A stretch of 64,000 nucleotides of DNA from Poseidonibacter lekithochrous. Its GTDB lineage: Bacteria; Campylobacterota; Campylobacteria; Campylobacterales; Arcobacteraceae. The stretch lies in contig NZ_CP054052.1 in assembly GCF_013283835.1 (NCBI RefSeq), positions 3,162,001-3,226,000 of the forward strand. Reading direction: 5' to 3'. Position 1 is the first letter of the stretch; each line of letters begins with the position of its first letter. Below, piece by piece: positions 1-64,000 of this stretch. The translations under genes were made by a program, and so were the position numbers. The notes beneath the pieces are model-generated. The model was not told the origin of the DNA, made no database searches, and was given only the letters and a program-made list of their open reading frames with translations.

Positions 1-1
1 A

Positions 2-850
2 AATCTACAATCTAAATTACGTGATTATGAATATCAACTAGCAAATAAAAATCAAAGTTTAAAAGAATTAAATGAAAGCTTAGAAGAAAAGGTAAAAAAA
101 CAATTAATAAAAACACGTGAAAAAGAAGAGTTACTGCATCAACAATCAAAACTAGCAGCTATGGGAGAGATGATTGGAAATATTGCTCATCAATGGAGAC
201 AACCCCTGTCAACTATCTCTACAGCAGCATCTGGAATGAAGATGCAGAATGAAATGAATCTATTAACAGAAAAAGAGATGAACCGTTCTCTTGATGCAAT
301 TGTATTTAATACAAAAGCCTTATCTCAAACAATTGAAGACTTTAGAGGTTTCTTTAAAAAAGACAAAGAAAAAAGTTTATTTAGAATTGATAAGACTATA
401 GAGAAAGTAATTTTATTACTCTCTGCTAGTTTAACAAATAAAGAAATTACTATTGTAAAAAACTTATCAGATGATGAAATATTTAATCTAGGAAATGAAT
501 TAATGCAAGCCCTATTAAATATAATTAATAATGCTAAAGATGCCTTATTGGTAAATGAGATTGAAAATAAGTATATCTTTATTACAACATCACTAAAAGA
601 TGACAAACTACATATAGAAATTAAAGATAATGCAGGAGGGATTCCTCTTGAGATAATGCATAAAGTCTTTGAACCTTACTTTACTACAAAGTTTAAATCA
701 CAAGGTACAGGAATTGGTTTATATATGTCAAGAACTATTATTGTAAATCATATGAAAGGTAAAATTGAAGTATCTAACTCTACTTTTACTTATAAGGGAG
801 AAAAGTATGAAGGGGCATGTTTCGATATTATTCTAGATAAAAAGAGTTAA
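2..850 (+). CDS. Sensor histidine kinase, C-terminal part (cut by window edge)
   Basis: The frame is open from base 2, so the true start and the sensor region lie outside the window. The visible 282 residues begin with a coiled coil (LKELNESLEEKV), then the phospho-acceptor box GEMIGNIAHQWRQPL, then an ATPase domain with N-box (NIINNAKDAL), G1 (DNAGGIP) and G2 (GTGIGLYMS). All catalytic boxes look intact. The H-box type is the one common in Arcobacter kinases and recurs at 31.2 kb and 42.3 kb. The signal and partner regulator are unknown; no response regulator is adjacent on the right side. Confidence 0.93.
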   Translation, partial: NLQSKLRDYEYQLANKNQSLKELNESLEEKVKKQLIKTREKEELLHQQSKLAAMGEMIGNIAHQWRQPLSTISTAASGMKMQNEMNLLTEKEMNRSLDAIVFNTKALSQTIEDFRGFFKKDKEKSLFRIDKTIEKVILLLSASLTNKEITIVKNLSDDEIFNLGNELMQALLNIINNAKDALLVNEIENKYIFITTSLKDDKLHIEIKDNAGGIPLEIMHKVFEPYFTTKFKSQGTGIGLYMSRTIIVNHMKGKIEVSNSTFTYKGEKYEGACFDIILDKKS

Positions 851-859
851 ACTCTTTTT
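839..859. terminator. Bidirectional terminator between kinase and pyk
   Basis: AAAAAGAG and CTCTTTTT form a perfect 8-bp stem with loop TTAAA. The kinase stop codon lies in the loop. A-rich and T-rich flanks suit termination of both convergent genes. Confidence 0.75.
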
Positions 860-862
860 ATA

Positions 863-2305
863 CTATTTTTTTGGAAGATTTAAATAATACTCTATCTCTG
901 ATGGAGTTAAAATTTTAATTGTATTTGTACTTCCTGGCATACCTACAGGATAACCTACTGTTGCTACATAAGTTTCTGTTTTATCTAATGCACCTTTATC
1001 ATCTAATTGTTTTAACATCTTTTGGAACATTCTAGAGGCTTGAGCTTCTTTAATAGTACCAATTGGAGTTACACCCCATACTGAAGTTAAAGCACTTAAG
1101 ATTTTCTTTTTATGTGTAAAGGCTAAAATTGGAGTTCTTGGTCTATATCTAGACATTTTAATAGCTGATTTTCCAGAACTTGTTAAGGCTAAAATACCTT
1201 TTGCTCCTAAGTCATCTGCTAGTCTAGTTACTGTTGCTTGAATTACATCGAAATGATCAAGATAATCTAATTTGTCTTGTTTATCAAAACTATAAATATC
1301 TTCTGTTCTTGAGATAATATTACTCATTGTATCTACAACATTTACAGGATCTTCACCAACTGCACTCTCCTCAGAAAGCATAACAACATCAGTACCATCT
1401 AATACTGCATTTGCAACATCAGAGATTTCTGCTCTTGTAGCTCTTTCATTGTGAGTCATTGATAAAAGCATTTGTGTTGCTGTAATTACAGGCATACCTT
1501 TTATATTTGCTTTTTTAATTAACATTTTTTGAATTGTTGGTACATCATAATATGGAACTTCAATACCAAGGTCACCCCTTGCTACCATTAAACCATCACT
1601 ATGTTCAACAATATCATCGATATTCTCAACTGCATCAAACTTCTCAATTTTTGCAATTAATTTACCTTTATATCCATTAAGAAGTTTTCTTGCTCTTTTC
1701 ATATCGTTTCCATTTTGAACAAATGAAATAGCAAAATAATCTACTTGGTTCTCAACACCCCAAGCAATATCTTCTTCATCTTTTTTTGTAATTACATTAA
1801 TGTCAATTACAGTATTAGGGAAGTTTACACCTTTTCTTGAAGATAAGATTCCATGATTTTCAATTCTTGCTTTTACTTCATCATCTGTTTCGATAACTTT
1901 AGCTCTAATTGTTCCATCATATAAATAGATAAATTCACCAACTTGAACTTTATCTAGAATACCTGGGTAATTAATAGAAACAACATATTTTTTATCTGCT
2001 TCTTTATATCCAACAATTTCATCTTTTAAGAAAGTAATTACATCACCTCTATGAAGTTCAAATGGCTCTTTTAAATCCCCTACTCGCACCTTTGGTCCTG
2101 AGATATCTTGTAAGACACCTACAGTTTTATCCAAGTTTTTCATTGCAGTTCTAATATTACTTAGTGTTTGACTGTGATATTCATGGCTTCCATGTGAAAA
2201 GTTTAATCTAAACATGTTTGCACCTGCTTTTATTAATCCTTCAATGGTTTCAATGCTATGGCTTGCTGGGCCTAAAGTTGCTAAAATCTTTGTTCTTTTT
2301 TCCAC
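863..2305 (-). CDS. pyk: Pyruvate kinase
   Basis: Converts phosphoenolpyruvate and ADP to pyruvate and ATP in the cytoplasm. The N-terminal KILATLGPAS motif, the active-site region around KIEKFDAVENI, the MVARGDLGIEVP loop and ITATQML are all present in order. I place the start at a GTG (2303-2305) because AAAGGAG lies five bases upstream. An in-frame ATG 12 codons earlier has no such site. The resulting 480 residues match the family length. It is a single gene, convergent with the preceding kinase and divergent from the OmpA lipoprotein. Confidence 0.96.
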   Translation of the reverse strand: MEKRTKILATLGPASHSIETIEGLIKAGANMFRLNFSHGSHEYHSQTLSNIRTAMKNLDKTVGVLQDISGPKVRVGDLKEPFELHRGDVITFLKDEIVGYKEADKKYVVSINYPGILDKVQVGEFIYLYDGTIRAKVIETDDEVKARIENHGILSSRKGVNFPNTVIDINVITKKDEEDIAWGVENQVDYFAISFVQNGNDMKRARKLLNGYKGKLIAKIEKFDAVENIDDIVEHSDGLMVARGDLGIEVPYYDVPTIQKMLIKKANIKGMPVITATQMLLSMTHNERATRAEISDVANAVLDGTDVVMLSEESAVGEDPVNVVDTMSNIISRTEDIYSFDKQDKLDYLDHFDVIQATVTRLADDLGAKGILALTSSGKSAIKMSRYRPRTPILAFTHKKKILSALTSVWGVTPIGTIKEAQASRMFQKMLKQLDDKGALDKTETYVATVGYPVGMPGSTNTIKILTPSEIEYYLNLPKK

Positions 2306-2445
2306 AGTTACTCCTTTTTTTCTAGTTTTATTATAACACAAATTTATTACATATTAATTACTGTTTTAAACACAATTATTTCACGACTCTTTGTTAATCT
2401 TATTATGTTAAAATAAATTATTAGTTAACTTAAGAAAGGTTTATA

Positions 2446-3171
2446 ATGAAATTCATAAATTTAAAAACAATCATATCTTCTGCTTTAGTAGCAACTCTTC
2501 TTGTAGGCTGTGCTTCTTCAAACACGAATCAAACAGTAAATGATAATCAAAGAGCAATTATAGGTACAACAGTAGGAGCCTTAGCTGGTATTATTCTAGG
2601 AAATAATGTTGGTGGTGGAAGTAAAAGTAGAAACAAAGTAGTAGGTGCTGTTGCAGGTGCTGCTATTGGTGGATATATTGGATATAAAATGGATCAACAA
2701 GCAAAAGAGGTTGCAGATAGTTTAAATACTACTGTTAATAATGACCCAAATGCAGTATTAGATCCAAGCCAAGACTTAATTGTATCACATACAGATAATT
2801 ACGTAAAAATCATCTTTAGAGATGCCATGATGTTCCAAACAAACTCAGCAGTTCCAACAGCAAGTGCTAGTGCTAAAATTGCTAAAGTTGGAGCAGTATT
2901 AGAAAAATATCCAAATACTTTAGTTCAAGTAGTAGGACACACAGATAGTAGAGGTTCATATACATATAATAAAAATTTATCAGAAAAAAGAGCTTCTAAT
3001 GTAGGAAATACAATCTTTGCTTCAGGTGCTAAAAATCAAATTTTCTCAAGAGGATGTTCTTTTGATAAACCAGTTGCACCAAATTCAGATGCAACAAATA
3101 TGGCATTAAATAGAAGAGTAGAAATTTTCCTTTACCCAAATCAACAATCAGTAATTGATACTTGTAAATAA
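2446..3171 (+). CDS. OmpA-family outer-membrane lipoprotein
   Basis: The 241-residue protein starts with a signal peptide ending in the lipobox LVGC, with Cys22 as the predicted lipidated residue. A glycine-zipper stretch follows (about residues 37-82, with GTTVGALAGIILG and GAVAGAAIGGYIGY). The C-terminal OmpA peptidoglycan-binding domain (about 118-235) carries VVGHTDSRGS and LNRRVEIFL. By family knowledge it would sit in the outer membrane and hold peptidoglycan. The glycine zipper plus OmpA layout is that of YiaD-like proteins. A Shine-Dalgarno AAGAAAGG precedes the ATG. It is monocistronic with its own terminator. Confidence 0.9.
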   Translation: MKFINLKTIISSALVATLLVGCASSNTNQTVNDNQRAIIGTTVGALAGIILGNNVGGGSKSRNKVVGAVAGAAIGGYIGYKMDQQAKEVADSLNTTVNNDPNAVLDPSQDLIVSHTDNYVKIIFRDAMMFQTNSAVPTASASAKIAKVGAVLEKYPNTLVQVVGHTDSRGSYTYNKNLSEKRASNVGNTIFASGAKNQIFSRGCSFDKPVAPNSDATNMALNRRVEIFLYPNQQSVIDTCK

Positions 3172-3187
3172 AAAGAGCAATCTTTTT
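3170..3187 (+). terminator. Terminator of the OmpA lipoprotein gene
   Basis: AAAAAGA - GCAA - TCTTTTT hairpin starting at the stop codon, followed by a T-rich stretch. Confidence 0.65.
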
Positions 3188-3226
3188 ATTTACACACTAT
3201 TTTACATCTTCAAATCAACTTTTTGA

Positions 3227-3232
3227 TACAAT
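3227..3232 (+). promoter_or_regulatory. -10 element for a probable leaderless transcript
   Basis: TACAAT (within GATACAAT) ends six bases before the ATG of the MidA-type gene. No Shine-Dalgarno fits between. Transcription would begin at or next to the start codon. Confidence 0.5.
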
Positions 3233-3238
3233 GCCTTT

Positions 3239-4246
3239 ATGAAAAGATTTAATCAATATTTTAATGACTGGCTTTATGGAAAAGAGGGTTATTACTCAAA
3301 CTATAAAGAAATTGGAAAAGATGGGGATTTTTATACCTCTGTTTCAACAAGCTCTTTTTTTGGAGGAACAATTGCAAAAAAGATTGTTAATTCAATTGAA
3401 GAAGGTTTCTTAGACAAAAACACTACTATATTAGAAATTGGTGCACATCATGGTTATTTATTAGCAGATGTTATTCAATTTATTTATACTTTAAAACCTG
3501 AACTTTTAAGTACTCTAAACTTTGCAATAGTGGAGAGATTTGAAAACTTACAAATTCAACAAAAAAAATATATAAACGAATCATTTGGTGATGTGATTAA
3601 ACTAAAACACTACAATGATATTAAAGAAGTAAAACTAGATAGTGCATATATCTTAGCTAATGAAATTTTTGATGCTTTTGATTGTGACTTAGTATATACA
3701 AATAGTGAGAACACTTTGCAATATGCAAAAGTAGAAAATCATAAAATTAATTTTGTTGATTGCAAAGACAATAATATTATAAATCACTGTAAAAAATATG
3801 GTATTACTAAAGGTGAAGTTGCTTTATCTTATAAAGATTTTGTAAATACTATATGTCAGAATTTTAAAACATTTGAGTTTTTAACTTTTGATTATGGAGA
3901 TAGATATCCTAGAAATGATTTCTCTGCAAGAGTATATGAAAAGCATAATGTATTTCCTATTTTTGAAGAAGATTTAGACTTAGAGTCTTTATATAAAAAA
4001 TCAGATATAACTTACGATGTTCACTTTAATTATTTAAGTGACTTATTTAATAATAACAAAATCAAATCTCTTAAATTTAATACACAACTTAAGGCTTTAG
4101 TTGAGTTTGGTATCTTAGAATTACTAGAAATACTTAAAGCTAATGTTGATGAAAAAACATATTTAAGAGAGACTCAAAAAGTAAAAATACTATTAGAACC
4201 TACTGGTATGGGTGACAGATTTAAAATACTAAACGTTAGAAAATAG
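3239..4246 (+). CDS. MidA/NDUFAF7-type SAM-dependent methyltransferase (DUF185)
   Basis: The 335-residue protein starts with a segment typical of the DUF185/COG1565 family (DGDFYTSVSTSSFFGGTIA). The SAM-binding motif ILEIGAHHGYLLADV follows at about 64-78, then the acidic post-motif LANEIFDAF. Eukaryotic members methylate an arginine of respiratory complex I subunit NDUFS2; bacterial roles are not settled, so the substrate here is unknown. No ribosome-binding site precedes the ATG, and a -10 element lies six bases upstream. It stands alone between two terminator or promoter regions. Confidence 0.85.
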   Translation: MKRFNQYFNDWLYGKEGYYSNYKEIGKDGDFYTSVSTSSFFGGTIAKKIVNSIEEGFLDKNTTILEIGAHHGYLLADVIQFIYTLKPELLSTLNFAIVERFENLQIQQKKYINESFGDVIKLKHYNDIKEVKLDSAYILANEIFDAFDCDLVYTNSENTLQYAKVENHKINFVDCKDNNIINHCKKYGITKGEVALSYKDFVNTICQNFKTFEFLTFDYGDRYPRNDFSARVYEKHNVFPIFEEDLDLESLYKKSDITYDVHFNYLSDLFNNNKIKSLKFNTQLKALVEFGILELLEILKANVDEKTYLRETQKVKILLEPTGMGDRFKILNVRK

Positions 4247-4353
4247 TTTATTTTTATATTAATTAGTAATATTTATCAAAAGAATAATGTTACTAATTAA
4301 TTTTTATTTTTCGCAACTTTACTTATTAAAAGCCTAAACATAGGGAAATATGA

Positions 4354-4359
4354 TATAAT
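4354..4359 (+). promoter_or_regulatory. -10 element for a probable leaderless transcript
   Basis: A consensus TATAAT ends five bases before the ATG of the FIST-domain kinase gene, with no Shine-Dalgarno in between. Confidence 0.55.
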
Positions 4360-4364
4360 TTTGT

Positions 4365-6266
4365 ATGAAAAGCTATAACTATACAATTACCGATAAAACA
4401 ATAAGTAATATTATTGACTTCGATTTTTTCAGAAATAATAAAAATGTATTAATACAAATTTTTTGTGGCCAAGGCAAAAATACATTAGAATCTATTACAA
4501 AAAATATCCTAAAAGAATTACCTCAAGGAATTTGTATTGGAAGCACAACTGATGGTGAAATTAATAATCATAAAGTTCAAACAAACTCTACAATAATAAC
4601 AATATCAGTTTTCAATGAAACAAAAGTAGAAATAACTTATTCCCAAAATGAATCTTCTTTTAAAAGAGGTAGTGAAATTGCTAACACTTTAATCAAAAGT
4701 AATACCAAACTTTTAATACTTTTTACTGATTCATTAAATACTAATGCAGAAGAGTTTTTAAAAGGTATTGAAGCTATAAATAATAAAGTAATGGTATGTG
4801 GTGGAATGGCTGGAGATAATGGAGAATTTACTAATACTTATATCTCTTGTCAAGATAAAATCTTTAATAATGCAGCTGTTGCTGTTTCATTAAGCTCAGA
4901 TTGTCTTAGTGTTCAAAACGATTATAGATTTAATTGGTCTGATATTGGAATTGAACATGTTATTACAGAAGTTAAAGATAATAGAGTTTATGAAATTAAC
5001 GGCACAAAAGTTCTTGATTTTTATAAAAAATATTTAGGAGAAGATATTCAAAATACTCTTCCTCAGTCTGCAACATCTTTCCCTTTATTACTTAGAAAAA
5101 ACAATGAGTATTATGCAAGAGCCTTAGTTAAAATTGATGAAGATGGTTCTTTTAAATACAGTGGAAACCTAAATAATGGAGATAGAGTTAAATTTGGTTT
5201 TGGTAATGCGGAGATGATTCTAAAATACCCTATTATTCCAAATGAAAAGGATTATTCAAATACAGAATCTTTTTTTATCTATTCTTGTATGGCAAGAAGA
5301 AGATATGTTCAAGATATGATTCAAGCTGAGAATCAAGCTTATGCAAATATTACTAATACATCTGGAATGTTTACTTATGGGGAGTTTTACCATGAAAAAG
5401 GTAAAAATAAACTACTAAATCAAGCTCTAACAGTTGTAGCATTAAGTGAAAACGACAAATCTGAAAAAAACAATCTTATTCAAGAATCAACATTAAGAAA
5501 AACAAATAATGAAGCAAGAACAATTCAGACTTTAACACACTTAATTGAACAATCATCAAAAGATCACGATGAACAATCTAATCACCTAGAAATTGAAAAA
5601 ATCAATTCTCAAATGTTAGTAACTTCACAAAAAATATTTTTAAGACATGCTGTACATGAAACAAATACTCCTATTTCTGTAATTATGAGTAATATTGAAC
5701 TTTTTGAAATGGAATATGGGAAAAATCATTATTTATCAACAATTGAAGTAGCTTTAAAAAATATCTTTAATATCTATGATGACTTATCTTATCTAGTAAA
5801 AAAAGACCAAGTTGAATATCCAAAGAATTCTATTGATTTAGTTGATTATACAAGGTCAAGAATTGAGTTCTTTGAACAATCAGCAAAACAAATAGGTTCA
5901 CAAATTAAATTCTTTAGTGATCAAGATACTTTACATTTTGATTTTAATGAAACAAAACTACAGAGAATTATTGATAATAACCTTACAAATGCAATTAAAT
6001 ATACAGAAGAGAATTCTAATATTTATATCACATTAAAAAAAGAGTTAAATGCTTATGCTTTAATCATCTCTTCTTGTTCACAATACATTAAATATCCAGA
6101 AAAGATTTTTAAAGAGTATTATAGGGAAGAGACAACAAGTGAAGGGTTTGGACTAGGACTTAGCTTAGTAAAAAGAATATGTAATGAAGAAAATATAGAA
6201 ATTTCAATAGATTCAAATGAGTACTATACATCATTTAGATATCTATTTAAGATGGAGAATAAATGA
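4365..6266 (+). CDS. FIST-domain sensor histidine kinase with degenerate ATP-binding box
   Basis: The 633-residue protein has no signal peptide or membrane segment, so it should sense in the cytoplasm. Residues about 25-200 form the FIST N domain (VMVCGGMAGDNGEF), and about 205-370 the FIST C domain ending with FFIYSCMARRRY. A coiled coil leads to an H-box (LRHAVHETNTPISVI) and an ATPase domain with N-box (IIDNNLTNAIKYT) and G2 (GFGLGLSLV). The usual DxGxG G1 box is missing: the position reads IISSCSQYIKYPEKIF. FIST domains are thought to bind small ligands such as amino acids. The next gene overlaps by four bases and encodes its likely response regulator. Kinase activity is uncertain. Confidence 0.88.
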   Translation: MKSYNYTITDKTISNIIDFDFFRNNKNVLIQIFCGQGKNTLESITKNILKELPQGICIGSTTDGEINNHKVQTNSTIITISVFNETKVEITYSQNESSFKRGSEIANTLIKSNTKLLILFTDSLNTNAEEFLKGIEAINNKVMVCGGMAGDNGEFTNTYISCQDKIFNNAAVAVSLSSDCLSVQNDYRFNWSDIGIEHVITEVKDNRVYEINGTKVLDFYKKYLGEDIQNTLPQSATSFPLLLRKNNEYYARALVKIDEDGSFKYSGNLNNGDRVKFGFGNAEMILKYPIIPNEKDYSNTESFFIYSCMARRRYVQDMIQAENQAYANITNTSGMFTYGEFYHEKGKNKLLNQALTVVALSENDKSEKNNLIQESTLRKTNNEARTIQTLTHLIEQSSKDHDEQSNHLEIEKINSQMLVTSQKIFLRHAVHETNTPISVIMSNIELFEMEYGKNHYLSTIEVALKNIFNIYDDLSYLVKKDQVEYPKNSIDLVDYTRSRIEFFEQSAKQIGSQIKFFSDQDTLHFDFNETKLQRIIDNNLTNAIKYTEENSNIYITLKKELNAYALIISSCSQYIKYPEKIFKEYYREETTSEGFGLGLSLVKRICNEENIEISIDSNEYYTSFRYLFKMENK

Positions 6267-6925
6267 AAATCTTACTTTTAGAAGATGATGTAATGTTAAA
6301 TAGAGCAATTACTAAATATCTACAATCAACTGGACATGAAGTTAGAACTGCAAGGGATGGAAATAATTGCCTTAGAATTTTAGATCAAGAAAGTTTTGAA
6401 TTATTAATTTTTGATATTAATGTACCTGATTTTAGTGGATTTGAAATATTAGAAATATTACACGGTAAGAACATAATTATTCCAACTATTTATATCTCAG
6501 CACTTGTAGATATTGAAGATATTTCAAGAGGTTTTGAGCTTGGTTGTTATGATTATTTAAAAAAACCTTTCCACTTAAAAGAGTTGTCATTAAGAATTAA
6601 TAAAATTATGCAGTCACAAATACTCCCAAATAAGAATAAAATTTTGTCAAAATCTTACTCTTTTAATCCAAATAATCTAACTCTTTTGTATAATAACGAA
6701 ACTCATTCCTTACCAAAAAGACAGATACAAATTATTCAACTACTTGCAAAGTTTAAAAATTCTGTTGTGAAATATGATACATTTAGAGAATTTGTATGGA
6801 ATGATGAAGTTGATAATGCCACAATTAGAGCCGAAGTAAATAGAGTAAAAAAAGCTTTAAATGAAGATTTTATTACCAATGTTCGAGGTGTGGGATATAT
6901 GATTGAATACGAAAAAGAAAGTTAA
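6263..6925 (+). CDS. OmpR-family response regulator
   Basis: The 220-residue protein has a receiver domain at about 1-115. The acidic pair is ED (LLEDDV), the phospho-acceptor Asp is in LIFDINVP, a switch Ser is in YISAL, and the Lys is in YLKKPF. A winged-helix DNA-binding domain follows at about 130-218, with TIRAEVNRVKKAL and the final VRGVGYMIE. The ATGA overlap with the FIST kinase gene implies translational coupling and a two-component pair. The target genes are not evident; thiS follows nine bases later. Confidence 0.92.
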   Translation: MKILLLEDDVMLNRAITKYLQSTGHEVRTARDGNNCLRILDQESFELLIFDINVPDFSGFEILEILHGKNIIIPTIYISALVDIEDISRGFELGCYDYLKKPFHLKELSLRINKIMQSQILPNKNKILSKSYSFNPNNLTLLYNNETHSLPKRQIQIIQLLAKFKNSVVKYDTFREFVWNDEVDNATIRAEVNRVKKALNEDFITNVRGVGYMIEYEKES

Positions 6926-6934
6926 AGGTAAAAA

Positions 6935-7135
6935 ATGGAATTAATTATAAATGGTGAAAATAAAACTTTTGATGATAGTTTTTCACTACAAGAAATTATT
7001 ACAGATTTAAAAATTGAAGACAAAGTAATGGCAGCAGCTGTTAATATGGAAATCGTTAAAAAAGATGATTGGTCAAATTTTGTTCCAAAAGAAGCTGACA
7101 AAATCGAATTATTACAATTTGTTGGTGGTGGTTGA
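6935..7135 (+). CDS. thiS: Sulfur carrier protein ThiS
   Basis: This 66-residue ubiquitin-fold protein ends in the diagnostic double-glycine tail (LLQFVGGG), which is adenylated and thiocarboxylated to deliver sulfur for the thiazole ring of thiamine. The N-terminal strand LIINGENKTF and the central AAAVNMEIV fit the family. AAAGG lies upstream of the ATG. No other thiamine gene is adjacent; it sits in the FIST kinase operon, probably by position only. Confidence 0.9.
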   Translation: MELIINGENKTFDDSFSLQEIITDLKIEDKVMAAAVNMEIVKKDDWSNFVPKEADKIELLQFVGGG

Positions 7136-7144
7136 TTTCAAACC

Positions 7145-7477
7145 ATGAGTAGACAAAAAGGTGATTTTGCAGAAAAAAGAGCTATCTCTTTTCTGCAAGA
7201 CAGAAACTTTGAAATAATTGAACAAAATTTCTATGCCAAAAAATTAGGTGAAATAGATATCATCGCAAAAAAAGATAATACATATCACTTCTGTGAAGTA
7301 AAATCCTCAGATGATTATGAAACTGCAATTAATAATATAACCCCTTCAAAACTATCAAAAATAAAACGTAGTATTGACTATTACTTACAAATTAAAAAAC
7401 TTAATGTTGCATTCTGCATTGATGCAATAATAGTTACAAATAATGAAATTGAGCTTCTTGAAAATATAACTTTGTAA
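7145..7477 (+). CDS. YraN family protein (UPF0102, nuclease-like)
   Basis: The 110-residue protein shows the UPF0102 pattern: the N-terminal GDFAEKRAISFLQ, then the endonuclease-like core LGEIDIIAKKDNTYHFCEVKS, where Glu-Ile-Asp and the later Glu-Val-Lys match the restriction-endonuclease-like fold. A clear function has not been established for the family. It begins nine bases after thiS and probably shares that transcript. The ATG has no strong Shine-Dalgarno. Confidence 0.85.
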   Translation: MSRQKGDFAEKRAISFLQDRNFEIIEQNFYAKKLGEIDIIAKKDNTYHFCEVKSSDDYETAINNITPSKLSKIKRSIDYYLQIKKLNVAFCIDAIIVTNNEIELLENITL

Positions 7478-7532
7478 ATAATATATACAAAAAAATATTA
7501 GTTTTGACACTATTTCTAGATAAAATATATAC

Positions 7533-9143
7533 ATGGAATCATTATTTACAATCATATTTTTATCCCTAGCACTATCAACAATTTTAAATATCATATTAAA
7601 AAAATTATCTATATCACATATAATTGGTTATATTCTAACAGGTACTATAATTGCATATATTTTTAATTTAGAAGCAAATCATGATATGAATACCTTAGAG
7701 ATTATTGCTGAGTTTGGAATAGTATTTTTAATGTTTACAATTGGACTTGAAATGTCCATAGGAAAACTAAAAAAGATGAGAGATTTACTTTTAGTAAATG
7801 GTTTTATTCAAGTTTTTCTTAGTGCTTTTATAATCTTTTTAATTTCACGTTTTATTTTTAGTATTGATTTTATTTCATCACTTATTTTATCTTTAGCTTT
7901 TTCTTTATCTTCAACTGCAATTGTATTAACTTACTTAAAACAGTCAAAAGATATTCAGACACCTTATGGACAAAAGTCAACTGCCATATTAATATTCCAA
8001 GATTTAGCAGTAATTCCTATACTTTTACTAATTAGTTTTTTATCAAATGACACTTTACAAATAGAAGAGATTATTCTTAAAACTATAGTTTCTGCATTAA
8101 TTATTGTAGTATTTATGTTCACTTTCGGAAAGAAAATTGTAGATTGGTTATTGCATTTTTCAACAAGTACAAAACTAGAAGAGTTATTCTTAGCTTCGGT
8201 TTTATCAATAGTAATTGGCTCTTCTTTACTTGCCCATGAATTAGGTTTTACTTATTCACTGGGAGCATTTATTGCAGGAATGCTTATTGCTGAAACAAAA
8301 TATCATATAAAAGTAGAATCAGATATTTCAGCATTTAGAGATCTTTTATTAGGTACTTTCTTTTTCTCAGTAGGTACTAAAATTGACCTTTTATATTTAG
8401 TTGAAAATATATTTTTAATTCTTTCGGTATTTATTTCACTATTAGTAATTAAAGGTTTTGTAATATACTTTTTAATTAGAAGAAAATCTAATAAAAGTGA
8501 TGCTATTAAATCTGCCCTTGCTTTATCACAAGTTGGTGAGTTTTCATTTGCTGTTTTTGCCCTTGCTAGTGCAAATGGATTATTAGATGAAAACTTAAGT
8601 AAACTTCTTATTTTAGTAACTGTATCTTCTATGATTATAACTCCCTTTATTGTAAATAATATTTATAAAATTGCATCTATTTTTGCTCAAGAGTTTTATG
8701 AATCAGACAAAATTACACCAATTAATAAAAAGAATCATACTATTGTTTGTGGGTTTTCAAACCTAGGAAGACGAGTCGCAAATGAATTAGAAGAGAAAGA
8801 GATACCATTTGTAATAATCTCTGATGAATTAAAACATGTACTTATTGCAAGAAAAAGAGGTTACATGGCATATTTTGGTCACTTGGAAAAAATACCTGTA
8901 TTAGAATCTCTTAAAGCAGATGAAGCTTCAAGTATTATCATTACTTTAAATAATGTAAATAAAAAAAGGTTAATAAGTGAATCTATTTTAAAATTCAAAA
9001 AAGATATGAATATTATTATGAAAATAGACTCAGTTGATGAAAAGAAAGAGCTAAAAGATTTACAAATAAAGAGTTTTATCCATGCTCATAAAGAGATAGC
9101 TTCTTTACTTGTAAATAAAAGTATTGAATCTAATGAGAAATAG
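7533..9143 (+). CDS. CPA2-family cation:proton antiporter with TrkA-N domain (KefB-like)
   Basis: The 536-residue protein has about 12 hydrophobic segments in residues 1-385, including LMFTIGLEMSIGKL and YSLGAFIAGMLIAET, as in Kef/CPA2 exchangers. A cytosolic Rossmann TrkA-N domain follows at about 400-520 (HTIVCGFSNLGRRVANEL). By family it exchanges K+ or Na+ for protons, gated by a nucleotide or thiol ligand. The KefC-type C-terminal extension is absent. The ATG has no Shine-Dalgarno; TAAAAT lies six bases upstream. The 3' end overlaps the convergent MFS gene by 14 bases. Confidence 0.88.
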   Translation: MESLFTIIFLSLALSTILNIILKKLSISHIIGYILTGTIIAYIFNLEANHDMNTLEIIAEFGIVFLMFTIGLEMSIGKLKKMRDLLLVNGFIQVFLSAFIIFLISRFIFSIDFISSLILSLAFSLSSTAIVLTYLKQSKDIQTPYGQKSTAILIFQDLAVIPILLLISFLSNDTLQIEEIILKTIVSALIIVVFMFTFGKKIVDWLLHFSTSTKLEELFLASVLSIVIGSSLLAHELGFTYSLGAFIAGMLIAETKYHIKVESDISAFRDLLLGTFFFSVGTKIDLLYLVENIFLILSVFISLLVIKGFVIYFLIRRKSNKSDAIKSALALSQVGEFSFAVFALASANGLLDENLSKLLILVTVSSMIITPFIVNNIYKIASIFAQEFYESDKITPINKKNHTIVCGFSNLGRRVANELEEKEIPFVIISDELKHVLIARKRGYMAYFGHLEKIPVLESLKADEASSIIITLNNVNKKRLISESILKFKKDMNIIMKIDSVDEKKELKDLQIKSFIHAHKEIASLLVNKSIESNEK

Positions 9144-10311
9144 CTAAAGCTTTTTTTGCAAGTAAAAGCATTACAACTCCACTTGATACAATTACAGCTG
9201 TTACATATAAAGCATAATCGTAATTTCCAGTCCATTCAGTAAGGCTTACAGCATATAAAGGAGCTGCAACTTGTCCTATTCCATATGCTGTTGTTAAAGC
9301 CCCCATTAGCATTACAGGGTTTTTACCAGCTAGTTTTCCCCCAAGATTCATAAACAATGCTACAAGTCCTACAAATGTTGCTCCATAGATTACTCCACAA
9401 AATAGAATCAAATATACATTACTTGTTAGAGTTGGCATTAAAATACCTATAACTTGCAGAGACATAGCTATTATAATCATATTTACACTTCCATATTTAT
9501 GTGCTAATCTCATCCAAATAATAGAAGAAGGAATTCCAGCAAGTCCTACAAATAACCATGTAATTCCTGAAAATTCTTCAACTGCTGGCATTGTTTTAAT
9601 AATAGCAGGTAAGAACGTACCTTGAATTACAAAACCAACGCCTGCTGTAAAATATGATGCAATTAGTATTACAACAAAAGCAGAAAATAGTTTTTTATCA
9701 AAAGGATGTTTTTCATTTGAACTTTTTTGTTCTTTATCAAAAGATAAAATATGGATAGGATAAAACATTACAATAGCTCCACAGATTGTAAGAGTAATCC
9801 ATGACTCTTGCCAAGTAGAGTAAGATAATACGTATCTACTTATGATATCTGAACTAGCTAATGCACATCCAATTCCTGAGAAATAAATTCCCATTGCTTT
9901 TGTTTTATCATCAAAATCTAATTTTGTCATAACAATAGCAGCTCCAACTACTAGAGCCATAGCTGAACCAAAACCTGCAATTATCCTACTTATTAACCAT
10001 AAAATATCATTAGTTGTTACTCCTAAAACTAGAGTTGTTAAGACACATAAAACTGTCCCTATTCTAAAATATTTTACTTTGGTATTAATATCTTTAATAA
10101 AAATTGCAAAAATTGCTCCGGATAAATATCCCACATAATTTAATGAAGCTAAAATTCCTGAAAAAGTAAGGGATAAGGTATTATCTTCCAACATTGAAGG
10201 TAATAAGGAAGTATAAGCAAATCGTGCAACTCCAACTCCAATAAAAAGACCTAATATTCCAGCAAGTAAAATATTGAAGTTAGAATTTTTATCTAATAAA
10301 TTAAATCTCAT
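9130..10311 (-). CDS. YbfB/YjiJ family MFS transporter
   Basis: The 393-residue protein has about 12 membrane segments. The N-terminus (GLFIGVGVARFAYTSLLPSM) is the signature of the YbfB/YjiJ branch of the major facilitator superfamily, whose substrates are largely unknown. I chose the ATG at 10309-10311, which follows AAAGGAAAGAGA and overlaps the end of the upstream AraC gene by 11 bases. A longer reading would run far into that gene. Coupling to the AraC regulator suggests that the regulator controls this exporter or senses its substrate. Confidence 0.85.
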   Translation of the reverse strand: MRFNLLDKNSNFNILLAGILGLFIGVGVARFAYTSLLPSMLEDNTLSLTFSGILASLNYVGYLSGAIFAIFIKDINTKVKYFRIGTVLCVLTTLVLGVTTNDILWLISRIIAGFGSAMALVVGAAIVMTKLDFDDKTKAMGIYFSGIGCALASSDIISRYVLSYSTWQESWITLTICGAIVMFYPIHILSFDKEQKSSNEKHPFDKKLFSAFVVILIASYFTAGVGFVIQGTFLPAIIKTMPAVEEFSGITWLFVGLAGIPSSIIWMRLAHKYGSVNMIIIAMSLQVIGILMPTLTSNVYLILFCGVIYGATFVGLVALFMNLGGKLAGKNPVMLMGALTTAYGIGQVAAPLYAVSLTEWTGNYDYALYVTAVIVSSGVVMLLLAKKALAISH

Positions 10312-11146
10312 TTTTGTCTCTTTCCTTTGATAAACTTTTTTGAATATCTTTTTGATAAGCTTTTGGAGTAATTGCAAAAACTTTTTTAAATACATTACTT
10401 AAGTGACTTTGATCATAAAAACCAACTTCATTGGCAGCATCTACAATATCCCAACCATCACTTATTAATTTTTTTGCCCTATGGACTCTTTTATTTACAA
10501 TATAAGCATTTGCAGATAAACCAAAATCTTGTTTACAAACTCTAATAATATGAAAAGGACTAAAACCTAAAACATTTGAGATTTGTGTTAATGTAAGTTT
10601 TGAAGAAATATTATTCTCAATATACTCTTTGAATTCTTTTGCAATTGTTGTTGTATTATCTATTTTTATTATTTCATTTTTATTAATATATGAAGAAAAC
10701 ACCTCTTTTAAAAACTCTAAAAGATTTAATTCTTTTTCAATTACATCATTTTGTTCATAAATAAAATCAAATAATTCAAAAAATCTATTACATAAATTTT
10801 CATTTTTTATTTCATTTGGTAAAGCTAAAATATCATCTGTTTCATAAATATGATTTTGCAACTCTTTATACCATTGTCTATCTAAGTAAATTACATAATA
10901 ATCTTTTGTTTTCTCATCTGAAATTGAATAATGAACTTCATTTGGATTAATAACTACTAACTTGTCTTTTTCTAATGTTATTTCTTTATCATTAATAATA
11001 ACTTTTGCATGTGCATTTTTCAAAGCAAGAAAACAAACTAAATTGTGATAATGCTTTTGTGAGCACTCTTGAAAGGCCTCACTATATTTCAATTCTAAAT
11101 AAGGAAGTTCTCCTATTTTAAAAATTCTATTATTTTTTTTAATCAT
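10301..11146 (-). CDS. AraC family transcriptional regulator
   Basis: The 281-residue protein has an N-terminal cupin-like ligand domain (about 15-130; KHYHNLVCFLALKNAHA, LVVINPNEVHYS). The C-terminal double helix-turn-helix spans about 175-270 (LTQISNVLGFSPFHIIRVCKQ and AANEVGFYDQSHLSNVFKK). It is co-transcribed with the downstream MFS gene, the usual layout of a regulator with its efflux target. A second AraC protein of similar build lies at 35.7 kb. Confidence 0.9.
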   Translation of the reverse strand: MIKKNNRIFKIGELPYLELKYSEAFQECSQKHYHNLVCFLALKNAHAKVIINDKEITLEKDKLVVINPNEVHYSISDEKTKDYYVIYLDRQWYKELQNHIYETDDILALPNEIKNENLCNRFFELFDFIYEQNDVIEKELNLLEFLKEVFSSYINKNEIIKIDNTTTIAKEFKEYIENNISSKLTLTQISNVLGFSPFHIIRVCKQDFGLSANAYIVNKRVHRAKKLISDGWDIVDAANEVGFYDQSHLSNVFKKVFAITPKAYQKDIQKSLSKERDKNEI

Positions 11147-11221
11147 AAAGCATAATACATAATTAAAAGTTAAAAGTCTTGGAAAATATTGCTATTTAAT
11201 TATAAGATTTTTATTTATAAG

Positions 11222-11259
11222 AAGATGAGTTAATTGGCTATTAAAAACTCATCTTTTTT
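11222..11259 (+). terminator. Orphan rho-independent terminator upstream of the bioF-like operon
   Basis: AAGATGAGTT (11222-11231) and AACTCATCTT (11246-11255) form a perfect 10-bp stem with a 14-base loop, followed by TTTT on the plus strand only. No plus-strand gene ends here, so it fits a short RNA or a leader attenuator. The rest of this 257-bp gap (11147-11403) is AT-rich with several TATA-like elements and no ORF. Confidence 0.6.
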
Positions 11260-11403
11260 CTACGAGGACGTATATATAAAATTAGTATATAAAATTATAA
11301 CCCCTCTAAATAGCATTAATCTAGCATACTTTATATACAACTCTTATTCAACTATTTTTTAGTAATTTTAAGTTAATATATATAAACACTAATGGAGATT
11401 TTT

Positions 11404-12498
11404 TTGTATTCAAAAGAACTTAATTCAATTAAAAAATCAAATCGTTATAGAACAAGAGATGTATTTGATAAAAACTTAATTGACCTCGCTTCAAATGACT
11501 ATCTAGGTCTATCTACAAATAAAAATATTTTTCAAAAAGCTTATGAAAGAGTATTGGAAGAACAATACACAGCTCCTAAAGCATCTATGTTAGTAAATGG
11601 TTATAATCAAATCCATAAAGATTTTGAAGAGAAATTATGCGAAATAAATGGCTTTGAAGCTGCAGTTACTGTAGGTTCTGGTTTTTTAGCAAATATTTCT
11701 ATGATAGAAGCTTTATGTAGAAAAAATGATACCTTGTTTATTGATGAAGAGTACCATGCAAGTGGTATCTTAGCAACAAAACTTTTAAAAGAAGAGCAAG
11801 TAATTGTTTTTAATCATAATGACCACAAAGACTTAGAAAAAAAAATATGTGAAAACTCTAGAAAAGGTCGGCAAATAATTGCTATTGAGGGTGTTTATTC
11901 AATGGGTGGTGACTTAGCCCCTAAAGAGATTTTTGACTTAGCATTAAAACATGACGCTTTGCTACTTGTAGATGAAGCACATAGTTCTGGTGTATTAGGA
12001 GATAGTCTATTTGGTATTTTTGATTATTATGGAATTAAACCTACGAAAAATCATGTAAAAATGGGAACATTAGGTAAAGCGTATGGTTCATATGGAGCAT
12101 ATATTTTAGCTTCACAAAATGTAATAGATTTTTTAACAAATAGAGCCAAACCTATTATTTACTCAACTGCACCTTCTTTATTTGATACTGCACTTGGTTT
12201 AGAATCACTAAAATATATAATCGAAAATAAAAAAACATTAAAAGAAAACATAAATAAAAATTTAGAAATTATAAAAGAACTATTAAATATAGATTCAAAA
12301 AGTTTAATAATACCTATAGTAATAGGTGACAATAAAAAAGTAAAAGATATTCAATCATACTGTAAAGAAAAAGGTTTTTTAGTTGGTGCAATTAGGCAAC
12401 CAACTGTAAAAAATGCAATAATTAGATTAATTGCAAAAATCGATATAAGTCAAAAAGACTTAAGAGAAGTTTGTATTATGTTAAAGGAACAATTATGA
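11404..12498 (+). CDS. bioF: 8-amino-7-oxononanoate synthase-like PLP enzyme (AONS family)
   Basis: A fold-type I PLP enzyme of the alpha-oxoamine synthase family. Visible are LASNDYLGLS, VGSGFLANIS, DEAHSSGVLG and the PLP lysine in MGTLGKAYGSYGAY. BioF condenses pimeloyl-ACP and alanine in biotin synthesis. I start at TTG 11404 (364 residues) because GGAG sits six bases upstream; an ATG at 11392 overlaps that GGAG and has no site of its own. The family also includes glycine C-acetyltransferase, and no other biotin genes are adjacent, so the substrate is not certain. It heads an operon running to mqnE. Confidence 0.8.
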   Translation: MYSKELNSIKKSNRYRTRDVFDKNLIDLASNDYLGLSTNKNIFQKAYERVLEEQYTAPKASMLVNGYNQIHKDFEEKLCEINGFEAAVTVGSGFLANISMIEALCRKNDTLFIDEEYHASGILATKLLKEEQVIVFNHNDHKDLEKKICENSRKGRQIIAIEGVYSMGGDLAPKEIFDLALKHDALLLVDEAHSSGVLGDSLFGIFDYYGIKPTKNHVKMGTLGKAYGSYGAYILASQNVIDFLTNRAKPIIYSTAPSLFDTALGLESLKYIIENKKTLKENINKNLEIIKELLNIDSKSLIIPIVIGDNKKVKDIQSYCKEKGFLVGAIRQPTVKNAIIRLIAKIDISQKDLREVCIMLKEQL

Positions 12499-12734
12499 AA
12501 ACAGTTTTATTATTAACAGTTTTATCTATTTTTTCATTTGCAAATGAAAACTATATAAATATGAAAAATTGTGAAAAGATTCAATTATCAAAATTCACAA
12601 GTTTAGTTTCTTGTCATCAAGTAGATTATTTAATTGAATACAAATTAGAAGATGATGAAGAAAAAGACAATATTAAAAAAATTACAGCTATCACTGTAAA
12701 AGATCAAAAAATTATCAAAAGCGAGAGAAAGTAA
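12495..12734 (+). CDS. Small secreted protein of unknown function
   Basis: A 79-residue protein with a signal peptide (MKTVLLLTVLSIFSFA, cleavage likely before NENY). The mature part has two cysteines (MKNCEKIQL, LVSCHQVDY) that could form a disulfide, then an acidic and basic tail (LEDDEEKDNIKK). The ATG overlaps the stop of the bioF-like gene (ATGA) and follows AAAGGAAC. I do not recognise the family. Its position between a PLP enzyme and carbonic anhydrase gives no clear function. Confidence 0.75.
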   Translation: MKTVLLLTVLSIFSFANENYINMKNCEKIQLSKFTSLVSCHQVDYLIEYKLEDDEEKDNIKKITAITVKDQKIIKSERK

Positions 12735-12735
12735 T

Positions 12736-13389
12736 ATGGAAATTAATGATTTAGTTAAAGGTAATAAAAAATTTAGAGAAGTAAGTTTCCCTAGATTTGA
12801 AGGAAATATTAAAGAACTAGTAGAACATGGACAAAAACCAGAAGTTCTATTTGTAGGATGTTCTGATAGTAGAATTACTCCTGATTTAATGCTTGACACT
12901 GAACCTGGAGATATGTTCATTTTAAGAAATGTTGGTAACTTTGTACCTCCATATAGTCCTGATGATGATTTCCACGGTAGTTCTGCTGCTATTGAATATG
13001 CTGTTTCTGTATTAGGTGTAAAACATATTATTATTTGTGGACATTCTCACTGTGGAGCTTGTAAAAGTTTATACAAAGATATTGGGGATTCACCTGATTT
13101 AGTACACGTAAAAAAATGGTTAGAATTAGGGAAAAAAGCTAAAGAATATACTTTATTAGCTATTCAAGATAAAACTGACCAAGAAAAACTATATAGAGCA
13201 ACTGAGCGAATCTCAGTAGTTCACCAAATGGAAAACTTACTTACATTCCCAGATGTTGAAAGAAAAGTAAAAAATGGTACTTTACAAATTCATGGTTGGT
13301 ACTATAGAATTGAAGATGGAACTTTAGAGTATTATGATGGAGAAGAGTGTTCATTTAAACCTTTAGTTGAAAGTTCTGATAAAAAATGA
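12736..13389 (+). CDS. Beta-class carbonic anhydrase
   Basis: Interconverts CO2 and bicarbonate with a zinc centre. The 217-residue protein has the zinc-binding Cys and Asp/Arg dyad in FVGCSDSRITPDLM, then the His and Cys ligands in ICGHSHCGACKSL, in the spacing of beta-class enzymes. There is no signal peptide, so it is cytoplasmic. It may supply bicarbonate for carboxylation or help CO2 use in a microaerobic organism. It starts right after the small secreted protein gene and overlaps the next gene by four bases. Confidence 0.94.
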   Translation: MEINDLVKGNKKFREVSFPRFEGNIKELVEHGQKPEVLFVGCSDSRITPDLMLDTEPGDMFILRNVGNFVPPYSPDDDFHGSSAAIEYAVSVLGVKHIIICGHSHCGACKSLYKDIGDSPDLVHVKKWLELGKKAKEYTLLAIQDKTDQEKLYRATERISVVHQMENLLTFPDVERKVKNGTLQIHGWYYRIEDGTLEYYDGEECSFKPLVESSDKK

Positions 13390-13703
13390 GTACAGAAGTA
13401 AGAAGATTACCTAAAAAAACTATTATAATAATCGGAGCAATGTGTGCCATTGCTCTTGTTATTTTTTTATTCTTAAAAGATTTAAAAGAACAAAAAATGG
13501 CTGAAATTATTGCTACTTTAGGTCACAAGAATATTAAAGACATGGAAGTAATTAATAAATTAAGCGTTGAAGATAAAGAAACAAGATATAAAAGTAAAGT
13601 ATATAAAGTAAGATTTTTTGATAACAATATTAATAAAACTTGTGTAGGATTTATTCACATAGGTAGAAATAATACGTATTCAAAAGATTTTGACTGTAAA
13701 TAG
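13386..13703 (+). CDS. Small single-pass membrane protein, unknown
   Basis: A 105-residue protein with one membrane segment at about residues 12-30 (TIIIIGAMCAIALVIFLFL) and a basic N-terminus, giving an N-in topology with the C-terminal 70 residues outside the cytoplasm. That part has two cysteines (NKTCVGF and the final DFDCK) that could pair in the periplasm. The ATG overlaps the carbonic anhydrase stop by four bases. I do not recognise the family. Confidence 0.75.
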   Translation: MSTEVRRLPKKTIIIIGAMCAIALVIFLFLKDLKEQKMAEIIATLGHKNIKDMEVINKLSVEDKETRYKSKVYKVRFFDNNINKTCVGFIHIGRNNTYSKDFDCK

Positions 13704-13710
13704 GAAGCAA

Positions 13711-14772
13711 ATGAGTATTATAGAAAAATTAGAAAACAATGAAAGATTAACGTTAGAAGACGGAGTTGCTCTTTATGATTTAGATCTTTTTACACTTGCA
13801 CATTATGCAAATAAAATAAGAGAAACTAAACATGGTAAAAAAACATATTTTAATATTAATAGACATATAAACCCAACAAATGTGTGTAAAGATGTATGTC
13901 AATTTTGTGCTTATAGTGCAAGTAGAAAAAATCCTGACCAATGGACTATGACACATGAAGAGATTTTGGAAATTGTTAAAAATTCTTCTAAAAATGATAT
14001 AAAAGAAGTACATATTGTATCTGCACATAATCCTCACACAGGACTTCAATGGTATATGGATGTCTTCAAGAAGATAAAAGAAAACTTCCCATCAATTCAT
14101 GTTAAAGCATTAACAGCAGCTGAAATTCACTTCTTAGCAACTGAATATAAACTGTCTTACCAAGAAATCATCAACATGATGAAAGACCATGGAATTGATT
14201 CAATGCCAGGTGGTGGAGCTGAGATTTTTGATGAAAAAGTGCGAAAAAAAATCTGTGGTGGAAAAGTAAAATCTGATGAATGGTTAGAGATTCACAGACT
14301 TTGGCATAAAGCTGGAAAACAAAGTAATGCTACTATGCTTTTTGGTCACGTAGAATCAAGAGAAAACAGAATTGACCATATGATTAGACTTCGAGACTTA
14401 CAAGATGAAACTAATGGTTTTAATGCCTTTATTCCACTTGTATATCAAACTGAAAATAATTACCTAAAAGTTAAAGAGCCTTTAACAGGTCAAGAGATTT
14501 TAAAAACGTATGCCATTGCTAGAATTATGTTAGATAACATTTCTAATATCAAAGCTTACTGGGCTACTTCAACTGTAAAATTAGCTTTAATTGCTCAAGA
14601 ATTTGGTGCAAATGATGTTGATGGAACTATTGAGAGAGAATCTATTCAAAGTGCAGCTGGTGCTTCTAGTGCTGGTGGTGTTGCTTTAAAAGAGTTTGTT
14701 GATTTAATTAAAAACTCTGGATTTACTCCAGTTGAGAGAGATTCTATTTATAATGAACTAAAAACTTGGTAA
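13711..14772 (+). CDS. mqnE: Aminofutalosine synthase MqnE
   Basis: A radical SAM enzyme of the futalosine menaquinone pathway that joins SAM to the chorismate-derived enol ether to give aminofutalosine. The 353-residue protein has the iron-sulfur motif CKDVCQFC at about residues 50-57 within HINPTNVCKDVC, and downstream family blocks DSMPGGGAEIF and TMLFGHVESRENR. I chose the ATG at 13711 because AGGAAG sits four bases upstream; it follows the preceding stop by seven bases. Menaquinone is the main respiratory quinone of Campylobacterota, which use this pathway. Closest alternative is MqnC. Confidence 0.88.
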   Translation: MSIIEKLENNERLTLEDGVALYDLDLFTLAHYANKIRETKHGKKTYFNINRHINPTNVCKDVCQFCAYSASRKNPDQWTMTHEEILEIVKNSSKNDIKEVHIVSAHNPHTGLQWYMDVFKKIKENFPSIHVKALTAAEIHFLATEYKLSYQEIINMMKDHGIDSMPGGGAEIFDEKVRKKICGGKVKSDEWLEIHRLWHKAGKQSNATMLFGHVESRENRIDHMIRLRDLQDETNGFNAFIPLVYQTENNYLKVKEPLTGQEILKTYAIARIMLDNISNIKAYWATSTVKLALIAQEFGANDVDGTIERESIQSAAGASSAGGVALKEFVDLIKNSGFTPVERDSIYNELKTW

Positions 14773-14782
14773 AAGTTTTTAG
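14758..14782. terminator. Bidirectional terminator after mqnE
   Basis: CTAAAAACTT and AAGTTTTTAG form a perfect 10-bp stem with a five-base loop containing the mqnE stop. It serves mqnE and the convergent gene on the minus strand. Confidence 0.75.
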
Positions 14783-14793
14783 TTTATTACTTC

Positions 14794-16356
14794 TTATTGA
14801 GGTTGATTAAAAGTCAACATAAAATCAATTTCTATGTCATCTTCTACTCTTATCATTTTTATTGGATAAGAGATATTAATCGAATAAAGTTCATTGTTAA
14901 CATTATCTATTAAATCAAAGAACTCTTTTGGAGATTTAACTAAAATATTTACAGAATAATTAAACTTCGTAACTTCATTATTTTGACTTGATTTAAATTT
15001 CACAATTGAATTCTCAGGCATTAAAATCTTAATTTGCTCAGTAACTCTAGATATTGGTAAAAACTCATCTATGATATATTTTTCAGTATGTTTTTTATAT
15101 ACAGGATTTTCAAGCTCAATTGTATCTTGGGCAGTTACAACTACATCTAAGATATTCTTTTTTGTTTCATCTTCTATTTTTACTTCTATTGTGTCATATA
15201 GTTTTCTAAGTTCTGGCTCTAAAGATTTAATATAAGTATCATCATTTAAGAAAGTACCTTTAAACTGTAAAATATCCCCATCCATTGTAAGTTCTTTTAA
15301 TACAACATCGTATGGTATTGCTTCGAATACAGCTTCTATTCTTTTTTGAACTTTATCATTTTTATTCACATGATCAGGAAGAACAATTGATTTTTTTACT
15401 TCTTGTACTGTTTTAACAACTTCTTCTTTTTTAGTTTCTATATTTATAAATAGTTTATAAACACCAAAAAATACAATAGCAAAGAATACTAAAATATATA
15501 AAGTATTTAAATTATTCTTTTTCTCTTTAGCTCTAGGTTTTACAAAACTTTGTTTTTGATGTTTATCTTTTGATAATTCAAAAATCTCTTCATCTATATT
15601 AATAGGATGATAATCAATTTCTAATAATAAGTCTTCACTTAATTGATTAATTTGTTCTTGAGTTAATTGTTTTAAAGTATAAAGAATAGTTACTTTTTCA
15701 ATAAATGTATTTGATTCTTTCTCATAAAATTCATTTAAATTATTGTGAATAATTTCACTTAATTCTAAGTAATAAATCTCATCAAAAAGTTTTTGTCCAA
15801 CAACATCATCGTCATAAAAATGAGTTTTTTTAACTGTTTCAAATGTAGGTAAATCTATTGTTTTAGAAAATACTATAGAAGCACTATCATTAAGAATAAG
15901 TATAAAGGCTTTATTGTTAAATAAAAAAATCAATAATTGGTTTTTACAAATATTTTGTTCTAAATGTAAATTTAGGATATGAAAAGCTGAGTAGATATAA
16001 TCTATTCCTGTTTTTTCAAAATAGTGTTTTGTTTCAAATAATGTAGTTTTTAAAACTGCAATATCGTAGTCTTCATTAAAATGTGCGATTTCACAATCTT
16101 TAATTTTTGAAGAACTCTTTTTTGGAATTAATTTAGTAGTATCACTAATAAGTAGTGTAGAAATAAAAGATACAGGTGTTTCTTCTTGAGAGGCATTTAG
16201 TTTATGTGCAATATCATGAGCTAAGATGTCATCACTAACTAGAAATACTGAATTATAAGCATCAGCAATTTCACCATTATTTAACTTCTTATAGTCAAGT
16301 TTTAATTGAGTATCATATTTAATTGCATTAATATATAAAGACTCTTTCGTAAACAT
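14794..16356 (-). CDS. Conserved Campylobacterota membrane protein, GspL/PilM-PilN-like architecture
   Basis: A 520-residue protein of no assigned function. Residues 1-270 are soluble without a signal peptide and alternate strands and helices in a way that recalls actin-like PilM/GspL cytoplasmic domains. One membrane segment follows at about 278-298 (LYILVFFAIVFFGVYKLF). The C-terminal 220 residues would be periplasmic and start with a coiled coil (VVKTVQEVKKSIV). The layout suggests an inner-membrane assembly protein, but this is architecture, not detected homology. It is the last gene of the operon with DUF374, miaB and HP0268, an order I recall from Campylobacter jejuni. Confidence 0.75.
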   Translation of the reverse strand: MFTKESLYINAIKYDTQLKLDYKKLNNGEIADAYNSVFLVSDDILAHDIAHKLNASQEETPVSFISTLLISDTTKLIPKKSSSKIKDCEIAHFNEDYDIAVLKTTLFETKHYFEKTGIDYIYSAFHILNLHLEQNICKNQLLIFLFNNKAFILILNDSASIVFSKTIDLPTFETVKKTHFYDDDVVGQKLFDEIYYLELSEIIHNNLNEFYEKESNTFIEKVTILYTLKQLTQEQINQLSEDLLLEIDYHPINIDEEIFELSKDKHQKQSFVKPRAKEKKNNLNTLYILVFFAIVFFGVYKLFINIETKKEEVVKTVQEVKKSIVLPDHVNKNDKVQKRIEAVFEAIPYDVVLKELTMDGDILQFKGTFLNDDTYIKSLEPELRKLYDTIEVKIEDETKKNILDVVVTAQDTIELENPVYKKHTEKYIIDEFLPISRVTEQIKILMPENSIVKFKSSQNNEVTKFNYSVNILVKSPKEFFDLIDNVNNELYSINISYPIKMIRVEDDIEIDFMLTFNQPQ

Positions 16357-16373
16357 TTGCTTCCTATTTTACT

Positions 16374-16988
16374 CTAATTTAATGCATGAATCATCATTTT
16401 TTCTTTGATAAAGTCTTTAGCTTCATCAAACTCTAATTCACTAATGTCATAAGGTTCTGACATATAAAAATCTATTTTTCCAAAAGGTTTTGGTAAAACA
16501 AATTTATCCCATGAATTAAATTGCCAATACTTACTAGGTTTTGTATTTAAAACAACAACCCTAGCATTACTCTTTTGAGCAATGGCAATAACACCGTCAG
16601 CCACACTATATCGAGGGCCTCTTGGTCCATCTGGAGTTAACGCAACATCACTACCAGATTTAATTTCTTTAATTGTACTAATTAAAGCTTTAGCTGCACC
16701 TTTAGAAGAAGAACCTCTTATAGATTCTATTCCTAATAAAGAATAAACCTTAGCAATAATTTCGCCATCTTTATTTTTACTAATCATTGTTTTTACAGTA
16801 CCGTTTGGTCTATTTTTTGAATAATTAGCAGGTTGTCCTAATAAATCACCATGCCATGCTACAAAAACAAAGGCTTCTTTATCGTCCAATTTAGGATGAT
16901 GAAAGACCTTCTTATTTGTAGCATATATGCATCTAACTAAAAAATATACAATATATGGTAATACTTTTAGTTTAAAAAAAAGTTTCAT
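16374..16988 (-). CDS. DUF374 lysophospholipid acyltransferase family protein
   Basis: The 204-residue protein carries the DUF374 pattern: FVAWHGDLLG (the HxxxxD-like catalytic block reduced to WHG), then MISKNKDGEIIAKV, IRGSSSKGAAKAL and the phosphate-binding block ALTPDGPRGPRY. Members of this LPLAT branch modify lipids or lipid A precursors; the exact acceptor here is unknown. A basic hydrophobic N-terminus would place it at the inner membrane. It abuts miaB, sharing the junction base. Confidence 0.85.
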   Translation of the reverse strand: MKLFFKLKVLPYIVYFLVRCIYATNKKVFHHPKLDDKEAFVFVAWHGDLLGQPANYSKNRPNGTVKTMISKNKDGEIIAKVYSLLGIESIRGSSSKGAAKALISTIKEIKSGSDVALTPDGPRGPRYSVADGVIAIAQKSNARVVVLNTKPSKYWQFNSWDKFVLPKPFGKIDFYMSEPYDISELEFDEAKDFIKEKMMIHALN

Positions 16989-18298
16989 TATATAAGAACT
17001 TCACCTTTTAAAGCTGTTCTTGTTGCACTTACAATTTTAACATCTACAAATTTACCTAGTAATTCATCACTACCTTTTGCAAATACTTGTAAGTAATTAT
17101 CTGTATATCCAGTAACCTCACCATTAGGCTTAAGGCTCTCAACTAAGATATTTACTGTAGTACCTACATGACTTGGCATTGTAGCTTCAAGATGTCTTTT
17201 GTGAAGTTCAATTAAACCAGTTAATCTTTCACTTCCAATTGCATCAGGAATCTCTTTGTCTTTTAAGTCTAAAGCAGGTGTTTCAGGTCTTGGAGAATAT
17301 TTAAAGTTAAATACTTGATCAAATTTAACTTGTCTTACAACATCTAAAGTATCTTGATAATCTTCTTCAGTTTCCCCTGGGAATGCAACAATAATATCAG
17401 TTGTAATTCTTAAATCAGGAACAAGTTCTCTCATTTTATTTGCTCTATTAAGGAACCACTCTTTTGTGTATCCTCTTTTCATAGCTCTTAAAATTTCAGT
17501 TGAACCACTTTGTAATGGCATATGAATACATCTTGAAATTTTTTCATTTTTAGCAAATTCTTCAATAAATTCATCATCCATATGTAAAGGATGAGGAGAA
17601 GTAAATCTAATTCTTTTAAGATTTTCAATTTTTGAAATATCTTGTAAAAGTTTTGTAAATGAATGCTTAGGTCTTTTATCCGAAAATCTTCTACCATAAG
17701 AATTTACGTTTTGCCCTAAAAGCATAATTTCAACTGCACCTTCATCAACTGCTTTTTGCACTTGAGTTACAATCATTTCTGGTGGAATAGAAATCTCTTC
17801 ACCTCTTGTGTTTGGTACAATACAGTAAGTACATTTTTTATCACACCCTACAGAGATGTTTACACTAGCTCTGTATTTGTTTGTTTTAGCAGGTCCAAAT
17901 TCATACATTGACTCATCATTGTCAATAGAAATTTCAACTGAACCTTTTACATCAATTACATCTTTAATTTTAGAAATGTTTCTAGCACCTACTACAAAAT
18001 CAACATATGGAGCTCTTTTGATAATATCTTTACCTAAGTGAGAGGCTGTACAGCCACATACACCAATTTTAGCTCCATCTTTTTTCTTCTTATTGAATTG
18101 ACCAATTTCAGAAAATAGTTTTTGTACAGGCTTTTCTCTTACTGAACATGTGTTAATGATAATTAAATCAGCATCTTCCATAGTATCAGTTTGAGTATAG
18201 TCTTTATGTTTTTCTAATTCAGCTGCAATATGTTGGCTATCAGTGTCATTCATCTGACAACCTAAAGTTTGAATAAATAGTTTTTTGTCTGAACTCAT
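16988..18298 (-). CDS. miaB: tRNA-2-methylthio-N6-dimethylallyladenosine synthase MiaB
   Basis: Adds the 2-methylthio group to i6A37 of tRNAs. The 436-residue protein has the UPF0004 domain (LFIQTLGCQMNDTDS, INTCSVREKPVQK, GVCGCTAS), the radical SAM core with CDKKCTYCIVP, and a C-terminal TRAM domain (about 375-436). All six cluster cysteines are present. I chose ATG 18298 over a GTG four codons upstream because MSSDKKLFIQTLG matches the usual start, although the ribosome site is weak for both. Confidence 0.95.
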   Translation of the reverse strand: MSSDKKLFIQTLGCQMNDTDSQHIAAELEKHKDYTQTDTMEDADLIIINTCSVREKPVQKLFSEIGQFNKKKKDGAKIGVCGCTASHLGKDIIKRAPYVDFVVGARNISKIKDVIDVKGSVEISIDNDESMYEFGPAKTNKYRASVNISVGCDKKCTYCIVPNTRGEEISIPPEMIVTQVQKAVDEGAVEIMLLGQNVNSYGRRFSDKRPKHSFTKLLQDISKIENLKRIRFTSPHPLHMDDEFIEEFAKNEKISRCIHMPLQSGSTEILRAMKRGYTKEWFLNRANKMRELVPDLRITTDIIVAFPGETEEDYQDTLDVVRQVKFDQVFNFKYSPRPETPALDLKDKEIPDAIGSERLTGLIELHKRHLEATMPSHVGTTVNILVESLKPNGEVTGYTDNYLQVFAKGSDELLGKFVDVKIVSATRTALKGEVLI

Positions 18299-18316
18299 AA
18301 TTTTTATCACTTTGGA

Positions 18317-18559
18317 TTAAAGTGCATGAACCTCATACATATATTCGTCGTCAGCTAAACCATATTTAACTTCTCTAAAGTATACATTGTATCCATCATC
18401 TTCTAATGCATCAACTAATGCCATCATGTCTTTGTGTGAATTATCTCTATCAAAATAGAAGATTTTTTCTTCTTCAGCTTTTAATTCTTCTCTAATTTTA
18501 TCTAATTGCACTTTTTTTGGTTTTTCATTTAACTCGTTTCTAGCAAATAATAATTCCAT
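18317..18559 (-). CDS. HP0268-family protein (small nuclease)
   Basis: An 80-residue protein collinear with the Helicobacter pylori HP0268 family, for which nicking and RNase activity has been reported. It starts MELLFARNEL, after AAGGG, and ends YMYEVHAL. The middle is highly charged (IREELKAEEEKIFYFDRDNS). It lies immediately upstream of miaB on the same strand, divergent from nusA, as in related genomes. A longer reading with 49 more codons lacks a Shine-Dalgarno and overlaps the nusA promoter region, so I rejected it. Confidence 0.88.
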   Translation of the reverse strand: MELLFARNELNEKPKKVQLDKIREELKAEEEKIFYFDRDNSHKDMMALVDALEDDGYNVYFREVKYGLADDEYMYEVHAL

Positions 18560-18720
18560 ATAATTAAGCCCTTTTCTTTTTTGTTTAACTATAGATTTTA
18601 TCTTAAAATTGCTTTTATTTCTATAAAAGCTCTTTTTGATATAATATCCCTCTACATTACATTGGAAATCACAGACAATCATTTCAATGTCAAAAAACGT
18701 CAACACACAAAAGGTTATTA

Positions 18721-19893
18721 ATGGACAAAATAATAGATATTTTAGATTCGATCGCCTACGAAAAAGGCCTACAAATCAGAGATGTTGAGAATGCTTTAAA
18801 AGAAGCACTTATCAAAACAGCAGAGAAAATGGTAGAAGAAACACTAGTTTTTGATGCAAACATAGATAGAGACAATAAAAAGCTTGAACTTTCTCAAAAA
18901 GTTGAAGTTGTACCTGATGGAGACAGCAGAACATTAGGTCTTGGGGAAGATGAGTATGGAAATGCTATAAATCCTGAAAACTTTATCGAATTAACTGAAG
19001 CAAAAGAAATTGATGCTGACTTAGAAGTTGGTGATACAGTTAACTATGATTTAGAATTTGAAAATATGGGTAGAAATGCAGCTACAATTTTACATAACAA
19101 CTTTGAATATAAAATTCAAAGATTTATTGAAGAAAATTTAGTAAGCAAATATAAAGACAAAATCGGAAAAATCATTTCTGGAACTGTAACAAGAGTAGAT
19201 AGACAAGAAAATACATTTATCGAAATTGGTGAAGTTAAAGGTATGCTTCAAAGAAAAAGTAGAATCAAGGGTGAAACTTTCAGAATTGGTGATACTATCA
19301 AAGCTGTTGTTAAATCTGTAAATATTGATAAAACAAATGGATTAATTATTGAGATTTCAAGAACAAGTCCTAAATTCTTAGAATCTTTATTAGTTCTTGA
19401 AGTACCTGAATTAAAAGATGAAAAAGTTTCTATTGAAGCAAGTGCTAGAATCCCAGGATCTAGAGCAAAAATTGCACTATTAAGTACTGACCCTCAAATT
19501 GACCCAATTGGTTCTGTTGTTGGTGTTAAAGGTGTTAGAATTTCTGCTGTTTCTGCTCAATTAAATGGTGAGAATATTGATTGTGTTGAATATTCTGCAA
19601 TTCCTGAGATGTTCTTATCTAGAGCATTATCTCCTGCAATTATCACTTCAGTTAAAGTTGATAAAGCACCTGAGTTTAATGAAAAAGGTAAAGCAACAAT
19701 TACAATTCCAAGTGATCAAAAATCTAAAGCAATTGGAAAAGCTGGTTTAAATATTAGACTTGCATCAATGCTTACTAAATATGATATTGAATTAGTTGAA
19801 ATTGAAGGAGCTACAACTCCAACTGGTACTGGTACTTCTGCACCAGAAGAAAGAACAACAGATACAGCATCATTAGAGGCATTATTTAAATAA
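18721..19893 (+). CDS. nusA: Transcription termination/antitermination factor NusA
   Basis: Binds RNA polymerase and nascent RNA and controls pausing, termination and antitermination. The 390-residue protein has the N-terminal polymerase-binding domain (1-125), the S1 domain (KIGKIISGTVTRVDRQE, about 140-205) and two KH domains (SARIPGSRAKIAL; DPIGSVVGVKGVRI; KAIGKAGLNIRLA). It ends in a short acidic tail (SLEALFK) without the E. coli-type C-terminal repeats. AAAGG precedes the ATG. cysS begins one base after its stop. Confidence 0.96.
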   Translation: MDKIIDILDSIAYEKGLQIRDVENALKEALIKTAEKMVEETLVFDANIDRDNKKLELSQKVEVVPDGDSRTLGLGEDEYGNAINPENFIELTEAKEIDADLEVGDTVNYDLEFENMGRNAATILHNNFEYKIQRFIEENLVSKYKDKIGKIISGTVTRVDRQENTFIEIGEVKGMLQRKSRIKGETFRIGDTIKAVVKSVNIDKTNGLIIEISRTSPKFLESLLVLEVPELKDEKVSIEASARIPGSRAKIALLSTDPQIDPIGSVVGVKGVRISAVSAQLNGENIDCVEYSAIPEMFLSRALSPAIITSVKVDKAPEFNEKGKATITIPSDQKSKAIGKAGLNIRLASMLTKYDIELVEIEGATTPTGTGTSAPEERTTDTASLEALFK

Positions 19894-19894
19894 G

Positions 19895-21298
19895 ATGAAT
19901 AAAATATACATATACGATTCAGTAAAAAAGCAAAAAGTTGAATTTCAATCAATTGAAGATAACAAAGTAAAGATTTATGTTTGTGGACCAACTGTATATG
20001 ATGATTCACACTTAGGTCATGCTAGATCTGCAATCGCATTTGATTTACTTCATAGAGTATTAAAAGTTAATAAATATGATGTAACTATGACAAAAAACTT
20101 TACAGATATTGATGATAAAATCATCAAAAAAATGTATGAAACGTCTAGAACACTTGAAGATATTACAAGTGAATATATCAAAGCGTATAAAAATGATATG
20201 AAAGCTCTACATGTATTAGATAATACATTAGAGCCAAAAGCAACACAGAATTTAGAAGTTATGAAAGAAATGATTAATAACCTAATTTCCAAAGATTGTG
20301 CATATAAAACTTCTGATGGTGTTTATTTTGATACTTCAAAAGATGAATCGTATGGTAATATTTCATCAATGGCTAGTGATGAAAACTCTTTATCTAGAGT
20401 TGAATTTAATAGTGAAAAAAGAAATTCTTCTGATTTTGCTTTATGGAAATTTGCAAAAGAAAATGACGTTAGTTTTGAAGCTGAATTTGGGTTAGGTCGT
20501 CCTGGTTGGCATATTGAATGTTCTGCTATGATTAAAAAACATTTAGCATATGAAAACTCTGAATTCCAAATCGATATTCATGGTGGTGGGGCTGATTTAT
20601 TATTCCCTCATCATGAAAATGAAGCAGCTCAAACTAGATGTGATTCAAAACAGCACTTAGCTAAATATTGGATGCATAATGGTTTTGTGAATATTAATGG
20701 TGAAAAAATGAGTAAGTCTTTAGGGAACTCATTTTTCTTAAAAGATATTCTAAAATCATACTCAGGTGAAGTTGTAAGATTCTATCTTTTAACTGCACAA
20801 TATAGAGCAAATTTCAACTTTAATGAAGAAGATTTAATCTCTTCTAAAAAAAGATTAGATAAATTATATAGAGTTAAAAAAAGAGTTTATGGTGGAGCAA
20901 AATCTACTGTAAATAAAGATTTCAAAGCTAATATACTTAATGCTTTAAATGATGATATTAACACTTCTAAAGCCTTGGCTGTTATTGATGAGTTAATTAA
21001 TACTGCAAATGACAAACTAGATGCAAACGCTAAAGATAAAGCTTTCAAAAAAGAGTTAGTTGCAAATATTGAATTCATTGAAGAAGCTTTAGGAGTTTCT
21101 GGAAGTGATGCTTATGAATACTTCCAATTTGGAATTGATGAAAAAACAATTTCTGAAATTAATAATCTAATTGAAAAAAGAACTGAAGCTAAAAAAGCTA
21201 AAGATTTTGAAACAGCTGATAAAGTAAGAGATGAAATTTCTGCTTTAGGTGTATCTGTAATGGACACTGCTAACGGTGCTGTTTGGGAAAAAGTTTAA
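19895..21298 (+). CDS. cysS: Cysteinyl-tRNA synthetase
   Basis: Charges tRNA-Cys with cysteine. The 467-residue class I enzyme has the signature HIGH-like HLGHA in PTVYDDSHLGHARS, the zinc ligands (CGPTVYD, WHIECSAM, HHENEAAQ) and the KMSKS loop (NGEKMSKSLGN). The length is typical. It is translationally close to nusA and ends at a terminator, so the two probably form an operon. Confidence 0.97.
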   Translation: MNKIYIYDSVKKQKVEFQSIEDNKVKIYVCGPTVYDDSHLGHARSAIAFDLLHRVLKVNKYDVTMTKNFTDIDDKIIKKMYETSRTLEDITSEYIKAYKNDMKALHVLDNTLEPKATQNLEVMKEMINNLISKDCAYKTSDGVYFDTSKDESYGNISSMASDENSLSRVEFNSEKRNSSDFALWKFAKENDVSFEAEFGLGRPGWHIECSAMIKKHLAYENSEFQIDIHGGGADLLFPHHENEAAQTRCDSKQHLAKYWMHNGFVNINGEKMSKSLGNSFFLKDILKSYSGEVVRFYLLTAQYRANFNFNEEDLISSKKRLDKLYRVKKRVYGGAKSTVNKDFKANILNALNDDINTSKALAVIDELINTANDKLDANAKDKAFKKELVANIEFIEEALGVSGSDAYEYFQFGIDEKTISEINNLIEKRTEAKKAKDFETADKVRDEISALGVSVMDTANGAVWEKV

Positions 21299-21307
21299 TC
21301 ACTTTTT
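21288..21307 (+). terminator. Terminator after cysS
   Basis: AAAAAGT - TTAATC - ACTTTTT hairpin overlapping the stop codon, followed by more T. Confidence 0.6.
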
Positions 21308-21408
21308 TCTAAACAAAACTCTTTTTACCTCTCCCCTTAACTTAAATCAATGAAAAACTAAAAAATTAATGTTAATATCTTATATATTTTTAAGATAAAA
21401 GGTTTTTT

Positions 21409-23142
21409 ATGTCCACAGAGCAATTAGCAGCAGTTGAATTAAATACTAAAGAAGATTTTGAAAACTACAATATAAGAGAAAAGCTTAAAAAAGCTCAAAG
21501 ACCTTTTGACTACTATAAACACATCAAAGATTTAGATTATGAACAATTAGCAGAATCAGATAGATATTTTCTACAAGATTTTGGTATTTATAATAACTCT
21601 TTAAATGATGAAGAGTTTATGCTAAGACTACGATTTCCAGCTGGAAGAATTACAAGTGCACAATTAAAATCTATATCAAATATTTGTAATAAATATGACT
21701 TAACAATAATCCTTACTGCCCGTGCAGGAATGCAATTACACGGCCTTGAAGCACATAATGTATATGAAGCCTACAAAGCTGTTGAAGAAGCTAATATGAA
21801 TACATGGCAAAGCTTTGGAGATAATGTAAGAAATATTACAACTGATATTTTTGATGGTATTGGAAAACATAATATTATTGAAGTTTATCCATATATTGAA
21901 CAAATGCAAGATTATATATTAAAAAACCCAGAATATGTTGGACTATTACCTAGAAGATTATCAATTGGAATTTCTGGTTCATATGCAAATGGAAGTTCTT
22001 TTTTTGCAAGTGATATCTATTTTGCATTGGCAAAAAAAGATGATACTTATGGTTTTAATGTATATCTTGGGGGTAAAAATACTGAAATAGCACAAGATGC
22101 TAATATATTTTTAAAAAAAGATGAAATACTAGATTTTTATAAAACTATTATTAGAGTGTTTTATATTCATGGATTAAGACTAGACAGGGAAAGAAATAGA
22201 CTATACCACCTATTAGAAGAGATAGGTATAGAGAAGTTTGTAGCCCTATTACAAGAAGATTATAAATCAGAATTTAATTCTAAAGGTGATATTCAATTGC
22301 AAAAAGTTGAATTTGAAGATTTTAATGAATTAAAAAATGGTACTTATAGTTTTTGTTATCACTCAAAATTTGCCAAAATAGAAGCAAGTGAAGTATTAAA
22401 TATTTCAGAATATTGTGAAAAACATAATTTAGAAACTAGAATAGGAACAGATCAACAACTATATATTTTAAATCTAAAAGAGAATAAAATAGATTTAGAA
22501 CATGACAATATAAATAGAACAATAGTTGCTTGTGCAGGTAGTGAATATTGTCCTTATGCATACTGGACAATTAAAGATGAAGTTCAATATCTACCTCTGG
22601 AAAAAATACAAAAAAATAAAATACTAGTGGGATTCTCAGGATGTTTAAGAGGTTGTGCAAAACATGAACATGCTGACATTGGATTAGTAGGATTAAAATC
22701 AAATTATTTAGGAAATAGAGAAAAAACTGCGCGTATATATTTAGGTGGTTTATATACAGAAGGAAAAGCACTAGCTAGAAAAGTATTTACTACAATTCCT
22801 CTTACAAATCTAAAAGAGATTTTGGAAATAATTATTGAAGAGTATGAGAATAGTTCATATAAAACTTTTGAGAGTTTTAGTGAAAATGTACTTAACAAAT
22901 ATTCAATTGAATTCCTAAATCTATGGGTTTTAGCAAAATTCAAAACAAAGAAAAAAGTGTATTTAGATTCATTTGATGAAGTGGAAATACTAAATAAATA
23001 TTTTGGAGATTTAGAGAGTATTCAAAATTGTAGTGATGATTTTGATTCTGCAGTAAAATTACTATCTAAAGAGTTATGGGTTTATAAAGAATCCCAAGAA
23101 GATATAAAACTAAATAAAACCTATGTGATGATGATAGAATAA
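21409..23142 (+). CDS. Sirohaem nitrite/sulfite reductase (ferredoxin-type)
   Basis: The 577-residue protein has the duplicated ferredoxin-like and catalytic halves of the sirohaem reductases. The Fe4S4-sirohaem ligand motif appears as CAGSEYC and, 40 residues on, CLRGCAKHEHADIGLVG. The N-terminal half contains LRLRFPAGRITSAQL and ARAGMQLHGLE. The enzyme reduces nitrite to ammonium or sulfite to sulfide by six electrons; sequence alone does not decide which. Residues after about 500 form an unusual C-terminal extension. It is a single gene, with its own terminator. Confidence 0.88.
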   Translation: MSTEQLAAVELNTKEDFENYNIREKLKKAQRPFDYYKHIKDLDYEQLAESDRYFLQDFGIYNNSLNDEEFMLRLRFPAGRITSAQLKSISNICNKYDLTIILTARAGMQLHGLEAHNVYEAYKAVEEANMNTWQSFGDNVRNITTDIFDGIGKHNIIEVYPYIEQMQDYILKNPEYVGLLPRRLSIGISGSYANGSSFFASDIYFALAKKDDTYGFNVYLGGKNTEIAQDANIFLKKDEILDFYKTIIRVFYIHGLRLDRERNRLYHLLEEIGIEKFVALLQEDYKSEFNSKGDIQLQKVEFEDFNELKNGTYSFCYHSKFAKIEASEVLNISEYCEKHNLETRIGTDQQLYILNLKENKIDLEHDNINRTIVACAGSEYCPYAYWTIKDEVQYLPLEKIQKNKILVGFSGCLRGCAKHEHADIGLVGLKSNYLGNREKTARIYLGGLYTEGKALARKVFTTIPLTNLKEILEIIIEEYENSSYKTFESFSENVLNKYSIEFLNLWVLAKFKTKKKVYLDSFDEVEILNKYFGDLESIQNCSDDFDSAVKLLSKELWVYKESQEDIKLNKTYVMMIE

Positions 23143-23164
23143 AAGAAGGTGTTACCCTTCTTTT
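23141..23164. terminator. Bidirectional terminator after the sirohaem reductase
   Basis: AAAAGAAGG and CCTTCTTTT form a 9-bp stem with a six-base loop. It lies between the ends of the reductase gene and the convergent small gene. Confidence 0.75.
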
Positions 23165-23354
23165 AAAAAGCTTCTTCCAATAATTCAGGCATTTTCTGAC
23201 CTATTAGCTTGAAATCATATTCAAAACTTTTTACAACTACATCGTAAAGTTTATTATTCTTATATTTCTCATGCCATTTATTCTCTTTGCCTTCATAGAC
23301 ATTAAAATATAAATAACGTAATTTATAAGCTTCTTTAATTAATTTATCATTCAT
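23163..23354 (-). CDS. Small hypothetical protein
   Basis: A 63-residue charged protein rich in Lys, Glu and Tyr (KLRYLYFNVYEGKENKW), with no signal peptide or membrane segment. It ends at a shared terminator and starts just beyond the rpsR terminator, so it has room for its own promoter but I see no strong Shine-Dalgarno. I do not recognise the family. The composition reads as real protein rather than a shadow, since no other gene overlaps it. Confidence 0.6.
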   Translation of the reverse strand: MNDKLIKEAYKLRYLYFNVYEGKENKWHEKYKNNKLYDVVVKSFEYDFKLIGQKMPELLEEAF

Positions 23355-23364
23355 TTTTATAAAA

Positions 23365-23398
23365 AAAAAGGGAAGAAGCCTAAGCCTCTTCCCTTTTT
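23365..23398 (-). terminator. Terminator of the rpsF-ssb-rpsR operon
   Basis: A 15-base stem (AAAAAGGGAAGAAGC with GCCTCTTCCCTTTTT, one mismatch) and a CTAA loop. On the minus strand it is followed by nine T residues, so it ends the ribosomal protein operon. Confidence 0.85.
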
Positions 23399-23416
23399 AG
23401 TACCAAAAAATTACAA

Positions 23417-23674
23417 TTATCTGATGTATGCAGCGTCAGTAACTTTTTTAGTGTTAACAATGTAAGGAACTAATGCCATGTGTCTAGCTCTCTTGATTGC
23501 TTTCTCTACCATTTCTTGAGAATTTTTAGAGTTTCCAGTAAGTCTTCTAGGCATAATTTTACCTCTTTCAGACATTGAAATCTTTAATAATTCAGTGTTT
23601 TTATAATCAATGAAATCAACTTTCATTTCAGTATATTTACAATATTTTTTTCCGTATTTTCTTCTTTCAGCCAT
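23417..23674 (-). CDS. rpsR: 30S ribosomal protein S18
   Basis: The 85-residue protein matches bS18: [16 protein letters not shown] at the N-terminus, the conserved [22 protein letters not shown] core and the C-terminal [11 protein letters not shown]. It binds 16S rRNA next to S6. It is the last gene of the rpsF-ssb-rpsR operon and is followed by a strong terminator. Confidence 0.98.
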
Positions 23675-23691
23675 TTTATAATCCTTTTGGT

Positions 23692-24240
23692 TTAGAACGG
23701 TATTTCGTCTTCGTCTATATCTATTTCAGGTATTTTCTGCTCAGGCATTTGTTGTGCTTGATTATTCATACCACCATAGTTGTTCTGGTTGTTGTTATTA
23801 TTGTATTGAGAAGAGTTATTATTGTATTGATTTTGCTGTGCTGGTTGATTATACGACCCACCACCTTGAGATGATGAATTATAACCTTGGTTATCCCCAG
23901 CATTAGCTGAATCACTCTTAGAATCTAACATTTTCATAGTTTCAACTCGTAAAGAGTGTCTATTTCTGTTAGTTCCATCTTGAGCAGTCCATTGTTCAAA
24001 TACAAGTCTTCCCTCTAATAAAACTTTAGAACCTTTTCTTAAGTATTGATTAGCAACTTCAGCAGATCTACCAAAGATATTAAAATCTAAAAAACAAACT
24101 TCATCTTTTTGCTCGCCTGTACCAGTTTTATACTTGTAAGACGTTGCAACAGCAGATTTAGCAATTGCAGCACCAGATGGTAAATATCTTAATTCAATAT
24201 CTCTAGTTAGATTTCCAACCATTATTACTTTATTATACAT
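23692..24240 (-). CDS. ssb: Single-stranded DNA-binding protein
   Basis: The 182-residue protein has an OB fold (residues 1-105; [33 protein letters not shown]), then a long low-complexity linker of Asn, Gln, Gly and Ser, and the acidic tip DIDEDEIPF that recruits replication and repair partners. The tip matches the usual DDDIPF. It sits between rpsF and rpsR, the normal order for this operon. Confidence 0.97.
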
Positions 24241-24262
24241 ATCTAGGTTCCTATATCTTTAA

Positions 24263-24616
24263 TTAGTTAGCTTTTTTAGCTGCCTCGTCGCTCATTTTAG
24301 TCCATGCAGCGATTTCTTTTTTGTTTTCATATTTAATGAAAATGAATCTAATGATATCTTCAGAAATTCTGTAGTTTCTTTCGATTTCTGCAATTCCTGC
24401 AGGCTCACCTTTGAAATATGCAACGAAGTAGTAACCTCTTTTTTGCTTTTCAATTTCGTAAGCTAATTCTCTAGAACCCATATCTTCACAAGCAACGATT
24501 TCTCCACCGTTTTTTGCAATAATAGCTTTCATGTTTTCAATAGTAGCTTGAGTTTCCTCTTCAGCTAAAGTAGGTTTAACAATAAACATTGTTTCGTAAT
24601 GTTTTAATTTTGACAT
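24263..24616 (-). CDS. rpsF: 30S ribosomal protein S6
   Basis: The 117-residue protein matches bS6: [18 protein letters not shown], the strand [15 protein letters not shown] and [16 protein letters not shown]. It forms a heterodimer with S18, encoded two genes downstream. AAGGAG stands ahead of the ATG. It is the first gene of the operon. Confidence 0.97.
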
Positions 24617-24698
24617 TTAATAATCTCCTTATAGTGTTTGCCGGTATCTTTACATTTTTTAATATCAGCAAGGATGTTTTTTTGTAAAGTCCGTGATT

Positions 24699-25679
24699 TT
24701 ATCTAAATAAAACTGAAAACTTTCTAAGAGTTGCTTGTAAATAGAGATTTTGATTGTCAATTTTTGAAGTTTTGAATTCTAACTCAATATTTAGAAGATA
24801 TTCAAGCATTTTTTGAAAAACTTCTGGTTTAATATTAATAGCTAGTTTTGATTTTCTTTCCCAAATATTTTTTGGAGGAATAAAACCTAAGATTTCTTTA
24901 GGATTTGGAGCACCTATGGCCCTAGCATAAGAGCTAATCATAAATAGTTGTTGTACGAAAGATGTAACTTGAGTTAATAAATATATTTCATTTACTCCCT
25001 CATCAAGTAATAAAGCCAAGTCTTCACTAATATCATTGCCCTCAATTAAATTGTTTAAAAACTCTTCAAAAGAGACATTACCAATTCCAAAACAATAAGT
25101 ATTTACCTCATCAGATGTAATTTTTTTATCTAGAATTGCTAGTTTTGATAAGTCATTCATACATAATGATAAATCATTTTTATGCATAAAGTATAAGTGG
25201 TTTAAAGCTGAAATATCATAATTGATATTTAAACCCTTTGCTTCATTTTCAAGAAGTTTAATAGCTTCTGGATTAGAAGGTGAAAACATTCTAATTGAAA
25301 CAGAATTTGTTTTAGGTGAAAAATAATTACCCATTGTTTTAAAATCGCTATCTCCTAAACAAGAGAAAATAACTGTACTATCAGGATTAATATTGCAAGC
25401 TTCTATTAATTCTTCTACCTCTTTTTTAGGTACTTTTTTTTCTAATTTAATTAATAAGATATTGTTAGATGAGAAAAGTGAAGATTGTAGTAATTTATCT
25501 TTTGCGTATTTAAAATCATAATCATCAAAATATAATTTTTCTATTTCGTCATTTTGTCCATGTAATCTAGCGATTTTTAGGGCATAATGTTCTACTAAAA
25601 AAACAGATTGCCCATAAAACATATAAGCATTAAATTTTTTATTTTGTCGTAGGTGATTATCAAATTCGTTTCTATACAT
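24699..25679 (-). CDS. holA: DNA polymerase III subunit delta
   Basis: The clamp-loader delta subunit opens the beta sliding clamp. The 326-residue protein shows the family layout, with an N-terminal MYRNEFDNHL, YMFYGQSVFLVEHYA and the mid-region LSLCMNDLSKLAILD. I prefer the ATG at 25679; an ATG four codons upstream stands only one base after the AGGA sequence. It is divergent from fliW. In Campylobacter holA lies next to rnr; here about 1.5 kb separates them. Confidence 0.85.
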   Translation of the reverse strand: MYRNEFDNHLRQNKKFNAYMFYGQSVFLVEHYALKIARLHGQNDEIEKLYFDDYDFKYAKDKLLQSSLFSSNNILLIKLEKKVPKKEVEELIEACNINPDSTVIFSCLGDSDFKTMGNYFSPKTNSVSIRMFSPSNPEAIKLLENEAKGLNINYDISALNHLYFMHKNDLSLCMNDLSKLAILDKKITSDEVNTYCFGIGNVSFEEFLNNLIEGNDISEDLALLLDEGVNEIYLLTQVTSFVQQLFMISSYARAIGAPNPKEILGFIPPKNIWERKSKLAINIKPEVFQKMLEYLLNIELEFKTSKIDNQNLYLQATLRKFSVLFR

Positions 25680-25741
25680 AAGATATATCATATCCTAAGT
25701 ATACTTTTAATAAAATTCAATTATCAAAAAAAGGTATAAAA

Positions 25742-26110
25742 ATGTACAAAATCCCCCTTCCCTTATTAGGCTTTGAAGAGATCAAAAACTTAGAGATTGA
25801 GAAGGTTGATGATTATTTTTCTACTTTAGTTCTAGATAGAAAAAATAATATTACATTTACCATAGTAAATATCTCTTATTTACAACATGCAGCATTTGAT
25901 TTTAGTATTGATGATAAAACATTAGATATTTTACATATTAGAAAAAGAAGTGATATTGATGTCTATTTCTGTGTTGTATTGCAAGAGCCAATTGATAAGT
26001 CAATTGTAAACCTTGTAGCCCCAATTATAATAAACAAAAGACATAACCTTATAGGTCAATATATTATAAAAGAAAAGATACCAAGACTATTTACAAATCT
26101 ATTATCTTAA
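25742..26110 (+). CDS. fliW: Flagellar assembly factor FliW
   Basis: FliW binds flagellin and the translational repressor CsrA, linking filament assembly to flagellin translation. The 122-residue protein has the usual blocks LPLLGFEEIK, DFSIDDKTLDIL and the C-terminal PIIINKRHNLIGQYI. AAGG lies upstream of the ATG. No other flagellar gene is adjacent. Confidence 0.87.
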   Translation: MYKIPLPLLGFEEIKNLEIEKVDDYFSTLVLDRKNNITFTIVNISYLQHAAFDFSIDDKTLDILHIRKRSDIDVYFCVVLQEPIDKSIVNLVAPIIINKRHNLIGQYIIKEKIPRLFTNLLS

Positions 26111-26235
26111 GTATTTAATATAAACATATATTTTATGATCACACTACACAAACAATACATAAATCCTTAACATTTACTTTACATAAATCTTATACAATTC
26201 ACTTATACAAACAAAAGAATTTAAAAGGATTTATT

Positions 26236-26502
26236 ATGAAAAAGCTATCAACAATTATTTTAACACTAAGTTTATTTGCAGGAAGTGCATTATTTGCACA
26301 AAACAACTTCGCTAGTTTCTATCCAGCAGAAGACAATGATTCTCCAGATTATCTAGTAAGTGAAGAAACTGGTAATTCATCAGACTTTTTCTTAAGCTTA
26401 GATACACAAGATAAAGTTCATAAAACAATGAGTACAACTAATAGAGTTGTAAAAGAAGACCATACGTTTGATGCTTTCTATCCAGTAGAGGATGTTGACT
26501 AA
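26236..26502 (+). CDS. Small secreted protein with two FxxFYPxEDxD repeats
   Basis: An 88-residue precursor with a signal peptide (MKKLSTIILTLSLFAGSALFA) and predicted cleavage before QNN. The mature chain is very acidic. It starts NNFASFYPAEDNDSPDYL and ends HTFDAFYPVEDVD, two copies of FxxFYP[AV]EDxD; a FFLSLD segment lies between. There are no cysteines. I do not recognise the family and no enzymatic motif is visible. AAAAGGA precedes the ATG. The next gene is a diverged tandem copy with three repeats. Confidence 0.85.
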   Translation: MKKLSTIILTLSLFAGSALFAQNNFASFYPAEDNDSPDYLVSEETGNSSDFFLSLDTQDKVHKTMSTTNRVVKEDHTFDAFYPVEDVD

Positions 26503-26520
26503 CAAAAGCATTTTATAAAT

Positions 26521-26573
26521 TAACTAAAGTACATTTAGTTAGATAAAGTAGAGAAAATACTTCTCTTCTTTAT
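26521..26573 (+). terminator. Double hairpin terminator of copy 1
   Basis: TAACTAAA/TTTAGTTA (26521-26541) is followed by ATAAAGTAGAGAA/TTCTCTTCTTTAT (26543-26573, one mismatch) and T-rich DNA. The remaining gap to the next gene (26574-26800) contains AT-rich DNA and the copy 2 promoter region. Confidence 0.65.
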
Positions 26574-26800
26574 TTCTATACCTTATTAATATTCTCTATC
26601 TTAAATCATTCACTTATTATTTTCTAAAACCTCATACAAATTTATCATCTTTATTTTTCTAATAAAACATTTTTATAAACTAATTTAATTCTAATATTAA
26701 AGTGTATCACTACACAAACAATACATGAACTCTTAACGTTTAGTATATGCAAATCCTATACAATACACTCATACAAACAAAAGAATTTAAAGGATTTATT

Positions 26801-27139
26801 ATGAAAAAGCTATCAACAATTATTTTAACACTAAGTTTATTTGCAGGGAGTTCAGTATTTGCTCAAAACAATTTCGCAGGTTTTTATCCAGTAGAAGACA
26901 ATGATACTCCAGATTATATTTTAAGCCTAGATGCGGGTGATGATAAAGTTCATCAAACAACTAACAATCAAGCAACAAAAGAGAATGTATTCAGTTCTTT
27001 CTATCCAGTAGAAGATAATGACTCTTCAGAATATTTTTTAAGTTTAGATTCTAGTGATGGAACTTATCAAACTAGAACAAATAGAATTACAAATGAAAAT
27101 ACATTTGATGCTTTCTATCCAGCAGAGGATATTGACTAA
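26801..27139 (+). CDS. Small secreted protein with three FxxFYPxEDxD repeats
   Basis: A 112-residue precursor whose signal peptide differs from the first copy only at its end (FAGSSVFA). The mature chain has three repeats: FAGFYPVEDNDTPDY, FSSFYPVEDNDSSEY and FDAFYPAEDID, the first two each followed by [FI]LSLD. The repeat period is about 40 residues. I start at the ATG after AAAGGA; an upstream in-frame ATG lies in the promoter part of the duplication. Function unknown. Differences from copy 1 include gain of one internal repeat. Confidence 0.85.
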   Translation: MKKLSTIILTLSLFAGSSVFAQNNFAGFYPVEDNDTPDYILSLDAGDDKVHQTTNNQATKENVFSSFYPVEDNDSSEYFLSLDSSDGTYQTRTNRITNENTFDAFYPAEDID

Positions 27140-27159
27140 TAGAGTATTTTTAAACTAAC

Positions 27160-27208
27160 TAAAGAATATTTAGTTAGATAAAGTAGAGAAAAAACTTCTC
27201 TTCTTTAT
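27160..27208. terminator. Double hairpin terminator shared with rnr
   Basis: AACTAAA/TTTAGTT and ATAAAGTAGAGAA/TTCTCTTCTTTAT (27178-27208). The second hairpin ends two bases from the rnr stop on the minus strand, so it can serve both genes. Confidence 0.65.
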
Positions 27209-27209
27209 T

Positions 27210-29060
27210 CTAGTATTTAATAGAAGCAATAATTTGTTTTGTAACAACATTAGCTTCTTTAATTTTCACTTTCACTTTTGTATATAGATTCTGTCCCTTA
27301 TAATTATCAATAGTAACTTTAAGACCTTTCATCTCATCATAACAAACAGCTTTTGATCTTTCAATATCAATTATCTTAACTTTAATATCTTTATCAATAT
27401 TTTTTAAAGCCCATCTAGCATATTTTCTATCTTCAAAATCCCATACAAGTTTATCCACTTCTCGCTCTCTAATTGAGATATGTTCACAAATTTCGTCAAT
27501 ATTTTCAGGAGTTTGTTTTGATTTTAAAATTCTATGTAACACTAAATCTGAATATCTTCTAATTGGACTTGTAAAATGTGAATAAGATTTAAATCCTAAA
27601 CCAAAGTGTCCTAAGTTTCTTGAAGAGTATTTAGCTTGTGTTTGAGCATGAATAATAAGTTCATCAATTTCATCAGCTACTGTTGTAACTCTAGCTTTTT
27701 CTTGAATATGAGTAATTGTATCGTGCACATCACTTTTTAGTTTTACTTTTACCCCTAACATATTCACATCATCAACTAATTTTGATATTGCTTTAAATGG
27801 CGGTTCTTCATGGATTCTAAATATTCCAATAGTGTTTACTTTTTTAGAAGCTTGAATATTTGCTAACAACATACACTCTTCAACTAATTGATGAGATGCT
27901 GTTGAGAATTCTTCTTCTATTGATTCTACTTGGAAGTTTTTAAGTCTTAATCTTAATTCACTTGTTCTAAAATCATAACCTTTTTTTAATCTATGATGTC
28001 TAAAGCTTTTAGTTACATCATATAAGGGTAAAAGGTAATCAAATATATCTTTTTCAGTTTTTGAGTATTGGTCTAAGAAACCATCTAAGACTCTATCTAT
28101 TCTTCCATAAGAGAATTTTTTATGTGAGTTTATAATAGCTTCAAATAATTCAGCTTTTTTCACATCTTTTTTCTCTAGGTCTAAATACATTTTAAATACA
28201 AATGAGTATCTATCAACACCTTCTTTTAATGAACACATATCCTCACTTAAAGCATTAGGAAGCATTGGTAATACTTTTGCAGGTAAATATACAGAAGTAG
28301 ATTTTTTGAATGCCAACTTATCTAAAGGACTTCCCTCTTTTACAAAATAAGAAACATCAGCAATAGCTACATATAATACTTCTTCTTTTTGATCATAATA
28401 AATAGCATCATCATGATCTTTTGCAGAGTTTGGATCAATAGTACAAAATGGTAAATCTCTTAAATCTACTCTTTGCTTCTCATCATCCATAACAGCATTT
28501 ACTTCTATTGGCTTCTCTAACCTAATTGTTTCTTTGTATAAATTTAGAGAAATATACTCATCAACTTTTGGATCAGCTATATTTCCAATAGATTTAATTA
28601 ACTCTAAAGATCGAGAATCAACTAATAAAACTTCACCTTCTTCATATTTTGAGGCTCCATCATTATCTAATCTAATATTTTCTTTTACTGTATAAAAAGA
28701 TTTATCTTTTATATAAATTAGAATTTCACTTTTTTTACCATCTAAAACTCTAATAATTTTTGCTTTGATTCTACTTCTTGGATTAAATACTCTTTTAGCT
28801 AATACGAAATCCCCCGTAAAAGCGCCGTTTAAATGTTCTAAGTCTAAGGTAATATCTTTGTATTCATTTACTAAATCTTCTAATGTTGCTCTATTCTTAT
28901 CAATTTTTACAAAACCAACTTTAAATTTCGAATTAATTTGAAATTCGTTATTTTCTTCTATCAATACTTCTTCTCTAAGTAAGTTATGAATTATTTTTAT
29001 TTCATCTTGACTAAATTGCTTTGTTTTTGAAAGAATCTTCTTAAATAAAGAGCTATACAA
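27210..29060 (-). CDS. rnr: Ribonuclease R family exoribonuclease
   Basis: A 3'-5' exoribonuclease of the RNB family. The 616-residue protein has cold-shock-like domains at the N-terminus (to about 195), the RNB catalytic domain with CTIDPNSAKDHDDAIYY (acidic metal ligands), YLPAKVLPMLPNALSEDMCSL and the HFTSPIRRYSDLVLHR block, then a C-terminal S1-like domain. It is shorter than E. coli RNase R (about 810), lacking the long basic tail and N-terminal helix, which is usual in Campylobacterota. The start is a TTG with AAGGAA seven bases upstream. Confidence 0.92.
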   Translation of the reverse strand: MYSSLFKKILSKTKQFSQDEIKIIHNLLREEVLIEENNEFQINSKFKVGFVKIDKNRATLEDLVNEYKDITLDLEHLNGAFTGDFVLAKRVFNPRSRIKAKIIRVLDGKKSEILIYIKDKSFYTVKENIRLDNDGASKYEEGEVLLVDSRSLELIKSIGNIADPKVDEYISLNLYKETIRLEKPIEVNAVMDDEKQRVDLRDLPFCTIDPNSAKDHDDAIYYDQKEEVLYVAIADVSYFVKEGSPLDKLAFKKSTSVYLPAKVLPMLPNALSEDMCSLKEGVDRYSFVFKMYLDLEKKDVKKAELFEAIINSHKKFSYGRIDRVLDGFLDQYSKTEKDIFDYLLPLYDVTKSFRHHRLKKGYDFRTSELRLRLKNFQVESIEEEFSTASHQLVEECMLLANIQASKKVNTIGIFRIHEEPPFKAISKLVDDVNMLGVKVKLKSDVHDTITHIQEKARVTTVADEIDELIIHAQTQAKYSSRNLGHFGLGFKSYSHFTSPIRRYSDLVLHRILKSKQTPENIDEICEHISIREREVDKLVWDFEDRKYARWALKNIDKDIKVKIIDIERSKAVCYDEMKGLKVTIDNYKGQNLYTKVKVKIKEANVVTKQIIASIKY

Positions 29061-29124
29061 TGCATTTTCCTTAATTATAATTTGTTATAATAGTTTATCC
29101 AAATATTAATGAAGGAATATTATA

Positions 29125-29889
29125 ATGATTTATAAATCTATAATATTATCTTTTTTACTTCTATTTAGCTTTTCAAACCTCTTTGCTAAAGATCACAAAC
29201 CAACACTACTTTTTTATTGTGGAATTACAATGGTTAAACCCATGAAAGAAATCGCAAAGATAATTGAAAAAAAATATCACTGTAATATAAAGATATCTCA
29301 AGGTGGTTCAAAAGATTTATATGAATCTTTGAAGTTTTCAAAAAAAGGAGATTTATATCTTCCTGGAAGTGATTCGTATAGAAAAAACAATCTTAAAGAT
29401 GGTCTTTTATTAGAGGGTACTTACATAGGATACAACCAAGCTTCTATTTTTGTTCAAAAAAACAATCCTTTAAATATAAAAGATTTAGAAGATTTTGTAA
29501 ATGAAGATTTAAACTCAATATTATGTAATCCACAATCTGGAAGTATAGGTCGAGTAACAAAAAAAATATTCACTACCTATAAAAATATTGACTTTTTTGA
29601 AGAAGCATTTGATAATGCTGTTGAGATTGGTATTGACTCAAGAAATATAAATCAAGCTCTTATTACTAAAAGAGTAGATTTAGCAATAAACTGGAAAGCC
29701 ACTGCTTTTTGGCATGAAAATAGTAAATATATTGATGTAATTCAAATAGATGAAAAATATGCTCCTAAAAAGAAATTAGTAATTAATCTTCTAAAATTTT
29801 CAAAACACAAAGATATAGCAAGAGATTTTATGAGTTATGCAAGCTCACTTGAAGGTCAAGAAATCATGCATAAATATGGTTTTAGATAA
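29125..29889 (+). CDS. Periplasmic substrate-binding protein, molybdate/tungstate-like
   Basis: A 254-residue protein with a signal peptide (FLLLFSFSNLFA). The mature part is an extracellular solute-binding fold of the ModA/WtpA type: LLFYCGITMVKPM, ISQGGSKDLYESL, GDLYLPGSDSY and NPQSGSIGRVTKK. No permease or ATPase gene is adjacent. Ten bases downstream a sensor kinase gene starts, so its likely role is a sensing partner rather than transport. Ligand not known; oxyanions are the best guess. AAGGAATATT precedes the ATG. Confidence 0.82.
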   Translation: MIYKSIILSFLLLFSFSNLFAKDHKPTLLFYCGITMVKPMKEIAKIIEKKYHCNIKISQGGSKDLYESLKFSKKGDLYLPGSDSYRKNNLKDGLLLEGTYIGYNQASIFVQKNNPLNIKDLEDFVNEDLNSILCNPQSGSIGRVTKKIFTTYKNIDFFEEAFDNAVEIGIDSRNINQALITKRVDLAINWKATAFWHENSKYIDVIQIDEKYAPKKKLVINLLKFSKHKDIARDFMSYASSLEGQEIMHKYGFR

Positions 29890-29898
29890 AGGTAATTT

Positions 29899-31919
29899 TT
29901 GAATACACAATACAACAGTACTCTTAATCAATTAATATTTTTAATTTCAACTTTTCTAATTGGAATCTTTTTACTTATTTCTATTCATATTATTTTTCTT
30001 AATCTTATGGAGAAACTTGATAAACAAACTATTAATTTAAAAGCAAAAATCCAAATTGGAGAATTAATAGTAAATGATTTATATAAAGTAAGATCTGATT
30101 TTTATGAACTAGCAACCACGGCTACAAATAAAAAAAGTAAACAACTAATTTTTGATAAAATCAATAAAAAAATTAAAGATATTAGAACAACATTAGATGT
30201 TCTTAATAATAGTGGTACAGTAAAAAGAACAATAAGATTAAATATTGCAGAACATTACACAAGTACAAAAGAGATTCATTATAAAAGAATAAATAATGAG
30301 TTTTCACTGGAGACTATAGATTTAGAACCAAAACTACTTCAATTAGAAGGAATGATAAATAAACTTCTTATTATTTTGAAAAAAGAAGAAGTTTATAAAA
30401 GAAATAGTGATGCTAAAAACTATATGTTTGTAAATAAAGAGATAAAAAGATTTTATAAAAGTACTCCTGCTTTTTTTATGAGAATCACTGAAAATACAAA
30501 TAGACTATTATATGAAGGCTCAATTGAGTTAAAAACTTTAGAAAAAAGAATAAAAGAACAAAAAGAACAATACATAAATATTGAATTATTTTTAGTTTTT
30601 GTAATTATTGTATTAGTAATAATTCTAGGTTTTGTAATTGCAAAACAAATCAATGGTAACTCAAGAAAATTAGAGCATCAAAGAGCATCTACTAGGGGTA
30701 TTTTGGATGGACAACAAAATATTGTAGTTGTAAGTAATGGAGAAGAGATGATTGATGCCAACTCTACTTTAGTTGATTTCTTTGAGGGATATAATACTTT
30801 TGATGATTTCAGAAGAGAACATTTATGTATATGTGATTTTTTTATTGATGTAGACAATCCAGAGTTTTTAATAGATATAGATTATGATGGTTTAAAATGG
30901 TTTGAGTATATATTAGCAAATCCAACTCTTCCACATAAAGTAGTAATGATGCAAGGTGAAAATAAAAGATACTTCTCAATTACTGCTAAGAAAAAAGATT
31001 TAGATGATAAAGACTTTATTGTTATTATCTCACTAAATGATATTTCAACAGAAATAGAATCTAGAAGAGAATTAAAAAGATTAAATGATAATCTTGAAGA
31101 TATAGTAAATGAAAAAACAAAAGAATTTCAAGAACTAAATGAACCCTAGAACTAAAAGTAGAAAAAGGGATTTTAGAGAATCGAGAGAAAGATAAAAAAC
31201 TAATACAACAAACAAGGTTTGCAGCCTTAGGTGAAATGATAGGAAATATAGCTCACCAATGGAGACAACCACTATCAGCAATTTCTTCAACTGCTTCATC
31301 AATGTTATTACAACTACAATTAGACTTATTAGAGAAAAAAGATATTGAAAAGTCTTATAATTCAATAATAAAATATTCTGATTTCTTATCTCAAACAGTT
31401 GAAGACTTTAGAAGTTTTTTCAAAGAGAATAAACAAAAAGAAGAGTTTGATATGATAAAAACTCTACACAATACAATAACAATAACAAGTGCCACATACA
31501 AAGATGCTGCAATTCAAATAGCATATAACTTTGATGTTGAAGAATTATATGCTTATGGTTTTGCAAATGAATTAAGTCAGGTTTATTTAAATATTTTAAG
31601 TAATGCAAAAGATATTCTAAAAAATAGTGAAGACCAAAATAAGATAGTAAAAATCCGAGCTTATGAAAATGATAATTTTAATGTGGTTGAAATTATTGAT
31701 AATGCAGGTGGGATAAATGAAGAAATCATTGATAAAATATTTGATCCTTATTTTACAACAAAACATCAATCACAAGGAACAGGAATTGGTCTTTATATGA
31801 GTAAAGAAATCATAGAGAAACACATGAGTGGGCAATTGACAGCCCACAATACAAAGTTCAAATTTCAATCAAAAGAGTATATTGGAGCCTGTTTTAAGAT
31901 AGAATTACCTAGGCTTTAA
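29899..31919 (+). pseudogene. Sensor histidine kinase broken by a one-base deletion
   Basis: The first part (29899-31149, TTG start after AAAGG) encodes a membrane segment, an extracytoplasmic helical sensor region (about 30-225), a second membrane segment (LFLVFVIIVLVIILGFVIA), a PAS-like region and the coiled coil up to FQELNEP, where it stops. The frame that continues from 31143 reads TLELKVEKGILEN and then GEMIGNIAHQWRQPL, N-box, DNAGG and GTGIGLYMS to 31919. Restoring one A in GAACCC (31141-31146) would join them as ELNETLELKVE, matching ELNESLEEKV of the first kinase. It follows the binding-protein gene. Real mutation or sequencing error cannot be told apart here. Confidence 0.85.
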
Positions 31920-31930
31920 GTTAGATTGGA

Positions 31931-31936
31931 TATAAT
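31931..31936 (+). promoter_or_regulatory. -10 element of ilvC
   Basis: Consensus TATAAT, 29 bases before the ilvC ATG, which has GAGGG as ribosome site. Confidence 0.55.
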
Positions 31937-31962
31937 TGCCAAAATTTTTTACTGAGGGTTAA

Positions 31963-32988
<1,026 letters not shown>

Positions 32989-32998
32989 TCATCCAAAT

Positions 32999-33024
32999 TT
33001 TAAGAGAGATTCGTCTCTCTTAAA
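32999..33024 (+). terminator. Perfect hairpin with TTCG loop after ilvC
   Basis: TTTAAGAGAGA - TTCG - TCTCTCTTAAA, 11 perfect base pairs. No T-run follows, so it may act as an RNA-stabilising element or partial terminator ahead of the next gene. Confidence 0.5.
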
Positions 33025-33038
33025 GACTGCAAAAACTC

Positions 33039-34199
33039 ATGCCTAAAAAAACAAGAAAAAAATCAACTCAAAAACATTCTAAGAAAAAACAAAATATCTC
33101 TAAATCAAAATTAATAAATATCTTTTTACTAATATTTCTATTTGCATTTATAGCTACTGCAACTAGCTATTTTATTATGAAAAATGAAAGTTCAAATAAA
33201 AGTGTTACAAATAATATTCTAACATCCAAGCCAGATCCACAAGTTCAAAAGAAAATTGAACAGTTAAAAGAGTTTCAAAAAAAGAAACTAGATGGATACT
33301 TTGATATTACAGATTCTCCAAAAGATGCTTTTGAAGAGTATACAGAAGAGTATAATAAAGACTATATAGAAAAAACTGAAAATAAAATAACTCCTCCAAG
33401 TCAAAAGAAAAAAGAAGAAATAAAAAAAGAGACTGCAAAAACTGTAGTAAAAAAAGAAGAAAAGCAAACTACAAAAAATGAGCAAAAAAAAGAATCTCTA
33501 GCATCAGCTGATAATAAAGCTACATATAAATATGATAAAAATACTAAAGCAAAAATCATAATTATGATTGATGATGTTAGTACTCAAAGGCAAAAAAGAG
33601 AGATTTTAAAACTTGGATATAAAGTAAATCTATCTATTTTACCTCCTACAAAAGGACATCCAAACTCTGCAAAAATTGCACAAGATTTACCATTTTATCT
33701 TATTCACCTTCCATTACAAGCATCTTCTAGATTCAAAGGTGCGGAAGTAGGAACGCTACAAATCACTGACTCTTATGAGAAGATAGAAAAAAGAGTTAAA
33801 CAATTAAGAGCTTGGTATCCAAAAGCTCTTTATACAAATAATCATACGGGTTCAGTATTTACACAGGATTATGAATCTATGGATAAATTATTCAGAGCTT
33901 TAAAGAAATATAACTTTATTTTCGTAGATAGTAGAACAACTGCTAAATCACAAGCAAAAATTATGGCCCAGAAATATAATATGCCATATATTGTAAGAAA
34001 TACTTTTATGGATAATAAAAAAGATTTTAACTATATTCAAAACCAATTAAAAAAAGCAATCAAAATTGCTAAAAAAAATGGTTATGCAATAGCTATTGGT
34101 CATCCATATGCTATTACTATGAAAGTATTAAGAGAATCTAAACACCTTCTAAAAGGTTTAGAACCTATTTATGTAAGTGAGCTTCCATACCTTAAATAG
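33039..34199 (+). CDS. Divergent polysaccharide deacetylase family protein (DUF610/YibQ)
   Basis: The 386-residue protein has an N-terminal membrane anchor (about 27-46, LINIFLLIFLFAFIATATSY) and a long Lys/Glu-rich linker (about 60-165). The C-terminal domain spans about 170-385. It contains IIIMIDDVSTQRQ, NLSILPPTKGHP, FYLIHLPLQA and YTNNHTGSVFT, the divergent deacetylase pattern with retained metal-site acids and histidines. Substrate unknown; envelope polysaccharide is likely. It lies between ilvC and dprA, as in Campylobacter. Confidence 0.85.
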   Translation: MPKKTRKKSTQKHSKKKQNISKSKLINIFLLIFLFAFIATATSYFIMKNESSNKSVTNNILTSKPDPQVQKKIEQLKEFQKKKLDGYFDITDSPKDAFEEYTEEYNKDYIEKTENKITPPSQKKKEEIKKETAKTVVKKEEKQTTKNEQKKESLASADNKATYKYDKNTKAKIIIMIDDVSTQRQKREILKLGYKVNLSILPPTKGHPNSAKIAQDLPFYLIHLPLQASSRFKGAEVGTLQITDSYEKIEKRVKQLRAWYPKALYTNNHTGSVFTQDYESMDKLFRALKKYNFIFVDSRTTAKSQAKIMAQKYNMPYIVRNTFMDNKKDFNYIQNQLKKAIKIAKKNGYAIAIGHPYAITMKVLRESKHLLKGLEPIYVSELPYLK

Positions 34200-34240
34200 T
34201 TATCAGATATAATAATAAAAATTATTATATTGGATTTACT

Positions 34241-35023
34241 ATGATATCTCAAATAACTTATACTATTGATGAACTATCATCAATGAAAAAATACCCTAAA
34301 GAGCTTTTTTATATTGGAAATACAAAACTACTAGAGAAACAAAAAGTTTCAATAGTAGGAACACGTCGTCCAAATGCCTATACCAAAGAGTTTACACATA
34401 AACTATCACAAAAATTATCTCAAGCAAATATATGTATAGTAAGTGGTGCAGCTATGGGTGTAGATGCTATCTCACATAAAGCAGCAAATACAGATAATAC
34501 AATAGCAGTTGTTGCAAATGGTTTGGATATTAGATATCCAAGTATCAATAAAAATCTTATCAAAGATATTGAAAGTAATGGTTTAATGTTATCAGCATAC
34601 AAAGAAGGTGAAAAAGCAAGAGCTTATACTTTTGTTCTTAGAAATGAAATAGTTGTAGCTTTAGGTGATATTTTGATTGTAAGCGAAGCAGATATAAAAT
34701 CAGGAAGTTTAACTTCTGTTCAATATGCTCTTGATATGGGCAAAAAAGTTTATACCCTACCTCATAGATTAAATGAGAGTTTAGGCACACAAGAGCTAGT
34801 TAGAAAAGGTTTAATTGAACCTATATATGATATTGATAAGTTTGTTAATGACCTTTCACCAAAAGATCTTAATCAAAGTCCTATTATTCAAGATGAATTC
34901 TTAAGTTTTTGTTCTTCCTCACCATTATATGATGAAGCAGTTCTTAAATATAGTGATAAAGTATTTGAATATGAACTACTGGGAAAAATAGAGATTAAAA
35001 ATGGAAAGATATTTGTTTTATAA
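34241..35023 (+). CDS. dprA: DNA-processing protein DprA
   Basis: DprA binds incoming single-stranded DNA and loads RecA in natural transformation. The 260-residue protein has the Rossmann core: VSIVGTRRPNAYTKEF, CIVSGAAMGVDAISHKAA, TIAVVANGLDIRYP and SEADIKSGSLTSVQYALDMGKKVYTLPHRL. It is shorter than many homologues, with a short C-terminal extension. It is on the same strand as the deacetylase gene, 41 bases downstream. Confidence 0.92.
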   Translation: MISQITYTIDELSSMKKYPKELFYIGNTKLLEKQKVSIVGTRRPNAYTKEFTHKLSQKLSQANICIVSGAAMGVDAISHKAANTDNTIAVVANGLDIRYPSINKNLIKDIESNGLMLSAYKEGEKARAYTFVLRNEIVVALGDILIVSEADIKSGSLTSVQYALDMGKKVYTLPHRLNESLGTQELVRKGLIEPIYDIDKFVNDLSPKDLNQSPIIQDEFLSFCSSSPLYDEAVLKYSDKVFEYELLGKIEIKNGKIFVL

Positions 35024-35083
35024 AATAAATCTTTTTTTATTAAATAGCAATATTTTACTATATTTAATTTTCTAAACCCACTA

Positions 35084-35097
35084 TGATGTGCACATCA
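35084..35097. promoter_or_regulatory. Perfect 14-bp palindrome upstream of GNAT-AraC operon
   Basis: TGATGTGCACATCA is its own reverse complement, an operator-like site 15 bases before the start codon of the GNAT gene and just upstream of its Shine-Dalgarno. Nearby AT-rich DNA could hold the -10. Confidence 0.5.
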
Positions 35098-35112
35098 AAA
35101 GAAGGAGTCTAA

Positions 35113-35676
35113 ATGAAATTAAAAATAGCAGAAGTCAGCGATATTGATGGTATTTTAAAATTACACAATAAATATCAAATAGATTCGATAAAAGAAGAAG
35201 ACAAAAAAGACGGTTTTGTAACTACAGCTTTTAGTCAAGAAGAATTAAAAAATATTATTGTACAAGAACAAGGGATTTTCATAGCTATCCAAGATGATGA
35301 AGTTATGGGATATGTAATGTCAGCATCATGGCAATACTGGTCAAAATGGCCAATGTTTGCTTTTATGATTGAAGAGTTACCAAAACTTGAATATCTAGGG
35401 CAAACACTAAGAATTGGCAACTCATACCAATATGGTCCAGTTTGTATTGATAAAAGAGTTAGAGGGACTGGTTTATTAGAGCAGTTATTTGATTTTGCAC
35501 TAGAGTCAATGAGCCAAAAATATCCAATCTTAGTAACATTTGTAAATAAAGTAAATGTACGTTCTTACGAAGCACACAAAAGAAAATTAGGTCTTGAAGT
35601 AATTCAAGAATTTGAATACAATAACAACCAATATTACGAGTTCGTTTATGATACATCAAAGCGAGTACTAAACTAA
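35113..35676 (+). CDS. GNAT family N-acetyltransferase
   Basis: The 187-residue protein has the GNAT fold: the N-terminal IAEVSDIDGILKLHNKYQ, the acetyl-CoA binding block YGPVCIDKRVRGTGLLEQLFDFAL (an RxxGxxxxL variant, RGTGLLEQL) and the C-terminal strand around NVRSYEAHKRKLG. The acceptor is not known. AGAAGGAG precedes the ATG. It is followed 11 bases later by an AraC regulator. Confidence 0.87.
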   Translation: MKLKIAEVSDIDGILKLHNKYQIDSIKEEDKKDGFVTTAFSQEELKNIIVQEQGIFIAIQDDEVMGYVMSASWQYWSKWPMFAFMIEELPKLEYLGQTLRIGNSYQYGPVCIDKRVRGTGLLEQLFDFALESMSQKYPILVTFVNKVNVRSYEAHKRKLGLEVIQEFEYNNNQYYEFVYDTSKRVLN

Positions 35677-35687
35677 AAAGGTCTTAC

Positions 35688-36479
35688 ATGTCAGATATAT
35701 TCTATGTGAATAATAAATTTAATAAAGTAACATTAAATCCTCATTTTCACGAAGAATATACTATTAGTTTAGTGTACAAAGGTATGCATCTTTTTTCTAA
35801 TGAAAAAGATACATACAATGTGGAAGCTGGAATGATTCAAGTTTTAAATCCTTATGAATTCCATCAAACAAAAGATAGTTCATGGGCACATTTAAATATT
35901 ATGCCAACAATAAAACAAATGAATACTATAGCCTCACAAATGCTTCAAAAAGAGATAAACTCGCAAATTCTTATAAACACTATGATAAAAGACCAAAAGG
36001 CTACAAATCTATTCTATTCACTTTTTACAAGCCTTGATTCTATATACAATAACCGATTGTCAATTGATAGTAAAGTTGTAGAGTTTTTAGAGTATATATT
36101 GAAATATCACTCATCATTAAAAGCAGAAGAAATAGTAAATATTGATATAAATAAAAATAAATTATCATTAGGATTAGAGTATATAAATTCTAATATCACA
36201 AATGACAATTTATCTTTAGATGAGATTTCTAACAATATAGGTTTATCTAAATATCACTTTTTAAGAGAGTTTAAAAAAGAAACAGGAGTAACTCCTAATC
36301 AATATATTCAAATAAAAAAAGTGAATAAAGTAAGAAGTTTTTTAAAAACAGATGCTTCCCTATCAAGTATTGCTTATGAGTGTGGGTTTACTGATCAATC
36401 CCATATGATAAAAGTATTTAAAAGATTTATAGGTTATACTCCCAAACAGTTTAAGAATACTTCTCCTATAAAATTCTAA
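35688..36479 (+). CDS. AraC family transcriptional regulator
   Basis: The 263-residue protein has an N-terminal cupin-like sensing domain with HFHEEYTISLVYKG and LNPYEFHQ. The C-terminal AraC DNA-binding domain spans about 160-258 (LDEISNNIGLSKYHFLREFKKETG and YECGFTDQSHMIKVFKRFIGYTPKQF). It is co-transcribed with the GNAT gene and may act on the palindrome upstream of it. Its stop overlaps the nhaA stop by four bases. Confidence 0.9.
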   Translation: MSDIFYVNNKFNKVTLNPHFHEEYTISLVYKGMHLFSNEKDTYNVEAGMIQVLNPYEFHQTKDSSWAHLNIMPTIKQMNTIASQMLQKEINSQILINTMIKDQKATNLFYSLFTSLDSIYNNRLSIDSKVVEFLEYILKYHSSLKAEEIVNIDINKNKLSLGLEYINSNITNDNLSLDEISNNIGLSKYHFLREFKKETGVTPNQYIQIKKVNKVRSFLKTDASLSSIAYECGFTDQSHMIKVFKRFIGYTPKQFKNTSPIKF

Positions 36480-37666
36480 TTCATACTACAGTGTTTTTTG
36501 CCTTTTACAAAACGAAGGATTAAATACCCTACTACACCTGATAGAATAGAGCCAATTAAAATAGCTAACTTATCTGTATAGAAAAATGCATCCGAATCAC
36601 CGTAAGCTAGTGAATCAATAAATAAACTCATTGTAAATCCAATACCCGTTAATACAGAAATTCCGTAAATTTGTGGCCATGTTGTACATTTAGGTAATTT
36701 GGCAATATTTAGTTTTACAGCCATATATGTAAATAAAAATACCCCTACTTGTTTTCCTACAAATAGTCCTAATATAATTCCTAAAGATACAGGATTAAAA
36801 ACCTTTTCTACAGATAAGGATCTTAAATCTACTCCTGCATTTACAAAAGCAAAAATAGGCAAGATATAAAAAGCAACCCAAAAATGTATATAGTGTTGTA
36901 AACTTTTCATCGGTGAGACACGTTTTCTTTTCTCATTTATTGCAGATACAGGAATAGTAAATGCTAAAATAATTCCAGCTAATGTAGCATGAATTCCAGA
37001 TTTTAATACAAAAATCCATAAGAAAATACCAACTAAGGCATAAGCACTTACTAGTGTAATTCTCATCTTATTCATCAAATACAATATTACAATTGAAGCT
37101 AAAGCTAAAGCCAATGACATAAATGAAAGTTTTGATGTATAAAAGAATGCAATAATTAATATGGCACCTAAATCATCAAATATAGCTAATGCCATTAAAA
37201 ATATTTTTAATGATACAGGAACTCTTTTTCCAAGTAAGGAGAGAATCCCTAAAGCAAAGGCAATATCTGTTGCGGTGGGAATTGCCCAACCTCTTATGGC
37301 AAAATCATTATCTTGATTAAAAAATACAAATATTAATGCAGGAACTACCATTCCACCAATGGCAGCAAAAGCAGGAAGGGCGAGTTTTGAGAAAGTGGAC
37401 AAATGTCCTAATAAAAGTTCACGTTTGATTTCTAAACCTATGAGTAGAAAGAAGATAGCCATTAAACCATCATTTACCCATAGTATTAAAGGCTTGGAGA
37501 TTTCTAATAAATCTCCAAATTTGAATTCAATTTTAGTATGTAAAAATTCATTGTAAAATCCAGATAAAAAAGTATTGCTAAACAATAATGCCAATATCGT
37601 TACAAACATTAATACAATGCCTGATGTTGACTCTTTTTTTAAGAATTTACGAACTAATACTTTCAT
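36476..37666 (-). CDS. nhaA: Na+/H+ antiporter NhaA
   Basis: Exports Na+ in exchange for protons. The 396-residue protein has about 12 membrane segments and the ion-site pair in ALAIFDDLGAILII, together with IPTATDIAFALGILSLLG and the C-terminal GIGFTMSLFIDSLAYG. GAGGTGAAGT precedes the ATG. Together with the CPA2 antiporter at 7.5 kb it suits a saline habitat. Confidence 0.96.
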   Translation of the reverse strand: MKVLVRKFLKKESTSGIVLMFVTILALLFSNTFLSGFYNEFLHTKIEFKFGDLLEISKPLILWVNDGLMAIFFLLIGLEIKRELLLGHLSTFSKLALPAFAAIGGMVVPALIFVFFNQDNDFAIRGWAIPTATDIAFALGILSLLGKRVPVSLKIFLMALAIFDDLGAILIIAFFYTSKLSFMSLALALASIVILYLMNKMRITLVSAYALVGIFLWIFVLKSGIHATLAGIILAFTIPVSAINEKRKRVSPMKSLQHYIHFWVAFYILPIFAFVNAGVDLRSLSVEKVFNPVSLGIILGLFVGKQVGVFLFTYMAVKLNIAKLPKCTTWPQIYGISVLTGIGFTMSLFIDSLAYGDSDAFFYTDKLAILIGSILSGVVGYLILRFVKGKKHCSMN

Positions 37667-37735
37667 ACTTCACCTCAAAACCCTAATAAGAATTATTTTA
37701 TAATAATAATCTTTACTAAATGTTAAAGTAAAAAA

Positions 37736-39046
37736 TTAATGTCTTAATTGATAAGTAATATCTCCAGCACCAACACCTAGTATTAATCCATCTTCATAAG
37801 TTTTAACAACTTTATTATCATTGATTAATTGTACTCTTCCCTCACTTGTTTGTAGGGAATGAGCAAAAATAGGATTGTACTTTTTAAATTCTTTTTCAAA
37901 ATCAATTTCTACTTTTTTCTCACCAGGAATTGTCCAAATAGGAAGAATAACTAATTCATCACATCCTTCAAAACATTTTTTGAAACCTTCTAGGTTATCA
38001 ATTGTTCTTGAGTATTTGTGAGGTTGCCAAATTACAACTTTTTTAGACATCTTTTTTATTTTATCATATTCTATTACTGAATTTATTGTAGCAGAAATCT
38101 CAGTTGGATGATGTGCATAGTCATCAATAACAACTAAAGCACCATTAGCTTGAACCACATCAAATCTTTTTTTAATACCCTTATAAGATAAAAGATTCTT
38201 TCTTATAGTTTCAATATCAAGTTCATTTAAAGCAGCTAAAATAGCTAAAGAAGCATCAAGTGCTATATGAAAACCAAATCCCCAAACTTCAAATGTACCT
38301 AAATCAAGCAAATCAAACTTTGTAAAAGGTTCATTGTCTTTTAGAACATAAGTGATGTTTTGAATATCACTACTTGGATATAATTTTACGCAGTTTTCAG
38401 TATTAAATTTAATTCTATTTATATGTTTATCTTCAGCATTAATAACTCTTTTAGATGCCATATTTACAAATTTTTCATATGATCCAAAAAACTTATTTTC
38501 ATCATAGTTATAATATTCCATATGTTCAGGTTCAGCATTTGTAACAATTGAACAATATGGATTTGATAATAAGAAAGATGCATCAGATTCATCTGCTTCA
38601 AAAGCAACTAAATCATTAACATATCTAAAGTTTGAGCCAAAGTCTTTTGAAATAGCTCCAATTAATGCAGAAGAGTTTAAAATAGAAGCTAAAATTGCTG
38701 TAGTTGTAGACTTTCCATGAGCACCCGCAACACAATAGTTTTTCTTATCACCTAAAATAATAGGTAAAGCTTCTTTTCTTGAAAGAGTTTTGATTTGTTT
38801 TATTCTTGATTCAATTAATTCTGGGTTTTCATCAGTTACTGCGGCTGAATAAATTACTAAATCCAAATCATCAGAGATATTAGAAGCATCTTGAGGACAA
38901 GACACTTTAATACCTTCATTTTCTAACTCTTTTGTAATTGGAGAACTTTTCATATCTGAGCCACAAACTTCGTGCCCATCATTATTTAAAAATCTAGCTA
39001 ATGCTGAAAGCCCAATCCCACCTATTCCAATAAAATGTACTTTCAT
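37736..39046 (-). CDS. murC: UDP-N-acetylmuramate--L-alanine ligase
   Basis: Adds L-alanine to UDP-MurNAc in peptidoglycan synthesis. The 436-residue Mur ligase has the N-terminal GIGGIGLSALARFL, the P-loop VAGAHGKSTTTAIL, the central FEADESDASF and the C-terminal block DDYAHHPTEISATI. It shares one base with the upstream hypothetical gene, and the aminotransferase precedes that, as in Helicobacter where murC adjoins an aminotransferase. Confidence 0.96.
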   Translation of the reverse strand: MKVHFIGIGGIGLSALARFLNNDGHEVCGSDMKSSPITKELENEGIKVSCPQDASNISDDLDLVIYSAAVTDENPELIESRIKQIKTLSRKEALPIILGDKKNYCVAGAHGKSTTTAILASILNSSALIGAISKDFGSNFRYVNDLVAFEADESDASFLLSNPYCSIVTNAEPEHMEYYNYDENKFFGSYEKFVNMASKRVINAEDKHINRIKFNTENCVKLYPSSDIQNITYVLKDNEPFTKFDLLDLGTFEVWGFGFHIALDASLAILAALNELDIETIRKNLLSYKGIKKRFDVVQANGALVVIDDYAHHPTEISATINSVIEYDKIKKMSKKVVIWQPHKYSRTIDNLEGFKKCFEGCDELVILPIWTIPGEKKVEIDFEKEFKKYNPIFAHSLQTSEGRVQLINDNKVVKTYEDGLILGVGAGDITYQLRH

Positions 39047-39630
39047 TAAGCGTCCAGTAAATGTTGTAAATTTTTGTATTGTGCTTCTAAAATAGCTTTA
39101 TTACTTTCTAAATACTCATCTGTATTAAAATTAAAATCAACCATAAAGTATCCATATTGTTCATGAGTACTATTAGTATTCATATCAACTTGTGTTTCAT
39201 AGAATTCATCTACAGATATTTTATTTGTAAGTGCAATAATTAATACATTTAAAGATTTTTCTAATAACTCATCATCAACTATATTTGCTAAAACAAAAGC
39301 TAATTCTTTTGCTCCATCAAAGTTATCAAATGACCATTTTTCAACTGCATGCTCATAAAAAGCTCTAACATAAAATAAGTTATCACCCTCTAGATTTAAT
39401 TTTTCATTTTTGTTTACAATTTTTTCTACATTTTCAAATGCAGTTTTTAAAATTTCTTCATAAAGTTTATTGATTTTTTCTTCATCTAAATCTAAAACTA
39501 ACATTGAATCCAAAGTTTCATACATAGCTGAAATGTTATGTTCACTTATAGATTTTTCTCTTGTTTCTTCTAAATAATTTAGAAAATCAGGGTTAGTTCT
39601 TGCTTCATTTAATTCATTTTTATCCATCAA
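39046..39630 (-). CDS. Hypothetical protein between murC and the aminotransferase
   Basis: A 194-residue soluble acidic protein, mostly helical (LDEEKINKLYEEILKTAFENVEK). There is no signal peptide and no known motif. A run of hydrophobic repeats (ELAFVLANIVDDELLEKSLNVLIIAL) suggests a helical-repeat fold. It overlaps the aminotransferase by 11 bases and touches murC, so it is translated within the same operon. I do not recognise the family. Confidence 0.78.
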   Translation of the reverse strand: MMDKNELNEARTNPDFLNYLEETREKSISEHNISAMYETLDSMLVLDLDEEKINKLYEEILKTAFENVEKIVNKNEKLNLEGDNLFYVRAFYEHAVEKWSFDNFDGAKELAFVLANIVDDELLEKSLNVLIIALTNKISVDEFYETQVDMNTNSTHEQYGYFMVDFNFNTDEYLESNKAILEAQYKNLQHLLDA

Positions 39631-40750
39631 TAAAATCCTTTAATCTTGTTAATACTTCTTTTGTTTTTTCTTCGTTTTCTACTAGTGCAATTCTTACGTA
39701 ACCTTTACCTTGTTCATCTCTTCCAAGGAAAGAACCAGGTAGTACTTTTACGTGTTTTTGTCTATATAATTCTCTAGTAAATTCTAATTCATCTTCAACT
39801 TCTAACCAAATATAAAATGTTGCTTGAGGAGTTTCTACTCCTAAGATTTCTTTTGCTAATTGGAAATTCTTTTTATATACAGATCTGAAATAATCAACAT
39901 GTTCTTGATCATTCCATGCAGCTGCTGCTGTTACTTGTAAAGGAACAGGTGAAGCACAACCTACATAAGTTCTATATTTCATATAATCTTTTAATATTTT
40001 AGAATCCCCAGCTACAAATCCAGATCTAAGTCCAGGAGCTGAACTTCTTTTTGAAATAGAGTTCATAACTAATACATTTTTAAATTCAGGATTTCCTGCA
40101 TCAATACTAGCTTCTAATAATGAAGCTGGTTTATCATTTTCATCAAAATAGATTTCTGAATAACACTCGTCATTGATTAAAATAAAATCAAATTCTAATG
40201 CTTTTTTAACCCATACAGATAATTCATCTTTTGTCATTTCAGCAGATGTAGGATTATTTGGGAAGTTTAAAATTACTAAATCACATTTTTTTAATTCTTC
40301 ATCACTTAAAACAGCTTTGAAGTTATTCTCTTTTGTAAGATTAATATATATAACTTCAGCTCTACTAGCAATTGCTGCACCTTCATAGATTTGGTAAAAA
40401 GGGTTAGTAAATGCAATAGTTGGATCTTTTTTATCAAATAATGCAAATTGAGGGAAATTAAATAAAGCTTCTCTTGTTCCAAAAGTAGGAATTATTTGAT
40501 CCATTTGTAAAGATACATTAAATCTTGTATCTACAAAATTAATCATTGCTTTTTTAAGCTCTGGTAATCCAGCACTTGCAGGATATTTTTGTAATGTTGA
40601 AGTTGATTCTTTTAATGTGTTTTGTATAAACTCTGGTGTTTCAAACTTTGGTTCACCAATAGTCAAAGCTGACAGTGCATACTCTTCATTAGGAACTATA
40701 TCAGCTAATAATTCAGCTAATTTTTCAAAAGGGTATTTTTCAAAATTCAT
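39620..40750 (-). CDS. Aminotransferase class I/II, DapC-like
   Basis: A PLP enzyme of 376 residues with LTIGEPKFETPEFI, PTFGTREALFNFP, LNFPNNPTSAEM, INDECYSEIYF and the PLP lysine in MNSISKRSSAPGLRSGFVAG. The lysine context and neighbourhood with murC fit succinyldiaminopimelate aminotransferase of the lysine/meso-DAP pathway, but aspartate aminotransferase activity cannot be excluded. AAAAAGGAAATAA precedes the ATG. First gene of the murC operon. Confidence 0.85.
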   Translation of the reverse strand: MNFEKYPFEKLAELLADIVPNEEYALSALTIGEPKFETPEFIQNTLKESTSTLQKYPASAGLPELKKAMINFVDTRFNVSLQMDQIIPTFGTREALFNFPQFALFDKKDPTIAFTNPFYQIYEGAAIASRAEVIYINLTKENNFKAVLSDEELKKCDLVILNFPNNPTSAEMTKDELSVWVKKALEFDFILINDECYSEIYFDENDKPASLLEASIDAGNPEFKNVLVMNSISKRSSAPGLRSGFVAGDSKILKDYMKYRTYVGCASPVPLQVTAAAAWNDQEHVDYFRSVYKKNFQLAKEILGVETPQATFYIWLEVEDELEFTRELYRQKHVKVLPGSFLGRDEQGKGYVRIALVENEEKTKEVLTRLKDFIDG

Positions 40751-40777
40751 ATAAGTTATTTCCTTTTTTAGTTTTTA

Positions 40778-42205
40778 TTAGTCTTCAACTACTGGAATTA
40801 ATAGTTGATTATATTTATTCATATCAAATGATATAAAATCTGTATTTGTATAAAGAATTTTTAAAGAGAATCTCTTCTTAAACATCTCAGCTTTTAAAGG
40901 CAAGATCTGTAGCATATTTTTCTCTTTTTTAAGCTCTCTAATTGGGTTTTCATTACTAGATATAATTTCTATTTTTTCATTGAATATTTTAGATAAATTT
41001 TCAAAGTGATCTAATAAATTTGTTTTATCTTCTTCTTCACCTATTGGGTCTAAATCAAAGATTTTTGTTTTTGTTTTAATTTGACTGGCAACATCAAATA
41101 CCATAGGAGATATTTGCTCATAAGAGTGCGTATCATTTAATAAAACAACAGTACTTTTTATAGATTTTAATTTCTCTTTTCCAATTTTGAAAATAGGGAT
41201 TTTGAAATCCATAATATCTTTGATGCCTTCTTTGTCTTTGAACATTTCTTGCGTTAGCATAATCATACCAATATCGAAATACCTAAAGTCTTCTTTTAGA
41301 ATTTTAAAGAAACCTTTGTTTCCATAATCAATTCTTAGAACAATTGAAGAGAAGTGTCTTAACTCATCTTTAATATATTCCATAATATAAACACTTGTAG
41401 GTCTAGTAACTCGTACAATTAGTTTTTGGTTCTTTAGTCTTTGATTTAAAAACTTTGCTTCTTGAATTGCTTTTTTTACACTTTTATCATCTTGTAAATA
41501 TAAATCTAAATACAAATAAATATTGTGTCCAAATGGCATAGGAAACTGACCTTGATTCTTTCCAATTGCATTATAAACTTGCATAAGAACATAAGGTTTT
41601 CCAACAACTAAAATAATATCATTTGGTTTTAATACTAAAGTAGGTTTGATTGTTAGAAGTTTTTGGTTTCTATATAAAGCAAAAATATTCCATTTTTTTT
41701 GCTCAATAGAACCTATATATCTGTAAGCATAAGAACTTCCAAAAGGAATTCTTATCTCCATAATTTCACCCTGTTTTAATCCAATATTTTGTGCAACAAC
41801 AGGAATATTAGGAAGTCTCTCAACCATACCATTGGCTAAAACTTCAATTCCTTTATATACATTTACATAAGGATCTTCAACATTAATTCCCCAGTAGTCT
41901 AGAATATTCATTTGTAAATTTTGTTTATGTTCTCTGATATTTTTAATAACACTTAACATCTCATCTTTTGAGTTTAAGGCAATTAAAACTTCAGTATGAA
42001 TATTTTTATCCAGTACCATGGCAAGTTTTGTTTTTGAAGTAGGATCAAACTTATAAAAAGTAAAGTTAGAAGGTTTTTGGACAGGTAAAATAACATCACT
42101 CATATAGATAACATCATAGGCATTTTCACCTGTGTTTGCATCTACAATTCTGTGCATTAACTTCTTAGCAACGATTCCATCTAAAATAATTAATATCTTT
42201 TTCAT
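40778..42205 (-). CDS. COG3400 family protein with TrkA-C-like domain
   Basis: A 475-residue soluble protein with a nucleotide-binding-like N-terminus (KKILIILDGIVAKKLMHRIVD). An RCK/TrkA-C type domain follows at about 130-210 (GEIMEIRIPFGSSYAYRYIG, KPNDIILVVGKP). The C-terminal half resembles universal ligand domains but has no clear motif. COG3400 is found mainly in Campylobacterota, with no defined role. It may regulate K+ channels or transporters. A consensus -10 lies six bases before its ATG, with no Shine-Dalgarno. Confidence 0.82.
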   Translation of the reverse strand: MKKILIILDGIVAKKLMHRIVDANTGENAYDVIYMSDVILPVQKPSNFTFYKFDPTSKTKLAMVLDKNIHTEVLIALNSKDEMLSVIKNIREHKQNLQMNILDYWGINVEDPYVNVYKGIEVLANGMVERLPNIPVVAQNIGLKQGEIMEIRIPFGSSYAYRYIGSIEQKKWNIFALYRNQKLLTIKPTLVLKPNDIILVVGKPYVLMQVYNAIGKNQGQFPMPFGHNIYLYLDLYLQDDKSVKKAIQEAKFLNQRLKNQKLIVRVTRPTSVYIMEYIKDELRHFSSIVLRIDYGNKGFFKILKEDFRYFDIGMIMLTQEMFKDKEGIKDIMDFKIPIFKIGKEKLKSIKSTVVLLNDTHSYEQISPMVFDVASQIKTKTKIFDLDPIGEEEDKTNLLDHFENLSKIFNEKIEIISSNENPIRELKKEKNMLQILPLKAEMFKKRFSLKILYTNTDFISFDMNKYNQLLIPVVED

Positions 42206-42211
42206 TTAGAT

Positions 42212-42217
42212 ATTATA
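42212..42217 (-). promoter_or_regulatory. -10 element for a probable leaderless transcript
   Basis: TATAAT on the minus strand, ending six bases before the ATG of the COG3400 gene. Confidence 0.5.
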
Positions 42218-42264
42218 TCTTAAAAAAATTAATAGAAGATTTTACTCAAAATATATAATATTTA

Positions 42265-43881
42265 CTAGCTATTTTCAAGGTATAAAGGCATCTCAATTAC
42301 AAACTCCACACCCTCTTTTATATTCCTTGCGAAGATTCTACCTTTCATATTTTGTTCAATAATCATTTTTGACATATAAAGCCCTATTCCTGTACCTTTA
42401 CCCTGCTCTTTAGTAGTAAAATATGGGTCAAAAATCTTAGGTATAATTGATTCATCAATACCTTTGGCATTATCAGAGATTACTATTATTCCCATGTCAT
42501 TATTTTTTTTAAGTGATACTGTAATTTTAGGTTCTTGAATTTGTTTTTCTATCAAGGCATCCTTTGCATTAGAAAGCACATTTAATATAGCTTGTGCAAA
42601 CTCATTTGGAAAACCTTTTGACTCTAATCTTTTATCTATATCAATAAAAACTTTGATATTATAATTTTTAAATGTTGAATCAATTAACTCTAAAGAACTA
42701 TTCAAACTATTATCTAAAAAGAAGAACTCTTCATGTTTATTAGGTAAGAAAAAGTTTCTAAAATCATCAATTGTTTTAGACATCATCATTGTAAGATCCA
42801 TAGAATCATTAACTGATTTTGCTAAAAATTCTTCATCTAATTTATTCAATTTATGTGATAACTGAATATTCTGAATAATAATTCCAAGGGCATTTAGAGG
42901 TTGTCTCCATTGGTGAGCAATATTACCAACCATTTCTCCCATAGCAGCTAATCTTGATTGGTGTAAAAGCATTTGTTCTTGCTCTCTTCTTTTTTCAATT
43001 TCAACTTTTACTTTGGTATCAAGGTTTTTATTTAATTCACTTAATTCATTAGATTTTTCACTTAATCTTTCATTTGCATGACTTAATTCTGAAGTTCTTT
43101 CATCTACTCTTTTTTCTAAGTTCTCATGGGAGTTCTTAAGCCGTACTTGAGAGCTATGTAATTGAGAAATCATATCATTAAAAGCAGATGACAACTCACC
43201 AATTTCATCATTACTTTCCACATCAACTTTTATATCTAAATTCTCAGAGGTAATTGCCGATACTGTTTCATTTAGTTTAATAATTGGGTCTGTAAATTTC
43301 TTGGCAACATAATTTGAAATAATAAAAGATAATAAAACTAAAGCAACAAATAGTAAAAAAAACTGTTTATACAAACTATCAATTTTTTGATTATATTCTT
43401 TTAGATCAAAACTAAGATGTAACCAACCCCATTGTATTCCAGAGAATTCCATAGGATAGGTATAGTGAAAAACATTCTCTTTTAAATTTGGAGAATAGAT
43501 AATATCAAAGACATCTTCACTTTTTTGCATCTTTTTAAATACATCACTAATCTTATTATCAAAACTCCATAGGTCTTTTTTGATATCAAAGTATTGCTTT
43601 TCTGATTTTGCAATTATTATATTTTTAACTTTTGTATTATTTTGTAAATATTGTGTATTAAATTCAATCAAATAAGAACTATCTTCAGTGATTAAAGCAT
43701 TAGTAGTACTAAAGGTAATTGTTTGAGCTAAACTTCTAGCTTCTGAATGAAGTAGTTCTAAAATAGCTCTTTTTTGAATACTAGCCCCTACAAATCCAAA
43801 TACAACAATTACAAAAGTAATTCCAAAGAATAGAAGCCAAAATATCTTTCTAAATAATCTATTTTTTCTAAAATTAAACAT
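42265..43881 (-). CDS. HAMP-domain sensor histidine kinase
   Basis: The 538-residue protein has a membrane segment at about 12-33, an extracytoplasmic sensor (about 35-165), a second segment (FFLLFVALVLLSFIISNYVA, about 167-187), HAMP (190-243) and a long coiled coil. The H-box is AAMGEMVGNIAHQWRQPLNALG. The ATPase domain has NVLSNAKDAL, DNAKGI and GTGIGLYMSKM. The Asp of G1 is intact. It starts one base before the TolC gene end. The divergent gene at 45.3 kb is a GGDEF regulator that could be its partner. Confidence 0.92.
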   Translation of the reverse strand: MFNFRKNRLFRKIFWLLFFGITFVIVVFGFVGASIQKRAILELLHSEARSLAQTITFSTTNALITEDSSYLIEFNTQYLQNNTKVKNIIIAKSEKQYFDIKKDLWSFDNKISDVFKKMQKSEDVFDIIYSPNLKENVFHYTYPMEFSGIQWGWLHLSFDLKEYNQKIDSLYKQFFLLFVALVLLSFIISNYVAKKFTDPIIKLNETVSAITSENLDIKVDVESNDEIGELSSAFNDMISQLHSSQVRLKNSHENLEKRVDERTSELSHANERLSEKSNELSELNKNLDTKVKVEIEKRREQEQMLLHQSRLAAMGEMVGNIAHQWRQPLNALGIIIQNIQLSHKLNKLDEEFLAKSVNDSMDLTMMMSKTIDDFRNFFLPNKHEEFFFLDNSLNSSLELIDSTFKNYNIKVFIDIDKRLESKGFPNEFAQAILNVLSNAKDALIEKQIQEPKITVSLKKNNDMGIIVISDNAKGIDESIIPKIFDPYFTTKEQGKGTGIGLYMSKMIIEQNMKGRIFARNIKEGVEFVIEMPLYLENS

Positions 43882-43882
43882 C

Positions 43883-45232
43883 TTATTTCAATTCCTTTCC
43901 AAGGATTTTTTCTATTTTAGAAAGTGATACTAAATAAGTATGAATGTATTTTAAATAGTCTGCATCAACATAAGATTTTACATATTGAGAATGAATCATA
44001 TCTTTAGGTTCAATAGCATCTATTTGATAAGCTCTTAAATTTAATTCTCTACTTTCCTTAGCAACTTTTTTGGCTTTTTTCAAAACCTGTATTTGTTTAT
44101 ATGCAATTAGTGAGTTTGTAAATTCATTTTTTATTTGTAAAGCAATACCATCTTTAAGCATCTCTTTTAATAAATAAACTTTTTTCTTTTCAAGTTTCTT
44201 TTCTTTTACATTATTTGTAGTTTTAAAACCATCAAATATTGACATTTTAGCAGCAAAACCTATATGCCATTTATCTTCTTGATTTTTATTATAAACTCCA
44301 TATTCATATGAATTATATGTATGAGATGTATCAGCTAAAAAAGCTACACTAGGGTAAAAATCAGCTTTTTTTTCTTTTATTTGTTCTTCTGATATTTTTA
44401 AAATAATATCCATTTTTGAAATATCATTATTATTCTCATAAGCACTTTTTACTAAAGTATCTAAAGAATAATCCAAAGGTATAATATTATTTTTATCAAA
44501 AGTAATATTTAATTTACTATCCCAAGGTAAGCCAAGAGCATTAATTAAAGCAGATTCAACTAAGATTTTATTCGCTTCTAGTTTCGCCACAATTGATTCT
44601 ATTAAAGATACAGTTACCCTTGAAGATAAGTAATCTGTTTTTTTAACATTTAAGGATTCTCCATGTTCATATAAATCTTTCGTAAGTTGTGAGATATACT
44701 GCATTTTATCTAAAGTATTTTTAGCAATATCAACTAATTGAGAAGTTAAAGCATATCCATAAAAATACTTTTTCACATCAAATACAACCTCTTCATTTGT
44801 TCTAACTATTGTATTGGCAGCAAGTAATTTATTTAGTTTTGCTTGATTAATTATAGAAGTGATTTTGCCACCAGTGTATAAAGGATAAACTAATTCTAAT
44901 TTTCCTTGTACTGTATCTCTCCCATGTAATTTTACTTTAGTATCAATTGGTAAATTAGTTACAGGGAAACCAGCAGGTAAATCAATACTACCTTTCATTT
45001 CTAAATAACTATCATCATTGGCTCTTTGTCCAAGAATCATGGCATTTAATGCAGGGTAATTCGCACTTAGCGCTTTATCATATTGTACTTGTGCAATTTC
45101 AAGTGCTATTTTTGATATCTTATTTTGTTTGTTATTTTTGCTTGCAATAACGATAGCTTCATCTAATGTAATATTTTTAGTTTCAGAAAATAATGAAGTA
45201 ATAAATAAGAATATAAGTATTAAATATTTCAT
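43883..45232 (-). CDS. TolC family outer-membrane efflux protein
   Basis: The 449-residue protein has a signal peptide (LILIFLFITSLFSE) and two outer-membrane-efflux (OEP) repeats, with LDEAIVIASKNN, YPALNAMILGQ and LVYPLYTGGKITSIINQAKL in the first and ADFYPSVAFLADTSHT and IFDGFKTTNNVKEKKL in the second. It would form a trimeric channel with an RND or MFP partner, none of which is adjacent. AAGGA precedes the ATG. It is co-transcribed with the HAMP kinase. Confidence 0.9.
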   Translation of the reverse strand: MKYLILIFLFITSLFSETKNITLDEAIVIASKNNKQNKISKIALEIAQVQYDKALSANYPALNAMILGQRANDDSYLEMKGSIDLPAGFPVTNLPIDTKVKLHGRDTVQGKLELVYPLYTGGKITSIINQAKLNKLLAANTIVRTNEEVVFDVKKYFYGYALTSQLVDIAKNTLDKMQYISQLTKDLYEHGESLNVKKTDYLSSRVTVSLIESIVAKLEANKILVESALINALGLPWDSKLNITFDKNNIIPLDYSLDTLVKSAYENNNDISKMDIILKISEEQIKEKKADFYPSVAFLADTSHTYNSYEYGVYNKNQEDKWHIGFAAKMSIFDGFKTTNNVKEKKLEKKKVYLLKEMLKDGIALQIKNEFTNSLIAYKQIQVLKKAKKVAKESRELNLRAYQIDAIEPKDMIHSQYVKSYVDADYLKYIHTYLVSLSKIEKILGKELK

Positions 45233-45359
45233 AATAATCCTTGTGTATTCTTATAGAAGTATAACAAAATATAGATAATATTTTATATCGATTAATAATT
45301 TTTTGTTATTTTAAAGTTTACATTTGCAATAATCTAAATAGTAGATGAAAAGAGATGAT

Positions 45360-46319
45360 ATGACTAATAATATTTTAGATAACCTAACCATTTTATATGT
45401 TGAAGATGACGAAGCAATTAAAAAGAATACTATTATTACTTTAGAGTTATTAAACGCAATAATTATTGAGGCCTCTAATGGAAAAGAAGGTTTAGAAAAA
45501 TTCCATGAACATATGGACAAAATAGATATTATCATTACAGATTTATCAATGCCTATTATGAATGGGCTAGATATGATAGAAGAGATTAAAAAAATCAATG
45601 ATGATGTACCTACTCTTATTACAACAGCACATCAAGAAGTCTCTTATTTAAAAAAAGCCATTGAATTAAATGTTACTTCATATATTCTAAAACCTATTGA
45701 TATAAGAGATATTATTACAACTGTTGCAAAAGCAATGGAACCTATTAAATTAAGACAAGAACTTATAGCTAAAAATGAAGAATTAATTGCCTTGAATAAT
45801 TCACTTGAAGATAAAATAAAAGAAAGAACTAAAGAGTTAGAAAAATTAGCCTCAACTGATTTTCTAACAGGAATTAACAATAGAAGAAACTTTTTTAAAT
45901 TATCAAGTGAGAATTTTGAAAATAATCAACAGAATTTATATGCGGTTATGATTGACATTGACAAGTTCAAAGATATAAATGACAAATATGGACATAATAT
46001 TGGTGATGAAATTCTAAAACTAACTACAAGTACAATAAATGAAAGATTGAATGAAAATGATATTTTTGGAAGACTAGGTGGCGAAGAGTTCGCAATTGTA
46101 TATGAAAGTTGCGATATAGGTCATATAAAAAAGATTGAACAAATTAGAGAAGATATAGAAAATATCAAATATGATGGTATTTCATTCACTATTAGTTTAG
46201 GTCTAGCAAAAAAAGAAGATTTTGATAAAAATATAGATGCTTTATTATCAAGAGCAGATAAAGCTTTATACGATGCAAAAGGTTCTGGAAGAAATAAACT
46301 AATCTTTAGGGAAAGATAG
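45360..46319 (+). CDS. Response regulator with GGDEF output domain
   Basis: The 319-residue protein has a receiver domain at about 8-122. The phospho-acceptor Asp is in IIITDLSMPIM, Thr in LITTAH and Lys in ILKPIDI. A coiled coil precedes the GGDEF domain (about 160-318, GRLGGEEFAIVYE). The catalytic motif is intact; the inhibitory RxxD site upstream is absent (NEND). It should make c-di-GMP on phosphorylation. I start at ATG 45360, preceded by AAGAGA, rather than 45345. Divergent from the TolC-kinase operon. Confidence 0.9.
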   Translation: MTNNILDNLTILYVEDDEAIKKNTIITLELLNAIIIEASNGKEGLEKFHEHMDKIDIIITDLSMPIMNGLDMIEEIKKINDDVPTLITTAHQEVSYLKKAIELNVTSYILKPIDIRDIITTVAKAMEPIKLRQELIAKNEELIALNNSLEDKIKERTKELEKLASTDFLTGINNRRNFFKLSSENFENNQQNLYAVMIDIDKFKDINDKYGHNIGDEILKLTTSTINERLNENDIFGRLGGEEFAIVYESCDIGHIKKIEQIREDIENIKYDGISFTISLGLAKKEDFDKNIDALLSRADKALYDAKGSGRNKLIFRER

Positions 46320-46379
46320 AGATATAATATCAACATAGTTTAGATATAATTGCGTAATTTTAATAGAAGGTTTATATAA

Positions 46380-47515
<1,136 letters not shown>

Positions 47516-47517
<2 letters not shown>

Positions 47518-49018
47518 AATAACCTAATATCTGTCTAACTCTTTCTTGATGATTATCTTCATCTTTATTTTCAACTTTTAAAACTTTTTCTGTTTTTTGT
47601 TTTTCTAACTCTTTTTTCTTTTCATCAGCTTTTTTCTCATCATCAAATCTAAAATCAAAGTTTTTTGAAAACTTAGTTTTTTCATCTAAAAAAGTTTTTT
47701 GATTATTAGTGTTTGCATCTACAATTTCTGGTGTAATAAAAAATACTAATTCACTTTTCCCTTCTTTAAAAGCTTTACTTGTGAATAAAAATCCTAATAT
47801 AGGAATATCACCTAATAGAGGTATTTTATTAACATCTTTTGAATTCTGAGAGTTTACTAATCCACCTAAAACAATTGTAGAGTTATTTCCAATTACAACA
47901 TTTGTTTTAATTGATTTTTCTTTGAAACTTGGAATATCATCAACTTTATTTGCCCAATCAATTTGTGTAGATTTTGTCACAATATCTAAACTCACAAAGT
48001 TTTCATTTACTATATTTTTAGCTGTTATATCTAATTGTAATCCATAATTAATACTTTTTACTTCAGTAGTAGGAACCCCTTGATCTGTAGTTGTTTGTAC
48101 CTTTAGATAAATCGTTCCACCAGCATGAAATTCAGCTTTTTTATTCTCCAAAGTTAAAAGTGTAGTTTCATCTAAAATATTAGCAACACCATTACCTTTT
48201 AGATAATTTAGGGTAAGTCCTGCATTAAAGTATTTTCCTAAATAATTCGCAGCTCCTGTTAATCCACCTGTTAGAGATACAGCATTTTTCATAATGCCAT
48301 CAATTGCATCATTTACACCCTTACTTCTTTGGGCATTTACTCTATTCCAATTTGGATTTGATGTTGAATCTAAATCTTCATTATAATAAAGACCATCTTT
48401 TGTAACTACTTCCATATAGTTTTTACTAGAAACAAACCAATTATTTTTTAAATCTAAACCTTTATTATTGTTCACCTCAACAGCATATAATTTCACACGT
48501 ACCATTTTATCAGGGTTTTGAAGTGTTGCTAAATCTACTAAGTCTTTATCTAATACAACTCCAGCTTTTGCAAATAAATCTAAGACCTTCTCTTTTTGTT
48601 TTTGATCTTTTACTTTTCCAGTAAGTATAATTTTTCCATTTGTTTGTTTGATTTTTAGATTAGGACTTAATATTTTTGCAACTTCAATAATATTTGCTAA
48701 GTTCTCAGTAATATTAATATCAATATGTAGTGAACTAGAATCAATAAATGTAACTAAGATATTTCCATGACCTAATTTTTTTGAAAAGACTTTTATAGCT
48801 TGAAGAGGTTTATCTTTATCATCTAAGAAGTCAACTTCAATACTCTCTTTATCACTTACTTTTATATTCATAATCATTTTCTCAAATTCAAAAACTTTGA
48901 ATGAACCTTTTGCCATTGAGATATTTTTATCATATAAATTTTTATTAGTCAAAGTATTACTAAAAGATAAATTTGTCAAAACAAATAAAGCCAATAATAT
49001 TTTAAATATAGTTTTCAT
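47516..49018 (-). CDS. Tad pilus secretin (RcpA/CpaC)
   Basis: Forms the outer-membrane channel of the Tad pilus. The 500-residue protein has a signal peptide (LLALFVLTNLSFS), a pilus N-terminal domain, a BON-like region (KLKIKQ...GKVKDQKQKEKVLDL, about 125-160) and the secretin domain (about 185-440). The domain closes with NSTIVLGGLVNSQ and KIPLLGDIPILGFLFTSK. The tail (about 455-500) is highly charged and unlike RcpA. No separate RcpB or pilotin gene is visible. It is the last gene of the operon. Confidence 0.88.
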
Positions 49019-49027
49019 AATCTACTC

Positions 49028-49462
49028 CTAGTTAAGACTTAGTGTCAAAGAACACTCTTTTTGAAATTCGCTACTCTCATTAAAAACAACAGTTTTAGAA
49101 TGAACATTGTTTGCATCACCTTCTAAAAAATCATTATCCAAAGTTGCATAGATATTTACAATTACTTGTCTATTAGATACAGAAGTATCATCTACACATA
49201 CTAAGTCATCACTTTCAATAGTTGCTACATGATCACCTTTAATATTATTCATTCCAGCGATAATATCATCTGTCTCTTCATTTATTGATATCATTCTTGC
49301 AGCATATTGAGATAAAGTATCTGCATTCTCATTTGCTTTTAAAGCATTTGAATAATCAATAACAAAAAAGAACATTGTTACAAAAGACATAAATATTACA
49401 ATCCATAAAACAATTTGTTCAACTACTGCATTTTTTAAATTATTTACTTTTTTAGTTTTCAT
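49028..49462 (-). CDS. TadE-like minor pilin
   Basis: The 144-residue protein has a short basic leader, a membrane segment at about 15-36 (VLWIVIFMSFVTMFFFVI), and a periplasmic part of about 100 residues with a Cys pair (LVCVDD, KECSLTL). The motif NAVVEQIVL at the leader end resembles a type IVb prepilin cleavage site, with Glu at +5 if cut after Lys. In Tad loci TadE and TadF are minor pilins. It overlaps the CpaB gene by one base. Confidence 0.72.
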   Translation of the reverse strand: MKTKKVNNLKNAVVEQIVLWIVIFMSFVTMFFFVIDYSNALKANENADTLSQYAARMISINEETDDIIAGMNNIKGDHVATIESDDLVCVDDTSVSNRQVIVNIYATLDNDFLEGDANNVHSKTVVFNESSEFQKECSLTLSLN

Positions 49463-50646
49463 TATCTACCAACTTTTTTGATAGCATATTTGTAAGTAGT
49501 CTCTTTAACTACATTTTTACTAACATATAATCCATCACAAGTTTTATACCAATGATTTAGTTTCTCTATATATGGAATAATTGTATTTCTCTGAACTATT
49601 CTTTTATATGCAGATTTAGTACTTCCTTCTTCTCTTAAGTAGAATTTACTTGCAGTACCTATTAATAGTTTATTTTTAATTCCAGCACAAATCTTTTTAG
49701 GGTTTACTACAATCTCAACACTTTTTGTTTTACTATCACTATCTTTTTCATCATTTGTATAATCAATAATTGCACTTTTTCTAACAATAGTTGTTTTGGG
49801 AACATACCATTTATATTTATATACTTTAGGTTTATAAACTTTTTTTGCTGTAATGACTTTATTTTCTACAATTTTAATAGCTTCTTTAATAGGCATTTTG
49901 TCCACGGGTTCAATTTGAATAGATTCTTTTGTTTTTACCATCCATAGTTGATTGCCTTTGTTAAAATCAGAAAGAAGAGTAATTAAAACTTGTGGTTCAA
50001 TATCTAATATAACCTCATCAGACTTTACATCTAATACTTCTTCTGTGATTTTCTTTTTGATTACTTTTTTTACTTTTTGTTTTGTAATAGTTTCTGATTC
50101 TGTAAATCCATTTCTAATAAAACCTAAAATCTTAATATTTTTAGATACATATTGTGTTTCATAATCAAGATATTTTCCTTTTTTATCTTGAGTACCTGCT
50201 TTTGGATATACAGAGATAATATTAATCACATCCCCTTGAACTAAAGAGTAGTTTGGATTTTTGAACATATTGAATTTCATATTGTAACTACTGTTTTTAT
50301 AGTCAAGTACCTTAGCTCTACTTTTTTCAATTTTTGTATTTAGTTTTTGTTTTAAGAAAACCTCATTTTTATAGATTCTCTCTTTTGTATATTTACCAAG
50401 AATTTCGCTTTTTAATAAGGGTTTATTTAATATGAATTGTTTTGCAACTTTTGTTTTTGCTAGATGACTAACTGTTAATAAAGTATTTCTTTTTATATCA
50501 TCTTTAGCTATAAAAATTGTAACTAACTGGTTTTTACTTTTCATAACTTTTTTGTTTTTATTATAAAAATAAAATGCTGCACCTACTGCTGAAAACAGTA
50601 AAGAGGCTAGTATTAATATAATTATAATTTGTCTATTTAATTGCAT
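49462..50646 (-). CDS. Tad pilus assembly protein CpaB/RcpC
   Basis: The 394-residue protein has an N-terminal membrane anchor (about 6-28), then a SAF domain (about 43-105, IFIAKDDIKRNTLLTVSHL and VFLKQKL). The CpaB/RcpC core follows (YSLVQGDVINIISVYPK, VLITLLSDFNKGNQLWM). The C-terminal third is lysine-rich and diverged. It probably connects the inner-membrane machine with the secretin. Confidence 0.8.
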   Translation of the reverse strand: MQLNRQIIIILILASLLFSAVGAAFYFYNKNKKVMKSKNQLVTIFIAKDDIKRNTLLTVSHLAKTKVAKQFILNKPLLKSEILGKYTKERIYKNEVFLKQKLNTKIEKSRAKVLDYKNSSYNMKFNMFKNPNYSLVQGDVINIISVYPKAGTQDKKGKYLDYETQYVSKNIKILGFIRNGFTESETITKQKVKKVIKKKITEEVLDVKSDEVILDIEPQVLITLLSDFNKGNQLWMVKTKESIQIEPVDKMPIKEAIKIVENKVITAKKVYKPKVYKYKWYVPKTTIVRKSAIIDYTNDEKDSDSKTKSVEIVVNPKKICAGIKNKLLIGTASKFYLREEGSTKSAYKRIVQRNTIIPYIEKLNHWYKTCDGLYVSKNVVKETTYKYAIKKVGR

Positions 50647-50664
50647 ATCTTGTCCTTATTAAAT

Positions 50665-51501
50665 TTATATTCCCATTGTTAGTGTTCCACCCATAATTGG
50701 GAATACAACAAATGCCCCAAATGCAGGTAAAACAAACAAGAAGATTATCAACATTAAATACATATTTAAAGTATTTACTTTCCCTTTGATTTTATAAAAC
50801 TTAGTTTTTCTCATTTCATCAGATTGCATAGCAAAGATATTCTTCACCCCAATTCCTGTTTCTTCACTAAGTATTAAAAAATCAATAATTTTATCAAGCT
50901 CTTTACTATCAACTCTATTTTTTAGATTTTCATAAGCTACTTTTGTAGAGTAGTTTGTCATTTCATACTCTAAAATAGAAATCTCTTTTAATAACTCTGG
51001 ATCAATAATTCCTTGAGCTCTTCGTGATACTTCAAAAAAGGCATTTTTTAAACTACCCCCTGCTTCTAAAATTACATTTACTAAATCAAGAAATATTCCT
51101 AAGTCTCTATCTATTTTTTCAATTCTTTCAGCTTTTGAAATACCTAAATACATTTTCCCACCAAAAACAATACATAAAACACCAACTACTACACTAATAA
51201 TTCCTACCATCATTGAGAAAATAAAAGGTAACACACCCATAATAATTAAACCAATCAAAGCAAATAATAATCTAGCTTCTATATACTCTTTATAAGTAAT
51301 ACCTGCTTGGATTAGTTTTATGGTTAAATCATTATTCTTTTTCTTTGTATGTTGTTCTTCTATAATTGCTTTATTATCTAGTTTTGATAATAAAACAATA
51401 TTTTGTTGTTGTTTTTTTCTTTGTATTAAAAGTAAAACAACAAGAATAAGAACCCCTAATAACAAAGGAGTTAAAGTATAAGTCATTAATGTAGTATTCA
51501 T
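50665..51501 (-). CDS. tadC: Tad inner-membrane platform protein TadC
   Basis: The 278-residue protein has membrane segments at about 10-26, 80-120 and 245-275 and a T2SSF domain with DLGIFLDLVNVILEAGGSLKNAF. It overlaps TadB by one base and pairs with it as the inner-membrane platform around the motor ATPase. Confidence 0.85.
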   Translation of the reverse strand: MNTTLMTYTLTPLLLGVLILVVLLLIQRKKQQQNIVLLSKLDNKAIIEEQHTKKKNNDLTIKLIQAGITYKEYIEARLLFALIGLIIMGVLPFIFSMMVGIISVVVGVLCIVFGGKMYLGISKAERIEKIDRDLGIFLDLVNVILEAGGSLKNAFFEVSRRAQGIIDPELLKEISILEYEMTNYSTKVAYENLKNRVDSKELDKIIDFLILSEETGIGVKNIFAMQSDEMRKTKFYKIKGKVNTLNMYLMLIIFLFVLPAFGAFVVFPIMGGTLTMGI

Positions 51502-52427
51502 TATTTTATCTTTGTTAATAAACTATTTATAAAAAGCCCAAAGGCAACCCAAACAATAATAAAAAACATTTGTAGTTTTCCAGTATCGCTACCAAAGAAA
51601 TGTGCATTAAGAGAATTATTTAAAGCATTATTCATCATTAAATATGTAAATACAATAAGAGCAATAATCATATATGTTCCTACTTTTATCTCTTTTGTTG
51701 AAGATGTAATCTCTTGTTTAATCTCTCCTTGGTCATGTAATGTTTTTCGCAGTTTCTCTAAAGTATTAGAAAACTTCCCACCAGATTTTCTACCAATAGA
51801 AATAGTTAGGTAAAAGATTCTAAGTTCTCTTGATTCAACAAGTTTAAACATCTTCTCAAAACACTTATCTTCACCAATTACTGATTTCTCATTAATATAA
51901 ATATTAAATATTTTTTGTGCTAGTTTAGATTTTGAAGTAATAATTGATTTTTTTAAAGCTTGTTCAAACCCAACCCCACTTTTCATCATACTTGTTACTT
52001 TGTCGATAATCTCTTTTAGTGAAAAATTAAACTCTTCTTCTCTTACCTTTATGATTTTTACTAAAAATAAATAAGGGAAAAACATAAAAATAAACAAAGT
52101 ACAAACGAATATGATTTTTGATTTGGCAACTAAAAAGATAAAAGAACTAGCAAGTATTCCAAAACCAATACATATAAATATAAAAATATATTCAGCCCCA
52201 TTAGCTGTAAAGCCAGCAAATCTAAGTTTCTTTCTTAACCATGATGTTTCAGCATCAAAATTATTATCCGTTCTATTTTTATCTAAGATCTTGCTATTAG
52301 TATTAATTAAAGTATTAATGATTATCTTTTGTTGGTTCATTTTTATATAAAATGAATATAAATAAAAAGATAATACAACTAATAAAATAGGTATTACTAC
52401 AATAAAAAATAGAACTAAAGAATCCAT
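51501..52427 (-). CDS. tadB: Tad inner-membrane platform protein TadB
   Basis: The 308-residue protein has N-terminal membrane segments, the T2SSF domain with IIDKVTSMMKSGVGFEQALKK and LYLTISIGRKSGGKFSNTLEKL, and two C-terminal membrane segments. It lies immediately downstream of the TadA ATPase gene. Confidence 0.85.
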   Translation of the reverse strand: MDSLVLFFIVVIPILLVVLSFYLYSFYIKMNQQKIIINTLINTNSKILDKNRTDNNFDAETSWLRKKLRFAGFTANGAEYIFIFICIGFGILASSFIFLVAKSKIIFVCTLFIFMFFPYLFLVKIIKVREEEFNFSLKEIIDKVTSMMKSGVGFEQALKKSIITSKSKLAQKIFNIYINEKSVIGEDKCFEKMFKLVESRELRIFYLTISIGRKSGGKFSNTLEKLRKTLHDQGEIKQEITSSTKEIKVGTYMIIALIVFTYLMMNNALNNSLNAHFFGSDTGKLQMFFIIVWVAFGLFINSLLTKIK

Positions 52428-52430
52428 GAC

Positions 52431-54029
52431 TTACTCTTTTCTCATTTTTTGGAAATGTGGCCATTTATGTAGAAGTTGAGAATCTCTATCTAAGAATACA
52501 TCTAAATATTCGTCTTTCCATCCACACATAACAGAAGGTAAATCTGTTTCAAGAGCTTCGATTAACATTGACTTTGGCATATCAAAGTTTGGATCAAATA
52601 CTCTTTTATCAATATCAACTCCAAACATATTCATCTGATCAATTGTTCTTGTTGGAGTAGCTAGGGTTTGAAATTCCCCTTTTGTTTTTTTCATATCACT
52701 TGTATCTCTTTTAAATTCAAATACATTATTAAGAGCAACTACTCCATTATCTTCCATTCGTCTCTCAATCTCAGATACTGTAATCAGTTTTCTAGTACCA
52801 TCTGGGAATCTAACTAATTGAATAATCACATCAATTGCAGATACCATTTGTGTTCTAATAAAATTAATATTAGCACTTGGTCGTGCTTCTAGATACATAT
52901 TCTCAATTCTTACTAATGCTTCTTTTGTATTATCAGCATGAACTGTAGTCATTGAACCTGGATGCCCTGTATTCATGGCATTTAACATTACTACAATCTC
53001 AGGTCCTCTACACTCACCTACAATAATTCTTCTTGGACTTGATCTAAGGGCTGATCTTAATAAGTAATCTAAAGTAATAGCACCTTTACCTTCTTCATTT
53101 GGCATTCTTGCTTCATAAGATCTAATTGAATGACATGGCATTTGAGGTTGCATCTCTTTTGTATCTTCAATAACCATTAATTGTTCATTTCCATCTACAA
53201 ATCTAGTTAATGCATTTAAAAATGTAGTTTTACCACTTGATGTACCACCAGAGACAATAATATTACATTTTCCTTTTGCAGCTTTTACTAGGAAATATGC
53301 CATTTTCATATCCATTTGCCCTGAGTCTATTAACATTTCTAAAAGTAAAGGGATTTCATTAAACTTTCTTATAGTTACACATGAACCATCATTAGCAGCA
53401 ATTGGTGGGATTTGAACTTCTACTCTTGAACCATCATTTAATTTACTTGAAATAATAGGATGTGCTTCATCAATTTTTCTATTATTCTCAGCAAGCATTT
53501 TGTCAATAATTTTTCTTAATTCATCTTCACTTCTAAAAGAAAATGGAGTCTCTTCTGTTTTACCTTTATAAATAATGTCAATATAGTCTTTCGTATTTAC
53601 AATAACATCATTCAATCCATCTTTTGCTAGATTAAAAATTGTAGAAATATGCCCATATCCAACAATATTATTAATAACTAACTCTTTAATATCATCTAAA
53701 TGTTCTCTTTTTAAAGTTCTAACTTCATTATTAAAAGAGGAAATAAACTCGGGTAAAACCTCTTCTAAACTCTCTTTTGTAATTTTTTGGTCTGATTTTA
53801 GATTCATTAAGAAACTATCATTAATTCGTAAAGCCAAATCATATAACTCTTTATTTGTATATATATCTGAGAATTCAAGTTCAGAATTCACTACTTGTTT
53901 TTTAACTTTATTGATTTTTTCTTTTGTTTCTTCAATTTCATCAACTTCAACTACATCATTAATAATCTCATCTTTTAAGGTAATTGAGTTAGTTTCTTGA
54001 TCTTCAATTAAGTCTCTTAAATTTCTCAT
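52431..54029 (-). CDS. tadA: Tad motor ATPase TadA/CpaF
   Basis: The 532-residue secretion ATPase has a Walker A motif (VSGGTSSGKTTFLNALT), an Asp box region (IEDTKEM), Walker B and His box (RIIVGECRGPEIVVMLNAMNTGHPGSMTTVHAD). An N-terminal acidic extension (about 1-60) precedes the usual core. It powers pilus extension. ATGA overlap with the TadZ gene implies coupled translation. Confidence 0.93.
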   Translation of the reverse strand: MRNLRDLIEDQETNSITLKDEIINDVVEVDEIEETKEKINKVKKQVVNSELEFSDIYTNKELYDLALRINDSFLMNLKSDQKITKESLEEVLPEFISSFNNEVRTLKREHLDDIKELVINNIVGYGHISTIFNLAKDGLNDVIVNTKDYIDIIYKGKTEETPFSFRSEDELRKIIDKMLAENNRKIDEAHPIISSKLNDGSRVEVQIPPIAANDGSCVTIRKFNEIPLLLEMLIDSGQMDMKMAYFLVKAAKGKCNIIVSGGTSSGKTTFLNALTRFVDGNEQLMVIEDTKEMQPQMPCHSIRSYEARMPNEEGKGAITLDYLLRSALRSSPRRIIVGECRGPEIVVMLNAMNTGHPGSMTTVHADNTKEALVRIENMYLEARPSANINFIRTQMVSAIDVIIQLVRFPDGTRKLITVSEIERRMEDNGVVALNNVFEFKRDTSDMKKTKGEFQTLATPTRTIDQMNMFGVDIDKRVFDPNFDMPKSMLIEALETDLPSVMCGWKDEYLDVFLDRDSQLLHKWPHFQKMRKE

Positions 54030-55624
54030 TTTTTACTCTTTTTAAACATAGTAGAAAACCAGCTTTCTTTCTTTTTCACTTCTTTTAAATCTTTATTGTA
54101 AAAACTTTTTGATTCTAATATAGAGTCAAGCTTTTTAATAAATAAAGACTCTTTTGCTTTTTGGCTAGCTAATTCACAATAAGTCCAACATTTCCCTAAA
54201 CTTTGGTAATCATTTGGAATTTTAAAATCATCAAATTGGATTTTATCATCACTATTCATATTTAATATTGAAGTAACATCCCCAACTGAAATTGCATTTT
54301 GTGAATCATATCTATTTACAATAAATGATATTTTCTCTTTTAATCCAGCTCTTTTCATTAGAGAATAAAATGTTTTAACTTTTGTAATATGTGGTAAGTT
54401 CATCTCTGTTACTAACCATAATTCATTTACAATATCATAAATAGTTGATTTTAAATTTGAAGCATCAGCAATACCAACATCTATAATTATAAAGTTAAAA
54501 TAATCACTTGAAGAAGAAATATATTCTAGAAGTTTTTCTATAAAAATATCTTTTTCTATATACTCTTTATCAATATGTTTTTGAATTCCAGTAATACAAT
54601 AGAAATTCTCTCTTATTTTATGTAAACCATTTTCAAGATTATTCTCCAAATGGAATTCACTTGTGTTAATTAAATCAATAATAGTTTTTTCAGGTAAAGG
54701 ATTATTCTCTAAAAATAGATTACTTATTGCTTTTGTTGTTGATAAATCAATATATAAAATATTTTTATCTGGTAATTTTGTAGCTAATAAATCCGACATA
54801 TTCATAGCAATTGTTGTAGTTCCAATTCCCCCAGAAATACCACTCAAAGCTAAAATTTTATTCCCATATTTATTTTTATTAATTAGATTATTTCTTGTAT
54901 TTACAATAATTGATTTAATATTCTCAGCTTTAAATTCATTTATTGGAATATAGTTTTGAATTCCTAATTTTCCACAATACATTGATAAATAGTGGTCATT
55001 TGGACCAATTACAATAATAAGTTCATTTAGATGTTTTATAGAGTTCTCATAATTTTTTATACTTTTTTCGTCATCAATTAAATATACAATAATATGTTTT
55101 GTATCTTTAGATTTTATTTCACTTAAATGTTTTTCAATACTTGTATCAATAAACACATCAACATTAAAAAGCCCCTCTAGTCCAGCTTTTAGATTTTTTG
55201 CAAACACATCTAATTGTTCATCATGGAATAAATAGATATTAAATGAAATATCAGAACCTAATAGTTTTTTTTCTAATTCTCTTTGAAATTCTAAATATTT
55301 TCTAATTTTTTTAAGTAGCTTTCTCAAAATAGCAGTTGATTTTAGTTTTTCATAAAGTACAATATACCCATACACTATTTTATTTTTTCTAAGTACTAAT
55401 TTATAGCTTTTATTTTTAACTTGAGGTTCTTCAACTCTTTCACCATCTTTTGTAATAGTAAATTTATAAAAGAAATCATTGTATTCATAATTATATTTAT
55501 AATATGAAATCTTTTCTAAATTGGCTAAATCAGTGAATAACTCTAACATCTCAAATATTTGATTATGAATATGAGAGTTTTCTTTATTTAATTCTAGTTT
55601 TTTTTCAAAGTCATCTAAAGTCAT
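54026..55624 (-). CDS. tadZ: Tad localisation ATPase TadZ/CpaE
   Basis: A MinD/ParA-like protein of 532 residues that places the Tad machine at the pole. Residues about 1-130 form an N-terminal extension, about 130-240 a receiver-like domain, and about 250-500 the ATPase with a deviant Walker A, SGISGGIGTTTIAMNM. The canonical GKT lysine is replaced by Thr, as in some TadZ. It overlaps TadA by four bases. Confidence 0.82.
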   Translation of the reverse strand: MTLDDFEKKLELNKENSHIHNQIFEMLELFTDLANLEKISYYKYNYEYNDFFYKFTITKDGERVEEPQVKNKSYKLVLRKNKIVYGYIVLYEKLKSTAILRKLLKKIRKYLEFQRELEKKLLGSDISFNIYLFHDEQLDVFAKNLKAGLEGLFNVDVFIDTSIEKHLSEIKSKDTKHIIVYLIDDEKSIKNYENSIKHLNELIIVIGPNDHYLSMYCGKLGIQNYIPINEFKAENIKSIIVNTRNNLINKNKYGNKILALSGISGGIGTTTIAMNMSDLLATKLPDKNILYIDLSTTKAISNLFLENNPLPEKTIIDLINTSEFHLENNLENGLHKIRENFYCITGIQKHIDKEYIEKDIFIEKLLEYISSSSDYFNFIIIDVGIADASNLKSTIYDIVNELWLVTEMNLPHITKVKTFYSLMKRAGLKEKISFIVNRYDSQNAISVGDVTSILNMNSDDKIQFDDFKIPNDYQSLGKCWTYCELASQKAKESLFIKKLDSILESKSFYNKDLKEVKKKESWFSTMFKKSKK

Positions 55625-55636
55625 ATTTTTTCCTAT

Positions 55637-56737
55637 TTATGGTGAAACATCAATGCCATCTTCAATGTCCACAGTATCTACACTTCGAGGAACTCTCACT
55701 TTTGTAGTATCTAAATTAATATCATTAAAATCTTTATCTCCACCATTTGGTAAATCTTCCATTGTAATAATATATTCATCATTTGGATCATTTGCAAAAT
55801 CTATATCATTAGTAGCAGCATAAGTAACCCAATCATCCCAGTTAGCATCTCTAGTACTATATTCTCTACATCTTCCTCTTCTATATCGTGAACAATATGT
55901 AATATCTTGGGATACATATTGTTTATATAAATCAAAATATGTTTTTCCAACCTCATGCATATGATCATAACCATCATCAGTATTAAACTCCGTATCTTGA
56001 AAATAGACATCTCCTGAGTCAATATTTTCATCAATATTTACAGAAGGTATTTCTCCTTCACATCCATTAATTGATATTGAACTATTTAAAGTACTTGTTC
56101 TATTACCAAATCTATCGTAACCATCAGGGATAATAAAAAATCGAGTATCAAGGTTAGTATATGAACCAAGTTCATCCCCTACTTCATGGTCTTCTTTATT
56201 TACTAAAACTAAAGCAGGATTAGAAAAACATCTACTATCATCTAATTCATAAGTACCAATCATATTGTGATAACCAGCATTTGAACCACCATATCTCATA
56301 ACAATAGAAATAATGTCTGATTCATCTTTTGTAACATATTCTGTCCAATTAACAGAAGGTAAATTAAACTCATCTTTATCAATAAATTTAAACCAAAAGT
56401 TATCTTGTTTATATCCTGCAATTGTTGAAGTAACTACATTTGGTAAACCATCTGCATCTAAATCTCTCCAAACATATGAGATAAAATTGTTATCAATTAA
56501 TTCTTGTCCTATTTTTGTTTCACTAAGTATGTCATTAGCGATAACTTCAGCAGCTTCCATATCTTCATTATACATATAATGTTTTGCTAAAGCTCTAGTT
56601 GTAAGTTTAGTAATTTCTTGAAGTTTAACAGCCTTATTTCTAGCTTCATATTCATCTGAAACTGTTGCTCCAAATATTACAAGAGAAGCAAATAAGAAAA
56701 AGCCTAACATGATTTGATCAATAAATGCTTTTTTCAT
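55637..56737 (-). CDS. Pilin-like Tad protein with DUF4114-like tail
   Basis: The 366-residue protein has a short leader (MKKAFIDQIM) and one membrane segment (about 10-26), like TadG or TadE. The long extracytoplasmic part is acidic with several Cys and a final block MEDLPNGGDKDFNDI that resembles the DUF4114 signature. A role as minor or tip pilin is inferred from position between the prepilin peptidase and TadZ. AAGGGAG precedes the ATG. Confidence 0.75.
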   Translation of the reverse strand: MKKAFIDQIMLGFFLFASLVIFGATVSDEYEARNKAVKLQEITKLTTRALAKHYMYNEDMEAAEVIANDILSETKIGQELIDNNFISYVWRDLDADGLPNVVTSTIAGYKQDNFWFKFIDKDEFNLPSVNWTEYVTKDESDIISIVMRYGGSNAGYHNMIGTYELDDSRCFSNPALVLVNKEDHEVGDELGSYTNLDTRFFIIPDGYDRFGNRTSTLNSSISINGCEGEIPSVNIDENIDSGDVYFQDTEFNTDDGYDHMHEVGKTYFDLYKQYVSQDITYCSRYRRGRCREYSTRDANWDDWVTYAATNDIDFANDPNDEYIITMEDLPNGGDKDFNDINLDTTKVRVPRSVDTVDIEDGIDVSP

Positions 56738-56751
56738 TTTTACTCCCTTGT

Positions 56752-57186
56752 CTATTTTAATGGGTATAAGTCAGCTAAAACTAGAAGTTCCACTATAACC
56801 ACAGCTAAAAACATCATTGGAACCATTGGGGCAATCTTTTTCTTTCTTATTTGTTGCATATACAAAAGTAATAAACTTTGTAAAATACCAGTAATAAGTA
56901 AAAATAAAGCAAAAGATTTTAGAGGTAAAAATAATGCCACTAACATCATATATTTTATATCTCCGCCACCTAAAATAATATTTCTATTTATAAGCATAAT
57001 TGCACAAAAAAAGATTAGTACAACTAAGGGTAAAACAATAGAACTTATATATATTTTCGAGTCTAAAAATCCAAAAGTTAAAAGCATAATACTCATAGTA
57101 ATCACAAGGTCATTGGGAACTAAAAACTTTTTGAAGTCAGTGTAAGATAAGAACAAAGAAAATATATAAAAACTTATTGAAAACAT
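56752..57186 (-). CDS. Prepilin peptidase TadV/CpaA
   Basis: A 144-residue aspartic peptidase with about five membrane segments. The first catalytic Asp is in SYTDFKKFLVPN and the second in the GxGD motif of LGGGDIKYM. This is the short TadV form without a methyltransferase domain. It cleaves the Flp pilin leader. AAGGGG precedes the ATG. Confidence 0.9.
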   Translation of the reverse strand: MFSISFYIFSLFLSYTDFKKFLVPNDLVITMSIMLLTFGFLDSKIYISSIVLPLVVLIFFCAIMLINRNIILGGGDIKYMMLVALFLPLKSFALFLLITGILQSLLLLYMQQIRKKKIAPMVPMMFLAVVIVELLVLADLYPLK

Positions 57187-57210
57187 AATTGCCCCTTTGG
57201 GCTAAACGTA

Positions 57211-57238
57211 ATAAAAGAGTAGATAACTACTCTTTTAT
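57211..57238 (-). terminator. Perfect 12-bp hairpin between flp and the prepilin peptidase gene
   Basis: ATAAAAGAGTAG/CTACTCTTTTAT with a four-base loop overlaps the flp stop. Only a short U-rich end follows, so it looks like a leaky terminator or mRNA stabiliser separating pilin from machinery. Confidence 0.55.
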
Positions 57239-57429
57239 TCAGAAGAAGAACTTGTAACTTCACCGATTTTTGAACTTGCAGCAGTTTTAACACCATCAGT
57301 TTCAGTTCCAACCCAAGTATTTAAACCAACAACAGCTCCAACACCAACAATAACTAATAACAATGTAACTAGGATTTTATCCATCGCACCTTTTTCGTTT
57401 TTTAATCTTCTTTTTAAAAAATTTAGCAT
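57235..57429 (-). CDS. flp: Flp-family type IVb pilin
   Basis: The 64-residue prepilin has a basic leader (MLNFLKRRLKNEKG), then a hydrophobic segment (about 19-40, ILVTLLLVIVGVGAVVGLN) and a short Ser-rich tail. It is the probable pilus subunit. The leader ends with KG but the usual Glu-Tyr at +5/+6 is absent; the sequence is AMDKIL. AGGAGCATACT precedes the chosen ATG. Further upstream codons belong to the riboswitch. First gene of the Tad operon. Confidence 0.85.
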   Translation of the reverse strand: MLNFLKRRLKNEKGAMDKILVTLLLVIVGVGAVVGLNTWVGTETDGVKTAASSKIGEVTSSSSE

Positions 57430-57487
57430 AGTATGCTCCTTAAATAAAGTAATGTAATAACAATAAAATAATTTTGTTGAACATGTA

Positions 57488-57517
57488 GTTGCAGTGTTAT
57501 ATAGTAAGTGGTGCAAC
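57488..57517 (-). promoter_or_regulatory. Candidate expression platform of the riboswitch
   Basis: On the minus strand GTTGCA (57517-57512) at the 3' end of the aptamer can pair with TGCAAC (57493-57488) downstream, in competition with the closing region of the aptamer. Confidence 0.4.
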
Positions 57518-57582
57518 CCGGCTATCTTCAACAAGACCCGTGGCTTTCCGTCCCTACCTCGCGATAGGTTTGGCTAGTCAAA
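57510..57582 (-). ncRNA. Cyclic-di-GMP-I (GEMM) riboswitch in the flp leader
   Basis: Reading the minus strand, the conserved blocks are AGCCAAACC, a hairpin CCTATC-GCGA-GGTAGG with a GNRA tetraloop, GGGACGGAAAGCC, CACGGGTCTT, a short arm with loop GTTG, and AGATAGCCGGGTTGC. These match the GEMM-I consensus in order and spacing, including the tetraloop and its receptor. The flp start lies about 80 bases downstream. The usual GACGC is GACGG, with a compensating change in the 5' strand. It should bind c-di-GMP and control the Tad operon. Confidence 0.88.
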
Positions 57583-57591
57583 TATTCATTT

Positions 57592-57597
57592 GTTATA
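57592..57597 (-). promoter_or_regulatory. Likely -10 of the Tad operon leader
   Basis: TATAAC on the minus strand just upstream of the riboswitch, so that transcription would start close to its 5' end. Confidence 0.4.
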
Positions 57598-57603
57598 GTA
57601 ATT

Positions 57604-57629
57604 GTTACACATATAAGCTTAAGTGTAAC
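57604..57629. promoter_or_regulatory. Inverted repeat upstream of the Tad leader promoter
   Basis: GTTACAC-N12-GTGTAAC, with a nested TAAGCTTA palindrome, in the -35 area of the proposed Tad promoter. No T-run follows on the minus strand, so an operator fits better than a terminator. Confidence 0.45.
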
Positions 57630-57680
57630 TTAATTTTAAAAGCTTATTTTTAAGAAATAACTTTTTATAGTCAAAGGTTT

Positions 57681-58433
57681 TTATATAGAAATAGTGACCT
57701 TATTTCTTCCATTTTCTTTTGATATATATAGATTATCGTCAGCTGTTTTAAACACCTCTTCTATTAATAAATCTTTATCTTTAAATACAATTCCACCAAT
57801 AGAAACACTCAAGAAATTATGAGGGTTCTTTTCATGGTTAATTTCTAGAGAATAGATACTTTTTCTTATTGCATTTCCTAAGGTTTCAATCTCTTTAAAG
57901 TCATGAAAACAGCTTATGTAAACGAACTCCTCTCCTCCATATCTAAATACAAAATCATTAGCTCTTCTAGCAAATTTATTAAGTACTTTACCTACAGCTT
58001 TTAAAGCTTCATCCCCAGCTCTATGACCATAAAAATCATTGTACTTTTTGAAGTAATCTATATCAATTATTAAGAAGTTAAATTCATAATTTTGTCTTTT
58101 TGCTCTATTAAATTCTTGTGCAAAAATCTCATCAAAACTTCTTCTATTTCTAAGATTTGTTAAGGCATCAGTTGTTGATAATTCTTCTAATAATCTTAGA
58201 TTTTTCTCTAATTGTTTATTAATATTTTCTAATTCACTAGTTCTTTCACTAACTAAATCCTCTAACTTATTATTAATATCTCTTAGATTTTTGTCTTTTT
58301 CTTCTAGTTTTTTAATTAATACATCATAATTTGTTTTAATTGAAGTAAATTGAGATAATGATTGTTCCATTAATTTTAGTTTTCTACTTAGGACCTTATT
58401 CTCTTTTTTATACTCTTCAAGTGTTTCTATCAA
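57681..58433 (-). CDS. Diguanylate cyclase (coiled coil plus GGDEF)
   Basis: A 250-residue protein with an N-terminal coiled coil (about 1-80) and a GGDEF domain (about 85-250). The active motif FRYGGEEFVYI and the product-inhibition site RAND five residues upstream are intact. It has no sensor domain of its own. Its start overlaps the end of the di-iron protein gene by four bases, which suggests that the latter provides sensing. The Tad riboswitch lies immediately downstream. Confidence 0.92.
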   Translation of the reverse strand: MIETLEEYKKENKVLSRKLKLMEQSLSQFTSIKTNYDVLIKKLEEKDKNLRDINNKLEDLVSERTSELENINKQLEKNLRLLEELSTTDALTNLRNRRSFDEIFAQEFNRAKRQNYEFNFLIIDIDYFKKYNDFYGHRAGDEALKAVGKVLNKFARRANDFVFRYGGEEFVYISCFHDFKEIETLGNAIRKSIYSLEINHEKNPHNFLSVSIGGIVFKDKDLLIEEVFKTADDNLYISKENGRNKVTISI

Positions 58434-59212
58434 TAGATATCTCCATAAATAATATCAGTACCACATTTTAGGTTTCTTAGATACTCAAGTGCGTTTAAAA
58501 CATAGTTTTTATTAATAATTGAACCATGTTGAGGCAAAATTGCATTTATTTCTTTGTGCTCGATTTTTGATACAAAACCTCTAGCAGCTATATTTGAAGC
58601 CATATAATCTATATGGAATAAATTCATATTATTAATATGTTCATCAAAATCTTTTACTACTAATTCCCAATTTATATCTAGTGCAGCCCAAATATCACCA
58701 GATAATAAAAATTGTGAACTTCTATCATATGTTACAAAGGCACCGGGGAAATGTAAGAATGGAGCTTCTATAAATTCTAATTGTCGTCCATTTGAGAATT
58801 CATGTACTGGATTTTGATTTACACTTACGTAGTTATAATCTTCTTTTCCATAATGAGGTAATAATACATTTGTTCTATCACTTGAATAAATTGTAATATC
58901 TTCTTTATAATCTAACCAATCAACCATTGATGCTGATACATCTGGATCTTGGTGACATAAAATAAGACCTTTTATATTTTCTTTTGAAACTACTTCTAAA
59001 GCTCTTGATTTTACTTGTTCAAAAAACCCCCTACTTCCTGGATCAACAATCAGTGCTTCATCCCCTGCTTTAATTAGATATACATTACATCTAAAAGCTG
59101 TTTCATTATCAATTCCTAACCAATATATCGTGTAATCACCATCTTCAAAAAGGGGAGTTACCACCTCTAAATCAATCTGTTCACCTAAATAAGAATCTAT
59201 CAGGTTTATCAT
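58430..59212 (-). CDS. MBL-fold di-iron protein, oxygen-sensor (ODP) type
   Basis: The 260-residue protein is a metallo-beta-lactamase-fold domain related to flavodi-iron proteins but without flavodoxin. Metal ligands appear in LCHQDPDVSASMVDW, LHFPGAFVTYD, FLLSGDIWAALD and ILPQHGSII. The HxDPD arrangement resembles oxygen-binding di-iron proteins (ODP), which bind O2 or NO for signalling. It is translationally coupled to a diguanylate cyclase. TAGGAGAG precedes the ATG. Enzymatic NO or O2 reduction is less likely without FMN. Confidence 0.82.
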   Translation of the reverse strand: MINLIDSYLGEQIDLEVVTPLFEDGDYTIYWLGIDNETAFRCNVYLIKAGDEALIVDPGSRGFFEQVKSRALEVVSKENIKGLILCHQDPDVSASMVDWLDYKEDITIYSSDRTNVLLPHYGKEDYNYVSVNQNPVHEFSNGRQLEFIEAPFLHFPGAFVTYDRSSQFLLSGDIWAALDINWELVVKDFDEHINNMNLFHIDYMASNIAARGFVSKIEHKEINAILPQHGSIINKNYVLNALEYLRNLKCGTDIIYGDIY

Positions 59213-59259
59213 TTATATCTCTCCTAATATATACAAATATTTTCTGCTTTCTATAACTA

Positions 59260-59265
59260 ATTATA
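59260..59265 (-). promoter_or_regulatory. -10 element of the di-iron protein / GGDEF operon
   Basis: TATAAT on the minus strand, about 48 bases before the ATG, which has its own Shine-Dalgarno. Confidence 0.5.
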
Positions 59266-59277
59266 TAACAAGTAAGA

Positions 59278-59296
59278 TAATAAGCCCCACTTATTA
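59278..59296. promoter_or_regulatory. Inverted repeat TAATAAG-N5-CTTATTA, operator candidate
   Basis: A perfect 7-bp inverted repeat with CCCCA between, lying over the -35 region of the minus-strand promoter above and upstream of the gatC promoter. It may bind a regulator of the oxygen-sensor operon. Confidence 0.45.
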
Positions 59297-59337
59297 CAAT
59301 CTTTTTTTTCTTAATCCCACACAAAACTCTTTTTTGA

Positions 59338-59343
59338 TATAAT
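59338..59343 (+). promoter_or_regulatory. -10 element of gatC
   Basis: Consensus TATAAT (within TGATATAAT), 29 bases before the gatC ATG. Confidence 0.55.
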
Positions 59344-59372
59344 CACGAATATATAAATAAACAAGGAATATT

Positions 59373-59663
59373 ATGACTGTAGATGATAACTTAATTGCAA
59401 AATTATCAAAACTATCTAGTTTAGAAATTGATGAGGCAAAAAAAGAGAATCTTAAATCTGAACTTGCTGATATTATTAACTTTGTTGAAAATCTAAATGA
59501 AATTGATGTATCAAGTATAGAAGCTACATTTAATACTGTTGAGGGTGGAACACCATTAAGAGAAGATGTTGCTAAACAAGATTTAGAACTTTCAAGTCAC
59601 ATTATGAGTAATGCTCCAAAAAGTGAAGATGGGTACTTTGTAGTACCAAAAATTATAGAATAG
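59373..59663 (+). CDS. gatC: Asp-tRNA(Asn)/Glu-tRNA(Gln) amidotransferase subunit C
   Basis: Stabilises GatA/GatB in tRNA-dependent amidation. The 96-residue protein has the family core LIAKLSKLSSLEIDE, IINFVENLNEID and the C-terminal LREDVAKQD. AAGGAATATT precedes the ATG. gatA and gatB are elsewhere, as is usual in Campylobacterota. A selenoprotein-type ArsC gene begins 11 bases after its stop. Confidence 0.93.
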   Translation: MTVDDNLIAKLSKLSSLEIDEAKKENLKSELADIINFVENLNEIDVSSIEATFNTVEGGTPLREDVAKQDLELSSHIMSNAPKSEDGYFVVPKIIE

Positions 59664-59674
59664 GAAATATTAAC

Positions 59675-60016
59675 ATGATTAAGGTTTATGGAATAAAAAC
59701 CTGAGACTCTGTTAGAAAAGCCTTAAGGTTTTTTAAGGACAACAACATTGAAGTAGAATTCTCTGATACAAAAAAAGAGATTCCAACTTCTGATTCTATC
59801 AAGTCTTGGTGTGATAAAGCTGGTATTGATTTAGTTTTCAATAACAGAGGAACGAAATATAGAACTCTAAAATTAAAAGAATTAAATTTAGATGATGAAG
59901 GTAAAGTAGAATGGTTATGTAAAGAACCAATGCTTTTAAAAAGACCTATTATTGAAGCAGCTGATGATGTAGTTGTAGGATTTAATGAAGATAATTATAA
60001 AGAGAAATTTTTATAA
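59675..60016 (+). CDS. ArsC/YffB-family selenoprotein with in-frame UGA
   Basis: Starts at ATG 59675 after AGGAAAT, 11 bases past gatC. The tenth codon is TGA (59702-59704) at the place of the catalytic Cys: MIKVYGIKT-U-DSVRKALRFF. The frame then stays open to TAA 60016, giving 113 residues with the family ending (NNRGTKYRTLKL, EPMLLKRPIIEA, VGFNEDNYKEKF). Close Cys homologues read KNCDTVKKA. A 6-bp SECIS-like hairpin follows 16 bases after the UGA. No start lies between the UGA and a distal ATG, so an independent product is unlikely. Redox role inferred. Selenocysteine readthrough is inferred, not shown; a nonsense mutation is the alternative. Confidence 0.85.
59705..59738 (+). promoter_or_regulatory. 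Bacterial SECIS-like element after the UGA
   Basis: Stem CCTTAA (59721-59726) and TTAAGG (59733-59738) with loop GGTTTT. The loop starts 22 bases after the UGA and has G as its first base, as in the bacterial SECIS model. An upper extension through TGTT/AACA (59709-59712 with downstream bases) is possible. Confidence 0.75.
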
Positions 60017-60017
60017 A

Positions 60018-60052
60018 AAAAAGGGGAAGTTTTAATAACTTCCCCTTTTTTT
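60018..60052. terminator. Bidirectional terminator between the ArsC-like gene and aroG
   Basis: AAAAAAAGGGGAAGT pairs with ACTTCCCCTTTTTTT around a seven-base loop; T-runs suit both strands. Confidence 0.85.
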
Positions 60053-60067
60053 ATGCCAAAGATATAA

Positions 60068-61432
60068 TTATACGATTATATCTTTTCTAGCTTCTTTTAA
60101 TGTATCTGCAATCATAAATGATAACTCTAAAGCTTGATCAGCATTTAATCTTGGATCACATTGAGTATTATATCTAGACGCTAAACCTTCTTGAGTAATA
60201 GCAGAACTAGCACTTCCTGTACACTCAGTAACATCTTGTCCAGTCATTTCTAAGTGAATACCACCAGCGTAAGTTCCCTCAGCTCTGTGGATTTGGAAGA
60301 ATTTCCTAACTTCACTTAATACTGCTTCAAAATCTCTAGTTTTGTAACCATTATCAGCTTTGATAGTATTTCCATGCATTGGGTCTGATGACCATAATAC
60401 ATTTTTACCTTCTTTTTTAACTCTTGCTAATAATTTAGGGAAATGATCTTCAATTTTATTTGCACCCATTCTAACAATAAGATTTAATCTTCCTGCTTCA
60501 TTTTCTGGGTTTAAAGTATCAATTAATTGGATTAATTCGTCTTCTTTCATAGAAGGTCCTACTTTACAACCAATAGGGTTTTTAATACCTCTAAAGTACT
60601 CAATATGAGCATCTTTTAAGTCTCTTGTTCTATCACCTATCCATAACATATGTGCAGCACAATTGTACCAGTCACCAGAAATAGAATCTTTTCTAGTTAA
60701 TGCTTGTTCATAGTTTAATAGTAGTGCTTCATGAGAAGTAAATAGTGTAGTTTGATTTAGTTGAGCAGTATTCTCACTAGTAATTCCACATGCTTTCATA
60801 AAGTTTAATGATTCAGTAATCTTAGATGCAATTTCTTCATATTTTGAACCTAATTCATTATCTTTTACAAAGTCTAAGTTCCATGATTGAACGCTATTTA
60901 AATCAGCCATTCCACCTCTTGAGAAGGCTCTTAAAAGGTTCATTGTTGCAGCACTTTGATTATATGCTTTTAATAATCTTTTTGATTTAGGATTTCTAGA
61001 TTTTTCTGTAAAGTCAATATCATTAATAATATCTCCTCTATATGAAGGTAAAGAAATACCATTTATCTCTTCAAAATCAGCAGATCTTGGTTTTGCAAAT
61101 TGTCCTGCAACTCGTCCAACTTTTACTACAGGACATCCACCTGAGAAAGTTAAAACAACTGCCATTTGCATCATAACTTTAAATAAATCTTTAATATTAT
61201 TCGCATTAAATGAAGTGAATGATTCAGCACAGTCTCCACCTTGTAAAAGAAAAGCTTTTCCATTTACAACATCCGCTAATTGATTTTTTAAACTTAATGC
61301 TTCACCAGCAAAAATTAAAGGTGGATATGAACTTAATTCATTCTCTACTTTCTTTAATTTTTCTAAGTCATTATAAGTTGGTTGTTGCTTGATTGGGAAA
61401 TCTCTCCAACTACTTGGATTCCAAGTTTTCAT
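60068..61432 (-). CDS. Class II 3-deoxy-7-phosphoheptulonate synthase
   Basis: Condenses phosphoenolpyruvate and erythrose 4-phosphate, the first step of the shikimate pathway. The 454-residue protein has the class II (plant-like) signature: [60 protein letters not shown] and the N-terminal [14 protein letters not shown]. It stands alone with its own terminator. The 155-bp upstream gap contains the tal hairpin and AT-rich promoter DNA. Confidence 0.96.
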
Positions 61433-61549
61433 TTATTTGCCTTTTAATTTTATTTAATAATGGAAGATTTTATCGAAAAGTTACTTAATTGGAGAAAGTT
61501 TTTTTGTTGCTAATTTGTAATATTTGAGAAAGAGGAAGCGCGATAGTAT

Positions 61550-61586
61550 AAAGACTGTAGCACTATTTCTAGTACTACAAATCTTT
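61550..61586 (-). terminator. GAAA-tetraloop hairpin after tal
   Basis: On the minus strand GTAGTACTA-GAAA-TAGTGCTAC forms a 9-bp stem, extended by AAAGA/TCTTT. It begins at the tal stop. The U-rich end is short (TCTTTAT). Confidence 0.55.
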
Positions 61587-61587
61587 A

Positions 61588-62580
61588 TTAGTTAATTAGT
61601 TTTGATAAAAGATCTTTAAATGACACTTTGAAAGCATCTAGTCCATCTTTTAAAAGTTTTGAATAAATATTTTCAACATTTATTCCTTTTTCAGCTAATA
61701 ATTCAAAATACTCATTACAAGCTTCTTCACTCATAATTTCAGTAGGTTCTTTAATACCATCTTCTAACCAATCTTCAATAGTTGCTAAAGGAGCAGTGTT
61801 TACTGAATTTGGGTAAATTAAATTATCAATGTAATAAGAAGGAGCTAACTCATTTCCTTTTACACCAGTACTAGCAAATAAAGTTCTAATGTTTTTATTT
61901 TCAAATTTATTAACTTCATGATAACATTTTGTAGCGTTTACAATTCCTAATCTAGCAGTTTCTAAACCTTTATTTAAACAGTCACTATCAGCTATTCTAT
62001 CAAGTCTAGATACAAATACAGAAACAACTGCTTTAATATCTTTATTTGATTCTTTGATACCTTCATCTAGTGCTTGAGCACATTTAATTGCTTGAGCAGG
62101 TGAGAAGATTAATGTAGCATTTACATGAATCCCTTTTGAAGTTAATTCTCTCATTGCAATGTATCCAGCATCTGTTGCAGGAACTTTAATCATTACATTA
62201 TCAGAACCAATTAGTGAGTTTAATCTAACACCCTCTTCAATAGTTCCTTGTGCATCATCACATAATAATGGATCAACTTCAATTGAAATAAAACCATCAT
62301 CATAATCATTTTTATGTAAATCAGATAAAAGAACTGAAGCTCTTTTAATATCAGTTAACGCTAACTCTTCATAAATAGTTTTTGCATTATTTGCTTGTAA
62401 CATATCAAGTTGTTGTTTGTATGCTACAGAATTAGAAATTGATGATTCGAAAATCGCAGGGTTTGATGTAGCACCTTGAATTATTTCATCTTTAATTATC
62501 TCTTGAAATCTATTTTCTAAAAAATCTCTTTCAATAAAATCACACCATAAAGAGTAATTAATATCTTCTTTTAAACTCAT
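61588..62580 (-). CDS. tal: Transaldolase
   Basis: Transfers dihydroxyacetone units in the pentose phosphate pathway. The 330-residue protein has the N-terminal NYSLWCDFIERDFL, GATSNPAIFESSI, the Schiff-base lysine in VMIKVPATDAGYIAM and VSVFVSRLDRIAD. Length and layout fit the longer transaldolase branch. AAAGGAATAA precedes the two adjacent ATG codons; I use the second. It lies downstream of serB on the same strand. Confidence 0.94.
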   Translation of the reverse strand: MSLKEDINYSLWCDFIERDFLENRFQEIIKDEIIQGATSNPAIFESSISNSVAYKQQLDMLQANNAKTIYEELALTDIKRASVLLSDLHKNDYDDGFISIEVDPLLCDDAQGTIEEGVRLNSLIGSDNVMIKVPATDAGYIAMRELTSKGIHVNATLIFSPAQAIKCAQALDEGIKESNKDIKAVVSVFVSRLDRIADSDCLNKGLETARLGIVNATKCYHEVNKFENKNIRTLFASTGVKGNELAPSYYIDNLIYPNSVNTAPLATIEDWLEDGIKEPTEIMSEEACNEYFELLAEKGINVENIYSKLLKDGLDAFKVSFKDLLSKLIN

Positions 62581-62638
62581 CATTTATTCCTTTTAATAGT
62601 CCTTACAAAGAGGACATTTCTTTTAATATTCAATTTCT

Positions 62639-62664
62639 AAAAAAAGCCTTAAAAAAAAGCTTTT
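62639..62664 (-). terminator. Terminator after serB
   Basis: AAAAGC - loop - GCTTTTTTT hairpin at the serB stop on the minus strand, followed by T residues. Only six pairs. Confidence 0.45.
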
Positions 62665-63283
62665 ATATATGTTTTAGAATTTCTGTTAAATCTTTTTTAT
62701 CAACAATAATGTTTGCTTCTTTTTTAAGAACTTCTCTTGCACAGAATGCAATTCTAGTATCTGCATGTTCAAACATAGATAGATCATTTGCTCCATCTCC
62801 ACAAACTAAAGTATCTGCTTTAGAAACACCTAGAATGTTTTGAAGTCTTTGGATCATATCACCCTTTGAGAATCCAAACATCATATCTCCACCAACTTGA
62901 CCAGTTAGAACTCCATCTTTTTCATGTAATACATTTGAAAAGTCAGCATCTAAACCTAACTTATCTTTAGCAGGTGAAGTACCAATTCTAAATCCACCAG
63001 AGAAACAAACTACTTTGTAACCTTTCTCTTTTAGTGCAGGAATTAGTTCAGTAGCTCCTGGCATAAGTGGTAAATCTTTACAAATTTCAACAGCTTGAGC
63101 ATAGTCTAAACCTTTTAATAAAGATACTCTCTCTATTAAAGATTCAAAGAAATCTAGCTCTCCGGCCATCGCTTTTTCAGTAATCCCAGCAACTTTTTCT
63201 TCTAAACCTAATGGCTTTGCAAGAAAGTCGATAGTTTCACCATCCATAAGTGTTGAATCAAAATCAAAAACAGCTAATTTCAT
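62663..63283 (-). CDS. serB: Phosphoserine phosphatase SerB
   Basis: A HAD phosphatase, the last step of serine synthesis. The 206-residue protein has motif I DFDSTLMDGETID, motif II VCFSGGFRIGTS, and motif III KADTLVCGDGANDLSMF. The N-terminal ACT domain of longer SerB proteins is absent, as usual in this phylum. GGGAAAATTA precedes the ATG. It lies upstream of tal and is divergent from ruvX. Confidence 0.95.
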   Translation of the reverse strand: MKLAVFDFDSTLMDGETIDFLAKPLGLEEKVAGITEKAMAGELDFFESLIERVSLLKGLDYAQAVEICKDLPLMPGATELIPALKEKGYKVVCFSGGFRIGTSPAKDKLGLDADFSNVLHEKDGVLTGQVGGDMMFGFSKGDMIQRLQNILGVSKADTLVCGDGANDLSMFEHADTRIAFCAREVLKKEANIIVDKKDLTEILKHI

Positions 63284-63313
63284 TAATTTTCCCTAGTTTT
63301 ATTCTTTAAAGGT

Positions 63314-63319
63314 TATAAT
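63314..63319 (+). promoter_or_regulatory. -10 element of ruvX
   Basis: Consensus TATAAT in the serB-ruvX intergenic region, 35 bases before the ruvX ATG. Confidence 0.5.
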
Positions 63320-63354
63320 AGTATCTAAATTATACTAAGGAAAAGTTTTTCATA

Positions 63355-63735
63355 ATGAAACTAGCATGCATTGATATTGGATTAAAAAGAATAGGAGTTG
63401 CTATCTGTCTAAGTAGTGATATTGTTACTCCACAAAGCGCAATTTTGAGAAAAAATAGGAACCAAGCAGCAAATGATGTTAATGCTTTTTTAAAAGAATG
63501 GGAAATAGAAAAACTAATAGTTGGACTTCCAAGTGCAAGTGAAGATATGCAAAAAAGAATCAATCATTTTGTTAAATTATTAGAATTAGATATTCCTTTT
63601 GAATTCCAAGAAGAAAATATGAGTTCAATTGAAGCAGAAGATTTAATCAAAGGCGAAATCAAATATAAAAGAGATGGAAGAGTTGATTCAATTGCAGCAA
63701 AAATTATCTTAGAGCGATACCTATTTCGAAGCTAA
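63355..63735 (+). CDS. ruvX: Holliday junction resolvase-like RuvX (YqgF)
   Basis: The 126-residue RNase H-like nuclease has CIDIGLKRIGVAI with the first catalytic Asp, the strand LIVGLPSAS, FEFQEENMSSIEAED and the final DSIAAKIILERYL with the last Asp. YqgF proteins act in rRNA maturation and are also called RuvX. Start with AAGGAAAAG upstream. Confidence 0.92.
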   Translation: MKLACIDIGLKRIGVAICLSSDIVTPQSAILRKNRNQAANDVNAFLKEWEIEKLIVGLPSASEDMQKRINHFVKLLELDIPFEFQEENMSSIEAEDLIKGEIKYKRDGRVDSIAAKIILERYLFRS

Positions 63736-63789
63736 CACTTAATAAACAAAACAGCGATACAATTAAGAAATACTAAATTAGGATTTTAA

Positions 63790-64000
63790 TTGAATAATCT
63801 AGACCTATTAATAATCATCATTAAATCAAAAGAACTCATTATACGAGCTATTAAAATTGCTTTAATAGTTGGTATCATTCTAAATATCATAAACCAAGGG
63901 GATTATATATTCTCTTTAGAGTTTGAAAAAATAAATATGTATAAAGCTATTTTGACTTTTTTTGTTCCATTTTTTGTATCAATGTATACAGCAGTTACTA
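63790..64000 (+). CDS. nrtS: Nitrate/nitrite transporter NrtS family, start only (cut by window edge)
   Basis: A TTG start with AGGAT five bases upstream opens a frame that runs off the window (70 codons visible). Two membrane segments are visible, IALIVGIILNIINQGDYIF and AILTFFVPFFVSMYTAVT, matching the short NrtS family implicated in nitrate and nitrite transport. The end of the gene is missing. Confidence 0.75.
   Translation, partial: MNNLDLLIIIIKSKELIIRAIKIALIVGIILNIINQGDYIFSLEFEKINMYKAILTFFVPFFVSMYTAVT

Follow-up and report, generated by a model that had tools for sequence, protein, structure and literature searches.

The closest described relatives of the protein considered here are the YffB proteins, represented by PA3664 of Pseudomonas aeruginosa (PDB 1rw1) and Bm-YffB (PDB 2kok), for which previous work supports glutathione binding and a role as thiol reductases, and which do not carry the arginine triad of ArsC (PMC3169414). 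Selenocysteine (Sec) is already on record in the ArsC superfamily. The Sargasso Sea survey described a Sec protein of this superfamily with a UxxS motif (PMC1088965), a bacterial survey of 2006 reported ArsC-like selenoproteins, with those of Deltaproteobacteria, compared here by description only, listed as ArsC-like thiol oxidoreductases that contain Sec and have in places been converted to Cys (PMC1794560), and the GOS survey found UxxS together with a UxxC form assigned to cd03032 (PMC2398784). The sequence-only reading of this DNA had likewise noted Sec ArsC-like proteins from bacterial surveys. An inventory from 2026 lists 119 prokaryotic selenoprotein families and subfamilies, and its ArsC-superfamily entries are TIGR00014 with UxxS and NF041106 with UxxC, with no entry for TIGR01617 with UxxV (PMC13188914). 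The main text of a 2015 study of Epsilonproteobacteria does not mention ArsC (PMC4607533), and a literature search of openly accessible main texts found nothing on a Sec-containing YffB or on selenocysteine in Arcobacteraceae.

The window, a 64,000-nucleotide stretch of the Poseidonibacter lekithochrous genome (contig NZ_CP054052.1, positions 3,162,001 to 3,226,000), holds a gene that, with high probability, encodes a YffB-type thioredoxin-fold selenoprotein in which the UGA at codon 10 is read as Sec by means of a SECIS hairpin. This reading rests on the conserved frame, the exchange of Sec and Cys among orthologues, covariation in the SECIS, the Sec machinery of the genome, purifying selection, and the predicted fold. 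The features of the locus, in window coordinates, are as follows.

59373 to 59663, + strand: gatC, directly upstream of the yffB-type gene
59662 to 59667, + strand: putative ribosome-binding site AGGAAA, overlapping the gatC stop codon and 7 nt 5' of the ATG
59675 to 60016, + strand: candidate selenoprotein gene of the yffB type; 113 codons, one of them UGA (Sec), and a TAA stop
59702 to 59704, + strand: in-frame TGA, codon 10, where the family has its invariant catalytic Cys
59711 to 59743, + strand: possible lower stem closing the SECIS, GTT (59711-59713) with AAC (59741-59743)
59721 to 59738, + strand: predicted SECIS hairpin CCTTAA-GGTTTT-TTAAGG, conserved across copies with compensatory pairs
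60023 to 60045, no strand: inverted repeat GGGGAAGTT/AACTTCCCC, with A/T runs on both sides
60068 to 61432, − strand: aroG (so named in the sequence-only reading), convergent neighbour of the yffB-type gene

The space between gatC and aroG had been described as empty to a gene caller but as holding a full-length gene with a ribosome site and a single TGA, and each part of this description stands: the list of open reading frames has none of 40 amino acids or more on the + strand between the two genes, and the frame runs from the ATG at 59675 to the TAA at 60014-60016 with the TGA of codon 10 as its sole internal stop. As the gene is invisible to ordinary gene callers, it has probably been overlooked in these genomes or annotated as a broken gene. 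In all 90 orthologous loci gatC immediately precedes it on the same strand, and the two genes likely form an operon; aroG is conserved as a neighbour in most loci, and the inverted repeat in the window is likely a bidirectional terminator between it and the yffB-type gene.

With the TGA read as a residue, the window protein matches PF03960 (69 bits, cut-off 24) and TIGR01617 (97.8 bits, cut-off 75.05), and two other Sec copies score 88.7 and 94 bits against the latter. It falls below the cut-offs of TIGR00014 arsC (43.5 bits against 106.05), of NF041106, the ArsC family (seleno)protein (31.4 against 85), and of the Spx-specific models (36.4 against 123). The best structural match of its predicted model (pLDDT 95.8) is P. 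aeruginosa YffB 1rw1 (TM 0.92, rmsd 1.6), followed by S. aureus SACOL0876 and Spx, with the Spx structures at TM 0.72-0.85 and E. coli ArsC, at TM 0.77, well behind YffB. The window protein is like YffB in fold and length, and the two have in common a motif of the type GIK-C/U-[DN]SV, a KRP block, and a single catalytic residue; they differ in that 1rw1 and 2kok are Cys proteins, whereas the window protein would have Sec with a SECIS. By these comparisons it is a Spx/MgsR/YffB-type relative of ArsC and not an arsenate reductase. The gene had been introduced as ArsC/YffB-family, with a redox or arsenate-reductase-like reaction in view, and this is refined here to the YffB/Spx type.

The family name leaves room for a regulator. 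TIGR01617, the top curated model, is titled "Spx/MgsR family RNA polymerase-binding regulatory protein", and together with the agreement with Spx structures this would fit an RNA polymerase-binding protein with its Sec as the oxidant sensor. We regard this as unlikely, given that the CXXC or UXXC redox switch is absent from the window protein, whose motif is UDSV, that the Spx-specific cut-offs are far from reached, and that the name of TIGR01617 is broad while the nearest fold is that of YffB rather than Spx. A true arsenate reductase, with Sec as the arsenate-binding nucleophile, is also improbable. PF03960 is the ArsC family, the overall fold is common to E. coli ArsC and the predicted model, and Sec ArsC-like proteins with UxxS and UxxC are on record (PMC1088965, PMC13188914); however, the TIGR00014 score is less than half the cut-off, the closest structures are of YffB and Spx type, the gene adjoins gatC rather than an ars operon, and YffB proteins do not have the ArsC arginine triad, from which class alone we infer that Arg60/Arg94/Arg107 would be missing here as well (PMC3169414). 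Elsewhere in the genome, at G000:C1:2259614-2259925, there is a second, distant, stop-free ArsC-family gene with 25% identity to the yffB-type protein of the window, possibly the true arsC of this genome.

A search of 104 Arcobacteraceae genomes gave matches in 95, a few of which have the distant paralogue alone, and 90 orthologues were extracted from these genomes for counting codon 10. This codon is TGA in 18 and TGT or TGC in 72, with no other codon found. Such a pattern is hardly due to chance, and it agrees with the earlier placement of the TGA at the catalytic Cys of the family and answers the question, raised with it, of whether TGA alternates only with Cys codons. Decay through random stops and frameshifts had been named as the contrary outcome; the 18 TGA copies are all free of second stops and frameshifts, and the median dN/dS among them is 0.28, by which measure the gene is under purifying selection. 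The TGA copies are spread across several genera and branches of the tree and include assemblies of Arcobacter, Aliarcobacter, and Halarcobacter, with metagenome-assembled genomes in the majority. Across 349 genomes sampled from the order, the matches listed outside Arcobacteraceae are all free of stops, so that within these genomes the TGA form seems to be restricted to that family. The gene tree, built on 112 columns and weakly resolved, calls for at least four changes between Sec and Cys, three of them forced by well-supported branches, and the direction of change is read mainly from the fossil hairpins described below. The only Sec copy found in the large genus Aliarcobacter, L019, comes from a metagenome-assembled genome (G017) and clusters in the gene tree with those from other genera, which suggests gene transfer or a binning error. 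In one Cys copy, L033 of G060, a TAA cuts the frame nine codons early, which may be due to misassembly or to a shortened C-terminus.

The predicted SECIS hairpin of the TGA copies, which formed no part of the sequence-only reading, is conserved with compensatory changes. In the window, its stem starts 16 nt past the TGA, and the conserved G, first in the loop, lies 22 nt past it; all 18 TGA copies have a 6-bp Watson-Crick stem 16-17 nt 3' of the TGA, with a loop of 5-6 nt that begins with G. Four TGA copies on another branch have the variant CTTTGA-GTTTTT-TCAAAG, and a further copy has CTTTAA/TTAAAG. The stem of L020 is displaced by one base along its full length, with changes in the amino acids, and all its pairs are kept. 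Two stem pairs have changed on both sides (CG to UA and AU to GC). In a count over nine pairs, the possible 3-bp lower stem included, the covariation score exceeded that of all 500 shuffles, and 96.8% of cells were paired, against at most 56% when the partner strand was slid. The lower stem is nearly invariant in Sec copies and is therefore weak evidence taken alone. With six copies of the window's genus set aside, such a hairpin occurs in 2 of 66 Cys copies. Those six (L015, L023, L024, L028, L029, and L030) are Cys copies that have kept the hairpin, or nearly so, and most of their genomes retain selA; their hairpins look like fossil SECIS elements and point to recent reversions from Sec to Cys.

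Several observations on the hairpin count against it or are neutral. Comparable hairpins occur in the SelD and FdhA genes of this genome, but the loop in the yffB-type gene lies ~4-6 nt farther from the UGA than in these two. The SECIS region does not stand out from shuffles in its folding energy (z +0.4 to -1.4), and for the sequence of the window itself a competing register, with a UUAA loop, is favoured by RNAfold. When single Sec-type sequences are randomised synonymously, ~11-23% acquire a hairpin of this length by chance. Because chance hairpins are this frequent and folding statistics of single sequences uninformative, the case for the SECIS rests on conservation across copies. The hairpin codons vary less at synonymous sites in Sec copies than they do in Cys copies, but the difference does not exceed that in the rest of the gene, and for that reason it was not used as evidence. 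All Rfam matches at the gene are below gathering scores and none is meaningful; its SECIS is thus unrecognised in Rfam. In two Cys copies, L082 and L083, the place of the SECIS is taken by a 7-bp hairpin that arose by chance (CTTTGAA-GTTT-TTCAAAG), which is a caution against calling SECIS elements from single sequences.

The genome (G000; one contig of 3.57 Mb, 100% complete) was found to have all four of the genes named earlier as a check, selA, selB, selD, and selC. SelB scores 298 bits, above its cut-off, and SelA 563 bits; the tRNA-Sec has anticodon TCA (UCA); selD is itself a Sec gene with an in-frame TGA; and fdhA also has an in-frame TGA. Most of these lie together:

G000:C1:1348090-1353463: compact Sec cluster of selB, selA, a divergent tRNA-Sec, and the TGA-containing selD

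Aragorn found no tRNA at the selB locus, and the tRNA-Sec was located beyond selA, which it also adjoins in many other genomes with Sec copies. Of the 18 TGA genomes 17 have selA, as do 51 of the 72 Cys genomes (p = 0.03, uncorrected for relatedness), an association in the right direction and weak alone. In the remaining TGA genome, G077, which is 74% complete, neither selA nor tRNA-Sec was found, and this was counted against the selenoprotein reading.

UGA is the leakiest stop codon, and the codon might instead be read through by a near-cognate tRNA such as that for Trp, or terminate translation to give a regulatory peptide of nine residues, in either case with no selenocysteine. This is highly improbable: relatives without the UGA invariably have the catalytic Cys in its place, the hairpin accompanies the TGA, and the full Sec machinery is present here, with selA in all but one of the TGA genomes. 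That the gene is a decaying pseudogene of an ordinary Cys protein is barely tenable, for a single substitution would indeed turn TGT or TGC into TGA and most relatives have Cys, but recent nonsense mutation does not fit 18 TGA copies over several genera and branches with no other stop or frameshift, a dN/dS of ~0.28, and compensatory changes in the SECIS.

On the selenoprotein reading, SelB and tRNA-Sec would insert Sec at the UGA of codon 10, directed by the hairpin 16 nt downstream, and the Sec, at the N-terminus of helix 1, would be the single nucleophile. It would attack a disulfide or an S-thiolated substrate to form a selenylsulfide, which an external thiol, either thioredoxin or a small thiol, would then resolve; an external thiol is proposed since a second cysteine is not conserved, with none in 10 of the 18 Sec copies. 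Given that the protein is a selenoprotein, we put the chances that it acts as such a single-Sec thiol-disulfide reductase at about even. YffB binds glutathione (PMC3169414), whereas the standard genes for glutathione synthesis were not found in the window genome: gshA (PF04262) gave no match, and the matches to gshB fell far short of the cut-off. The partner could plausibly be thioredoxin or some other small thiol.

Compared with the Sec proteins already described, the window protein very likely represents a new Sec subfamily, UxxV, inside a known superfamily, judging from motif and model scores. NF041106, the "arsenate reductase-like protein", is also of the ArsC superfamily and has Sec at the homologous first Cys, but it is UxxC, whereas the window protein is without the UxxC pair. 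The "arsenate reductase" of the Sargasso Sea and GOS data (COG1393/TIGR00014) likewise has Sec at the catalytic Cys and a SECIS downstream, but it is a UxxS form from marine metagenomes. We lean slightly toward the wider proposal that Sec-YffB is an uncatalogued subfamily found, within Campylobacterota, in Arcobacteraceae only, that it would act as a one-selenol reductase without standard glutathione, and that Sec and Cys have been exchanged within genera, with fossil SECIS elements marking reversions. If true, the 2026 inventory's own rule would make the YffB-type UxxV form a further subfamily (PMC13188914). Published work has not settled the substrate of YffB (PMC3169414), and the natural Sec and Cys versions in closely related species would allow a direct test of the benefit of selenium.
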